Shown: positions 1 to 64,000 of the stretch, one piece after another
Position numbering within the stretch: position 1 is the first letter of the stretch
Layout: every line of letters starts with the position of its first letter
Assembly: GCA_947172415.1 (NCBI GenBank)
Contig: OX359192.1
Coordinates: 8,429,401-8,493,400 of the forward strand
Direction: 5' to 3'
Length of the DNA stretch: 64,000 nt
DNA from: Chondrosia reniformis
Taxonomy: Eukaryota; Porifera; Demospongiae; Chondrillida; Chondrillidae
Notes under the pieces: generated by a model
Told to the model about the DNA's origin: nothing
Database searches by the model: none
The model's input: the letters and a program-made list of their open reading frames with translations, nothing else
Made by a program: the position numbers and the translations under genes

Positions 1-880
1 CCTCCCCGGGTTCCGTTGTATCGATAAATCGATAATTGGTGAGCACATCCCCATGGCACCAACCGATACAGGGCAGCTACGGAACCTAGACACTGCCAAG
101 CCAACGAATTAGGACTTACTTCCTAACCCGAGGCTCCACGCTGGCAGGCCTGAATGGTCATGTTAAAATGGACTATTTATATGCAACTACGTTGTGAAAT
201 GATAAAGAAAAAAAGGAAAAAAACTGATTACCGTTGTAATTGATCCAATTCCAGATGCTTCCTTGTATTCTATACGCCTCTCTCTGGTATCACTTTGCCA
301 CCAGCGCGGTGGTGATGGAAGTGGAAATATACTAGTTATAAATACAGTTCCTAAGTATGGCTGGTGCTTAACGTTTTACACACTTAAGCACCGGCAAGCT
401 TATAAGATGGGCAAAGGACAGTTGGCAGACAAGTGGACCCCCTTAACTGTCAGTGTGGGGCTTGCCGGTGCTTAGAGCAAAAAGTGACTTAAGCACCGGC
501 AAGCTTATAAGATGGGCATAGGACAGTTGGCAGACAACTGGACCCCCTTAACTGTCAGTGTGGGGCTTGCCGGTGCTTAGAGCAAAAAGTGACTTAAGCA
601 CCGGCAAGCTTATAAGTTGGGCATAGGACAATTGGCAGACACCTGGACCCCCTTAACTGTCAGTCTCTTTCCTTTCCCTTTTGCCATTTGCCGAGCAAAA
701 GAGATAACTAAGGTGTTCTATAACATATTGTTTTATTATGGCTACTTTAACACAACTATGTGTATGGAGTTTGTAAGCTGGTGCTTATCAATGTATCGTT
801 ATATTTATATAAGTGTATTATAATTCTTGATGGTGCTTAACCACTTTGTATATATACACTTTAATGCAATATGTTCCGTT
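1..880. mobile_element. Unclassified repeat element, left copy (partial, runs off the window)
   Basis: Bases 1 to about 380 are nearly identical, in inverted orientation, to 33484 down to about 33105, so this is one end of a dispersed element that probably continues left of the window. It then carries three tandem 105-base monomers of the hairpin satellite (384-660) and afterwards single GGTGCTTA-type motifs (near 780 and 833). No transposase or reverse transcriptase is recognisable; short open frames inside it look accidental. The right border is approximate, set where similarity to the other copy and the motif family fade. Family assignment is open. Confidence 0.6.
384..660. repeat. Hairpin satellite, three monomers (left copy)
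   Basis: Three head-to-tail units of about 105 bases. Between units the sequence can fold on itself: GCTTGCCGGTGCTTA and its complement TAAGCACCGGCAAGC flank a spacer of about 15 bases (AGTCACTTTTTGCTC in the right-hand copy's orientation). The same monomer occurs about 20 times at 29611-31705 in the opposite orientation. Confidence 0.85.
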
Positions 881-1147
881 ACCAGTACCGGTACTCTAGC
901 CACTGCGTTCTTTTAATTGAGCTATATCACATGTCATCACATGATGAATAGAAGTATCCATCAAACCATATCTGATTTATCAACATGCATATTGTTAATT
1001 TGAACATGTACACACATTTCACTCGGATGGTTCGCTGAAGAAGACTCTCGAGGATGAAACATCCAATAAAAGATTTACTGCATCTTCAGATGTTCAAAAT
1101 GTCAAAAGATAACTCAAAATAAGTTAGACAGAAATAAAATAGCATAA

Positions 1148-2273
1148 CTACTTTGCAAATCTAAGTGTCCACTCTCTAGCTAAGGTATCGTGAAGCTTTC
1201 TATCTGATGCATACTGTTTAGCAATGTGTGCATTGAGTGCATTGTCTAGATTGCATTGCTGCAATAGCTTTTGAACAGAAGTAAGGACATCTTTGATTCC
1301 AAGTTTGGGATTCCACTCGTTCAGAACAGGCAGCTGCACAACACCCTGCAGTGAAATAAAAATGTCTCCTCATCAAACTCTATGGCTCAGCATGTGACTA
1401 ATGGGACCCCTCCCACTGATGGGACCTATCTGACTAATGGGACCCCTCCCTCTGATGGGACCCCTCCCACTAATGGGACCTATCTGACTAATGGGACCCC
1501 TCCCTCTGATGGGACCTATCTGACTAATGGGACCCCTCCCACTGATGGGACCTATCTGACTAATGGGACCCCTCCCACTAATGGGACCTATCTGACTAAT
1601 GGGACCCCTCCCACTGATGGGACCTATCTGACTAATGGGACCCCTCCCACTGATGGGACCTATCTGACTAATGGGACCCCTCCCACTGATGGGATCTATC
1701 TGACTAATGGGACCCCTCCCACTGATGGGACCTATCTGACTAGAATGAGAATGAAATATACATGAACTGAAAAGCTCACTTCAGCATTTATATTGCAGTG
1801 GTATATTCTTGTCAGGAAGACGACCTTTGGAGGTTCAAGAGGATAATTGTCAGAAAAGAACATTTCAAAGAAGAAGATCCCTCCTTCATAAACACTTTCA
1901 GTAGGTCCTTCCAAGATGGCAAGCCATTCAAGAAGATTCTCGCCAACATTATAGACACTAAAAGAACGATTAGACTGGGTTATCCCATGTCTACACTATA
2001 AATCAGACAAACTTACTGAAAATTTGGTAAAGGCCTTGCGATCAAGTCAACTTTCTCTGCCATCAAACTACGTGGAGATATAACACCTAATGAGGTGGAG
2101 GTTTAGACGCAGGTATCGTGTAGCCAGGCGTACCGTCTAATGGCACTGTGACTACCCTTATGATCCCGACTTCCCGCCGTAGGTACAGTGGCGGCTGATG
2201 AGCTATAAACGTGAACTTCGTCATCACTGGTGTTGTCTAAAGGTCCTGATGGTACTATTTGGTACGTTTCCAT
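1148..2273 (-). CDS. UBE2E/UBE2D-like E2 fold protein lacking the catalytic cysteine
   Basis: Four exons join in frame: 2273-2156, 2086-2017, 1957-1780 and 1345-1148, giving about 187 residues, close to UBE2E (193-201). Residues 1-45 are Ser/Asp-rich, as in class III E2s. The UBC fold follows, with VYEGGIFFFEM, NYPLEPPKVVF and the TRIYHCNIN segment that replaces HPN in UBE2E/D. Where UBE2E reads GVICLDIL this protein reads GVVQLPVL: the thioester cysteine is glutamine and the loop after it is one residue shorter. The C-terminal helices (AKQYASDRKLHDTLAREWT) are intact, so the fold looks preserved. I infer a UEV-like non-catalytic ubiquitin-pathway partner and not a decayed gene, because every splice phase and the whole frame are open. 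It is divergent from the thioesterase gene, with 138 bases between start codons. An unusual intron 3 carries a minisatellite. Confidence 0.85.
1385..1744. repeat. Minisatellite in intron 3 of the E2-like gene
   Basis: About ten 36-base units built from two related halves, ACTAATGGGACCCCTCCC and ACTGATGGGACCTATCTG, with substitutions between copies. The whole block stays open on the plus strand simply because the unit is a multiple of three; the resulting Thr-Asn-Gly-Thr peptide is not counted as a gene. Confidence 0.9.
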
Positions 2274-2411
2274 CAAACTAAGGGTCTCTCAGTTCTGCAG
2301 TGCTAGTTCAGACATATTACTAAGAGACGCCATTTTGAGTGGGTGTGTCCATCGTGTCTTGTTATCCTCCTTAAGTGTATACAAGATCTTTCAACTATCA
2401 CTTCCTCTGAG
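2274..2411. promoter_or_regulatory. Short bidirectional promoter region (E2-like / thioesterase)
   Basis: Only 138 bases separate the start codon of the minus-strand E2-like gene (2273) from that of the plus-strand thioesterase (2412). Both 5' untranslated regions and both promoters must lie here or overlap the opposite gene. I see no clear TATA box. Confidence 0.55.
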
Positions 2412-4360
2412 ATGGCTCGTGCCCTGTCCGAGATCAGTGAAGACATAGTAATTAAACCAGCACCGTCAGGAAACGCCACAGCTGCAGTAGGTGACATATA
2501 AATTTCCACTTTACAAATTCATCCATCAAGTACTATTTTTGTAGGTTGTCTTTCTTCATGGCCTAGGAGATACAGGGTAGGTCCCTTAAGTCTGACTTCA
2601 AATCAACTTACAATTAAATTATGCATTATTGTATGTTTCATTCCATTATTTCAATAGGCACATGTTGGCCGAGTACTTTTATGAGCTGAAAATTCCACAT
2701 ATAAAGATAATCTGCCCCACTGCGTAAGCACTTACCGCACTCCAATAGACATCCCAGGCTACCATACAGGTGTAGAACTCATTCTGAGTACACTATGATC
2801 ACCACTGACTGACACAGATTAGTGGCTTAAATACTACTGTGATTGCTTCAATACTAACAATTCCATTACTTACACACTTACACAGTCCTAAGAATGCTGT
2901 TACATTGAACAGAGGGATGCGTATGCCATCCTGGTTTGATCTGTATGATTTGGGAGAAGGTGAACAGCCACACTGTAAGGAAGGACTTGACAGTGCTGCC
3001 AAGGAAAGTGAGTTTCCACTCTCTTTATAAAAAGGGTTTCACTGCACAATCCCTCTGCAAAGGCTATAATAAAAATGAACTATTTATTGTACTATTGTAC
3101 TAAAGATGGTTGCACCAGATGAATAGCAATCCCTTAAATTAGTTCTTTAACTATGCTTCCTGATTCTGCATCTATCTACAATGAGATTAATGATGTGTAT
3201 TTGGCTAAGCCAGACTGTAGTGTAACATGAAAATGCTGAAAAATCTAAGAAATTATAATTTTCTTAGTTCACACACTTCTGGACAGTGAGGTCTTGAAGG
3301 GGATTGAGCCCTCCAGAGTGATCCTAGGTGGAATCTCTCAAGGTGGTGTCTTGGCACTGACTGCAGCCTACTCCTACCACTCCAACTTTGCAGGAATACT
3401 AGCTCTGAGCACATGGATTCCTTACACACTCCAGTCACAGTTGGTTGAGGTGAACCTAACTGGTCTTCACATCTTTAATCAAATATGCCCAAACATGCAG
3501 CCTCACAGGTAGCCTCACATGCAGCCTCACAGGCAGCCTCGCAGGCAGCCTCGCAGGTAGCCTCACAGGCAGCCTCACAGGTAGTCTCACAGGTAGCCTC
3601 ACGGGTAGCCTCACGGGCAGCCTCACAAATAGCCTCACAGGTAGCCTCACAGGTAGTCTTCCTTTGTGGTCATGTCAATGAAACTATAATACTATGTATT
3701 TTTCTGTTTTAAGTTTTATTATTCAGTTTTAATACAATATAGTTTATTATTGGTGTCATACAATTGTTTGATGGTTGATCTGCATTATTGTTCATATATA
3801 TATATATATTCTAGGAAATGAAATCCAACAAGAACACTCCTGTACTGCAGTGTCATGGTGACTGTGACCCAACTGTAAAATATTCTGTTGGCTGCAAAGC
3901 AGCTGAAGTTCTCAAATCTTTTAATCCTGATAATCATGATTTCAAGACTTATAAAGGATTGAGACACTGGGTCTGTCCCCAGGTAAATGTGGAAGAAAAC
4001 TCTCTGGCATCATATAGTATAAAGGTCATTTACCAATTATAGAAGCCAAGTGTTTCAATTATTTGACAAGATGATCAGCATTTGGTTGACACAGCTATAC
4101 TACATTTAAATATTTGGGCTATATAATATATTGTAGCTTACTATACAAATACTTGGCCAATCAAAATTTAGTTGCATGACACGGCTACTGCAACAACTTA
4201 CAAACAATAATCTAAAATGTATTATACCTTACATGAAACCTTGCATGGGATGATAGCTAGGAGTGACATTTACATTATTTTATTATGTACCATCTCATTG
4301 CTTCATTAGGAAATGTTGGACATCAAGGAGTACATAACCAAGTTGCTCCCAGACATTTGA
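2412..4360 (+). CDS. LYPLA1/2-like: Acyl-protein thioesterase, LYPLA1/LYPLA2 family
   Basis: Alpha/beta hydrolase that in this family removes palmitate from cysteines of membrane-associated proteins. Exons join in phase: 2412-2486, 2545-2576, 2658-2723, 2886-3007, 3268 to about 3440, about 3816-3982, and a last exon ending at 4360 with EMLDIKEYITKLLPDI. Family landmarks are FLHGLGDTG, MPSWFD, the nucleophile motif GGISQGG (Ser about 122; Ser119 in human LYPLA1), CHGDCDPTV holding the acid and RHWVCPQ holding the histidine, so the triad is complete. The N-terminus (MARALSE) lacks the Cys2 that is palmitoylated in the vertebrate enzymes. Start chosen as the first ATG in frame after the shared promoter. 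Confidence 0.93.
3492..3655. repeat. 12-base minisatellite in thioesterase intron
   Basis: About 13 copies of CCTCACAGGTAG with variants, directly after the exon carrying the catalytic serine. Most units contain CAGGTA or CAGGCA, i.e. the consensus of a splice junction, repeated every 12 bases. Confidence 0.85.
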
Positions 4361-5029
4361 AACATTTAGATAATCACTTTATATTAACTTGCATGTTATC
4401 TACATAGTAATATTCAACCTTCTCAAACAAACACATATATAGTACAATACTATATGTACAAAAAGTTATATATTAATCAGTTAACCCGTTATGGTCAGAC
4501 ATCTAGATTTATACCATTCTTATACAAATGGAGTCCTTTCCTTAGCTACAGTGACTAAAGCCTGTACAAGATGATTTTATTATTGTGTAGCTAAAATTGT
4601 AAAACTATATATATATGACTATATATATACGTATATATATATGCGTGTACTTGATATCTATTCCTTATTTTCATTGGAAAGATCAAAACCTGAGACAACC
4701 TACTCTACATTACGTATATATGAGAACATATGTGTTATGCCATAGTACTATATATTGACTTCATTGACTTTTCAGTTCCCTGTTACTAACTAGTATAGGA
4801 CTACAGGTCTATCTGGAAGGAGGAGATGGAATAATGGGGAAGGTCAAAGTTCAAAAGCTGGCATGATCTTCTGTGAGTCAGGAGTGTGAGTCATATCCTG
4901 TCATCATAAACAGGTTTCTTCAATCACCTTTGAAGTGAAAGGTTGTCATGATATCATATTCTTTGGTCTGCATTTATATAACAGCTTTACCAGTGTGTCA
5001 CTCTTACTTCTTGAGCAGCCATTACAATC
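4361..5029. other. Intergenic gap, thioesterase to collagen 1
   Basis: AT-rich with TA-rich runs near 4600-4640. Bases from about 4740 to 4930 resemble the region upstream of collagen 3 (about 17198-17380), and 4890-5029 is the shared collagen promoter module. No gene seen. Confidence 0.6.
4890..5029 (+). promoter_or_regulatory. Shared promoter module of the transmembrane collagens, copy 1
   Basis: Blocks that recur upstream of all three collagen genes: ATATCCTGTCAT, AGGTTTCT, CTTTGAAGTGAAA followed by GTTGTCATGA, and immediately before the ATG, AGTGTGTCACTCTTACTTC, TTGAGCAGC and ATTACAATC. Conservation of non-coding blocks in three copies argues for a cis-regulatory or initiation function; which factors bind is unknown. 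Confidence 0.6.
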
Positions 5030-7492
5030 ATGGTCTCTTCAACTGAGAAGAAAGATGCTTGCAACCAAAATTTACTTTTAACAATAGTGTGTGTAGTCAG
5101 TTTGCTACTGATATTGGTTGAGGGGGTTGGACTGGTGCTAGTGTGGAGATACAATCAGCTAGAAATTGATGAAATGAAGGCAGATATTCAACTATTTGAA
5201 ATGAGGCTTCAGAAATTGGAGGAAAATGGTATGTATTTGTATAGTACTATACAAGCCAATCAGATTAATGTGTAAAATCAATGGGTGCAGCAGTACCTCC
5301 AGCCACTGCATTCCCAAGGGAGAAACGAGCCACCAAGCCAGTTGGTTGCACCTGCCCTCCTGGTCAGAAAGGAGACATGGGAGAACCAGGAAAGTTTGAT
5401 GCCTCAGTGTTGATAACATATGCTCCACTGTTCCAAGGTCCTCCTGGAACACCAGGAGCTCCTGGACTACCTGGCAGAGATGGGAGGGATGGTATCAAAG
5501 GTACTAAAGGTGAGTATATCAATAGACATATTGTATATAGCAACATATGCTATTGTTGCTTGATTATATATTTATAATGCTAAAATAGTTACGATTGATT
5601 GATTAATTTTATTAGGAAGCATTGGAGGTGGAATAGAGGGTCCAAAGGGAGATACTGGACTGAAGGGACAAAAGGGAGAACCAGGTTAGCTAACATATAA
5701 CTGTCTGTATAACTGTAGTAGCACATAGACTTACTAAGATAAGATTATATTACTAAGATACATTATATTTATATAGGAGCAATAGGTCCCACTGGTAATG
5801 TGGGAGCAAAGGGAGATACAGGACCAGTAGGAGAACAAGGTTCATGTTATATTATATATGTTGGCGAAGTATAGAATTTGGATATTGATATGGCATATAA
5901 ACATTTCTCATTACTATAGGACCAATAGGAGCAACTGGACCACAAGGTAGGTGTCAATGGACTGTTTAATTAGAATGTTGCTAGGTACGTAATGAGTGAC
6001 TGTATACATGTTATTGGATGCAGGACCTAAAGGAGACAGAGGTCCAGCTGGATTAGCTGGCAGTACTGGTGAGTGGATATGAACAAGTAGTATAGTAGTA
6101 GACCTTTTGCATCATCATGGCTGTCATGTGATCACAGGTGCCAAAGGTGACACTGGACCTAAGGGAGACAAGGGAGATTTAGGTGAGTTCTCATCCTCAA
6201 GCTCAAAGTGATTAAGTCAAATGGTAGACTAGAGGTCAATTGACTGCTGTCTAATTTCCTTTGGTAAGGTGAGCATGGATTACAGGGAGTGCCTGGTCCC
6301 AAAGGAGAGAATGGAATGACAGGTGAGGAGTGACTATGTACATAGACTAAGTATTATATAACTAATGGATCATTCAAATGCTATTATTATTTGCATTGAA
6401 GGTTCAACTGGTGCTAAGGGAGCAACTGGTGCACAAGGACCTCGGGGTAATGTTCTTAGGTTAAGAGTTGAATGAGTTAGTGTTTATAATATTATCCATT
6501 GCTACTGCATGACACTTAACAGGTCAAAAAGGTGATAGAGGAGCAGTTGGACAGAAAGGTAAGTGTAACTGCACAGAACAACAAACATTAAGTATTCTAT
6601 AGAAGTGAAGATGTAAACATGTTTTCTGATAACTCCTTGTTAGGTCCTAAAGGCAACATAGGACCACCTGGTCCACCAGGACTAACTGGTAAGGATGCTT
6701 TATAATTTACCTACAATCCACTCAAAACTATTGATTTATGTAACAAATAAACATGTATTGCTATGAATGTGAAATATAGGTCAGAAAGGACAGAAAGGTC
6801 ACCCTGGACCAATGGGACTTAAAGGTTAACAAACACGCGCACAATATCCTCCATTCCCCCATCATATAAAGACTAATATATATACATGTCAACCATTCAC
6901 ACATATATAGGACAAAAAGGTGAAAAGGGAGAATGTCCTTGTGTTCCAGGTAATCACAATTACTATTGTGTATAGGATCGCTTGAAGCCTTGTAAATAGT
7001 CTATCCTCTCTCTATACACAGGTAATGGAGGATGGTCTACATGGAGCTATGGGGGTTGTAGTGCAACTTGTGGTAGGGGAATACGTACTGATAGAAGATA
7101 CTGTAACAATCCTGCTCCTAAGTGTGGAGGGAGTGGGTGTTCTGGTTCAAGTACTAGATCAGTTACCTGTTTCGAAGATCCATGTATAAGTATGTTTAGT
7201 TTTGACTCTCTCTGCATCGTGTTACCTGATATATAGATAACATTTATATTGCCTCATTTGTATACTATGTTGGTATATATTTATGTGTATATTCATTATG
7301 TTGCTATTTATGTGTTTATTCATTATGTTGCTATTTATGTGTTTATTCATTATGTTGCATTGATATTTATGTGTTTATTCATTATGTTGCTATTTATGTG
7401 TTTATTCATTATGTTGTGTTTATTCATTATGTTGTGTTTATTTTTGTTTTTGTTGAACAGGTTGTCGCTATCCACCTTGTCCAATTCCATAA
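5030..7492 (+). CDS. Type-II transmembrane collagen with C-terminal thrombospondin type-1 repeat (copy 1)
   Basis: Short cytosolic start (MVSSTEKKDACNQN), a membrane anchor (LLLTIVCVVSLLLILVEGVG) at about residues 16-40, then a short helical stem. The second exon holds REKR, a furin-type cleavage motif, just before a Cys-containing CTCPPGQKG start of the Gly-X-Y domain. The triple helix is spread over a dozen or more tiny exons, each splitting a glycine codon (phase 1), so exons can be lost or gained without breaking the repeat. The C-terminus is a TSP1 repeat: WSTWSYGGCSATCGRG and six cysteines, ending CRYPPCPIP. Layout recalls vertebrate collagens XIII/XXIII/XXV, but those lack TSP1. Likely a shed or cell-surface matrix protein. 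Two short in-frame non-Gly-X-Y interruptions occur (for example DASVLITYAPLFQ). Near-identical twin at 14339. Confidence 0.88.
7262..7445. repeat. Minisatellite in last intron of collagen 1
   Basis: Repeats of about 12-27 bases around TTATTCATTATGTTG and CTATTTATGTGT. Collagen 2 keeps only about one unit at the same place (16555-16580), so the array expanded or collapsed after the duplication. Confidence 0.8.
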
Positions 7493-7823
7493 AGGAAGAT
7501 TTTGTAATGTTATTTGGCTTTTCATTGAAAGAGGATGAACCTATATAAATCTTCATTTGTTTATGAATTACAATAAATATACATTCCAATTATTCGTATA
7601 TATACAATGAATTAAGGTGTAAAACAGCATAAATTTACACTCATTAAACAATATACTATATTAAAAATTAACACTGTCATAAAATAGAGTGATTATTGCT
7701 ACAACTTCTGGTTTCCAAGGAGACACAATACTTGATCTTCAGTATATATTACATTATGACACATAAGAACTTGACTATCACTGCAGCTGGTTGTCTCAGT
7801 ATTGTACAGTGTTAGGCTAAGCA

Positions 7824-10800
7824 ATGCTTGTTAGAAGAAACTCTAGACCTTCTTCACTTTGTCTCAGTTATGAAACAGCTAGTGATGGAGGGATTGAAAC
7901 AGAATCATTCTTTGGAAAGCACAGCATTGTTACCAGAGATACCAGCAGCGAAGAGTTGGGAAGATCATTTTCAGTTACTCCTTATCTGAAAGATAAACTG
8001 AGTCAGAAGAGACGAGAAAGGACAAAGCTACAAAATGCTTTAAAGCAAAGCCGGCTTCCTTTTGCAAGCTATCCTATTTCTGTTGCTGATTTGTCTTCTT
8101 CTTCATCAACACACACCAGTGCTCCTTCTCTCTCAAGACACTGCAAGAAATTAAAGAGAGCCCAACTTAGTAAAGAGGTATATATGCATCCACAAGATCT
8201 GTCCAATATTATGTACACTGATGGGAAATGTAAACCAGTATATATGTTTTCTTTCATAATACTATAACTTTTATTCTCTGTAATCACAGTTAAGAAAGAG
8301 GTTTATTCGTGCCGTTCAAATGGTGTGTGTCATAATTAGAATGTGCATAAGCATCAGAAGTGATAGGAAATCAAAGGATAGAGAAATGACAGTTGAAGAG
8401 CTTCACTATTATTCCATGAAGGAACAAGAATTCTCCTCAAAGTCAAGAACTCTTCATTTCAACAGAGCAGACTATTCAAGATCAAATCGAGTGGGTAACA
8501 CATTAAATTGATGCCTAAATGATAGTTCTGTCTCACTGTATAGTAGTTCTGTCTCACTGACTACAGCTCCTAATGCCTCTGTGGGCCAGACACTTCATGC
8601 AATTATCACCTGAAGAGAGATCACTTGGTGATGCTAAGAGATTGCTCATATTGTTAAAAGATTTGAAGGCTTTTAAATATAAGTTCTCTCCTGAAGCACA
8701 GTTGGAATTCTGCCAGCACTGTATATATGGAAAGTAAGGAACATTTAAACATGTATACATATATATTCACCTGTTTGTGCACATGTATATTTACATATAT
8801 GCATCTTCACACACAATTTTAAGTGTGCATGTAGGTAGGGTAAATTAGCTTGAAATGGATATGAGTAATTGAATCACCTGAATGACTAATTAGTTTGCTT
8901 GTACCATTGAAAGGGAGGCATGAATGGAGCATTGCTGTATTGATTGTGATCAATGGCAGAGCACTGGTGATCAAAACAAGTTTTCAATTAGCAGCAATTG
9001 CTTCTTTCATGTTTTCCCTCTTCAAGATGTTCAATTAATGATTACTTGTGGTTGCAATTGTCCATGTACAGTTACCATGAGCGACAGATTGTAGTTAAAA
9101 GAGGACATCCCGGTGAGTTCTTCTATATCATCTTCTCCGGCTCAGTCTTTGTAAACATTCAGGAGGTAGACAAGCAAGGAAAGACCTTCACTAAAACAGA
9201 CTGTGTTCTCACAGAAGGAACCTTATTTGGAGTAAGATACACTAGCAAAACACTGCACACATACATATAGTCCCAATCCTATAAATAGTAACATTATGCA
9301 ATCCCTATAAACAGTACACATATTGTAGAGAATATGTAATTTAAGGACAATTCCTGTACATACGTACGTATATTACCAAATTCAGTTCTAATCATTTTCA
9401 TATACAGGAAGTCTCTCTGTTTCATGACATGCCTCGCTCAGCTTCTATTGTATGCCGTGAAAAGACAGAATGCATAATGATAGATGGCCATGTATTAAGG
9501 AGGATCTGTCCTGATAGAATGAACAGAGAAACCATTCATAAGTTACATACAATGAGGTAAGTATATCTTCTAAGAATCTTTGTAAAAGTGAGTCAGCTTG
9601 TGTATACATATGTTATTGAGCTCTTTGGGTCCCTGCTTATACTTAATGTGTTGTCCTATTTGCAGATCATGTGACCTGTTTACAGATTGGCCTGACAGTA
9701 TCACAGAACAGCTGTGTAAACATTCAAAGATTGAAGAAGTAAGACCACAATGTATACATATGTACATTATATGTACGAATGTAAACACACAAATATATTC
9801 AAATGTTTGTCGGTATATGTCTTTCTGCAGTATGGTTACAACAAGGTAGTTGAGGAGGATACATTGAGATCTGAATTCATTTATATAGTATCTTCAGTAA
9901 GTAGAATAATACAGACACAATATCAATATAAAGATATTGCAGTTTGTAATCTAAACGTATTGTATAACAATGCAGGTACATATTATGTATGTGTGTATGT
10001 ACATGTAGGGGCGTGTCGAAGTATTGATTAGTATAGTCCCACAATACAATAATAGAGCAAGCTTGCTGCCCGACTCAGACATTCTACAAGACTACCTTCC
10101 CGGTATGAGAGATCCTCTTGGCTGGGTCATGAGCAAGAGTCAGGTGGCCAGAGGAATGGTATCACCACACAGAGTGTTCATCAAAGTGGACATTCTTGGA
10201 CCAAAGGACTATTGTGTGAGCCCTTCTTAATAGCATTGTAATTCCCCTTGTCTAATATCACAGCAATGTAGTGTAATATTATCAGCTTATGAATGTATAT
10301 CGCAGCATTTTGTTTGTATATACAAATGTATACAGTATCATCCAGCTGCTGACATATTTTATGGTTGCTAGGATATTGTGACACTGAACAGGGAAGCAGG
10401 AGCTAGGGGACTCATTCTAGTTAGCTTTGGAGCAACTGTAGTGAGAATACCAAAGCAGCAAATCATCTCCATGGCACCACTGAACGCATGGAGGACAATT
10501 CAAAACAAGATGAAAAATGCAAAAAGGTTAGAATCATTGATATTCGTCTTTACCTTTTTACTTGTAACATGTCTTACCATAGATACCCACCAATGGCCGT
10601 ATTGAATAGAGCCTTTTTAGAAAAGCACCAGTGGAAGTTGTTCAAGCACCTTACTGTTGCTGATGCATTAGAGCGGCAAGATGGCTGTTTGTATGCCAAC
10701 AAAGCAGCCACAAGTAAAGGGACATCAGGCGCCAGTGTGTTCCCTGGAATGAGATTCTGCTCCCCTCCAGAACCAAACAACGTGGAGTGCATTTTGTGCA

Positions 10801-10871
10801 GAGCTGGTATAGAGTTATCTGAAATTGAGGAGAAGGCTTCCAGAAACCATCTCCCAAGACTAACAAAATGA
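7824..10871 (+). CDS. Cyclic nucleotide-binding domain protein, CNBD2-like
   Basis: Ten exons join into about 600 residues. Residues 1-118 are Ser/Arg-rich and low-complexity. LRKRFIRAVQMVCVIIRM is a basic, amphipathic segment like that preceding the domain in CNBD2. LLMPLWARHFM to IYGK (8572-8735) is the helical lead-in. The cyclic nucleotide-binding beta-roll is encoded at 9072-9230 and 9410-9556: VVKRGHPGEFFYIIFSGSV, then the phosphate cassette TLFGEVSLFHDMPRSASIV, where Gly-Glu and Arg-Ser-Ala match the ligand-binding signature. A second, weaker roll-like segment follows (RSEFIYIVSSGRVEVLI). The C-terminus (10582-10871) is rich in Cys and unrecognised. No channel, kinase or GEF domain is seen. 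CNBD2 in mammals acts in sperm; function here is inferred only by similarity. Its first exon is duplicated as a fragment at 16973. Confidence 0.75.
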
Positions 10872-11611
10872 CTAATAATAAGCACTAAGTGTAACATACA
10901 ACCCTAGGAGTAATTTAGCTGTAGTAGCAAGCTTCCTAGTGCAAACACACAACTGCTTAATTGGCATGTACTAGTCTGCAATGTCCCAATGTATATTACA
11001 ATTAAATTATAAATGCTAGTATTTAGTATTTATACATTCTATATAATTATAATTCTGACAATTAGTTGATTTGTGTCTGGTATTTAGCCATGGTCAATTA
11101 ATCAATCCACCACCCAAATTCATATACTCCTTAGAGCTAACTTGATTGATTTTGGTACCAGGCTGTTACCATGGCAATAGTTGAGTAAATTGTTCTGCAA
11201 GTGATCTTAAAAACATCCATTATTCTACATCTGTAAGTTGACAGCCATTGAGAGGAATTAGACAATAAGCTACATGAACCCATATATGTACTATACACAG
11301 CTTAGCTCAGCAATAACAACAAGATCCCACATGCATATGAAGAGGAATAATTCCCCTAAAGTCGGTTGCTATGGTTAACTTGTACATGAATAGACAGACA
11401 CACAATCCCAGAAGTTACATTCAAAAAAATTGAGAAGATGTATGCCTATTTCAGGTCACTGCATAAATAAATAAAAACATTCAGAAAATGAAGTTAGAAG
11501 TAGGGATGGCAGTACTCTACAACAGTGATCAGCACATCCTGAAAAAAAATAAACAAAACAGTGATCATTTGATAAGAATAACTATACAGAAGTGACATAA
11601 TGAAATTTAAG

Positions 11612-11709
11612 TAACTTGACCATAAACATCACTTCTATGTCTGGGCACACCATCCCTATTTTAACTCTTATGATATGCCCAGACATAGAATGATGTGTAA
11701 GGTCAAGTC
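11612..11709. repeat. Imperfect hairpin, MITE-like
   Basis: Arms of about 34 bases (containing CTATGTCTGGGCA and its complement TGCCCAGACATAG, ending in ACTTGACC / GGTCAAGT) flank a loop of about 28 bases that includes CCATCCCTATT. Shape suggests a tiny foldback transposon; no target duplication is obvious. Confidence 0.55.
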
Positions 11710-12785
11710 ATATTTCAGTATAACACTTGATTTGTTGATGTACATTGTTAATTAATGTACTAATTGGTCCCACATGCTTGACCTATATTATATGTCAAAT
11801 GATGAGTTCTATAAACACAAACCTGCCAAGATTTTTCACAACATCACCATTCAAAGAAAACAATTTTAAACCACTTAAGAACATTGCCTTAACCTAATTT
11901 TTTACAAGTAGACTTTCCCATACACAGCTGCTATAGTTTTTCAACAGTTAGAGTGTCAATTAAGGAGGTATTCTTAGCTTAGGAATTCACCAGCTGGGCT
12001 GGACTTGTCTACACACAATATACATAGACATTTAGAATCTAGACCCAAATTGGATGTGTTCAATTTCCATACCAAAATTTAAACTCAAGCGGAGCTATTT
12101 GTAACATATTACATCATCTTTTCATACTGTCCATCCAACATAAAGTCTAAAGCTTGGACATTTTGAAAAGTTGCTGTAAGTGCAAAATGGAAACACTATA
12201 ATAATCCAAATATAATCGTTGGCAATGTTAACATAACACTAAAAGGCAAATACAAGTTGCGAGTGTGAGACAGGTATATATAAAATGAAATGAAACAATT
12301 TTAATCTTAAAAAGAAACGTTATAATAAAGTTTCGTATTTAACTTACAAACAACTTCCTGACGGCTGCCATTTTAATCCTTGATCATGTGCATAGCTCTT
12401 ATTCCGCAGATTGTGGTGTTAATTTACAGTAGATGTACATGTGATCTTGCTCATTCGAGTTTGTAATGTCCAATGTATAAATTATAAAGTGCACAAGACT
12501 ATCAAACTAGATTATAGTTGTACATATAGAAAGTGATGACTTAATACATGCTTTAATATATACACAAGTTCTATAAGGTAGACAATTTAAGTAATTTTGG
12601 GCTTTGAAACATGCATGAGCAGTAGATTAAAGATTAAAGTTAATTATTTATTATTATTACTATATATATTGACAATATGCATTGCATAGTTGACATGAAT
12701 ATATATTTTATATGCTGCCCTGCATACTTGACTGATATTACATTTAAACTGTTTTCCTGAGCTTGAGACTTAGCCTAAGACAAAA

Positions 12786-12962
12786 ATGACGTCACTTCAG
12801 AGCGAAACTACAACAGGGTCCGTGCTTGTCTCTTACATCATCGCGCGACAATCCCGCAAAATTTGCCAAATAAAAGACCAAGAAAAAATTCAGTTGTACG
12901 GCTTACGAGCCATCAACTCTGGAGGTCTATGCTTGCGTAGATCGATGCGAAAACCATGGTAG
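12786..12962 (+). other. 58-codon open frame in a CpG-rich block, unrecognised
   Basis: ATG-initiated frame (MTSLQSETTTGSVLVSYIIA at its start) in sequence with base composition unlike its surroundings. A GTAGGA donor overlaps the stop, so it could be a first exon. Downstream, 13090-13600 contains further gene-like but stop-interrupted frames (for example VGQEAIVGCRI and VDPNELKSVYSAPKLRCV). I recognise no family. It may be an eroded gene, an untranslated transcript, or chance. Confidence 0.25.
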
Positions 12963-14194
12963 GAGCACGACCATGGTACACGTCATTCGAAGGGTCATCG
13001 GTGTTCGTATAGTGGGGTGGTCTCTCTATCTATGGGTTAATGCCTGGAGATGTATCTCACTATTAATCTTGCTTGTGTGTTAAATTGGCACTTGCGGATT
13101 CTCACTATACGACCCGTACCTGGAGGTTGGTGTGGTCCAGTGCCACTACGTAGTCGGCCAGGAAGCTATTGTAGGCTGCCGCATCAGGTTGGTTTGGAAA
13201 GTGTTGGCATTTGCATCCTTGCATGTAATTCTCTAAAATACTGTTCATTATGTATTTTCAATTCTTTTCTTTTAGTTCATCGATGGGTCCCTACTCTAAA
13301 GCGACCTGGTCGATCCCAATGAGCTAAAGTCTGTGTACAGTGCTCCCAAGCTGCGTTGTGTGCACATGATGATTCTCATTGGTCGGAGTTTGTGGTCCGC
13401 CAGGGTCGGGCTTGTTCTGTCCGTAGCGTGAGGCAGGGCAAGACTAGTAACTGGTCATAGGTCGGTCAGGTACGCCGGACCGTTCCCGAGCAACTTCTCT
13501 TACGACGCAAGTAGTGGAAGTGTCAAACAGAGTTGTAAACATTTTTTGGGGCACGAAGTACTTCCACCTCCTCGTGGTGTGCCCTGGGGTCACCTTACAT
13601 GAAAGTAAAGTGATGCTAAGCGAAGTACTGCAGCAACAATCCAGTGACCACTCAAAAGAGGAAAAATTTAAAGAAAATGGTCATGGTCTACTATAAAGAA
13701 GAGATTTAATTTAAGAACTTTGTATATTTAAACATTCATTTTTTCTTTTAAAATTTGGAACTTTGGACATATTTCAGAATAGTTGAACAAAAATGATCAT
13801 GGTGCAATGATAATGATGAATTCATAATTAGATTAGTAAATGAAATTAATAAGATCTATTAAAATACATCCTGATTAAAAAAATCACAAAGGTATCCAGA
13901 TATCTTCATAAGCATTCAGTATACTCTTGTATATTGTATAATAAGTAAAATTCTGATTGTGACTACATGTTAAATTAATTAGCCAAACTAGGATATCTGT
14001 GGTATCACCTGCTGCAATTCTTAATTCTTATACACATTAAGTACTGAAAGGCATATTCAATAGAGCAAAAGACTAACAGCAGCACAATGTTGACTTCATA
14101 AGTTATTTAGTTCCCTTGTGAAGGAAGGATTGAAGTAATGAGGAAGGTAAAAAAATGACTTTAAAATTAGATATCTTTGTGATAACATGTGTGT

Positions 14195-14338
14195 GAGCCA
14201 TATCCTGTCATTCTGGAAAGGTTTCTACACTCAACTTTGAAGTGAAAAGTTGTCATGACATCATATTCTTTGGTCTATCTATATATTAACAGCCTTTACC
14301 AGTGTGTCACTCTTACTTCTTGAGCAGCTATTACAATC
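14195..14338 (+). promoter_or_regulatory. Shared promoter module of the transmembrane collagens, copy 2
   Basis: Carries the same ordered blocks as 4890-5029 (ATATCCTGTCAT, CTTTGAAGTGAAA, GTTGTCATGACATCAT, AGTGTGTCACTCTTACTTC, TTGAGCAGC) and a TATA-like CTATATATTAAC about 55 bases before the start codon. Similarity to copy 1 stops abruptly upstream of about 14190. Confidence 0.6.
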
Positions 14339-16625
14339 ATGGCCTCTTCGACTGAGAAGAAAGATGCTTGCAACCAAACTTTACTTTTAACAATAGTGTG
14401 TGTAGTCAGTTTGCTACTGATATTGGTTGAGGGGGTTGGACTGGTGCTAGTGTGGAGATACAATCAGCTAGAAATTGATGAAATGAAGGCAGATATTCAA
14501 CTATTTGAAATGAGGCTTCAGAAATTGGAGGAAAATGGTATGTATGTGTATAGTACTATTCAAGCCAATCAGATTAATGTGTATAATCAATAGGTGCAGC
14601 AAGACCTCCAGCCACTGCATTCCCAAGGGAGAAACGAGCCACCAAGCCAGTTGGTTGCACCTGCCCTCCTGGTCAGAAAGGAGACATGGGAGAACCAGGA
14701 AAGTTTGATGCCTCAGTGTTGATAACATATGCTCCACTGTTCCAAGGTCCTCCTGGAACACCAGGAGCTCCTGGACTACCTGGCAGAGATGGGAGGGATG
14801 GTATCAAAGGTACTAAAGGTGAGTATATCAATAGACATATTGTATATAGCAACATATGCTATTGTTGCTTGATTATTTATTTTCAGTATTGCTAAAATAG
14901 TAACAATTGATTGGTTAATTTTATTAGGAAGCATTGGAGGTGGAATAGAGGGTCCGAAGGGAGATACTGGACTGAAGGGACAAAAGGGAGATCCAGGTTA
15001 GCTAACATAACTGTCTGTATAACTGTAGTAGCACATAGACTTACTAAGATACATTATATTACTAAGATACATTATATTTATATAGGAGCAATAGGTCCCA
15101 CTGGTAATGTGGGAGCAAAGGGAGATACAGGACCAGCAGGAGAACAAGGTTCGTGTTATATTATATCTGTTGGTGAAGTATAGAATTTGGATATTGATAT
15201 GGCATAAACATTTCTCATTACTATAGGACCAATAGGAGCAACTGGACCACAGGGTAGGTGTCAATGGACTGATTTAATTAGAGAGTTGCTAGGTACGTAA
15301 TGAGTGACTGTATACATGTTATTGGATGCAGGACCTAAAGGAGACAGAGGTCCAGCTGGATCAGCTGGCAGCACTGGTGAGTGGATATACACAAGTAGTA
15401 TATAGTAGTAGACCTATTGCATCATCATGGCTGTCATGTGATCACAGGTGCCAAAGGTGACACTGGACCTAAGGGAGACAAGGGAGATTTAGGTGAGTTC
15501 TCATCCTCAAGCTCAAAATGACTAAGTCAAATGATAGATCTAGACTAGAGGTCAATTGACTGCTGTCTTATTTCCTTTGGTAAGGTGAGCATGGATTACA
15601 GGGAGTGCCTGGTCCCAAAGGAGAGAATGGAATGACAGGTGAGGAGTGACTATATACATAGTATTATATAGCTAATGGATCATTCAAATGCTATTATTAT
15701 TTGCATTGAAGGTTCAACTGGTGCTAAGGGAGCAACTGGTGCACAAGGACCTCAGGGTAATGTTCTTAGGTTAAGAGTTGAATGAGTTAGTGTTTATAAT
15801 ATTATCCATTGCTACTGCATGACACTCAACAGGTCAAAAAGGTGATAGAGGAGCAGTTGGACCAAGAGGTAAGTGTAACTGTACAGAACAACAAACATTA
15901 AGTATTCTAAAGATGTAAATATGTTTTCTGATAACTCCTTGTTAGGTCCTAAAGGCAACACAGGGCCACCTGGTCCACCAGGACTAACTGGTAAGGAGGC
16001 ATTATAATTTACCTACATTCTGCTCAAAACTATTGATTTATAAACATGTATTGCTATGAATGTGAAATATAGGTCAGAAAGGACAGAAAGGTCACCCTGG
16101 CCCAATTGGACTGACAGGTTAACAAACACACGCACACACAATATATACCCCATAATGTAAAGGCTGTCAACCATTCACACATATATAGGACAAAAAGGTG
16201 AAAAGGGAGAATGTCCTTGTGTTCCAGGTAACCACACTCACTATTGTGTATAGGGTCGCTTGAAGCCTTGTAAATAGTCTATCCTCTCTCTATACACAGT
16301 TAATGGAGGATGGTCTACATGGAGCTATGGGAGTTGTAGTGTATCATGTGGTAGGGGAACACGTACTGAAAGAAGATACTGTAACAATCCTGCTCCTAAG
16401 TGTGGAGGGAGTGGGTGTTCTGGTTCAAGTACTAGATCAGTTACCTGTTTCGAAGATCCATGTATAAGTATGTTTAGTTTTGACTCTCTCTGCATCGTGT
16501 TATATACCTGATATATACGTATATAGATAGATACTATTTATCCACTATATATATGTTGCTATTTATGTGTTTATTTTTGTTTTTGTTGAACAGGTTGTCG
16601 CATTCCACCTTGTCCAATACAATAA
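14339..16625 (+). CDS. Type-II transmembrane collagen with thrombospondin type-1 repeat (copy 2)
   Basis: Near-identical in exons and introns to the gene at 5030, with the same anchor, REKR furin-type motif, Gly-X-Y exons in phase 1 and TSP1 repeat (WSTWSYGSCSVSCGRG, ending CRIPPCPIQ). Differences are mostly single substitutions plus short intron indels, so the duplication is recent compared with collagen 3. Both copies look intact, which suggests dosage or partial specialisation. The downstream flank was copied too, including the 5' end of the CNBD gene. Confidence 0.88.
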
Positions 16626-16972
16626 AGGAAGATTTTGTAATGTTATTTGGCTTTTCATTGAAAGAGGATGAACCTACGTATATAAATCTTCATTTGTTTA
16701 TGAATTACAATAAATATACATACCAATTATTCGTATATATACAATGAATTAAGGTGTAAAACAGCATAAATTTACACTCATTAAACTATATACTATATTA
16801 AAAATTAACACTGTCATAAAATAGAGTGATTATTGCTACAACTTCTGGTTTCCAAGGAGACACAATACTTGATCTTCAGTATATATTACATTATGACACA
16901 TAAGAACTTGACTATCACTGCAGCTGGTTGTCTCAGTATAGTAGAGTGTTGGGCTAAGCAATGCTTGTTAGA

Positions 16973-17040
16973 AGAAACTCTAGACCTTCTTCACTTTGTC
17001 TCAGTTATGAAACAGCCAGTGATGGAGGGAATAAAGGATT
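16973..17040 (+). pseudogene. Truncated copy of CNBD gene exon 1
   Basis: Starting at the ATG near 16962, the sequence repeats the first about 24 codons of the gene at 7824 (MLVRRNSRPSSLCLSYETA with the same flanking upstream DNA), then similarity ends abruptly inside the exon after the Gly-Gly codons. It marks the right breakpoint of the collagen duplication. No further CNBD exon follows, so it is a non-functional fragment. Confidence 0.85.
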
Positions 17041-17329
17041 CAAAATGGAGTATTTACTTATTCAGGGTCAAAAATATAATACTATACCCATTTAACTGCC
17101 ATTCCATGACCCCTTGTTTCAGCATTATATAATGTAATACTCTTGTAACTTATAATAAGTACACTATCTCTCCTCTAATAGATTATAACCAAGTGCAATA
17201 TATTGACTTCATTGAGTTTCAGTTCCCTGTTAGTAGGACTACAGGTTTATCTGAGAAGGAAGAGATGGAAGCAATGAGTAAGGTCAAAGGCTGGCATGAT
17301 CTTCTGTGAGTTCCTCAAGCAGGAGTGTG

Positions 17330-17479
17330 AGTCATATCCTGTCATCATAAACAGGTTTCTCCACTCACCTTTGAAGTGAAAGGTTGTCATGACATCATAG
17401 CATGATATGTCTCTGCTTCAGAACTATAAAACAGTCCAAATAGTGTGTCACTCTTACTTCTTGAGCAGCTATTACAATC
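17330..17479 (+). promoter_or_regulatory. Shared promoter module of the transmembrane collagens, copy 3
   Basis: Same ordered blocks as in front of collagens 1 and 2, including CTTTGAAGTGAAA, GTTGTCATGACATCAT, GTGTGTCACTCTTACTTC and TTGAGCAGC just before the ATG. Upstream, 17198-17380 is more like collagen 1 than collagen 2 is. Confidence 0.6.
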
Positions 17480-19668
17480 ATGACCTCTTCAACTGAGAAG
17501 AATAGTGCTAGTAGATATATATGGATATTCAAGGTCTTGTGCATAGTAACTCTTTTGCTGATGGTGCTGGTCGGGGCAGGACAGGTGGCACTATGGAGGT
17601 TTAATGAATGGCAATTTCAGAAAACAGAAACAAACATTCGAAATATTGATGCCAGACTTCAAAAGTTGGAACAGACAGGTATATGTGTAGCCTATAGCCC
17701 CTACTATAAACCTCAAAATGTGTACTACATACATCTAGTAGCAATGATAATATATTGCAGATCTAGATTGATCAAATTATATGGCAGTATATAGGCCGTA
17801 TAATTGTATCTATCTACGTATCTATATATCTATCTATCTATCTATCCATTCATATATGTATGGTATATAGTATAAATATACGTATTTACATGTGAATATA
17901 TATTTGTCAGTGTTGGTCACATAATGTATTGTATTATACTATTGTCTGATATACGCTTTAGGTGATGGCGAGTCCAGAACACACTCTGTACAAAGACCAA
18001 GACGACAATCACAGGACTGCACCTGTCCTGTTGGGCCAAAGGGGGAGAAAGGAGACATGGGAGCAACAGGAAACCTGGATTTATTGGAGCTGATTCCATA
18101 TCTCCCATTTTTACAGAAGCCTGGATCAGATGGACCCCCAGGGGCCCAGGGAGATGATGGACGGGATGGGAGCAGAGGAGCTAAAGGTTGGCCTGACTGC
18201 CATTTGATTCTTAAAAAGGGCCTGAAATGTCATTATATTTATATTTAGGTGAAAAAGGTGAGAGATCTATTGTACCTGGAGGTAAAGGAGAGGTTGGAGA
18301 TCCTGGACAGAAGGGATCTACAGGTCTGTCTGAAAATTACTGATTATAGACAAGTAATTACATACTTCTACATTGCAAATATAGGGGATGATGGCTTACA
18401 GGGGGAGGATGGAAACAAGGGACAAATTGGAGAAGAAGGGCCTCAAGGTACGTACATACGTACATATTGAAGCACAAAGCTTGCTTCATAAGTTTTCTGT
18501 CTATTGGTTGAGTTATAATGCAAACTTGCTGGTATGTTAAACAGAATCTGAGTGCACATGTTACAAATCATTCTGTAGGAAGTATTGGACTAGCAGGATC
18601 ATTAGGTTTGTAACCAGTTTGTTAAATTAGAGAGTTGCTAGGTACGTAATGAGTGACTGTGTACATGTTATTGGATGCAGGACCTAAAGGAGACAGAGGT
18701 TCAGCTGGTTTAGCTGGCAGCACTGGTGAGTGGATATGTACAAGTAGTATAGTAGACCTATTGCATCATCATGGCTGTCATGTGATCACAGGTGCCAAAG
18801 GTGGTGTTGGTGCTAAGGGAGACAAGGGAGATGTAGGTGAGTGTATTTGGTATACTGAATATACATACATAGATAGATTGAGCTGCCTGATATTGCATAA
18901 TTGGCCTACTGGTTAAAACCAAACCTAATAAGGATTCTGCATCTTTAGGTGAGCCTGGACGAACAGGACTCCCAGGAGTTTATGGTGAAACAGGAATGAA
19001 AGGTGAGTGAATAACCAGAAGATGTTCAATTATTACCTACAGAAATACATTAATATGCATGTTATTTTGATATTCCTTATTATATGTCTGAAGGTTCCAC
19101 TGGTTCAAAGGGGTCTACTGGAGCAGTAGGTACATCTTATCCAAAATGTTTGTGTGTGTATATGTGTATACTATGTTTACATTACTATATAAAGGTCACA
19201 AAGGTCAAAAGGGAGAAATAGGATCAACCGGAAGTATAGGTATATACATGCATATAGCCATCCAGCTATCCAAGAGGATTTCGCAATACTTATAATGTAC
19301 ACACACTATATCTGTATAGGTCTGTGTAATGTATGGCTGCTCATGCTCATATGAACATTGATAATGCATCTTCTCTAAATACAGGTCCTAAGGGAGTTAT
19401 GGGAGAACCTGGTTATGATGGCAGCAAAGGTAATAGTGAAATTATGAATGCTTGTACAGATTACAAATTCTGTCTGTTTTTATTCTTTTCACCCAATCAG
19501 GTTCAACAGGTCCGTCAGGGGATGCTGGAGCAATAGGACCCAAAGGTATGTATAAAAAATCAAAAAGTAAATACGTAGTCAGAATCTTTTTTCATGAATC
19601 TTTTTTATTACTTTGTTCTTAATTATTGTCTTTTAGGTGCAAAGGGCCAGAAAGGGCAAGCTGCTTAG
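17480..19668 (+). CDS. Type-II transmembrane collagen without TSP1 (paralog 3)
   Basis: Same plan as collagens 1 and 2: cytosolic start MTSSTEKN, membrane anchor ILVTLLLMVLVGAG-like at about residues 18-40 (CIVTLLLMVLVGAGQVALW), a helical stem, then an exon with RPRR, a furin-type motif, before CTCPVGPKGEKGDMG. Triple-helix exons again split glycine codons. It ends GAKGQKGQAA with a stop and has no thrombospondin repeat, so the C-terminal domain was lost here or gained in the 1/2 ancestor. Coding sequence is clearly diverged from 1/2 except in the block 18617-18840, which is nearly identical including introns. A tetranucleotide run (TATC) lies in intron 1 near 17815-17850. Confidence 0.85.
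18617..18840 (+). other. Near-identical patch shared with collagens 1 and 2
   Basis: The intron tail TTGCTAGGTACGTAATGAG, the exon GACCTAAAGGAGACAGAGG, the next intron (with CATCATCATGGCTGTCATG) and part of the next exon match 5965-6180 and 15280-15495 almost base for base, although flanking exons and introns do not. Introns normally diverge fastest, so this looks like gene conversion or a recent exon transfer. Confidence 0.75.
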
Positions 19669-19967
19669 TCCGGCTGCACCAGACCATGAACAAATGTAAT
19701 AAGTCACTTTATGCTACAATATTTCAAGTCCAAACTTGTGTATTATTCGATATGTTAAACAGAATTTGATTTTCTATTCATTTTGGAATTTGCTAATAAA
19801 TACTATTACGTATGTAAATCAGTTAATTTCAAAGGAAAGAGGATATTGTATATTTTATAGGCAACAAAATTCATTTTACAATTAGATATAAAAATGTATA
19901 TAGCTGTTTTCATAGTTAAAGGGTACATACATATGTACAATATAGAGGTGTGTCTGACATCAGATTG

Positions 19968-22939
19968 CTAAAATCTCATTATTTCTCCCACTCTGGTGAT
20001 AGTATTGGCAGCCACTAGTCCCAGCTCTTGGAAGCGTGCTAAAGCAATCAAATACCAAGTGTCCAGACCTTTGAATGTCAAGTGGTCTTTGTGCTTTATG
20101 GCAAAGCTCAGACATGCCTCTGATAATTCAGCTATTGCAATCACACTAAAGATGATAGTAGATACATATATAATACATTTGTGCATATGGCCCAATGGAG
20201 CAGAAGAATAAAGAGAAGACTCTTGTATTCTCATCCAAAGCTCTCACAAGGCTTAGTTCCCTATATGCCTTTTACAGTAGAATAGAGATAGTCTGTTCTA
20301 TTACAACATACTTCAGGTCCATCACATGTTCATTCCATAATTTCATGATATTTTTCTCTTTTTCTGTGACATCAGAGAATTCATCAATCATCTGTTGAGA
20401 TAACATTAATATTCCGTGAGGTTATAGACAGTATTCAAGTGTGATCAAAGCACCTGTCTCATCTTCTGTCTTAACCACACTGGATACTCCTCATCTTCGC
20501 TGTCCTCATCTTGCTCAGCGGTCAGAATGGGCAGGCAGGTGTGGATGTGATAAAACTGCCTGAAATACAAATGGAGTTCTGTTATGAAAAGATGTTAGCT
20601 AAACACCTACATTACTGTAATAGTTGTCTTCACCTAATTATACAGACACGCCCACCCCCTCCCCCTCCCCTCCACACCACGTTCATACGTACCTGTAGCT
20701 GTGTACTGATGTATTGTCGTTGGGTAGAAATACTTCCACATTGTGGATTGCTGCAGATTTATTTCCCCTAAAGCAGAAGGGATAACATAAACAGTATACC
20801 TGAGCCATACATAGGCAATAGCTACACAAAAGGGGAATCCCAGACACACACAAGGGGAACCCCACACATAAGGATAACCCCCCTACACACAAGGCAACAC
20901 CCAATGTAAAATCTTACTAAGCTCTAAACAATAACTTACTTCCAAACGATAAGTTCCGTTAAGACATCCCTACTTAACCCCTGACCAACTGGAAAGTATG
21001 CGTCTAGTCCACTAATAGCTTCACCTCCATCCTCATTCACACGCACATCAATGGAGTAGCCATGCTGAATGGGCTGTAGAGAGGAGACAATCACTCAAGA
21101 GCTGGAAGAAAGTTCTAAGGAAATGAGATTAGTAGTACCGAGCAGGAGAAACTGAAGTAGGGATGACATAGGCTGAGGTGATAGAGCAGGGAGTGAACTG
21201 CAAGAAAATTGTCATGACACCATGGACAGCTGAGGCTGCGTTCACACTCAGTCTGTTGGACACTGTCATTGCTGTACACAAAGTTGTAGATGACCAGCTC
21301 TTCTTCCTCTGTCCTGTTGGAAACCATGGAGCTTCCCTCATCTCTCTTCCTCAGGTTTGGAAGAACTGCATCATAAGCTGAGAATGAAGAAGACAGAACA
21401 AGTGCTATTAAGCGACATACACATACTCTATGTCTCCAAAGCATTTTGAACACATGCAACTCAAATATACACAGTGTATGCCTACAGGATCTAAGTGTTT
21501 GGCTCAAACGTGCTGTTCTCTTCTGAACCTCTCTCTTGTCAGGCACTTCTCCATTCCACTTGGCCGTCACAGAGAGTTGAAACTTTGGTTGTGGCAGTGT
21601 CATTGGGGGCTACATCAAGAAAGAGAAATGTTTGTCTCTCATGTTACCAAAGTAGTAAACTGAGGAGTCCTACCATTTCATTGTCAAACCCAAATATACT
21701 CTGCCAGCCGAGGGATGGAAGGCGACTATGGGACGTCTCCTGTGAGCTGCATTGCGACACCAAGCCAAGCTTATAGCTTCCACTCTTAAGTAGACACTCA
21801 AGCCTTGAGTCAAACAAGGCCAAGTGGGCGATGAACTGTCCTTCCATGCAAACTACTTCGGATGGCCCATTTACCAGTTTAGCTCTCTTCGGTGGCAAAC
21901 TATTAGAAATGTTGTGCAAAGTTCTCTTCCTTGAGCTGGAGGCCACACTGGAACTGGAACTGCAGCTTGTACTACTGTCACTGTCCTCCCCTCTTCTCAA
22001 GCCATTCGACATTCGCTGAAAAGAAAGATTTTTCAAACGTTTCTTTCCTTTCATAACTTTTCTATCCAACTTCTTTGTCGTATTCTGAGTCAACCTAGGC
22101 TGCACTTTGAAGATTAGCTGCTGCAGCTGATGAGAAGGTATGGGTGAGAGCAACTTGCTGCCTGGTACTCTTATCTTCTGACACTTCTTGCCCAGGTGAT
22201 CTCTTCCATCTCCAGTTACAGTCACGTGCTGTAATACCTCACTGGAATCACTTCCTTTAGATAGACACATCTCAATGTCAAACTTCTGCTTACTGTCCAA
22301 ACTTGCACGATCTTTCTGAGTTGTAGGGTCTAGCAGTGCAGCCACCTCTACTCCTTCAATGCTCAGCTCCAGCCAAGAGTCACTAGTGCAAATCAAAGTG
22401 ACAGGCTAAGAGTAGTGAGGTGGTGACATCTTTACTGTAGTGGGTTCAGGTTACTACCGATAGTGCACTGCACGCCGTCATACCACTCAACGTACAATGG
22501 TCGGCATACCTGTAAATCTGCAAAGCCAAGTCTTCTTTGGAGTATCTTTCCGAAAGAGAAAATGGCTTTCTGTTTCCCTGACTCGCTTTACTAAATCGTT
22601 TCACGTATTCTAGATTTCGCTTTAGGAAGAGCGGATTCTCGGCATGTCTCGCGGACAAGGCGATCGCCGTCTGCGTGTACTCTACAGTGAGATAGGAAAT
22701 TGTACTACAGGTAGAACCAGGCACTATAGTATAATGATGCCATAATACGTGGAAAGATAGCTCGCAGTGGCGGCAAATAAAACTACCATAATAATCATAT
22801 GCTACAAAGTACAGAATTTACTTCACTGGTAGAAATGGGTAATTTCCTGTGAATGAAACATAAACATACTTGCAAACGTATTTAAAAACACATTATGATC
22901 CTGTATATTCTCAGCTTCTGATGCTATACTTCTCGGCAT
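19968..22939 (-). CDS. SUZ12: Polycomb protein SUZ12
   Basis: Core subunit of PRC2, which methylates histone H3 Lys27. Exon 1 (22939-22870) starts MPRSIASEAENIQDHNVFLN and splices in phase 1 to give FLNTFAKYTQ, matching human FLQAFEKPTQ; the Gly-rich N-terminal extension of vertebrates is absent. A long central exon (22390-21660) holds SNGLRRGEDSDSS-type linker and the conserved GQFIAHLALFDSRLECLL segment. The C2H2 finger is CPWCHDNFLAVHSLLYHLSL followed by CH (about 21210-21270). The VEFS box is spread over the last exons: HTCLPIL, DSEDEEYPVWLRQKM (20460-20520), IDEFSDVTEKEKNIMKLWNE (20315-20395) and the terminal ELSEACLSFAIKH to EIMRF. All parts needed for EZH2 activation appear present. 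Head to head with the HTRA2-like gene. Confidence 0.92.
20193..20300. repeat. Interspersed ~105-base repeat, copy 1 (SUZ12 intron)
   Basis: Matches 38288-38395 and 56993-57095 across GAAGACTCTTGTATTCTC, CCAAAGCTCTCAC and TTAGTTCCCTATATGCC. Same orientation in all three. A GGTTTAGTTCC stretch (GGCTTAGTTCC here) loosely resembles a polymerase III B box, so a short SINE is possible. Confidence 0.7.
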
Positions 22940-22972
22940 CCCTTGGCAGTCTCTGGTCTTATTAAATCAAAG
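22940..22972. promoter_or_regulatory. 33-base gap between divergent start codons (SUZ12 / HTRA2-like)
   Basis: The SUZ12 ATG is at 22939 (minus) and the first in-frame ATG of the protease is at 22973 (plus). The transcription start sites must therefore overlap each other's 5' regions, or the protease is initiated further in (next candidate 23029). Confidence 0.6.
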
Positions 22973-24370
22973 ATGATGAACTCGATCCTGAGGCATCCAT
23001 TTTTGTCACTGTTACGCAAGATCCGCAACATGGCTGCCTTTCAGCTGAGATCTAGAACGAGTGCATTTACTGCCACCTACTGGACCAGTCGGTTAAGAAT
23101 GTTATCGATGATGCAGCAAAGCGGTAAATCTTATTATTCAAATGGAACAGCTAAATATCCACAAAATGATTATTCGAACGATTGCAAGTCGAAGGAGCCT
23201 AACTTTATGTTCGGTGTTCTGTCAGGTATTGCCGCATCCTTTGGGATGTATGCTTTGTACAAGTTGGTGCTGAAGAGAGAGGGAAACAAAATGGTCCCTT
23301 TGGAGCCGCCTAATATGGTCATGGTCAATAGTTTGTCATCGCGTGGTTTACTGGAATATGGACCTTCCCATCCGAATACGATTAAGGCAGAAGCTGGGAA
23401 AACGGGTGGGGATAGCAAAATTGTACATCCATCGAAGCAGTTTAACTTTCTAGCTGAGGCAGTGGACAAGGCCTCCCCAGCAGTTGTACACATTCAAGCC
23501 CGGTCCACCCGATCCCTGTATGGTATGGCTGTATCCTCAGGGTCAGGGTTCATCATTGACCAGAATGGGTACATCATCACCAATGCTCACGTGGTCAGGG
23601 CAGCAAGCACTGTCGACGTGAAGCTGTCCTCTGGCGAGCAGTGCAGAGGGACAGTGCTGGACATCGATGAGGAGGCCGACCTTGCTCTGGTGAAGGTATC
23701 CACCGGTAATGTCCTCCCTTTCCTCCGGTTGGGTTCGTCTGCACACCTGCGGCCGGGGGAGTGGGTTATAGCCATGGGGAGTCCCTTGAGCCTCTCTAAC
23801 ACCATCACAGCCGGGATTGTTAGCTGTGTCCACCGTCTCAGCAAGGATCTTGGTCTCCATGGTAACACAAGCTATATTCAAACAGATGCATCCATTACAG
23901 TGGGCAACTCTGGTGGTCCACTTGTCAACCTCGATGGGGAAGTTGTAGGCGTAAACACATTAACAGCAACTCATGGTATTTCCTTTGCTATTCCCAGTGA
24001 CAGAGTTAGGACTTTCTTTGACACCTGCAGTAGGCAGGAAAGATCAGCTAAAGGTGGACGCTATCTCATTGGTGTCTCCATGTTGACAGTGACACCTAGT
24101 GTATTACAGTCTCTGAAGCAGCGGATTCCTTTGACAGATGAGTTGGAGGGGGGTGTGTTCCTGGCAATGGTAGACCGGAGGGGGAGTGGCTACGATGGAG
24201 GATTGAGAAGGGGAGATATTGTAGTGGCTGTCAATGGGAAGAAAGTGAGGTCGACTCAGAACATGCTTGATGCTATCCAAAAGTCAAAGGGAAAGGAAAT
24301 GAAGGTTCAGGTATGGAGAGGCACCAAGAAGTTGGAGTTCCGAGTGACACCAGAACTTTCACCTTTTTAA
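22973..24370 (+). CDS. HTRA2-like: HtrA-type serine protease, mitochondrial HTRA2-like
   Basis: A single open frame of 465 codons (human HTRA2: 458), unusual in this intron-rich neighbourhood. Residues 1-60 are basic and lack acids, like a mitochondrial presequence; a hydrophobic stretch (FGVLSGIAASFGMYALYKLV) follows at about 80-100 and would anchor it in the inner membrane. The trypsin-like domain keeps the triad: His206 in TNAHVV, Asp236 in EEADLALVKV, Ser313 in GNSGGPL. A PDZ domain fills about 370-465 (GGVFLAMVDRRGSG, GDIVVAVNGKKV). No obvious AVPS-like IAP-binding tetrapeptide follows the anchor. Start: the frame is open upstream but the first ATG is 22973; 23029 is an alternative. Tandem stops, and AATAAA overlaps the stop codon. 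Family role: stress-protein degradation in the intermembrane space. Confidence 0.92.
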   Translation: MMNSILRHPFLSLLRKIRNMAAFQLRSRTSAFTATYWTSRLRMLSMMQQSGKSYYSNGTAKYPQNDYSNDCKSKEPNFMFGVLSGIAASFGMYALYKLVLKREGNKMVPLEPPNMVMVNSLSSRGLLEYGPSHPNTIKAEAGKTGGDSKIVHPSKQFNFLAEAVDKASPAVVHIQARSTRSLYGMAVSSGSGFIIDQNGYIITNAHVVRAASTVDVKLSSGEQCRGTVLDIDEEADLALVKVSTGNVLPFLRLGSSAHLRPGEWVIAMGSPLSLSNTITAGIVSCVHRLSKDLGLHGNTSYIQTDASITVGNSGGPLVNLDGEVVGVNTLTATHGISFAIPSDRVRTFFDTCSRQERSAKGGRYLIGVSMLTVTPSVLQSLKQRIPLTDELEGGVFLAMVDRRGSGYDGGLRRGDIVVAVNGKKVRSTQNMLDAIQKSKGKEMKVQVWRGTKKLEFRVTPELSPF

Positions 24371-24546
24371 TAAACTATTTATATCAATGTACATCTGTAC
24401 ACACGTTTTTCTATTTTCTATACTCATTTTAATCACTCATTGTGTCTGTTTGAAACCATTTGATGAAGTGCATTCTGTTATGGTACAATACATTTAAATA
24501 AGGTGAGCCGAACAATATAAACTGAGTGAAAGGGCATATGACCTCA

Positions 24547-27500
24547 TTAACATTCTGCCCACGCCTCCTCTGCCAAGCTGTAGTACTTCGTGGCAAGTTT
24601 CCCCTTCAGAGCAGCCATTGCCTCCTCTGCAGCTTGAGTGTAATAGTCACCAGCAGAACTGGGGTCCTTTTCCAGACCAAGACCGCCTTTCAGATAGAGC
24701 TCAGCCAACTTGGCCAAAATGGCATAGTTAGCATGACTTAGGTAACTGGCATCTAAAGGAAAGACAAATTAACTTGCTAGCATTGATCTGTCAATGAGCT
24801 CAGATAAAAGAGAGCTGGAGGCATCTGCATACCTCCTTCAGCACATTCCTGTTCCACTGCCTTTGTGTACCACTTGACTGCCTCCTGGTAAGACTGGTGT
24901 CTGTATACCATTTGGACACACAATCATGACACACTCCAAATGTGCCACTAAATGTGTTCTTACCTCTGGGGGGCAGTGAAACCAGCATCCTCTTCAGGCC
25001 TCTCTCCCAACCCAATTCCCGTTTCCAAGGCCTCCGCAACCCGAACCATTGCCTCCCTATCACCTAGCTCAGCTGCTCTGTACAAGTAGTCAAACCCTCT
25101 ACACTGATTGGACGGAGTGTCAGAAACACTCAGCTCTGAGAATTCATCATGAGGGATCTGAAGGTACATCTTGGAAAGAAGTTCCAATGCTTTTAGATTA
25201 TCACACTCTGTAGCCTTTTCAAGATGAAACATTGCAGACTCATTGTCTGGAGTCTTCTGGTCCTCAGAAAATCGACCAATCAAATTGTAGTTGGCCATTT
25301 CAAAATGTACCTACATATAGTGAGAATGTTGCAATCAGCTGTTGAAGGTCATTACCTATTCTAGTCTGTAGCATCAGACGTACCATTCCTAGTATAGCAA
25401 GACCCTCTCTCTGCTTGTCTGCAATGTCTTGTAACTTTTTAATCTGTTGCTTGGCAACCTCTACAGCAGCAGCTGTGTCCTTGTGGTCCAATGAAAAGGA
25501 GCCTTCCTCCTACATATCATAGGAGAGAGGTACATTTAATGGATGGATGTACTCAGCAACATACTATATTTAACATGCAGGTTGGGACGTTTCGTCTTCA
25601 TCAGCAAACATTGTCACAAGTACATGGATAAGGCACACTTTGAATCACTGTTACACTCCTGCCTGTTCAAGCCTACCTGATCATCACCCACACTGTCGTA
25701 TTTCTGTCTCTGTTTCTTCTCATTCAAACTGGAGAGAGAGGTGCCACTTCCACTGAAAGGGGTCAGTGGGGTCATCGGACTCTCCGGTACACTGCCCCCA
25801 GGCTCTGCCAAAACATCCCAATTTGATTGAGAGATCCTTCTAAATGCTTCTCCCACCGTCTCAAGCTGTCCCTCGCTAGGAACATCCAAAGAGTTTGCAC
25901 TGCTGGTGGACACTACTGTTCCAGAGGGTTCTTCACTCTTCCACTTTTTAGACTTAAGATGCTCCAGCTCCTTCCGACTAAGGTCAAACTCTACCAGGCC
26001 AAGGAACTCACAGAGAGGGCTGCAGATGTGAGAGGAGAAGAACAGTGCCATCCCTTTAGCTCCTAGATTTGCCTCTCCATATTCTTGAGCACCAAAAGTG
26101 TGGATCTGAGGGTCCGTATAGAGGTCCCCTACTCCTACATATACACACAGTACAGACAGGTGAATGTATATTATTGTGACAGATACAAGCTGCATTGGGC
26201 TTACAACACAAATAAAGATATTATATTGACAAATGTGAGTACAAGGAACGGAAGGTGAACACATTGACTCAATGGATGGTTTTCATTTTCATACTTCAAA
26301 AAGAGATGTGTAAGCACATTTCTGTAGGGAAATAGCTCTTATACAGAGAGCTTGATACATACATAAACAGGCTCACGTATATGTTTTCACAGAAAAGCTG
26401 TTCAATAGTTTACGGTCTAATTATCCGCAGGTGTGCTATAATATTACATATGTGATACAATTTTGAGATAAAGATTTTTGCCGTTTGAACAGAATCCTCA
26501 AAAATAGTCCTCTTGAACTTTTCTGTTATACAGTACCTAATGACTAGACCTGTCAGTGTATAATGTACCAGGAGGACGCACCTTGAACATCGACCACAAT
26601 GAGCTGATGGGCAGATCTCTCAAATGTAAAGTGACTGAATGCTTGCGGTGTCAACCTCTTTATATCTGTTACATAACCCGAGTTTGAATTGTATTTGATG
26701 TAGTCTCCATCAATCAGGTGCTCCACGCAGTACAATGGTGAATCTTCTCGTTCATTCATTTCAATAATGTATGTCTGAATAATGTCGACCTACAAGGAAA
26801 GTTGAAAGTGAAATATGAGAACCACCTAACCAATTGAGCCCCTTCCTGATTCTACACATTAACTGAAAATGAGAATTTATTTTACACACCAGTTGTGTGG
26901 CTAATGTAGACTGAATATACAAATTGTTTAAATTTTGCAGAGTAACAGATCTTCACTATGCACTATGCATCCGATCCCTAGTACAAACACACTCATCTAC
27001 AGACACACCCATCCATAGACACACCCATCCACAGACACCCCATCCACAGACACCCCCATCCACAGACACACCCATCCACAGACACCCCATCCACAGACAC
27101 ACCCATCCACAGACACCCCCATCCACAGACACCCCCATCCACAGACACCCCATCCACAGACACCCCCATCCACAGACACACCCATCCACAGACACCCCCA
27201 TCCACAGACACACCCATCCACAGACACCCCATCCACAGACACCCCCATCCACAGACACACCCATCCACAGACACCCCCATCCACAGACACACCCATCCAC
27301 AGACACACCTTCTTTGGTGGGTCCTTCTTGTTATAGTCCTCTCCCCAAAGTTTTGCGTCCATCTGCAGCTTGACGTCCTCAAAGTATGTACTTCTCTTTT
27401 CCTCCTTCATGTACCTCTTTGCCACATAATTGGAGGCCTTCTTCCAGTCATCCTGGTAGACAAACTTGGACAGCTTCTTCCTAAGTGAACACATTAAGTA

Positions 27501-28249
27501 CTAATTGGATTATCGTTACTATACTATGTTATGTGCAGTACCCAAAAACTACACATAACACATCAGTATAATCTCCACTTACATTCGAAAGCATTCTCGC
27601 ATTGCTCCCCTGGCAAACGGCTGGACGAGCGGGGAAAGGTACGAAAAGGTATAGGAGAAGGAAATGTAAAACGCTTTAATTTTCAAATGAGCTCAAGAGG
27701 TTAGGAAATCATTAAATACTCTATTCCTTACTTCAGTCTGCATTTTAACTTCAATAGTGTCCTCTTTCCAGGTCCTCTTGCGAGGATTGTAGAGATGTCG
27801 TTTGGCCACCTCTGTCGGACAGGTCTCCTCCAGGTTGAACTCCTCCCACGGATCGTCCAGCTGTTTCGCCTTCTCTGCCAGTCGTTTCCATTTACCAACT
27901 ACTTTAGTCTTTGTCTCTGAATTAAGAAAACATTTATACAGCTGTTAAAACTGACGTAATCGAACTAGAGTGCTACTCTCCTCCAGTTGCAAACCATCTC
28001 CAAAATTGGAGACTAATTATTTTCCCTCTGCTATCCATGACTAAATTTGATCGATGAACCTACTATAGTGTGCGAATATAGCTAGGAGTTGTATCTGCTC
28101 TGTGAAATAGGGCTACCTACATCAATGCGCTTGTACTCACCAAACGACTTGGTTGGTTTCTTCTTATCCGCTGTCCCATCCATTGTACGCGTGTCACTGT
28201 CCTCAGTGATTAATTCCAGCTTCGGGAGGGACAATTTAGAGGTGGCCAT
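24547..28249 (-). CDS. EEF2K: Eukaryotic elongation factor 2 kinase
   Basis: Alpha-kinase that phosphorylates eEF2 and slows translation under calcium/calmodulin and energy stress. The first exon (MATSKLSLPKLELITEDSD) starts at 28249. Exon at about 27920-27735 has KWKRLAEKAKQLDDPWEEFN, the calmodulin-binding and lead-in segment; QPFARGAMRECFR and SNYVAKRYM follow, then KLWGEDYNKKDPPKK, the kinase core YIKYNSNSGYV, TPQAFSHFTFERS, LIVVDVQG, GDLYTDPQIHT and NLGAKGMALFF. A Ser-rich regulatory linker ends near KYDSVGDD. SEL1-like repeats make up the C-terminus (SAMFHLEKATEC, GFDYLYRAAELGDREAM, YTQAAEEAMAALKG), and the protein ends YYSLAEEAWAEC, matching the conserved eEF2-targeting tail. All parts of the human enzyme are present in order. 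A minisatellite sits in one kinase-domain intron. Confidence 0.95.
26985..27308. repeat. Minisatellite in eEF2K kinase-domain intron
   Basis: About 19 units of 16-18 bases, CCATCCACAGACACCC / CCATCCACAGACACAC, mixed in no fixed order. It abuts the exon encoding KLWGEDYNKKDPPKK, so it almost fills the intron. Its open frames on both strands are repeat artefacts. Confidence 0.9.
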
Positions 28250-28301
28250 ACTTGAACTCTACTGTATACAAATAAGACAATGAAATTATATAAAAGAGTG
28301 A

Positions 28302-28379
28302 CCGGTACAAAGGTCAAAGTGCGTAGCGAACCGTCGGGTGCATTAGCGATGGTGCTATATATTCTACGGGTGTATTATT
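28302..28379 (+). repeat. Direct repeat A, left copy
   Basis: AGAGTGACCGGTACAAAGGT onward, about 80 bases, recurs in the same orientation at 34156-34240 with a few substitutions. It begins only about 53 bases upstream of the eEF2K start codon, so it lies in that gene's promoter region. Confidence 0.8.
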
Positions 28380-28383
28380 TAAT

Positions 28384-28622
28384 AGAAATATTAAAAATTT
28401 TCTACAAAAATAGTGAAGATGTAGGGATGGCATAAAAAGTAGAGAAACAAGAAAGGGATGTTACACAGTGAAGCATTAGCTGTGCATGAATCATACAACG
28501 CCCTTGCTTGTAGGATTCATGTATAGCTAATGCTTCACTGTGTAACATCCCTTTCTTGTTTCTCTACTTTTTATGCCATCCCTACATCTTCACTATTTTT
28601 GTAGAAAATTTTTAATATTTCT
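28384..28622. mobile_element. Near-perfect 239-base foldback element (MITE-like)
   Basis: Two arms of about 110 bases, almost perfectly complementary (outer ends AGAAATATTAAAAATTTTC and its complement), enclose a loop of about 20 bases. It sits between direct repeat A and the remaining island, 135 bases upstream of eEF2K. High arm identity suggests a recent insertion. No transposase; presumably mobilised in trans. Confidence 0.75.
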
Positions 28623-29565
28623 AGTTTCTGTACTTTTTATGGAGCATGGGCTAGGAATTAGATTCGTATAATTAAAATCATTTTGGTTTCGCAATCTTCG
28701 ACTGATTATGACGTCATTAAAATGGCGACTTTATTGAGGCCTTGACTCTAGGGTCATGAAAACCGCCATGCTCAATAATAGCGTTATCGCTCTCGCTTCT
28801 ACAAAAGAATACAGCTCGGAAAATTTGCAGTAGTTTCGTGTAACAATTAGTCCAAAAGCTTATATAGTTTTTTAGTTATGGCTGACGAAGAATAAGAAGA
28901 AGAAGAAGAATATGAAGAAGACGAAAATGGGAATTTTTAAAGTTTATTATTTCGCCAGCGGGACATATTCGCTTGCTTTTAAGGTCTATTTAGAGTATGT
29001 ATATTGTATATTTAGCTATACATAGCCTTGTTTTGTCGATTTTCGGCCTATTTCGGGATTTCGCTCCTATACCAATGTATGGGGAAAACGAAAACAAGTA
29101 TTTCGAGTTTAAAAACTCGTGGGGCTGCCGCCCCCCGAATCAACTCGAACTACTTGGCCGTATCGTTGGCATTTAATATATATATTCGTAATACTAACGA
29201 TTGAGGACGCTTAAGTGTCCTGAACACTATAAATAGCGACAGAAAAGCTTCGTTAACTAAAGCTTCCTGAACGCCGCCATTTGCAAAACGATGTATTGAT
29301 GTATAAATTAAGTATTATAAAGTATTATAATAGTTGCGTATATATGAACCTGTATTAATTATATAGCGACGTATAAATAAAGTGTTATAATAGTTGCGTA
29401 TCAACCCGTATTATATATATAGATATATATATATATATATATATATCTTTCCGTAACATGAAGCCATACAACGTAATCGGCAAATGAAAACAATATAAGG
29501 GGCTGCCTGCGGCAGCCCCTAAAAACCGTGTCATCCCTACATAGGGAGTACTACCGTACTCCCTG
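28623..29565. other. Unassigned island segment
   Basis: No supported gene. It includes a short ATG frame followed by an acidic GAA/GAC tract (28879-28940), two small palindromes (GGGGCTGCCTGCGGCAGCCCC near 29499 and AGGGAGTA/TACTCCCT near 29543), a GC-rich spot near 29130 and a TA run at 29415-29445. Probably mobile-element debris. Confidence 0.4.
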
Positions 29566-29610
29566 ATTAAGGCATGCAAGGTACGTACGAATACAAGGAG
29601 TTACAAACAG
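29566..29610 (+). repeat. Direct repeat B, left copy
   Basis: ATTAAGGCATGCAAGGTACG continuing through GAATACAAGGAG and ACAAACAG, found again at 34239-34283, there directly joined to repeat A. Confidence 0.8.
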
Positions 29611-31705
29611 CCTCTTAACTGCCAGTTAAGGGGGTCCAAGTGTGCCAACTGTCCTACGCCCATCTTATAAGCTTGCCGGTGCTTAAGTCACTTTTTGCTC
29701 TAAGCACCGGCAAGCCCCAAACTGACAGTTAAAGGGGTCCAGGTGTCTGCCAACTGTCCTACGCCCATCTTATAAGCTTGCCGGTGCTTAAGTCACTTTT
29801 TGCTCTAAGCACCGGCAAGCCTAAAACTGACAGTTAAGGGGGTCCAGGTGTCTGCCAACTGTCCTACGCCCATCTTATGAGCTTGCCGGTGCTTAAGTCA
29901 CTTTTTGCTCTAAGCACCGGCAAGCCCCAAACTGCCAGTTAAGGGGGTCCAGGTGTGCCAACTGTCCTACGCCCATCTTATGAGCTTGCCGGTGCTTAAG
30001 TCACTTTTTGCTCTAAGCACCGGCAAGCCCCAAACTGACAGTTAAAAGGGGTCCAGGTGTCTGCCAACTGTCCTACGCCCATCTTATAAGCTTGCCGGTG
30101 CTTAAGTCACTTTTTGCTCTAAGCACCGGCAAGCCCCAAACTGACAGTTAAAAGGGGTCCACTTGTCTGCCAACTGTCCTATGCCCATTTTATGAGCTTG
30201 CCGGTGCTTAAGTCACTTTTTGCTCTAAGCACCGGCAAGCCTAAAACTGACAGTTAAGGGGGTCCAGGTGTCTGCCAACTGTCCTACGCCCATCTTATGA
30301 GCTTGCCGGTGCTTAAGTCACTTTTTGCTCTAAGCACCGGCAAGCCCCAAACTGCCAGTTAAGGGGGTCCAGGTGTGCCAACTGTCCTACGCCCATCTTA
30401 TGAGCTTGCCGGTGCTTAAGTCACTTTTTGCTCTAAGCACCGGCAAGCCCCAAACTGACAGTTAAAAGGGGTCCAGGTGTCTGCCAACTGTCCTACGCCC
30501 ATCTTATAAGCTTGCCGGTGCTTAAGTCACTTTTTGCTCTAAGCACCGGCAAGCCCCAAACTGACAGTTAAAAGGGGTCCACTTGTCTGCCAACTGTCCT
30601 ATGCCCATTTTATGAGCTTGCCGGTGCTTAAGTCACTTTTTGCTCTAAGCACCGGCAAGCCCCAAACTGCCAGTTAAGGGGGTCCAGGTGTGCCAACTGT
30701 CCTACGCCCATCTTATGAGCTTGCCGGTGCTTAAGTCACTTTTTGCTCTAAGCACCGGCAAGCCCCAAACTGACAGTTAAAAGGGGTCCAGGTGTCTGCC
30801 AACTGTCCTACGCCCATCTTATAAGCTTGCCGGTGCTTAAGTCACTTTTTGCTCTAAGCACCGGCAAGCCCCAAACTGACAGTTAAAAGGGGTCCACTTG
30901 TCTGCCAACTGTCCTATGCCCATTTTATGAGCTTGCCGGTGCTTAAGTCACTTTTTGCTCTAAGCACCGGCAAGCCTAAAACTGACAGTTAAGGGGGTCC
31001 AGGTGTCTGCCAACTGTCCTACGCCCATCTTATGAGCTTGCCGGTGCTTAAGTCACTTTTTGCTCTAAGCACCGGCAAGCCCCAAACTGCCAGTTAAGGG
31101 GGTCCAGGTGTGCCAACTGTCCTACGCCCATCTTATGAGCTTGCCGGTGCTTAAGTCACTTTTTGCTCTAAGCACCGGCAAGCCCCAAACTGACAGTTAA
31201 AAGGGGTCCAGGTGTCTGCCAACTGTCCTACGCCCATCTTATAAGCTTGCCGGTGCTTAAGTCACTTTTTGCTCTAAGCACCGGCAAGCCCCAAACTGAC
31301 AGTTAAAAGGGGTCCACTTGTCTGCCAACTGTCCTATGCCCATTTTATGAGCTTGCCGGTGCTTAAGTCACTTTTTGCTCTAAGCACCGGCAAGCCCCAA
31401 ACTGCCAGTTAAGGGGGTCCAGGTGTGCCAACTGTCCTACGCCCATCTTATGAGCTTGCCGGTGCTTAAGTCACTTTTTGCTCTAAGCACCGGCAAGCCC
31501 CAAACTGACAGTTAAAAGGGGTCCAGGTGTCTGCCAACTGTCCTACGCCCATCTTATAAGCTTGCCGGTGCTTAAGTCACTTTTTGCTCTAAGCACCGGC
31601 AAGCCCCAAACTGACAGTTAAAAGGGGTCCACTTGTCTGCCAACTGTCCTATGCCCATTTTATGAGCTTGCCGGTGCTTAAGTCACTTTTTGCTCTAAGC
31701 ACCGG
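29611..31705. repeat. Hairpin satellite array, about 20 monomers
   Basis: Monomers of 103-107 bases. Each junction holds a perfect 15-base inverted repeat (GCTTGCCGGTGCTTA ... TAAGCACCGGCAAGC) around a 15-base loop. Monomer variants (ACAGTTAAGGGGGTCC versus ACAGTTAAAAGGGG; AGGTGTCTGCC versus AGGTGTGCC; TACGCCC versus TATGCCC) recur with alternating steps of 420 and 315 bases, i.e. a higher-order unit of seven monomers and 735 bases (for example the same variant starts at 29881, 30616 and 31351). Confidence 0.9.
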
Positions 31706-32452
31706 TGTCACAGTAAATTCTATCCCCCCTAAATTTTATCCCCCCGGATAAAGTATCCTAGGATAAAATATCCCCCTGGGATACTTTATCCTAGGAAAAT
31801 TTATCCTACCCTAGGAAATTATATCCTACTCTAGGATAGTATATCCTAGGATATTTTATCTGGGGGATGAAATATACTAGGATAGTTTATCCTAATCATT
31901 TGTCATATATGAATGTTTATTATTAATAAATAAGTACAAAATACTTAATAAAATACATAATCTGTTTTTCGAAATAGAACAACGTTTCGTTCATCAAATT
32001 TCTCGGCCTGCTGTCTCAACGCTCTCTTATCGTTAGCTGTGAATCCGTCAGGATATTCGGGTCGATTTTCCTTGCTTCCGTGGATATAGTGAACGAGTGC
32101 TTGGCATCTCTCCTCTGATAGTATCGTCGATGTCATTGTAGATCGGTTATTAAACTGTTACGGACGAAAATGCAACGGTTTTTATAGACATTTTCGGCGC
32201 TTTTCTATTTTGTCACTTTCCTATTGGCTGAAAATCCTAAAATCGTATCCCTTTTTCAGCCCAAGGTTCCTTCTTATGTATCTAAAGGATTTCGTGATGA
32301 TACGCTTAAATCGTAGAGTATTAGATAAATTATCCTAGGGTAGGTTAAATTATCCTAGGGTAGGATAAAATTTCCTAGTTTCGTTTATCCGCCCGGATAG
32401 TTTATACTATCCGGGCGGATAAAATACACGGGGGATAAAATATCCTGTGACA
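31706..32452 (-). mobile_element. Ginger1-like DNA transposon, non-autonomous, nested in the satellite
   Basis: Starts TGTCACAG and ends CTGTGACA, with imperfect terminal inverted repeats of 50 or more bases rich in TATCCTAGGATA and TATCCCCC. Flanked on both sides by CCGG (31702-31705 and 32453-32456), a 4-base target duplication inside the satellite hairpin stem. TGT...ACA ends and CCGG targets are the known hallmarks of the Ginger1 group, whose transposase resembles Gypsy-type integrase. At 747 bases it can hold only the transposase N-terminus (see the frame at 31945). Confidence 0.8.
31945..32136 (-). CDS. Ginger1 transposase N-terminal fragment
   Basis: 63 residues from ATG to stop. EYPDGFTANDKRALRQQAEK followed by NVVLFRK resembles the YP-motif and the start of the H2C2 zinc-binding region that opens Ginger1 and Gypsy-type integrases (pattern: Lys/Arg-rich helix, then a Val-Leu-Phe/Tyr-x-Lys strand). 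A TATAAAAA lies about 45 bases upstream of the ATG, so it may still be transcribed. The DDE catalytic domain is absent; it might act as a DNA-binding repressor-like peptide or be inert. Confidence 0.6.
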   Translation of the reverse strand: MTSTILSEERCQALVHYIHGSKENRPEYPDGFTANDKRALRQQAEKFDERNVVLFRKTDYVFY

Positions 32453-33484
32453 CCGGCAAGCACTAACATAACAGTTAAGTGTATTCAGGTGTCTACCACT
32501 CGCCCCCAAAGCACCATCCTATGCTACCGTACATATACACGATTAATTTGTACCTTATATACTTTTATCAACAGTCATCTTGCTATTATTCGTATTCATT
32601 AATGATCATCATTATGGTAGACACTGAAGTTTAGCTGGTTTACCCACAAATTCGACACTTTTCTGTCCTAAACTGATTAAAACAAAACTGTCTACATCGT
32701 CGTTCAAGGTTTCGTTCCATTCAGAAGCCTAAATACAGAAGTAAAAGCTTTAATCATCGCTTGAAGAACAGCTAGACCCCGGGCTATTAATCGAACCTTC
32801 AAACACGCTTTCCAAAATCTATTGTTCTTCCTCTTTAAGTCAACTCTGGATTTGCTGCAGGCCATTAAAGAAAGAAAATACGAACGAAAAACCTCAAGTA
32901 ACTTGGCGTGAGTATGCTAACTCGGCGTTGTTTCTTATAATAAGCTGGTGCTTAAATTTATACTATTATATAGTTGCAGTCTGTGCGGTGCTTAACCACT
33001 TTTTGTATTCAATACCTGCAAAAAGTGGTTAAGCACCATTAGCATTAGTATAGGAAGTATAGCTGGTGCTTAAATTAATATAAGAAACTATAACGCTATT
33101 ATTGTATAAAACGTTAAGCACCAGCCATACTTAGGAACTGTATTTATAACTAGTATATTTCCACTTCCATCACCACCGCGCTGGTGGCAAAGTGATACCA
33201 GAGAGAGGCGTATAGAATAAAAGGAAGCTTCTGGAATTGGATCAATTACAACGGTAATCAGTTTTTTTCCTTTTTTTCTTTATCATTTCACAACGTAGTT
33301 GCATATAAATAGTCCATTTTAACATGACCATTCAGGCCTGCCAGCGTGGAGCCTCGGGTTAGGAAGTAAGTCCTAATTCGTTGGCTTGGCAGTGTCTAGG
33401 TTCCGTAGCTGCCCTGTATCGGTTGGTGCCATGGGGATGTGCTCACCAATTATCGATTTATCGATACAACGGAACCCGGGGAGG

Positions 33485-34155
33485 GATAAGGCCGGTTCTG
33501 TCACTCCGTGACTACCAAAGCCGAAACTGCACCAGTTAGGCGTTACCAACGATCCTGGCCCCAGACGACCAGTGATGGAAGGACGGCTCGCATTGTGGAT
33601 GGTAACGTGAACTCCCTGCGTCGAGCAAAATCCAAGTCACACCTCCTCGCGGTGCTCGACGGTAACAGCAGTCTCTGCTGGCTAACGTGACTGGTCTTTT
33701 TTCTTCTTTCTTTTGCTGATTATTGTTCGATTATCGCAAGAGGGTTCAAAACCCACTCTAGCGGCTGTTTTTCTCTTTTTTCCTTATCGTTAGCATATCG
33801 CGATATTTGTTGAAGGGTCTGGGAACCGTTTGAGTTCCAAACACGCTTGGGTCGTTTTTTCTTCTTTTTTCTCGTTGTGATATGTAAAGTTAATTTGAAG
33901 AGAATTCAAAAAACTCTTTACAGGTGTAGACTATATTTTTACTCTTACTTTATTTTACAATGTAGGGCCTACTTAGGAAAAATTCAAAACATTGGAATTC
34001 ATAATAAATATCATACAAAGTTAAAGCGCCCATACCGGTACTGAAAAATGTGTTAAAGTGCTGGTCCTATGAATATCATTATATCTCATGAGTATGATTT
34101 TAAAGACAATGGATGTCAATAGTATAATAATAATAATAATTCAATGTTCTTAAAT
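33485..34155. other. Island right part, no supported gene
   Basis: Begins with a GC-richer stretch (33490-33690) with a 60-codon frame of no recognisable family, then T-rich sequence. GAGGGTTCAAAACCCACTC near 33740 resembles a tRNA T-arm but I cannot find an acceptor stem or A box, so it may be a SINE relic. Confidence 0.4.
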
Positions 34156-34283
34156 AGAAGAGTGACCGGTACAAAGGTCAAAGTCCGTAGCGAAACGTGG
34201 GTGCATTAGCCATGGTGCTATTATCCTGCGGGTGTATTATTAAGGCATGCAAGGTACGTACGAATACAAGGAGTTGCAAACAG
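34156..34283 (+). repeat. Direct repeats A and B, right copy (contiguous)
   Basis: Here A (34156-34240) runs straight into B (34239-34283); in the left copy 1.2 kb lies between them. The contiguous form is probably ancestral and the island grew by insertion after a duplication. Confidence 0.75.
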
Positions 34284-34396
34284 TGGGCAATTATTTACAT
34301 ATACGTACATGAAACAACAGAACACATTGTAAAAAAGAGTGCTGATAAAGAATTAAATTAAAAATGTACAAATTGGTCAGTCCCCATATACTGTAA

Positions 34397-37300
34397 TTAA
34401 TCTGAACTGTCATTATAGGAACTTGCATCATGGTCAGAATAAAAATATCTGTGTACACATTCATGGAGATTGATTCTCTCAAGAGCTTCCTTGAGCTGTT
34501 GGTAGGTAGCTTCAGGCGTCATTCTCTTCCACTCCTGCAGCATGGTGTAGGCGCACATGTGGACTCCACTGGTTTGGTCAATGGGGATGGACTGGAGGAC
34601 ACTATGACTGAGTCCCAGTTCTATGCCGAGCTCCTGCCATCTGTTGTTGATGTCACGAGATATGGAGAGGATGAACTGGTCGTTGCTAATCATTCCAATG
34701 AGCGGGGTTCTCCTCTTCCGTTTGGACAGGCTCCCCTGGGGGACTGCTGTGTGGCTGGAAGTGTGTCTCCTCTTCTTGCCGCTGTGTGCATGAGGGGAGC
34801 TTGTGAGGGAGGGGTTCCACTCGGAGGGACCTGGCTGCTCAGAAGCAGAGGATCTGCCAGCCTCTGACTGCTTGTCCGATGGTGGGCTTCCAATAGAATG
34901 TTCTGGCGTCTCTGGAGGAGTGTCTACCATTAGTCCTAAGGGGGTAAAGATGGTTGCATCAAAATGGTCAACATGTATAGCAAGGTTGGTCAGTTGATTG
35001 CTAGGGATGTGAATATCTATACAGTTTATGCGTACACTATGATGTGGTTGCAGTACACTTGCACTAGAGACTCACGTGAAAATACATCTCCTCCGACACT
35101 GGATGTAGTTGAGCCACTTGCAGATCGTACTCCTTCCACAGGCTAAGGGAAAAAACACAATAAGGAGAATGAAGTATTTCAACATAGCAGCACCAATATC
35201 CTTATAAATACTAGTAGTCCACACATACGTACATACAACCATACAAAGATGAGACTTAGGTCACTTGGCCAGGCATAAAAACACATGTTAATAGAGAGAG
35301 ATTAGACAGTACCTCCATTTATACTATTTCTATACACATTCATACACTATTTATATATGTACATAATCATATACACATATTCATACACTATTTATATACT
35401 ATTTACATACATATTCATACGCATTCCTCCTGGAATACATGATAGTTGACAAACATGTGTCATGTCATTCAAAACCTTTCAAATCAGCCAGCTCAGCTGA
35501 CATTTAATAGTGCATTTACAATATGGCTACTAATGTAAGTGCTTTGACATGAAATGCATAGCAAGTGTATGAGAATAGAAATTAATCTTACTTTGATAAT
35601 ATTGAGTGAAATCTGTCTGATCTGGTCTTCATTGATCTCTCTGATCACCAGTTTGCCAAGAACCTGGTGATCCTGGAGGGGGAGAACAATGTCATCCTTC
35701 AACTTCAACGCAAACTCCTCAAAGAAATCCTCTCCAGTATAGTCAATTCTCTTGATCAAATCATTTCCTTCAAATTCCCTTATTGGCTCAAAATTACCAG
35801 TCAGTTTGATCTCAATGGGACCTGTTTTCAGAAATCTCTTATTCTGTCCAGAATCAGCCACAATCCACTTATAGTTTGCCATGCTCTGAAGGGGATCCCC
35901 AAACTTGTAGACGGCGATGGCCAGTCCAAATGTCCTGTCTGGGATGGGGGGCGACATGAGGACCTGGCAGTGGACCGACAGACGCATCACCCTGAACCCC
36001 TGGTAGGTGGAGACAACTCCTCTGTAGAAGGGCCTCAGGAAGAACTGAGGGACGGACCACAGGAACTTCCACCAGCTGAAGTGGCTCACTTGAAAGCTAG
36101 CTGTGTATAGATCCATACCAGTGTTACTAATAGTTACATCTTCCTTAAACTCTTGCCATTCTAAAGGTAAATCATCACCTCTGAATTCGGAATACAGGAG
36201 TACCAAGTGAGTCCTAAAGTGCTGTGAGATCTCAGCAAAGTCGGGTATTGGTATACAGACGGTCACTGGCTTGACAAACGTTGTCCCGTGTGGCTCAAGT
36301 CCAACACACACTGACGCTAGACTACCACTATCTGCAGCAGACACACTGCAGCACGGCGGTGTGCTGTAGGATATGGTCGCTTTAATTTCTTGATGTTCAT
36401 GTCCACTGAGAGCATGTGGAGGAAGAGAGACCTTAAAGCCAGGCAGTTCTGGTACAGTTACCACTCCGCCTGCTGCAGGCAGAATGGAGACAGTTGAACT
36501 AGGAGGGGAGTGTTGCATCACAACAGTAAAGAAGCTAAAGTGAGAGGTCGTCAACATGATGCAGTTGTCAAAGACATCAACTGCAATGTCCTTTGAGGTG
36601 GTCCACTCGGGAGGTTGACGGACACCAGTGTTACTACACATGGGTGTCAAGTTAATGTGTCTGAGGTTGGACATATCAATACAGTGTGGGATGACTAATA
36701 TAGCCGGGGAATCTGAACTGAACTGCATCCCATGGGGTTCTACACAAATTACAGGACAAGCTAAAAAAATACCGCTCTGTAAGGGAGGATTATATGAATG
36801 ATCCTTCAATATAGACACTCGAATGTCCACTGAGGCCTTGCATGTGTCTGGTACAAAGACTTCGCAGTGCTCCACTGAGTGCACGTTGGCATAGTGTGAA
36901 GGTAGGCTGCTAGAAGTGAAGCGGGGACTGTTTGAGTTACTGTCAGCCATTGTCGTAAACACACAATCCGACTCCGTCTCAGCAACCTCTTCATTGGAGC
37001 TGTATCCAGGATCAGAGCTGCTGGAGGGATGGTGCAGTAGACTAATGTTCCAATACTTTCTCATAGCATGAACCCCTTTTTGGACAACGCACTTCGGAGG
37101 GTACTCCAAAGGGTTGCTCGTTAAGCGCAGCACCTTGAGAGAAGCCAATCTCAAAAGCTCAGCGGTTATCGAGTGGATACGATTCCCCGACAATGACAAA
37201 TACTTTAGTTGAAGTAAGCTTTCTAACCCTCCGGGGCAATTTGTCAGCTTGTTTCTAGATAAATCCAACGACAAAAGCTTACTTGGCCAACTTGGAGTGA

Positions 37301-37592
37301 ATTCAGGATCGACCAAATAGCAGGAAGTTGCAGTAAAGGATTGTAGATTTGTTAAAGCGACTAAAAAGGCTTCTATAGTGTTCCATGTACAATCAACGCT
37401 GTGACTTATGTCTAAATCGGTAAAGTGACTTGAGAATGGTCTGATCTCAACAAAGAGAAGCTTCGGAGGACAGTCTTCAGAACTCAGACGGCGTCCTCTT
37501 AGCGACAGGGACTTGTCGGCGGAGAGGTAAGCCTGATTCTTCGCTGTAGCTCTAACTTCTCTGATATTGAGGTTATTCACTTCTTCGTCCAT
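34397..37592 (-). CDS. PIDD1-like: PIDD1-like protein: LRR, two ZU5 domains with HFS motifs, UPA-like region, death domain
   Basis: The first exon encodes about 665 residues. LRRs occupy about 40-180 (LLSLDLSRNKLTNCP, LKYLSLSGNRIHSI, LKVLRLTSNPLEYPP). After a Ser-rich linker come a first ZU5-like domain (CVEPHGMQF) ending in SHFS (His351-Phe-Ser353) and a second (GFKVSLPPHALSG, GLEPHGTTF) ending in SHFS (His504-Phe-Ser506). HFS is the self-cleavage motif used at two sites by mammalian PIDD1, also about 140 residues apart. A UPA-like region follows to about 665. Further exons (about 35070-35140 and 34930-34397) add a Pro/Ser and basic linker, then a death domain (SISRDINNRWQELGIELGLS ... YTMLQEWKRMT ... 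LKEALERI). In mammals PIDD1 nucleates caspase-2 or NF-kB complexes; here that is inference from architecture. Confidence 0.85.
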
Positions 37593-38059
37593 GGGGCAGC
37601 ATCACTGGTACATTAGCAATCGCGTTCATTGCAATCGTCCGCTGAACAATTTGAGAATTACTCGATAGGAAAACAAAGCTGCCATTTTTCAATTGTAATT
37701 TGTGGGTTTCGTTGCTGATAGCAACATGCTTTATCGGACCTGCAATGAATGTCATTAATGCATATTTTGAAATGTAAATATAAGAGTATATCTCAAGAGG
37801 ATCCAACAAGTTGATTCCAATTAAGTTTTAGCTCCCTATTTGTAGATTAGCTATAGGTATACGTAGTGTTTCAATGCTATATGTCATAGTGTTTCAATGC
37901 TATATGTCTTCCAAATGTATACTCATGATGGGATATTATATTTTCTATAGTCAGTCGCCTTTGAAGTATACTAGCAATTAAATCATAAATATTCTAAAAC
38001 TTACAGCAATTTGTCTAAAATTATAAGCAGTAAACACAAAAATCTAAAGTCTTCTAATG
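37593..38059. other. Gap between PSME4 3' end and PIDD1-like start
   Basis: About 470 bases of AT-rich sequence, serving as promoter for the minus-strand PIDD1-like gene. A 27-base stretch (GTGTTTCAATGCTATATGTC) is repeated in tandem near 37868-37910. No gene seen. Confidence 0.5.
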
Positions 38060-41000
38060 TTAGGCGTAATAAGATGGTGAAATCAATAGCTCGTTCAGAA
38101 TGAGCAGTTGATCCTCTGAAAATTTCTGTTTGTGATCTCTCCAGTTGTCATGGTGAGTCCGTTTAAATTCACTCATTGCTTTCTTTACAGTTGACTACAG
38201 TGAACAACAACAGAGTAGAGTAGATGTGTGCAAAATGATTACAGTTTTATGAGACTCTAGTTTGACGTGCCCAAATGTGTGCTAAACCAATGGAGTAGAA
38301 GAATAAAGAGAAGACTCTTGTATCCTCATCCAAAGCTCTCACTAGGTTTAGTTCCCTATAGGCCTTTTACTGTAGACTAGAGATAGTATGCATGGTGATT
38401 TAGATTACATCAGAAGGAGGTGTGAAGGATCATCTCTAGGACCCAGCTAACTTAGCCCCAATTAACAATATTCAACAAGTTGCTATTGTCAGTGGCACAC
38501 ACAAGCACACATTAGATGCACCCTCCACATACAGGTATTGGTGCTGGGTCGTGGAGGTGGCCTGCCAGCTCCTCCAGGATGGTTGGCAACCATTCCGGAA
38601 CTGTGTAGGGGCAGGAGAGTACAAGTGCGGCCAGCCCCAGGACACCGGCGTGCTTCCTTATAAGGAGACCTACCAGGAGATTGATACATGTGAACACACT
38701 GTAGACTAATCCATTGCAATGATAATAATAATCTTACGTTTGTCATCAACTGAACCATCCACGCTTTCCGTAGTTGGTCTCTTTTTCATTTTGCTCTTAG
38801 CAAGTTTCTTAAATATGACCTGTAAAACATATACACTGTGGTTCAAAGACATCCCATACACTATACAGATAGCTCACTGTAACAGCTATTACCTGTAATT
38901 CCATTCATGTACTGTATATGTACATACATACAGAGCATATACCTGACTTTCTTTGCTGGCTGTGAACATTCCACAATGTATTAGACCACTCAGAGTCTCC
39001 GCAGCCAACTCTCTGACCTGTTGGGACGAAAGGTACCACCTTGTCTTAGTATTCCCTCTACATAGGAGCAGCCCCTCCCTCTACATAGGGGCGGCCCCTC
39101 CCTCTACATAGGGGCGGCCCCTCCCTCTACATAGGGTGACCCTCCCCCCACTACAGACATACCTCAACCTTATCATCCTGCAACAGCTGCATCAGAAAAT
39201 CCTTGACTTGATTTGCTTGTGGTTTAAATTTAAACATGTTTCTAAAGACCATCACCTACAGCAACACATGTTATCCAAAGTGAGACAGCACGACAACAGG
39301 CAGCTACCTGAAGAGCACGTACTTGCAAGACCTCAAGAATGGGCAACCTTGCTTTCCAAGAGGCCATCTGGAGAGTCTGAAACACACAACCAACATGTGA
39401 TTATATCAGAAGACAGCTGAAACATGAAGTGTTGCATTAGGAGCAGAATATAGTGCTGTTGAAGAAGGTGATAGACTCACAGACTCAATGAACTGCAGCA
39501 GCAATGGCACTGCATCTGCTTTAATATCACTGTTAGCAATCACTTTAAACAACTGCAGGAATATACACAATTAGGGATTAGTAGAAAGATGGATGTAATT
39601 AAGGCTCTCAAACCTTCTTCAGCTGACCAGACAACTCATCGTCCCCTTCAATGTTTATCAATGGTACAAACTGCAACACAAGACAAGGGAATAACACACA
39701 CACACAACTTGATAAGGTGTGCCAAGGTCCTCACATTCAGCAGCAAAGGGAGGTACTCGGCTTTCATTCCCCCAGTAGCCCAGGAAACTGACAGCCAATG
39801 AATAGCTTGACAGAGAATGAAAGGAGGATGAGCAGGGACCCCCAAAGAGGACATTATATCAGCTTCTCACCTGTCTTGAGTATCCTGACCTGTTCCTTTG
39901 ACTCCTCCTCCTGCATGTTAAACTCTACCATTTTGGGGTTCGGAAGGGCGGTCTGAAATGTGGTAATAATGGTCTCCATGGTGACATTGTGTCTGATACT
40001 CATCCCTGACCAACGGTTGCCATGGCAAACTACTGCCAACAAACTATCATAATAAATTTGAATAGACAAGTTATTGCTTTAGATTTTTGCAGGAGGTGGT
40101 GACAGAGTATTATGATATGTACTGGTATACAGTACCTAGCAACATTGTCCCGAACATTCTTGTAGGGATGGCCCAAGTGTGGTTTGAGATCCTCCAGGAC
40201 CTTTTGATGAAGCCTGCCAATTCTCCATTCTTCCTGAGCCAAAGCTCCTCTCAGCATGACTAGCTGACTGCAGTCTTGAAATGACCCGTTGCTCCTCTTC
40301 AGCAGTTTCTCTGCTATCAACGTAAGGATCCAGTGAATTCTGTGCGGGTCTCGATCAGCCTGTTCAGAAGCAATGCACATAAACCAATGTTACAGTACAG
40401 TCAGCTGTCACGTGACAGACTTCCGGTGCATTCCTTAAGAACAAAGTGAACCAAATGTACTGCACATCTAATAAACTAACAGCAACTTCTGAGGCCCAAA
40501 TCTGCCAGTCATTGATGGTCTCCTCCGTAATGTTGTCAAACACTCTCCTCAGCAGGGGCTCCAAGAAGTCACGCAGTCTCTGCACCTACGTATGTTCAAA
40601 AGGCAACCCTCCCTTGATGCAGTGAATGACCTCATAACCCCAACAGATATGTAGCAATCAGTTACCATCTCAAATGGCCAGTGTTTGGATCCTCTCATGA
40701 ACCCAGTTATCACTTCACAAGCACATCTCTGGTGGCTCTCCTATGAAGAACAGGAAGGAAGGACGGACAGGAAGGAAGGACGGACAGGAAGGAAGGATGG
40801 ACAGGAAGGAAGGATGGAGACTCTGTGGGAGACAAAGACCAGTCACTGATTCACTTGTACCTTTTTATCCACTGCCAATTTTTCCAGATGTGGTTTGAAA
40901 TGAGGTAGAAATGTGTCTCCAAAGGCTCTTGCTAGTCTCTGCAATGGGAGAATGTGAGCACTGTTAACACTACACAGCTTTATATGCATTGACATACACA

Positions 41001-44000
41001 TACGTATAACAATTCTATAATAGTGTGTTACAATTCTATAATAATACATACATATGTACCCGAAAAATTAAAGCAACATCTTTGCGGAACATGTCTTGGC
41101 CTTTCTTATCTTCGAGACAGAGATACTCAATAATCCTTGCAACGTAACTTTCTGAAGTGAAGGCATCATAAATAACCTTCTCATGCTGCAGCAAAAGACA
41201 TGTGCAAATATATCTATACTTACACCTACCCAAATGTGTCATGCACACACAATGATTTGTGGAACATTGTATGCTTACTTCACTGAGCTCGTCTCTTGAT
41301 CTATCTACCTTTGGTTGTTTATCCAGAGGGGCAAATCTTTTAAACTCTCTGTTATTGGAGTAACCATAGTGAAATAATAAGCAACACAGACACATTATTA
41401 TACACAATAAGCACCATATATTTAATATAAATGTGGTCCTCACTTTGGCCAACAATAGAAGCCAAAATAACTTTTATACACAATAAGCACCATATATTTA
41501 ATATAAATGTGGTCCTCACTTTGGCCAGCAATAGAAGCCAAAATAACTTTTATCCACAAACGGAAACGAATTCCATTCTTCAGCTGTCTTGGGAGCTCTC
41601 TCTGGATCATAAAGCAGCCTGCAGGATAGAATAACTAAGTGTTGCACAAGGACCATCAGAGGGCGTAGCTAACCATTCATTGTCCTCTCTCTCTCCGGGT
41701 GTCATGTTATCTGGGGGCTCCATACCAGCTGTGGGAGGGGGATGGGGGAGGGGGGGAGGAGTAGGGGAAGGAGTGGGAGAGGAGTGGAGGAAAGAGTGGG
41801 AGAGGAGTGGAGGAGTGGGAGAGCAGAGAAGGAGTAAGATACATCAGCAGGCTTCACATACATAAGTGAGGATATAAACCTATGTACGTACCATCTCTCT
41901 TCAAGTCCACTCTCATTTTCAGAGGTTCCCTACGACTTAACCAGAGGTAGTCACGGAAACACCTCCAAGCATCCTACCACAGTGGTGATAATGGACATAT
42001 TAGATATATCAGCAAAACGTACATAAACTTAGTCTTGCTCACTTTTCTGATTTCAGAGGACTCGTGAATCAGTGAGTGGACAATGACCTTTAGAGCCCGA
42101 ATATGCAGCTCCTTGTCCATGGGAATCAACAGGCCAATCAGCTGGATACAGAACATTCCAAACCTCCAGCTCCTGCACCAGGGAAGAGGAGACATTCTAA
42201 AACATAACATCTCTCGGATGCATCAGGACAAGAGAGAAAACATATCAATAACTAAAAAGATAAATCAAGTTATGTCAGCAGATCAAGTCCTTTACACAAA
42301 CCTATTTTTGTTTTAAACATTTAAATCTTATTAGGACTGCCTGTTGTATGGAGCATACTTACAGATTACTGTTTTCAAACAGGTCCACCAGTATCAAAGT
42401 GAGCCTATTTAGGAGATCGTGTCTCTTCTTGTTGAAACCTTCCAGGTTGCCAACACCTTTGTCAAACAGCTCAGAACTGAGGGGTTTGGCAAGTCTCCCA
42501 GCCAGTGAAATCACCTCATCTGAAAGCTATAGAAACAGAGTTGCCAATTGAGGACAGTTGTAAAAAGAATGATACTTTAAATTAGCCCTACATGGAAATT
42601 TACAAATGTTCCTGTAAGTTATGAGAGATTGTGTGCCAAGCCTCACCTTGTAGTCTGCATACAGCCCCATTGCCTGGCGATCCAAAGTCATCATCAGCTT
42701 CAGGAAGAGCTGTGATATAGATGGCTTCTCTGAATGTCCGGCCTAGTATCCAGGGAGAGAAGAGGTGATCATACAGAAGCAGAGAGAAGACCTTAAGAGT
42801 GCAAACAGGAAGACAGCACTGGAAATTGCTTACCTTTATTAAAGCAGGCAGGAGGAGTTCCAGTACGTCCAGAACCTTCACATAATAATCTGATACACTC
42901 GGCATCTTCAAAACATACAGTGCTCCCTGTCAAGACAAAACTTCAAACTCTAATTAGATTCATAGATATCATATGAATGTCATTGTCTGATCAACAGAGG
43001 GTCAGTATAAATAGTGTTACATTCCACTGGTTTGTGGGCCAGCTAAGTTGTGTGGATACTTCGAATTGGTTTCAAAATAGACTGTCTCTCTACTTTAGGA
43101 GGTTCAATTCCTCCACCTATCCACTGACGCAATCTGGTCTTTTTCCCTCTTGAATATTAACCAATTTCACAAGATGTACCCTTGGACACTCTTTAAATCA
43201 GACTCCACCACATTTAGAAGGAGCATGGGTAACAAATGTGATTATCACTTGATTACTGTAAGATCTTCCCTTGACAAATACACTACCACCAACCTTTAGC
43301 TTCTCGTGTGAGATGGCAGGATCGTCTTTGAGGTACTTGGGCAGCTCAACAGCAATTGATCTGACACCATACTTGTAGGAAAACATTGCATTATAAAGAA
43401 ATGCTTGGGCCTTTAGTCGAACCTAGGGTTAAAGTATACACAGTTTGGACAGCAAAATGGATATCAGAGAGATAATTAAACAAATAATTAGTTTTCCAAC
43501 CGACCTCTGGGTAGTCACTGACGCTCAATGCCAGAAGATGATGCAACAATCTGTGATGCAACGCAGTCATATTCCATGTCCTACCAGCCACTTGTCTCTT
43601 CTGTGTGTATATACAACAAAATAAAAGAAAGACCTCCACACCCATAGCACACCCCCATGGCACACACCCCCATGGCACACACCCCTATGGTACACACCCC
43701 TATGGTACACACCCCTATGGAGACACCCCCATGGCACACACCCCTATGGCACACACCCCTATGGAGACACCCCTATGGCACACACCCCTATGGTACACAC
43801 CCCTATGGCACACACCCCCATGGCACACACCCCCATGGTACACACCCCTATGGCACACACCCCTATGGAGACACCCCCATGGCACACACCCCCATGGCAC
43901 ACACCCCCATGGTACACACCCCCATGGTACACATGTGTACCTCGTGCTGTAAGTATATTCTTGACAGAAGAACAGTTCTCAAATGTTGTTTGTTACGATG

Positions 44001-47000
44001 CAACTAAAATACAAATTGGAAGTACTGAAAAGAAATTTCAAAATTAATACCACAATCATGTACGTAACTTACACGATCTCCCAATCCTTTCTTTGAGAAC
44101 TCATAACTCTGAAACCTACAGAGGTGTGGGGGTGGGGTCAGGTAGGTGTGGGGGTGGGGTCAGGTAGGTGTGGGGGTGGGGTCAGGTAAGTGTGGAAATG
44201 AGAGTATGTATGTATGTAAGAGTGTATGTCTAACTTTTGATCACATGCTTTCTTTTGAACACCAAAGTTGATAAGAATGTCTCTAATGATCTTTGAAAGT
44301 GTAATTAAACTCCTTGTATCATCTTCACAAGCAGTGCTCATATGAACTGAAGGAGTTGGTAATGGTCAGTTTTAATGCACCAGATAAGCATGCAGGATTA
44401 CGTAAGAGCTCAAGATTTAGGAGTAGGCATTGAAAGAGTACGGCTCAACCAACCAAACAATCTGTCAAAGAAATGTGCCAATTTTTCTCTATTGAACTTT
44501 TCAGGTGGCCTTCTGTCAACAACTGCAATAGTATTGAGTGACAGTAGCAAAGTGATGGGTGGAGAAGTGATGGGTGAAGATGTGGTGGGTGGAGATGTGG
44601 TGGGTGGAGATGTGATGGGTGGAGATGTGATGGGTGGAGAGGTGATGGGTGGAGATGTGATGGGTGGAGAGGTGATGGGTGGAGAGGTGATGGGTGGAGA
44701 TGTGATGGGTAGAGATGTGATGGGTGGAGAGGTGATGGGTGGAGATGTGGTGGGTGGAGAGGTGATGGGTGGAGAGGTGATGGGTGGAGAGGTGATGGGT
44801 GGAGATGTGATGGGTGGAGATGTGATGGGTGGAGAGGTGATGGGTGGAGATGTGGTGGGTGGAGAGGTGATGGGTGGAGATGTGATGGGTGGAGATGTGG
44901 TGGGTAGAGATCTGATGGGTAGAGATCTGATGTGTGGAGAGGTGATGGGTGGAGATGTGGTGGGTAGAGATCTGATGGGTGGAGAGGTGATGGGTGGAGA
45001 TGTGATGGGTGGAGAGGTGATGGGTGGAGATGTGATGGGTGGAGATGTGGTGGGTAGAGATGTGGTGGATGTGAATACTCACTGGTACCACATTTGGTTA
45101 TAAATCGGAAATGTTGTGGTTCAGCAGTGTACTTTGACCTTGGCCTACAGCATGCAATTGATATAATGAATGAGATCCACTATACAATGGTACAAGCTAT
45201 ACCAGCTGTCATCCACTACTTGTTCTCCAATCCACTGAGGAATGTATCCTGCTGCTCCTTTGAGGATCACAGATATTATAGTCAGTCTACGGTTTAATTC
45301 CTCCCTAAGGAACAGCAGATATAATACAAGTCTTTCTCTCAGTTACCAGCCTCCTCTAACAGACACCAGTGCCTACCTCTCCATAGCATCTCCTCCCATA
45401 AATGCCTCAAGGGCTTCCAGTTGAGGGCTCAGAAACTCTTCCAGTATGTGATCAGCTCCATTCAACTCTTCGGGAGACGGAATGTGCCAGCTTATCCCCA
45501 ACTCCTCCAGGTCTCCCGGCTTGGCCCAGTCCTGGAAGGAATAACAATCACTCACACACTACATTCATGGCTCATGATATTAGCTACTGAACTAGTATTT
45601 ATGAGGAGGTGTGGTCTCACTATAAGGAGGTGTGGTCCTACTACAGGGAGGTGTGGTCTCACTTCAAGTGGTCTCACTATAAAGAGGCGTAGTCCTATGC
45701 TAGGGGGCGTGGTTCTACTCTAAGGGGCGTGGTTCTACTCTCATAGAAGGATATAGCCTTACTCTGATGTAGCAATGTTCTTCTGGTGTCACTGTATAGT
45801 TGATATTAACGGATCTTCCTTCATTGAGAAACATCATGGTGAAGCTCCTCAGCAAGTTGAAGAGGGCATCTCCAGTGGCCTCATACACAACAGGTGCCTT
45901 CAAGTTGACACACTCTGACAGACACACCAGCAAATCATCCAAGTAGGTCAAAATGTGTCGCCCTGATGAGTTCAAAACCTATAAACCCCAGTAATAATCA
46001 GTGGATGTGAAGGTAACACCACCCATGTGGGGTGGGTAGGAAGGTGAGAGACTAACTTGTGATAATAGCTGAAGTTTCCAAACTAAATTCTTGTCCGGAT
46101 TATCAGAATCATTGTGCTCCTTATCTGAGAGGGACAGCATATCACTGTAAGTCTATTTCTGTGTGTTGGAGGATTATAACAAAATGGCTGCAACCTACCT
46201 TCTACAAACTCATTAATCTGTTGAATACAGTGAGGAACAAACAGCCCCAAAGTGTCCTCAGGATAATACTACAAAGGAATTTATATAGAAACACAGTATA
46301 AATATACATATAAATGTGATACAGAAAAAGTTAGTTGCCATAGTAACATACAAGTCATATCCAGCATTACCTTGGCAGCAGCCGCACACATTCTTCCAGT
46401 GACATCACCTGATATCTCTGACTCAAAGAGATGCGTTGAGGCAAATTCATATAGCTTCTTAACAGCTACCTAATGAGATTTTACAAACCAATTAGAGTTA
46501 TATAATAACAATATAAAGCATGATTAAGCACTTAACAAAACTTTGTGAAATAAATACATAAAAATTAGTTGATAAATGCTTGAGTGATTGATAATAAAAG
46601 AACAATCACACAAATTGAAGCATAACAATCTAGTTAAACCAGTAAACACGTTGTAGCACAAACATCAGGCCACAATAGATTAAGAATGTTCTACAATGTT
46701 CTAAGCTATGAGGTACCTTGGCAATGGGAGGAGAGGATTGGTTAAAGAGACTCAGTGCCAGAGCAGTTATTCCAGCTCCCATTAGAGACTCGTGGTCATC
46801 AATCTTCATTGTCTTGGACTTGGCATTCAACTGCCTATCTAGAAGGGCTACCTGCTCCAGACTACAATTTTCTATCCACGAAAAGCACCTTTATAGTATA
46901 TACATATGATAGTATAAATATTAGAGTCGTGTGACTGTCACATGGTATATATACATACTTGTCCAGTAACTGTATAACAAAATCTTCAAATTGACTTGTT

Positions 47001-49878
47001 AGAGAACAAATCTCAATTTCCTCCTACAAACAAATCTGATAATGTAAACAGTCACATGACTGTCATGTGTAGGCTCACCTGAGTCATGTTGTGTTGCTCA
47101 GTGCTTCGGGAGCAGTCCACCAGAGGGACCAGAGTTATCAGGGAGGCAATCAAGTGGGAGGAGGACTGGAGTGGAAAGGGGAGGGGCTGCCTGAGAGAGC
47201 AGGGCATGCATTGCAATACCTGGACTTACAAGTGTCTTTTGGAAGTCATTTGGATCAATACCAGGCAGACAAGAGGTTAACAAGGAGAATAAGTGGAACC
47301 GTCCTTCTGGAAAGTTCTGTGTATCCCCCAGGAGGGGTCTGGCTACTTCAGACATGCACCTGAGTGTGGCATGGAGCTGGTGGGGCTCTGTGAGGGTCCC
47401 AAAGGCTGCATACATCCTTCACAGGGGTGGAGCAGATTACATCACCATGTCAACATAAATATGGCAGATGTGTGGTGTTGCATATACTTACATTTCAAGA
47501 AGATATGGAAGCAGCTTTTGAGGCCTGAGAAGTGCGAGGTTGTGGCAGCAGGGCACGGCGTACTGTGGTCCCAGTTTGCTGAACATGCACTGCTTCACTG
47601 CAGGAAGAACACAATCAACAAACTTATCAATGTCCTCCTCAGTGAGCTTGAACTTGTCGGGGACAGGAGGCATCCAAGTGTCCTTGAACGAGTGGCGTTC
47701 TCTGGGAGACAGAGATAGTGAGAGATAGTGTGTTTGTGTGTGCTGGAGATACTGTGTGTGTGTGTGTGTGTGTACCATACCGGTGTAGTCGGTCTACAAA
47801 CTCTGATATGAGACTACTGAGGAACATCTCCAATATCGCCTGCACACATATTGCAAAACATTGTATAGGAAAGACATGTATATCCCTTTCATGAACACTA
47901 ACTGTGTGGTATCCAAAGTTTGACGGATGGTAGAATGACTCTAGAGATATCATTAGTTGACTGAGGTACTCTTGGGTCATGAAAGTGCCACCCTGGGGGT
48001 GGGGGGTGGGGGGGAGCATTAGACAGACATGCCAGTTAGCATGTTGAATACCTTACCAGCATGTTCACAATCAGTCCTGGAATCTGATTGGTTGCTATGG
48101 AGTACCCACCAAAATGGGAACTGACAGAGTTGCCAAGTGGTAGAGCAAAACTTTTGAGAATGAAACTAAATATCTGCAAAAGAAGAAAAGAGAGGTCAAA
48201 CTGAAGCTGTAATGTCTACTGGATGTCACAAGCAGGTTTCCTGTAACTAACGTTCTTCAAGTGAGGGTTCCAGTCCACATAACCGAGTGCATCCCAAGCA
48301 AGACAGGCAAAGAGACCAACCCAACTCTACACAGAGGAGGGGAGGGGGAGGGGGAGTGGCAGTAGGGAGGAAGGGGGAGTGGCAGTAGGGAGGAAGGGGA
48401 GTGGAGAAGAAGGTAAAGGATTACAAACAGCATTAAGTTAAGGTACAGCTATTGGCATACGACGCAAGAAAGGTGACATCACACACCATTGAATCAGTTT
48501 CCTTGGTGAGCCATATGTCTATGAACTCGTCAAACCACAGCCTATGCAGTGAGAAAACAGAACATGGAACAGAGCTCTAACCAACCATAGCAGTAAGTCA
48601 CTTGAATCCTCTGTGGTGGTCTTCAGGCAGGGTGAGCACTGGGAGGAACTTTGTGATAAACTCAACCGCTGTGAACATGGCTGTGTCATAAGCACAGAAC
48701 ATTGGCCTGAACTCGTCCAGTATCTCTTGAGTGCTCTCAATTGGGAAATAGCTATATACAAAGGAGGAGGGTGTGGTCATGAGTGGAGGAGGGTGTGGTC
48801 ATGAGTGGAGGAGGGCGTGGTCATGAGTGGAGGAGGGCGTGGTCATGAGTGGAGGAGGGCGTGGCTATGAGTGGAGGAGGGTGTGGTCATGAGTGGAGGA
48901 GGGTGTGGTCATGAGTGGAGGAGGGTGTGGTCATGAGTAGAGGAGGGTGTGATTAAGAGGGCAGGAGTGAAGGCATTAAAACAAATGCAATACCTAGGTT
49001 AAATAATGCAGTAACTCACTAACTGACAAAGGAGCCCAGTTTGGCTAGTGCAGTGTCCATGTTCCTGGAGGTACAAAGAGCAAGGTCTCACATACAACAT
49101 TCACACTACTACACATTAAGGGGAATCACCTTGGATAGTTGTTCATATCATTTAACTCCACCTTATTTGTAAACACTTCCTTGAAGAGTTTATATACAGG
49201 TCTCCATGGCAACACAAGATCCTGTCTTGATAAAAGTCTTCTCTTCCTAAAGACACCATTTTGGTTACTATGGTTACAGGACACCCCAGGTACATACTGC
49301 ACTTACTTGAGCAAGGCTATTAAGAGTTGAACAACAATGTTTGCATGCTTGAGATTAATCCGACAAGATGTAAGCAACTCAAAGACTATCTTTATTAACA
49401 GAACGTGATCTTCTTTACTGAACATCAAACTGTACATTTTAATGAAGCTACATCAGAAATCAGATATATGCATGTAGGTATCGGGAGGTGCACCTGGGAC
49501 AGAGACAGGTATCGGGAGGTGCACCTGGGACAGAGACAGGTATCGGGAGGTGCACCTGGGACAGAGACAGGTATCGGGAGGTGCACCTGGGACAGAGACA
49601 GATATCGGGAGGTGCACCTGGGACAGAGACAGATATCGGGAGGTGCACCTGGGACAGAGACAGATATCGGGAGGTGTATGTGGCATGTACTTGTGTAGCT
49701 GGTGAATCCATAGAACAACACCAGGGTAGACCATCTCCCTCATTTGAATGGCTTGAGAAAGATTCAGCTTGATCTCCTGCAGCTTGTCATTCGCTTCCTT
49801 TTCAATCTGGTCCGAATAGGGAAAGTGTCTGTTGTGCCAGAAGGTGTGCTGATATTTCTGATTCCATGCGACAGCCAT
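38060..49878 (-). CDS. PSME4: Proteasome activator complex subunit 4 (PA200/Blm10)
   Basis: Giant HEAT-repeat protein that caps the 20S proteasome; in mammals it favours acetylated histones and acts in DNA repair and sperm maturation. Several dozen small exons match human PSME4 in order: [20 protein letters not shown] (start exon, 49878), [181 protein letters not shown] and the terminal [20 protein letters not shown] ... ISPSYYA at 38060. The C-terminal Tyr-Tyr-Ala that docks into the 20S alpha ring is kept. Start fits the human N-terminal helix. Introns are short but many are filled with minisatellites; one donor site is duplicated near 41440. Confidence 0.95.
38288..38395. repeat. Interspersed ~105-base repeat, copy 2
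   Basis: Second copy of the family at 20193 and 56993, in a 3' intron of PSME4. Shares GAAGACTCTTGTATCCTC, TCCAAAGCTCTCACTAGG and TTTAGTTCCCTATAGGCC. Confidence 0.7.
39050..39140. repeat. Short minisatellite, PSME4 intron
   Basis: Four to five units of about 24 bases around CCCTCTACATAGGGGCGGCC. Confidence 0.75.
40743..40818. repeat. Short minisatellite, PSME4 intron
   Basis: GACAGGAAGGAAGGACG-type units (about 16-18 bases), four to five copies. Confidence 0.8.
41401..41552 (-). repeat. 76-base tandem duplication spanning a PSME4 splice donor
   Basis: Two copies (starting 41401 and 41477) differing at a few bases. On the minus strand each contains the end of an exon (TTTGGCTTCTATTG then TGGCCAAAG) and the intron start GTGAGGACC. 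The right-hand copy is the one contiguous with the upstream exon ([11 protein letters not shown]); joining there reads WPKEFKRF as in the family. The other is a decoy donor 76 bases into the intron. Confidence 0.8.
41735..41832. repeat. Purine-rich minisatellite, PSME4 intron
   Basis: Irregular GGAGTGGGAGAGGAGTGGAG-type units, strongly G+A on the plus strand. Confidence 0.7.
43645..43937. repeat. 15-base minisatellite, PSME4 intron
   Basis: About 19 units of CCCCTATGGCACACA and variants (CCATGG, GTACACA, GAGACA). Produces long spurious frames on both strands. Confidence 0.9.
44117..44190. repeat. Short G-rich minisatellite, PSME4 intron
   Basis: Three to four units of GTGTGGGGGTGGGGTCAGGT. 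Confidence 0.8.
44550..45072. repeat. 15-base minisatellite, about 34 units, PSME4 intron
   Basis: Units of GGAGATGTGATGGGT, GGAGAGGTGATGGGT and GGAGATGTGGTGGGT mixed over about 520 bases, the largest array in this gene. The unit is a multiple of three, hence the long open frames on both strands, which are not genes. Confidence 0.92.
45600..45740. repeat. Minisatellite, PSME4 intron
   Basis: Degenerate units around GGAGGTGTGGTCTCACTA / GGGGCGTGGTTCTACTCT, about seven copies. Confidence 0.8.
48325..48405. repeat. Short purine-rich minisatellite, PSME4 intron
   Basis: GGGGGAGTGGCAGTAGGGAG-type units, three to four copies. Confidence 0.75.
48765..48955. repeat. 22-base minisatellite, PSME4 intron
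   Basis: About eight units of GTGGAGGAGGGCGTGGTCAT plus GA, with T/C variation in GGGTGTGG versus GGGCGTGG. Confidence 0.88.
49477..49680. repeat. 31-base minisatellite, PSME4 intron 1
   Basis: Six to seven units of TATCGGGAGGTGCACCTGGG followed by ACAGAGACAGG, beside the first exon. Confidence 0.9.
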
Positions 49879-50134
49879 GATTTAACAATTTATATGATTT
49901 AATAGGCTATAGAAATATACAAATGATCATCTTTCATCTTCATCCCAGTAACTAAAAATTGTATGTAATTGGTTTATTATTCGTAACTACTGCAAGAAGC
50001 TTTGAATAGTTCGGTGGAAAATGATACATATACCATAATATCTCTGTCAAACGCAATATAATTACCGTATTTAACGTTATTAACTGGTAGCGACTCACGT
50101 GTCAGTTCTGTGATGTGTCCACCAGTCTAGGAGG

Positions 50135-50344
50135 ATGGCACAACGTGGTTTGCAGGCGTTTGGAACTTCAGTCAGTAACTACAATGTCGAGCGAGCAAGC
50201 AATCGAAAGTATCATTGAGTATACAACTCAGCACATTGCACGACACAATTTCATATAGTATTGCATATACGCCTATGTATTCTGTATTAATGTTAACATA
50301 ATGGATTCCTTAGGAGAGACACTAGTACTCCGAAGAGGATCTAA
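50135..50344 (+). CDS. Possible two-exon micro-gene, 34 residues
   Basis: Exon 1 50135-50208 and exon 2 50314-50344, joined over a 105-base GT-AG intron in phase 2, give a basic peptide of 34 residues beginning MAQRGLQAFGTSVSNYN and ending TPKRI. It is divergent from PSME4 with 256 bases between starts. No family recognised. The only support is a clean ATG, consistent splice sites and position at a likely bidirectional promoter; it could equally be a non-coding promoter transcript or chance. Confidence 0.3.
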
Positions 50345-50598
50345 ATAGATGGGGTGAATTCAAGTTTGCAAACTAATTTCAAGTTTCTGTTTTAATGTGG
50401 TTCTTCCAAAGAAAGAATAAAATCAAATTCTTCTACAAACAGAAAGAAATATACAGATCATGTGAACAATCTATTATATTCCTATAGAGAGCATGCATAG
50501 ACATGAGTAATCTAAAACTCCAATATCTATATACTATGTCTATTCTACAGTAAAAGTCCTATAGGGAACATACATACAATATATACATCACATGAATG

Positions 50599-53500
50599 TC
50601 ACATGACTGTACCCCTTGTGACAGGTTGAACTGAGAGCCTTGCCCTAGTGAACAGCGCCATCTCCTTAAGCTCCCCACCTCTCTTGCTGTGCTCCTGTTA
50701 GGAAGGAGGAAGAGGAACCAACAGTCATTAGCTGTTAGGAGGAGGGAGAGGAACCAACAGTCATTAGCTGTTGGGAGGAGGAAGAGGAACCAACAGTCAT
50801 TAGCTGTTAGGAGGAGGGAGAGGAACCAACAGTCATTAGCTGTTGGGAGGAGGAAGAGGAACCAACAGTCATTAGCTGTTAGGAGGAGGGAGAGGAACCA
50901 ACAGTCATAGATGTTGGGAGGAAGAAGAGGAACCAACAGGCTGTGGGATGAGGTAGCTGGCTCTCTAGTTAGCACACTTGGACACACCTGATAGATCTCC
51001 TTTAGTTCTGATAAACGAATATATCTTTTTGTTTTTCTGACAAACCTGACATCAACCTAAAGCACAGGACATGGTCACATGACATGTTATCGGTCACATG
51101 ACATGCTAGTGGTCACATGACATGCTAGTGGTCACATGACATGCTAGTGGTCACATGACATGCTAGTGGTCACATGACATGCTAGTGGTCACATGACATG
51201 CTAGTGGCCACATGACATGCTAGTGGTCACATGTGGTCACATGACATGCTAGTGGTCACGTGGTCACATGACATGCTAGTGGCCACATGACATGCTAGTG
51301 GTCACATGTGGTCACATGACATGCTAGTGGTCATATGTGGTCACATGACAGGTCAAAAGACAATTTGGCACAATAATAGGACTCACCATAAACCACTTTG
51401 GGTCAGACTTTTTGCTTTTCCTGCAAAATTCAAGTGGCTGATTTATAACATGTTAAAACAAGATTTGCCCATGTTTGCATGCTAATTAAATTGCTGTATG
51501 TAGACACTCCAAAAAAGGAGCACCATACAATTGTAAAGTTAAACAAGATACAATTACTAACAAACCTCAAATTGAACTAATTATGAGCATACAGCAAAAA
51601 ATATTACCCTAATGTGACAATATTAGTGTCAACTAAAATGGATATTTATTACATTTTTGAGGAAAAGACCGCTGCAATGTATATAACATTACACTAGCAA
51701 TGTTGCTAAAATTGGACAACTTAAGGAATTGATAGACTCTTTGTGCATAGAGAAGCATGCAATCAACTTACGGATCAAAATGAGGATCTTTTCTGTTAAA
51801 TTGAGTATCATCCACATAGGCCGCTCTGCTAATCTGACAAGAGCATACAGGGCAATCACAAAACACTACTGGTGCACCTCACAAAACACTACTGGTGCAC
51901 CTCACAGAACACTACTGGTGCACCTCACAGAACACTACTGGTGCATTTCACGGAAACACTACTGGTGCACCTCACAGAACACTACTGGTGCATTTCACAG
52001 AACACTACTGGTGCACCTCACAGAACACTACTGGTGCAGCTCTCAAAACACTTATGCTTATGGAAGGTGGTCATACTCCTAGTTCTGTATGATAATTGGA
52101 TGGAAGGTGTACGACATTAGAGATGCAGGGGCACTTTGTAGTGCTAATTTGTTAAGAGTTGGGTTATTAGATGACTGGCTATCCTCTTATTGCACTATCA
52201 CTGCTCATCCAGATGTCATTGTCATGTACTTCAAAGGAAGAAGATCTAAAGGGTAAACTAATTCTATTGGCGTTTCAATCACAGATTATCTGGTGCTCAT
52301 AACTATATGTAACCCAAATACAAGATAGAGGGTTATATAACCTGCTGTAGAGGTTGTGTTCATGCAACACACCTCCACGATACCGGCAATACCCGGCTCC
52401 TTGCAATTGCTGTGATAGAAGAAGGCTTGATCGCCAATTTGCATTTCCTTCATCAAATTTCTAGCCTAGATAGATGAAACATTTTCATAGTTATTATTCT
52501 TTGGAAATCCATTGGCCTTAATTGAGATTTAACTTGAATAGTGGTTGATGGATTACATGATAAAGAGAAAGCTATCAATCTTGAATCGGCTGGTATTCTA
52601 TTGATAAGATATACTAATTATGCACAAGTCTAGTCAATCAGGAAGATATCTTTTCCAAATTAATAGTCAAATTTGTTGTAGAGGCAATCAAAATTGCATA
52701 AAAAGATTGTGCACAATAATTAGATAAATTATTATTATTAAGTAAGTTAATTCAAGATAAGAATTCAAAGACAAAACAGGAAATCCTGTGGACATTATCA
52801 ATTACAGTAATATACACATGGGATGGGGGTGGGGTGGGTAATATACACATGGGATGGGGGTGGGGTCATTGGGTGTGGTTAGAAGGACAATGGAATGGAT
52901 AGTCACACAAAGTGTTTATCAGGCTGAGAGAGTGTGTAAGTGTGAGTGAGAGAGAAGAAGAGAATTGACAATGTTAGAACTTCTCAGTCTGTGAGGACAT
53001 TGAAAGCTTGCCTGATAATTTCTGACCCCATCCCAACAAGAAGTCATATCTGGAGAAGCTCTTAGGTCATCGATACTAAACTACAAAGGAGGCACAGAGA
53101 GATAGAGAGAATGTGAGTGGGTGGGGAGATCTCAGCTGATGAGAAACAGAAATTAACTTCTTCAACATACATGCAAACTGAAAGGAGAGTTGACATGAAT
53201 GGGATTCAAGAAGTACTCAGAGGTGACGAGTTAGGGAATCATTAGTTGGCATATGTTAAATGAATATATCCTCAAGAAATAAGTGTAGTTCACAGTCAAC
53301 ATACCTTTACGTCCACTCCATTTACCAGACGGGTTTCCGGCTCAGATTTCATTAACCAGTATTTCTGCAATAAAGTTAAGAGCTAACCATATTCACCGTA
53401 CCACTGGAACAACTAAATCTAGATGTAGTTCATGTAGACAGACATACCTGCTGGACTGAGGGATTTTCCAAGGAGTCAAGTTCTACATGAGAGAGATTGG

Positions 53501-54687
53501 TCAAAGTGTGGAATCAAGTGAATGTATTATATGACATAAACAAGGTAATACTATAGGAGACACTAGAGGATCAAGTTTACAGGTTCCAGTACCAATTTAT
53601 GGGTAAACATTCTCAGGTGTCTAATATATACAACTTTGATCTTCATCTTTATTACCTCCTCCTGCATTTTTAAGACTCTCAATAGTCCTAAAGTGATGTA
53701 GGACAGGGAGGCTATGGAGATTCAGTCAAATCTCTAGGGACTCCATAATATCAATGAAAATTCTTGAAGATGTGTTTCAGGAATCTTTGGGATGGTACAT
53801 CCTTCAACTTTTGAGCGTTTAAAGAAGAAGGAATCCTTATTCTATTGTTCCAGGAATGTTTAAATTTAGCAAACATTTTCATAATTGATTACATCATTTG
53901 ATGACTAAATGAACAATGTCAACTTGGCCAACTATTCTGATTTATTGATTGCATTCCTTTGAGCTAAGGTATGTGTCTTGTTCCTGACCCTTTATGGGCT
54001 CAACTCATTCAAAAATATAAGTATATATACTCAAAAGGGCTTGTAAGAGGAAAGGACAAAAAGATTGCCATAATGGCACATTCTTTGTTATTGCTTATGC
54101 AAGTTCTACTGAAATGACTGGTCGTGGAGTACCTAACATTGCCCAACACCAAATGCTACTCAAGCATTCTCACTAAGTGAAGTGAAAATTCTTCCTAAAT
54201 TAGCAATGCAGGATATTTGTGACTTTTCCTATGGTTAGTTACTGATGAATATAGAGTCAGCACATCATAAAAAATTTATTTTCGAATTGTCTTGAAACTA
54301 AATGAATTTAATATGCTCTTTCTTTCTGAAACAGGTAATGGGGAATGTTTATATTATGTTAGCCTAAACAATTCAGACTGTTGCAGGCAATCCAGTGTGT
54401 CCATAACATAATTGACACTTGTATGGATTGATGAAGACATTATTTGCTTTAATTTGTCTCTGCTCTAAAGAGGCTAATATTCGGTTGCTAACTAGCTAGC
54501 TATCACTATCAAATGTGATTTTTAGTTGACCCTTGAACCATGATGTTGACGGAGATTATCTATATAGTCAGCCAAACGTCACAAGTCATGTACCCTCGGT
54601 TGCTAGCTTTCTCCTTTTGCCATTTGAAGCCTTCCCGCCATTCCCACTTAAGCTTCTTGAACTCGAGCCAGACGTTCTTTTCGCCAT
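50599..54687 (-). CDS. THYN1: Thymocyte nuclear protein 1, EVE-domain protein
   Basis: Small nuclear protein whose EVE/PUA-like fold is thought to bind modified nucleic-acid bases. Exon 1 (54687, [12 protein letters not shown]) gives a Ser/Lys-rich tail with KRRK, a likely nuclear signal. The EVE domain is spread over small exons: [20 protein letters not shown] (53310-53370), [20 protein letters not shown] (52995-53080), [20 protein letters not shown] (52375-52470), [18 protein letters not shown] (51775-51845), KSDPKWFMV (51385-51420), [18 protein letters not shown] (50985-51058) and [14 protein letters not shown] (50600-50695). All match human THYN1 in order; the protein stops shortly after, lacking the last residues of the human one. 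The intron after ...VRNYQ begins GC (CAG then GCAAGC), a GC-AG intron. Three introns contain minisatellites. Confidence 0.92.
50700..50940. repeat. Minisatellite, THYN1 intron
   Basis: Six to seven units of about 36 bases containing GAGGAACCAACAGTCATTAG and CTGTTAGGAGGAGG, alternating TTAGGAGGAGGGA and TTGGGAGGAGGAA variants. Spurious frames on both strands. Confidence 0.9.
51070..51350. repeat. 19-base minisatellite of E-box-like units, THYN1 intron
   Basis: About 14 units of GGTCACATGACATGCTAGT. Each holds TCACATGA, an E-box of the type bound by MiT/TFE and USF bHLH-zipper factors, so this is a tandem array of potential sites; binding is not shown by sequence. Confidence 0.88.
51855..52045. 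repeat. 23-base minisatellite, THYN1 intron
   Basis: About eight units of AACACTACTGGTGCACCTCAC(A) with CATTTCAC variants. Confidence 0.88.
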
Positions 54688-55145
54688 TTTACTGCAAAAA
54701 GCCCGCACACACACACACATTATAGCTACGTACCGCAGCGGAAGCCATCCCTGGTAAAGAGTAAAGATACTATTCAGTCAATGTATTGCATACCATACAC
54801 AGTTTGTTAATGTCTGATACGGCTTCAGTCACTGCTAATTCCTCGCTCCGTCATTAAAAACGACTGCTTCTTATAAGGCTACCCTCCGATAGAGTCACGT
54901 CCTCTATCATGCAGATCTCGAGTTCCGCGCGTGACTATTCACAAGGTTAGAAATCCCTTACGGGGTACATATGCATTGCATCAGATTGACATTTGAAGGT
55001 GAATAATTTGTTGAAACGGATGAGAACTCACAGAGTTCCTTATAATTGGGGGGAAGGGGAGGGGGCAGATACAAAGTAATAAATTAAAAAAGACACTTAA
55101 ACAGGAAACATATAGAAACTTGTCAATGTGGAAAGTGGTCATTGT
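54688..55145. other. Gap between THYN1 start and coiled-coil gene 3' end
   Basis: About 460 bases with a CA run near 54706-54720 and a CpG-containing stretch near 54890-54935, consistent with the THYN1 promoter. No gene seen. Confidence 0.45.
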
Positions 55146-56048
55146 TCAGTGGTCCAAAACATTTGTGCTGCAAGAGGATGAGACTGAAGAATAGGAACTG
55201 TTACTTCTGATGCTTTGTCTGCTACTGCGACTGGCAACACCAACGGACAAAAAGCTTTTTTGTGATTTTGAATCATTTAAGAGAGATTCTTGAGAATTGG
55301 TCTTTGGAATGATGTCAAATTCATTGTACACTTTTGATGCAAAGCTTTGAAGTAGATTTCCAGCCTTTGACCAAGTATTTTTCATTTCTTTGTTTTCTTC
55401 TTCTAGCTTAACACGCTTTTCTTTTTCCTGTAAAAGAAAACCAATAAAGCCAATAATTACAGGGTATAAATCTTGTTAGTCAATTAGCACATTATTGATA
55501 AGTTAGGACCATCAATTTGCAGAATTAGTACATTCACTATGCAGGTGATACTGAATGGACATTCAATAGTGTTTAACACATATATCCGGCTGGGGGCTTA
55601 TACAAATGGACGGAGTAGTTCATGTGAATGTACATTGATCTAATGCAGTTCCCTTACCACTTGAAGATCGCTTTCCATAGTGTTCAGTTTTTTTTCTAGA
55701 ATTTCAATCTTCTCAAGTAATAAGATTGTCTTGGCTACAACGTCATCGGATTGTAGTGAGGATTTGGAGCTTCCCTGCAGAGATAGAGCGCAAGAGATGT
55801 AAAGACTATACATTGATACTAAAACAACTAGTTAATCTGACAGTTAAATACATGCACTTATTACAGTTGATATTATAGAAGCGTACCTTGCTCTTTACGC
55901 GTCGTCTACTCTCATCAGCGATTGCGACTGTCTGCCTTTGAGATGCAAGGTCCATATCTAAATCGTCTGCGCTGTCAGAGAAATAACCTTCGCTAGTAAC
56001 AGGACTCTTTTCACAGTTGGATATTCTGATACTGTTCTGTAATGACAT
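55146..56048 (-). CDS. Small coiled-coil protein, family not recognised
   Basis: Three exons in phase: 56048 to about 55887 (starts MSLQNSIRISNCEKS), about 55774-55660, and about 55428-55146. About 187 residues. The N-terminal third is acidic with EGYFSDSADDLDMDLA; a predicted helix or coiled coil spans about 55-115 (LLLEKIEILEKKLNTME then EKEKRVKLEEENKEM); the tail is Ser-rich with many potential phosphosites (SRSSRQSIRSNSSYSS) and ends NVLDH. No catalytic motif. The first ATG in frame was taken as start. Confidence 0.7.
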
Positions 56049-56561
56049 GACACGAACAACAGTAGTAATGTGGTCACTCTTAAACTTTGCGAGTTTCAAC
56101 CTACGCGCCTTATATACCCGCAGAGCTACCGTTACTGTCTGTATGACGTCACTATAAAAGTCTCGTCTGCGACGAAAATGTATTATATCTAATCGCCTAG
56201 TTCCATTATCAATTTTAATATGATTATCTATAATTTCGAAGTTTCATGCTTAGCGGTTGCTATGCCCTTGCTCTATGTTAACGTAGCTCTACCAGCCTTA
56301 AGTTCATTTTCATCAAAAGTGTTGCATTGAAATTGAGTTGTTCTACTGCAGATTCTCTATGCATGCTCTAGTATAAATAAGACATTCACTCAGTATTTTG
56401 TAATTCTATAATACAAAATGTACACAATAAAAGATTGAGTTTAATGAAAATACCTGATAATAAAATATACCTTATAGAACATACTATGGATTACCAGTTC
56501 ACATACAGATTGTCTTCGAAGTTTAGTAAAATTGCAAGAAATTTAAGAGTTTATTTCATAA

Positions 56562-59500
56562 TCATTTTGATAATTTATTCATCAACTTCTTCTCAAACAT
56601 CTCATCTTCAGTGTCAGTTACAGTTTGTCTCAAGAACTCCAGGACATAATTACTTGTAGACACTTGAGGTGGCGTCTGAAGCAGGTCCTACAGTGATATA
56701 AAAGTTGAACTCCAACAGCTTCTACAAAACCTGAGCAAGCTAGTGCTCTTATGTATAAATTGAATCTTATACGAGGTTATGCAACAAATGTGATTTAATT
56801 AAAGAAAAAGAAAGCGAATATCGTCAAAATAAAAAGAAAACAGCTAATGCATTCAAGGATAAACTCATTAACTTTTCATATACATTTAATGGCTAGTTGA
56901 ATATAAAATAAGTAAAGTAAAGTAGGCGAATTTATACATAAATGAATGAAATACTGTACATGAATACATTACACTGTACAGCTGTCGGGCCCAGTGGAGA
57001 AGAAGAAAAGTAAAAGGAGAAGACTCTTGTATCCTCCTCCAAAGCTCTCACTAGGTTTAGTTCCCTATATGCCTATACTCTAAAGTAGATGTATAGCATT
57101 TGAAGAAAAATGATCATATTCATGAATAGTGAATGGGTATGTCAAGAAGTGACAATTGCAAGTTATTTGGTCACATCATGCAGCCAAAGTTACCACAATA
57201 CATTAATATTGTAGGATCCATCAGAGGTTAGGCTTAAGTATATTCATGAAATGAGGTCACTTAGTTGCTAAGTGTTCCTGATTGATCTCGGCACAATACC
57301 TGAACACTGCAACTACTTACATCATCAATGGGCTGCGTCATTAGGATTACCCATGTACATATTCAACTGAACTCTTCACAAAAGACAATAAAGAGATAGT
57401 CTAAACACTATTAAAGTCATTGTTTAATTTATTGTTCAAATACAAACACTTCTAATTATAATGCCTTATCCGAGTAACTAATCAATCTGAAAGTGCAGAG
57501 GTAACCACCTTAAAATGAGATCTATCTTAAAAACAGATACTATAGACATTTAATTATTATCCACATACACACTTTACAAGAATAAGGTCAATGCAATTAG
57601 ATTCATTAAAAGCCCTACATGTAAATGAATATCAATGAACTATCTAACAAATCTAATACAATTTTCATGATATTATTGAAAACATTAATAAGAATACTAT
57701 TATAGGCACAATGGATTAAACTATATGTTTAATCCCAATTATATGCATTAAGGGTATATTAAATTAAACACATATTGTATGTATATATCATAAACCCCTT
57801 TACTATTACTAAGGTCTTTGGTAACTAAGAGCTGACCATATGGCTATTTCTCTTATACTTATAGCATCAAATTTGGCCTTAAAATTGCATATTCACCTTC
57901 TGACACAACATTTCTGCATTGCCAGGTGTCATGGTGATTGTGAGATCAATTAAATATGGGGGCTTCTAAAGTCAACAAATACATAATGACCAAATTTGGG
58001 AACATTTAGAAGCACTACAGAGTGAAATCATTGTGATAATTATTTGTCTTTAAAACTAAAAATGAAGAAGAAATCAAGTTGGTACATCTAAAACATCACC
58101 ACATTCAATGACCTTGTTTAGGTTTCAATGTTTACATAATGTCTGTAATGTGGCAAATGGTTTACTTAGTGACTTCCACCACAGACTATAGCTACAGACT
58201 CAGTATCTCATATGCACAGAGACATGGATTGTATCTAAACTGCCTTCCTGGTTGAAGTTACAGTTCTACATCTTTTCTTGGAAATCCTCAAGTCCAAGGA
58301 TTTAGGAAAAAGCTGCAATTTACTTGTTAACATACGATCCACTGATCAGGTCAGGCTGATACTGTGTTATATCCTACTCTGATTAACTATCCTTGAGTTA
58401 CATTTATCTTGTACACAAAAATAATTTTCATTAAGTTGATGTACAGTCTACCTATTTGCACGCTTCCAAAATTGCACAGGCTCCAACAAGACTACAACCT
58501 AACAACCATAATGCTATCAGCTTCACTCACTGTACATATAACTTACTACTAATCTAGTCATCAATTAGTCCCATATTTCAGCCCATTAAATAAGTCCCTT
58601 CCATTCATTTTATTCTTTATAGAGAGACACCAGAGACTAAGTGGATTAAGCAAGGAATGCTAGAATGATGCACAGAGTTCCCCTGCTCCTCAGAGGAACT
58701 GGCTGAGAGAGGAGCACAGGTTAATCAGTAACAGACTGCAGGCATACTTTACATAAATATCAAACCTTTGAAGTGAACAGAAAGTCTTTTATATTTTATC
58801 AAACACTTTTGTAAGTGAATCCTTATATTCTTAATGGCTGACACACACAGTGATTCAGAACAAGATGTCTAGAGTGTGACAAATATATAAACTAAAAACT
58901 ATTGAAATCATGACATTATGGATTCCATTATCTCCAATAGTGCACATCAAAGGCGAAAAATGAATAATAGTGAACTATACTATTGGGAAATGTATGCAGA
59001 TATAGTTCCAAATCCAAAGGAAGTTTAATATTCCAATAGGACATGTGGGATACGCATCTTTACATACACCACATGTATTGAATGTTACTGTGGAGTTCTC
59101 CTTGTGGAACCCGATATGTATATTCTTCACACTACAATGAACTTGCAAGCTAATCTATGCCATACTTGAGCAATAAGCATATCAATATTTAATAATTTAA
59201 TATATCCTAAATCTATTGTTCTAAATATAGAACAGACAGGAGCTAAGTCCATTAGCTCTGGGTAGCTCAGACTCGCCAACTAGCAATGGACTCTTGCATC
59301 ACATTATATCGCCATGACGACATACCTTGAGGTACTTTTGCAAGTCCTTCATTCTTTGACTAGCAACAGCACGAACTTGACTTCTCCCAAATAGAATCTT
59401 CTTCGGCAGGCTTGGTAAGACCCTTAGAGGGTATTTTGTCCTTAGCTTTTGATGCAATGCATGAAACTCACTATACCTGCAGCAACAAAAACATAACCTT

Positions 59501-61761
59501 GGTGATGCGTAACAGTGATGACGCTAGTAGGATAAGACAAGAGAAGGAACAACTCAGATTCAGTTAGATCAGAGGCATTCCACACAAAGTTTAGCAGCAA
59601 ATCAGCAAATCACATCTAGTCCAGGAGTTTCCACTTTAAATTCTGCTTATGCTACTCTGAGATACTACCTACCTCCATAGCTATGCAGGTATGTGACCCA
59701 AGAACTCTTAACGCATGATTGTCATGTATTGGTAGTGATGTGGTGGCTGTAGGCCACATTCACAGGTAGTCATTAGTTATCAGTGTCAGTGGTCACATAA
59801 TGGTCAGCTAATATGTATGTCCAGTACAAGTCCATTAGAGGTCATTTAAACTGAAGAGAATAGATTGACAGCTGCATTCTCACACAATACTGCCATCTGG
59901 GGGAATAAACTAATTATGAATGTGTAATTACCACCTTTCATTTTACTGTCACAGGTTTCAAAAAATATCATTTGTACAAAAATAAAAATCTACACAATAC
60001 AAGGTGGGAGAATGTCGCCAAGAAGACTTGCAGTGGGGTCTAGTATAGCATGAATGGGTCTCACCTGGCCTTACAAATTTGGTTGTTGAGCACACAAGAT
60101 TGAATGGAAAGCCATACATTACAGGTGACTACTGAATTGTTGACCAATTATATAGGAGCAGTCATACTCCGCCTTTAAAATATAAATTTACCATAAACAT
60201 ATTGAATTTTAACATATATTTTGAATTCAGATTAGTTCAGTATATTTGGAGCAGCTTCCTGTAAAACACTTACATAAGATAATCCCAAGAATATTTCTTG
60301 CAGTTGTTGTCAACAGTGTGAATTCTTTATGTTACCAACTAATTTAAGTAATGCTTTATACTCCAAATGTCAGCAGAAAAGGAAATACATAGCTTGCACA
60401 TCCTCTGGTGGAATGCACAATTCAATTACAAGTGACTGCCCACTCAACCAACCAATCAGTAAGCCTTATTTTGGGGGGGGAGGAGCCTATTAGGCTAAAT
60501 AACCTGCTTCACAAGGAACCCTCCTCTTAACAGATAAGTACCACTTTGCACATGGTGATATGCACCGGGGCTCACCTCCTGTATATGGTGTAGTGCCTCT
60601 CGCCCATTGTAACTGCAACCTGATACACCTGAAGGAGATAGGTAGTACATCTACATCAAATGCTGTGCATCAGTGATAACATAAACATAAACAGTATGTG
60701 ACAGATCATCTTTGTAACTCATAAAGTGAATTCCTGTTTAATTGCTGAAATTTGGTAGACCAGTGGATGCAACACGAGAAAATCTGGTTCTTAGACACCA
60801 ATTAACCTACGTACACACTATTACATCAACATTTCAAAAATCTCTTAGCACTGACATTCAAGTGATACTTTACACTCCACTGATGACAGTGAATACTGAG
60901 TGACTAGACTCCTCTTATCATGAGCACTTGATGTAATTTAAACCCACAGTCTCCCTATATGTACACCTAATTAGACAGCCAACTGCAGATCAGGCAAAGG
61001 AAATGACCTCAGCTGGCGGGAGATAGCAAGGGTGAGTAGATTTACTGGCCTGATCTTACATCACTCAACATTCTGCTCCAAATGAGCTGATAAATGTAAT
61101 AGATGGACATTAATATTATTAGTCCTAACTATGCATTCCTGTTCCACCCATCACTGCGGCTAAGAAGATATAAGATAAGCAGATATTTGTACCTCAAATT
61201 TAGTTACAAGACAGACTGATGACATTCATTGGTCATTGAAAAAAAACCATATAAGGTATTGATTGAATGGTTACATTTTCCCTGGTCTGTATTTTATTAT
61301 CGCAACACCACCCATGAGTCAGTTGAGGTGTTGAAATTATTTCAAAAAGATTTGTTACCTTGTTACTTGAAGTAAGTAGCACATTACATTATACATCAAT
61401 GTCAACCAACTTATATTCATTTTCAGCTTTACAAATGCTTCATGATCACTTATGCACATTCAGTTTCCCAATAGTTTTAAATAGTAACAGAAAAAGATGA
61501 CATAATCACATGCAGCACAATATCCCTAAAACAGAGGGTGATGCAACATTAAAGGTCATGCAATGCAGGATAGAAGCTCATAAGTAGGAGACCATATAAC
61601 TGTAACTGTAGTAGGAAAGGCATACATAAGGCTACCTGGCAGCTAAGGTTGCGTAATATTCAATGGTGCTTACGTAATACTTTGACCCATCATTTCGCTT
61701 ATCAAAGTTTGTAACAGTTGCCTTTAGCTTGTCATGAACATCATCTCCAGTGAGTACATCC
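56562..61761 (-). CDS. PX-domain protein, 3' part (gene continues to the right)
   Basis: Four exons join in phase: 61761-61674, 60628-60576, 59476-59326, 56687-56562. They encode about 139 residues, nearly all a phox-homology domain: NFDKRNDGSKYYVYQVAVTM, the phosphoinositide-binding YRRYSEFHALHQKL (Arg-Arg-Tyr), LPSLPKKILFGRSQVRAV and YVLEFLRQ, then a short acidic/basic tail and stop. The basic KILF...RSQVR run resembles the Tks/p47phox-type PX, but no SH3 domain follows on this strand. The first exon seen needs two bases from an upstream exon, so the N-terminus lies further right, possibly outside the window. Introns here are 1-2.6 kb, far longer than in the neighbours. Likely role: recruitment to phosphoinositide-containing membranes. 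Confidence 0.82.
56993..57095. repeat. Interspersed ~105-base repeat, copy 3 (PX-gene intron)
   Basis: Third copy of the family at 20193 and 38288: GAGAAGACTCTTGTATCCTC, CCAAAGCTCTCACTAGG, TTTAGTTCCCTATATGCC. Confidence 0.7.
57096..59325. other. Long intron of the PX gene
   Basis: AT-rich sequence on which I see no exon, RNA gene or intact element. Confidence 0.5.
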
Positions 61762-64000
61762 CTATAATTAAATGGAGATAAGGATGATAAATGAGGGAAA
61801 AGTCATGAACAAGAGAGAGATAGCCATTTAGACCTGGTGACTATTTGCACAGTTCCTGGGAGAAATGTGAACTATTTCCATGTGTGTTTTCACTAGTCCG
61901 GAGTTGATATGCAGATGTCTGATTTGCATCCTAACTAAAACATACTTTTACTAAAATGGAATGTTTGATAAAGAAATAGTACAAATCATAATATGAACAG
62001 AAAATACCACAAATAACTACCTGAACAGATAAGGGAGGCCTCTTCTTCTAAAATACATTCACATTCTCTAACAAGTACATTGAGAATGTCCTTAATGAAA
62101 TAAGTCAACTCTTCAATTATGATCTGGAGTATAAGGACTATGAATGACTACAGCCTGTATATTGAAGGTTGGGATACATGACAAGCAGTTATTGCATATT
62201 AACTGCACACAGAAGCCATGATGTATTGGGGCCAACCCACATCCTATCCTATGACCTGAGCCTTTCCTTGCAGACTACAGAGGCCTTGTAGCAAGGTATC
62301 AACAAGGAAACTGGAACGTACCCTGGCCCTAAGAGGGAATGAGAGGCTACCGGGCCCTAAGAGGGAATGAGAGGCTACCGGGCCCTAAGATGGCATGAGA
62401 GGCTACCGGGCCCTAAAGAGTCTCTTATTTCTATGAGAGGCATGAGAGGCTCTAAGTAGTAGATGACTCATAGACTATAGCCTAAGGAGTGTGGTTGATT
62501 TGCTGATTAGTTTTCCTGTTTGAAACCACAAAGATAGGTTTCCATTACTGCAGGGCCAATATCCATTGACATCAAAGGAACAAGTTAACAGAGGTTATAA
62601 TGTAATTACTAATGGAATACATTGAAAGAGAATTGGATTAAAGCAACATTGGCCAATGACCAGGTCTTATAACATTATTCTGTTTGGCAGACAGACCCTG
62701 CCCACACAAATAGAGCATATCAAACCTCAGCCAGCCCATAGAGACCAGACAACCATTGGCCTAACTAAGGTATTACAGCAGGAGATTCATTTAGTCATTT
62801 GATGTGGCCTTGGGAGACAAAGAGAGTCATGCACATTAGTAGCTATACATTCCTGCATTCCTTTATCCAGAGGTAACAGCACAGGTTTATACAATAAGTG
62901 TGCTGGATGTTGTGTAAATATATGGCCTTTAATAATGTGGGTACCTACCACTTAAGGCCAGTGCCCCATTAATGGATGGGCTGTTTGAATACAAGCTCAT
63001 TCTAGAAACATTCACTATAAACATACATACCTAATGGAGCACCATACATCGAGAAACAAATCTACTTGTAATCTATTGAAACATAAGATATATCATTCAT
63101 TGAGGCTTCCATTGAAGTTCAAGTGACTCTAAAGACTGGTAGTCTGTCATCTCAAAGTCACACCCTTACAAGTGAGATGGTCCCTTTGGCTATGATCAGT
63201 GGTAGAGTGGCTTCAGACAGGATATGTCTTTTCAGGGCAGTGTTGGTTCTGCAATAGGCCTATTGGGAGTGGCTGCATAGCTGTGAGGGTAGGAGGAAAG
63301 TAATTGAGTCTTCTCAACAATGGCATCTCCTCCTTCAGAATGCAAATAAGGCCATCGCTTAGCAACAGTTTTGGTGCTTCCTGCTGGTATTCATTAGTCT
63401 AGATTCCATTGCAATATTCCAGGAATTACCAAGTACATATTCTTCCAGTGTGAATCATTCCTAAGATTCTTACAGTGTAAAGATAACTGATTACAGACAA
63501 ATCTACTATTCCTCCACACGAAGTGCATACCATTTGATGGGAGGAGATGCTGACACGCCATTCCACAGTAGCTAACAATCTCAGCAGCATACCAAGTGGA
63601 GTGTGTTCACAAAGTAGGCTGTGTCACTTCATTCTCTCACACATGCACACTGTAGCAGCTGTTTGTCACTAAAACAGCACTAGTCTCCAGTCTGATTCAT
63701 GTAGGGACCGACAAAGGATCAAGAGAACGAGTCCATCAGGTGACCAGTGAAGGATGGACTTCCCAAAAAACAGCTGTCTGCTCCAATGAAGAAAGGAAAT
63801 ACTTTAAACTGTCGAGACATCTTGGGGCTTAGATTATTTCAGTCTCAATTTAATGCATTAAAATGTATTCCTGTACAATGGAGGCACTTGGCAGTAGTAC
63901 AATCTTCATAGGTAATTCACGGTGCACATATACTAATCATTAGATTCGCTTGTTTCACAAGAGACTGTGGTCTCTAATTGATATTAGTTACAGATATCTT
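61762..64000. other. Right end, probable 5' intron(s) of the PX gene
   Basis: No exon that fits the required splice phase could be supported. A short tandem repeat of about 28 bases (GGGCCCTAAGAGGGAATGAG / AGGCTACC, three to four copies) lies at about 62325-62415. A 33-codon minus-strand ATG frame near 63700-63820 is unsupported. Confidence 0.45.
62325..62415. repeat. Short minisatellite near right end
   Basis: Three to four units of about 28 bases around GAGAGGCTACCGGGCCCTAA. Confidence 0.8.

What the first reader, a model, noticed from the sequence alone, without database searches (positions are those of the whole stretch)
1148..2273. UBE2E-like E2 with the catalytic cysteine replaced by glutamine
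All four exons are open and in phase and the UBC fold landmarks are kept, yet GVICLDIL of UBE2E reads GVVQLPVL, and the following loop is one residue shorter. Known inactive E2s (UBE2V, TSG101, AKTIP) belong to other branches; an inactive class III E2 with the Ser-rich N-terminal extension is not one I know. It could be a UEV-like scaffold for an E3 or for polyubiquitin geometry, or a competitive decoy.
Basis: partly seen in the sequence, partly recalled or inferred. Interest (0 to 1): 0.72.

Follow-up and report, generated by a model that had tools for sequence, protein, structure and literature searches.

The report
Sponge ubiquitin-conjugating enzyme without catalytic cysteine
A sponge gene encodes a protein that still has the shape of a ubiquitin-attaching enzyme but has lost the part that does the chemistry, so it probably works as a structural piece of a ubiquitin ligase, much as the plant protein COP10 does.

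Summary
Four exons (window 1148-1345, 1780-1957, 2017-2086, 2156-2273, minus strand) splice with GT-AG ends into an intact 187-aa protein with a full UBC domain (UQ_con 127.6 bits), closest to human UBE2E1-3 (about 46% identity). The catalytic Cys is Gln; all three codon bases differ. A motif scan of 20 kb found no alternative Cys exon. The loss is wider than the Cys: 4 of 17 recalled functional sites survive, against 45 of 75 other invariant sites, while 34 of 37 other invariant hydrophobic sites keep their class. Neutral simulations do not reach the conservative substitution pattern (0 of 1000). The assembly, identified by size as Chondrosia reniformis, has DET1 but no canonical UBE2E that I could recognise. 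My best reading is a COP10-like non-catalytic subunit. DET1 partnership is inferred only: one of five known DET1-contact residues is kept. No ortholog was found; expression and dN/dS could not be tested.

The parts
2156..2273 (-). exon 1: 39 codons from the ATG plus one base; with the split codon it gives the 40-aa N-terminal extension METYQ..DHKG
   Evidence: ATG is the first Met of the stop-to-stop frame; donor GTAGTC
2017..2086 (-). exon 2: UBC helix 1 (VISPRSLMAEKVDLIARPLPNFH)
   Evidence: acceptor CATTAG, donor GTAAGT
1780..1957 (-). exon 3: UBC beta sheet to HCN motif (VYNVGENLLEW..TRIYHCNINAE)
   Evidence: acceptor TTTTAG, donor GTGAGC
1148..1345 (-). exon 4: active-site strand with Gln for Cys (GVVQLPVLNEW), C-terminal part, stop
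   Evidence: acceptor CTGCAG
1334..1336 (-). CAG codon (Gln) at the catalytic Cys position (UBE2E2 C139)
1397..1742 (+). 36-bp minisatellite (9.6 copies) inside intron 3; no Cys-motif exon found there

Best explanation
The gene encodes a non-catalytic E2 variant derived from the UBE2E branch. It should not be chargeable with ubiquitin: the nucleophile is gone, and recalled E1-contact and donor-ubiquitin contact sites are changed. The pattern of substitutions says that the UBC fold is kept. Most likely it works as a stoichiometric structural subunit of a cullin-RING ligase: it takes the place that UBE2E has on DET1 in mammals and leaves the chemistry to a UBE2D recruited separately, which is how COP10 is thought to act in plants. 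Shown here: gene structure, homology, the dead site, change at other functional sites, a substitution pattern that neutral simulation does not give, presence of DET1, no canonical UBE2E recognised. Inferred: expression, fold, DET1 binding, help to UBE2D. I give about 0.8 to 'functional pseudo-E2' and about 0.35 to 'DET1 partner'.
For: Intact spliced ORF and GT-AG introns. UQ_con 127.6 bits over profile positions 3-139 of 140. PDB: the first ten rows are UBE2E (137.3 to 126.8 bits), the best UBE2D has 117.2 (60 of 308 rows shown). In the 11-row tree it groups with UBE2E in 876 of 1000 bootstrap trees and with UBE2D in 0. 4 of 17 functional sites kept against 45 of 75 other sites that are the same in human UBE2E2 and sponge UBE2D, Fisher p 0.008; 34 of 37 other such hydrophobic sites keep class. 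Substituted sites more conservative than in 1000 neutral runs (mean BLOSUM62 -0.28 against -0.79, 0 reach it); hydrophobic retention reached by 11 of 1000; with stops allowed 17 of 1000 runs had none. DET1 is encoded (C4:5835041-5836348); all four PDB sequences matched by its longest exon are labelled DET1 homolog. A UBE2E2 core query finds UBE2D (64%), this gene and, as classed by eye, other E2s, no UBE2E. Human UBE2E2 with S76G and C139S was assembled with DET1, DDB1, DDA1, COP1 and c-Jun, so the Cys is not needed for assembly (PMC12808801 passages). COP10 precedent.
Against: Of five UBE2E2 residues listed as contacting DET1 (T68, R88, R124, R126, T201) only R126 is kept. Sponge DET1 keeps H297 and has Glu for D289, but Asn for D324 and Glu for R317; its claw (257-328) is no more diverged than most of the rest (27 of 71 identical, against 49 of 138, 48 of 128 and 20 of 32). 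Loss of the D324:R88/R124 pair on both sides would fit co-change but also fits drift at this identity. DDA1 was not found, in a search that rang in no genome and so says nothing; DDB1 and COP1 were not searched. The tree does not reject other placements (AU p 0.068 with UBE2D, 0.137 with vWA-UBC, 0.13 with UBE2N, 0.0997 for UBE2D and UBE2E together without it) and the branch is long. Gly/Pro/Trp retention is not unusual (87 of 1000). No expression evidence; no ortholog found.
Confidence: 0.45

Rival explanations
1. A functional pseudo-E2 with a partner other than DET1, for example another RING or cullin ligase or a real E2, working as an allosteric or scaffold subunit.
For: UBC homology over the whole domain and intact frame; known DET1 contacts mostly changed.
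Against: No specific partner is suggested by any search; DET1 is a known partner that takes UBE2E and not UBE2D3.
Confidence: 0.35
2. A gene decaying recently: formerly UBE2E under selection, now a pseudogene or little expressed, not yet broken.
For: Long branch; Gly/Pro/Trp retention no better than neutral (87 of 1000); no transcript data.
Against: Three-base change at the Cys codon plus changes at 12 other functional sites, with all splice sites and 187 codons intact; conservative substitutions (0 of 1000 neutral runs). The simulation takes the human sequence as ancestor and does not exclude decay after a long selected history.
Confidence: 0.13
3. A competitive decoy that binds RING E3s and blocks active UBE2D.
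For: UBC domain present; P95 of the SPA motif kept.
Against: SPA is NPK, F62 is L, K4/R5/K8 are R/S/A; that these are E3 or E1 contacts is recalled (PMC9790923 passages name an SPA motif and E1 and E3 regions).
Confidence: 0.05
4. A UBE2V-like partner of Ubc13 for Lys63 chains.
For: UBC-type protein without Cys; UBE2N exons are present in the genome, by eye (C8).
Against: The 60 PDB rows shown of 308 are UBE2E and UBE2D-type, none UBE2V; UEV model below cut-off.
Confidence: 0.02

Closest known systems
UBE2E1/UBE2E2/UBE2E3 (human E2s with N-terminal extension)
   Same: Best sequence match, HCN motif, N-terminal extension, UBC domain
   Different: Catalytic Cys is Gln, D87 position is Pro, D117 position is Asn, loop one residue shorter, DET1 contacts R88, R124, T68, T201 changed
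COP10 (plant E2 variant in the COP10-DET1-DDB1-DDA1 module)
   Same: E2-like protein without the catalytic Cys; the organism here also has DET1
   Different: Animal, not plant; apparently independent origin from UBE2E (inferred); DET1 binding and E2 stimulation not shown; no COP10 sequence was at hand for comparison
UBE2V1/2 (MMS2), TSG101, AKTIP
   Same: UBC fold without catalytic Cys (recalled)
   Different: Other branches (recalled); Pfam UEV match below cut-off, nearly whole UQ_con match; a separate UEV exon, 68.2 bits, lies at C6:4893935
Sponge vWA-UBC proteins of the same genome with dead UBC (C12:5552822, 5615369)
   Same: UBC with GGIGLPIL in place of the Cys strand, also LP after the site
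   Different: Large open frames, one of the two scanned and shown to hold vWA; about 30% identical. Not in the 11-row tree; a join with the other vWA-UBC rows was not favoured nor rejected (p-AU 0.137)

Membership tests
UBE2E family | UBC domain most similar to UBE2E | tested here: met
   First ten PDB rows are UBE2E; 66 of 145 identical to UBE2E2 against 57 of 145 to sponge UBE2D; 876 of 1000 bootstrap trees, but AU tests reject no alternative
UBE2E family | catalytic Cys | tested here: not met
   Gln at the C139 position, no relocated Cys
UBE2E family | N-terminal extension | tested here: met
   40 aa from exon 1 before the UBC domain, 6 Ser; similarity to the UBE2E extension itself was not tested
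UBE2E family | DET1-contact residues T68, R88, R124, R126, T201 | tested here: not met
   1 of 5 kept
E2 variant (UEV in the wide sense) | UBC domain without catalytic Cys | tested here: met
UEV family (UBE2V/TSG101 in the narrow sense) | match to the Pfam UEV model | tested here: not met
   21.9 bits, cut-off 27
COP10 | binds DET1-DDB1 and stimulates active E2s | not testable with these tools
   DET1 gene is present; binding needs an experiment
COP10 | sequence orthology with plant COP10 | not tested
   no COP10 sequence was retrieved in any call

The most novel reading that the evidence does not exclude
In this sponge lineage the only UBE2E is a dead one: the active UBE2E has been turned into a COP10-like structural subunit of the DET1 ligase, so animals and plants would have converged independently on a Cys-less E2 at the same place in the same complex.
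Probability: 0.25. Interest if true: 0.8.

Novelty: new variant of a known kind. Interest (0 to 1): 0.55.

Why it matters
Why DET1 complexes carry an E2 is unsettled: with COP1 alone, human UBE2E2, wild type or catalytically inactive, did not ubiquitinate c-Jun, limited modification was seen with the DET1-bound UBE2E2, and UBE2D3 gave the marked increase (PMC12808801 passages). An animal lineage whose only UBE2E is dead would say that the E2 fold, not its chemistry, is what the complex needs, and would be a natural counterpart to plant COP10.

Tried and rejected
Alternative Cys exon: six-frame motif scan of 20 kb around the gene gave four matches to the relaxed motif, none of them E2-like by eye, and none to the strict one. 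Sequencing error: three bases differ from either Cys codon. Relocated Cys: only two Cys, both also in UBE2E2. Rapid divergence of the DET1 claw as a sign of co-evolution: not seen. DDA1 by Pfam: no hit, but nothing rang in the controls either. A printed report of this protein or of a sponge COP10-like E2: six paper searches bearing on it listed none; I saw the rows listed and some passages, not all hits. The other two paper searches were for the genome note and for vWA-UBC-U-box proteins. Structure prediction was not attempted: the tool takes proteins that the DNA gives letter for letter, and this one is spliced. The 17 functional sites are recalled from the UBE2D literature; no call supplies the list. 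Classification of the other E2 exons (UBE2N, C, W, Z, L, K, G, S, I, J, A/B) is by eye and recalled; two (C4:5783937, C3:8208883) I could not class. dN/dS and expression could not be tested.

Full report
What is there. On the minus strand of the window, exons 2156-2273, 2017-2086, 1780-1957 and 1148-1345 join to a 564-nt reading frame of 187 codons and a stop; all three introns are GT-AG. The protein matches Pfam UQ_con with 127.6 bits over profile positions 3-139 of 140, and the UEV model with 21.9 bits, under its cut-off of 27. Against the PDB, 308 distinct sequences match and 60 are shown; the first ten are UBE2E1-3 (137.3 to 126.8 bits) and the best UBE2D has 117.2. The alignments put Gln at the catalytic Cys and show one residue missing before the next Trp.

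Where it is. The window lies in a 117,379,552-base assembly of 15 contigs. The kidney sponge Chondrosia reniformis assembly has 117.37 Mb, 14 chromosomal pseudomolecules and a mitochondrial genome (abstract in the listing) and a longest scaffold of 10.41 Mb (passage); contig C1 here has 10,409,357 bases. The species is thus inferred from size, not read from a record. That assembly has QV 69.8 but BUSCO complete 71.1%, fragmented 12.2%, missing 16.8%, so absence claims below are moderate.

Is it a chance or a broken gene? Starting from UBE2E2 and mutating without selection to the observed 66 of 145 identity, 17 of 1000 runs had no stop codon; with stops forbidden, 0 of 1000 runs had substitutions as conservative as observed (mean BLOSUM62 -0.28, simulated -0.79 with s.d. 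0.17), 11 of 1000 kept as many hydrophobic residues (43 of 51 observed), and 87 of 1000 kept as many Gly/Pro/Trp (15 of 24). The last figure is not significant. The test takes the human sequence for the ancestor, and it does not exclude loss of function after a long selected history. An acyl-protein-thioesterase-like gene (Abhydrolase_2) on the other strand has its likely start codon at 2412, 138 bp from this one, so a shared promoter is possible (inference).

How dead is it? I took 17 sites of UBE2D/E that are recalled as contacts of E1, RING E3, donor or backside ubiquitin, or as catalytic; all 17 are the same in human UBE2E2 and in the sponge's own UBE2D. The protein keeps 4 of 17 (N77, L86, P95 and N114 in UBE2D numbering), against 45 of 75 other sites that are the same in those two (Fisher p 0.008), while 34 of 37 other such hydrophobic sites keep their class, 23 of them identical. 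Changed are C85 (Q), D87 (P), D117 (N), K4 (R), R5 (S), K8 (A), S22 (H), F62 (L), S94 (N), A96 (K), K101 (D), L104 (T) and S108 (K); K4 to R is conservative. So most of the working surface has changed while the core is kept, which is what a structural pseudoenzyme looks like. The only two Cys of the protein have counterparts in UBE2E2 that are not the catalytic one.

What branch? In a 13-row tree the nearest rows by path are UBE2E, but the tool warns that long branches meet. After dropping the two vWA-UBC rows of C12, the 11-row tree joins the protein to UBE2E with support 88/89, in 876 of 1000 bootstrap trees; 0 trees join it to UBE2D. AU tests do not reject UBE2D (0.068), vWA-UBC (0.137) or UBE2N (0.13) as partners, nor UBE2D and UBE2E together without it (0.0997). 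Of 53 sites that differ between human UBE2E2 and sponge UBE2D, 17 match UBE2E, 8 UBE2D and 28 neither.

Is there another UBE2E? A search of the genome with the UBE2E2 core gives 17 matches: the C11 gene (64%; the 60 rows shown of its 78 strong PDB matches are UBE2D1-3, fusions with them, and 1z2u, named E2 2, at 312.6 to 291.3 bits), two exons of this gene, four vWA-UBC or UBC-U-box frames, and others that I class by eye as other E2s, two of them unclassed. With the protein itself there are 19 matches at E up to 0.1, of which 4 are this gene. So I recognise no active UBE2E; a short, diverged or missing exon set cannot be excluded.

How might it work? In human cells DET1 pulled down UBE2E1-3 and not UBE2D3; the contacts named are D289:R126, H297:T201, D324:R88 and R124, and R317:T68 (PMC12808801 section 8). 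UBE2E2 with S76G and C139S was assembled with DET1, DDB1, DDA1, COP1 and c-Jun (passages). UBE2E2, wild type or inactive, with COP1-c-Jun did not ubiquitinate c-Jun; limited modification was reported with the DET1-bound UBE2E2 complex, and adding UBE2D3 and neddylated cullin gave the marked increase (passages). In plants the module has COP10, an E2 variant without the catalytic Cys that enhances other E2s in vitro (PMC6761389 passage) and likely raises CRL4 activity (PMC6128693 passage); the mammalian module has UBE2E (PMC6288126 passage). The sponge has DET1 (the four PDB sequences that match its longest exon are all labelled DET1 homolog). I therefore propose that this protein is a COP10-like structural subunit. 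Against it: only R126 of the five contact residues is kept, and sponge DET1 has E289, H297, N324 and E317. The pair D324 to R88/R124 is lost on both sides, which fits co-change but equally fits drift, since the claw (27 of 71 identical) is diverged like most of the protein. DDA1 was not found in a search whose controls were silent; DDB1 and COP1 were not searched.

What could not be done. No ortholog came from the two collections searched, no metagenome scan was allowed, and no transcript data are at hand. The fold was not predicted because the spliced protein is not given letter for letter by the DNA.

Verdict. A real, intact, catalytically dead E2 most like UBE2E in a sponge: new variant of a known kind.

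Noticed in passing
G000:C9:1465674 (L003), G000:C6:8359181 (L002): Open frames that fuse a UBC domain with intact Cys to a U-box, in C9 also with vWA (Pfam): E2 and E3 in one protein. One paper search listed two papers, neither on such fusions by title and abstract.
   Followed up: partly
G000:C12:5552822 (L004), 5615369 (L005), 5676013 (L029): Further large open frames with a UBC domain that lacks the catalytic Cys (GGIGLPIL, GYIFAPEL); vWA was found by Pfam in L004 and L029, L005 was not scanned.
   Followed up: partly
window 43036-43144 +: Vault RNA match, 46.2 bits (gathering 34), full length model 1-99, ending in a T run.
   Followed up: partly
window 33620-33692 +: HDV-like ribozyme match (HDV-F-prausnitzii, 45.4 bits, gathering 44).
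   Followed up: no
window 2412-4360 +: Acyl-protein-thioesterase-like gene (Abhydrolase_2) head to head with the E2 gene, 138 bp between the likely start codons.
   Followed up: partly
window 382-664, 1397-1742, 3499-3656: Tandem repeats of 105, 36 and 12 bp.
   Followed up: no
G000:C8:6537462, C1:3900787, C5:2635030: Three nearly identical UBC exon copies (CKVCRYRTP.CIGTFRLKMEFSEEY..), perhaps UBE2A/B-like duplicates.
   Followed up: no
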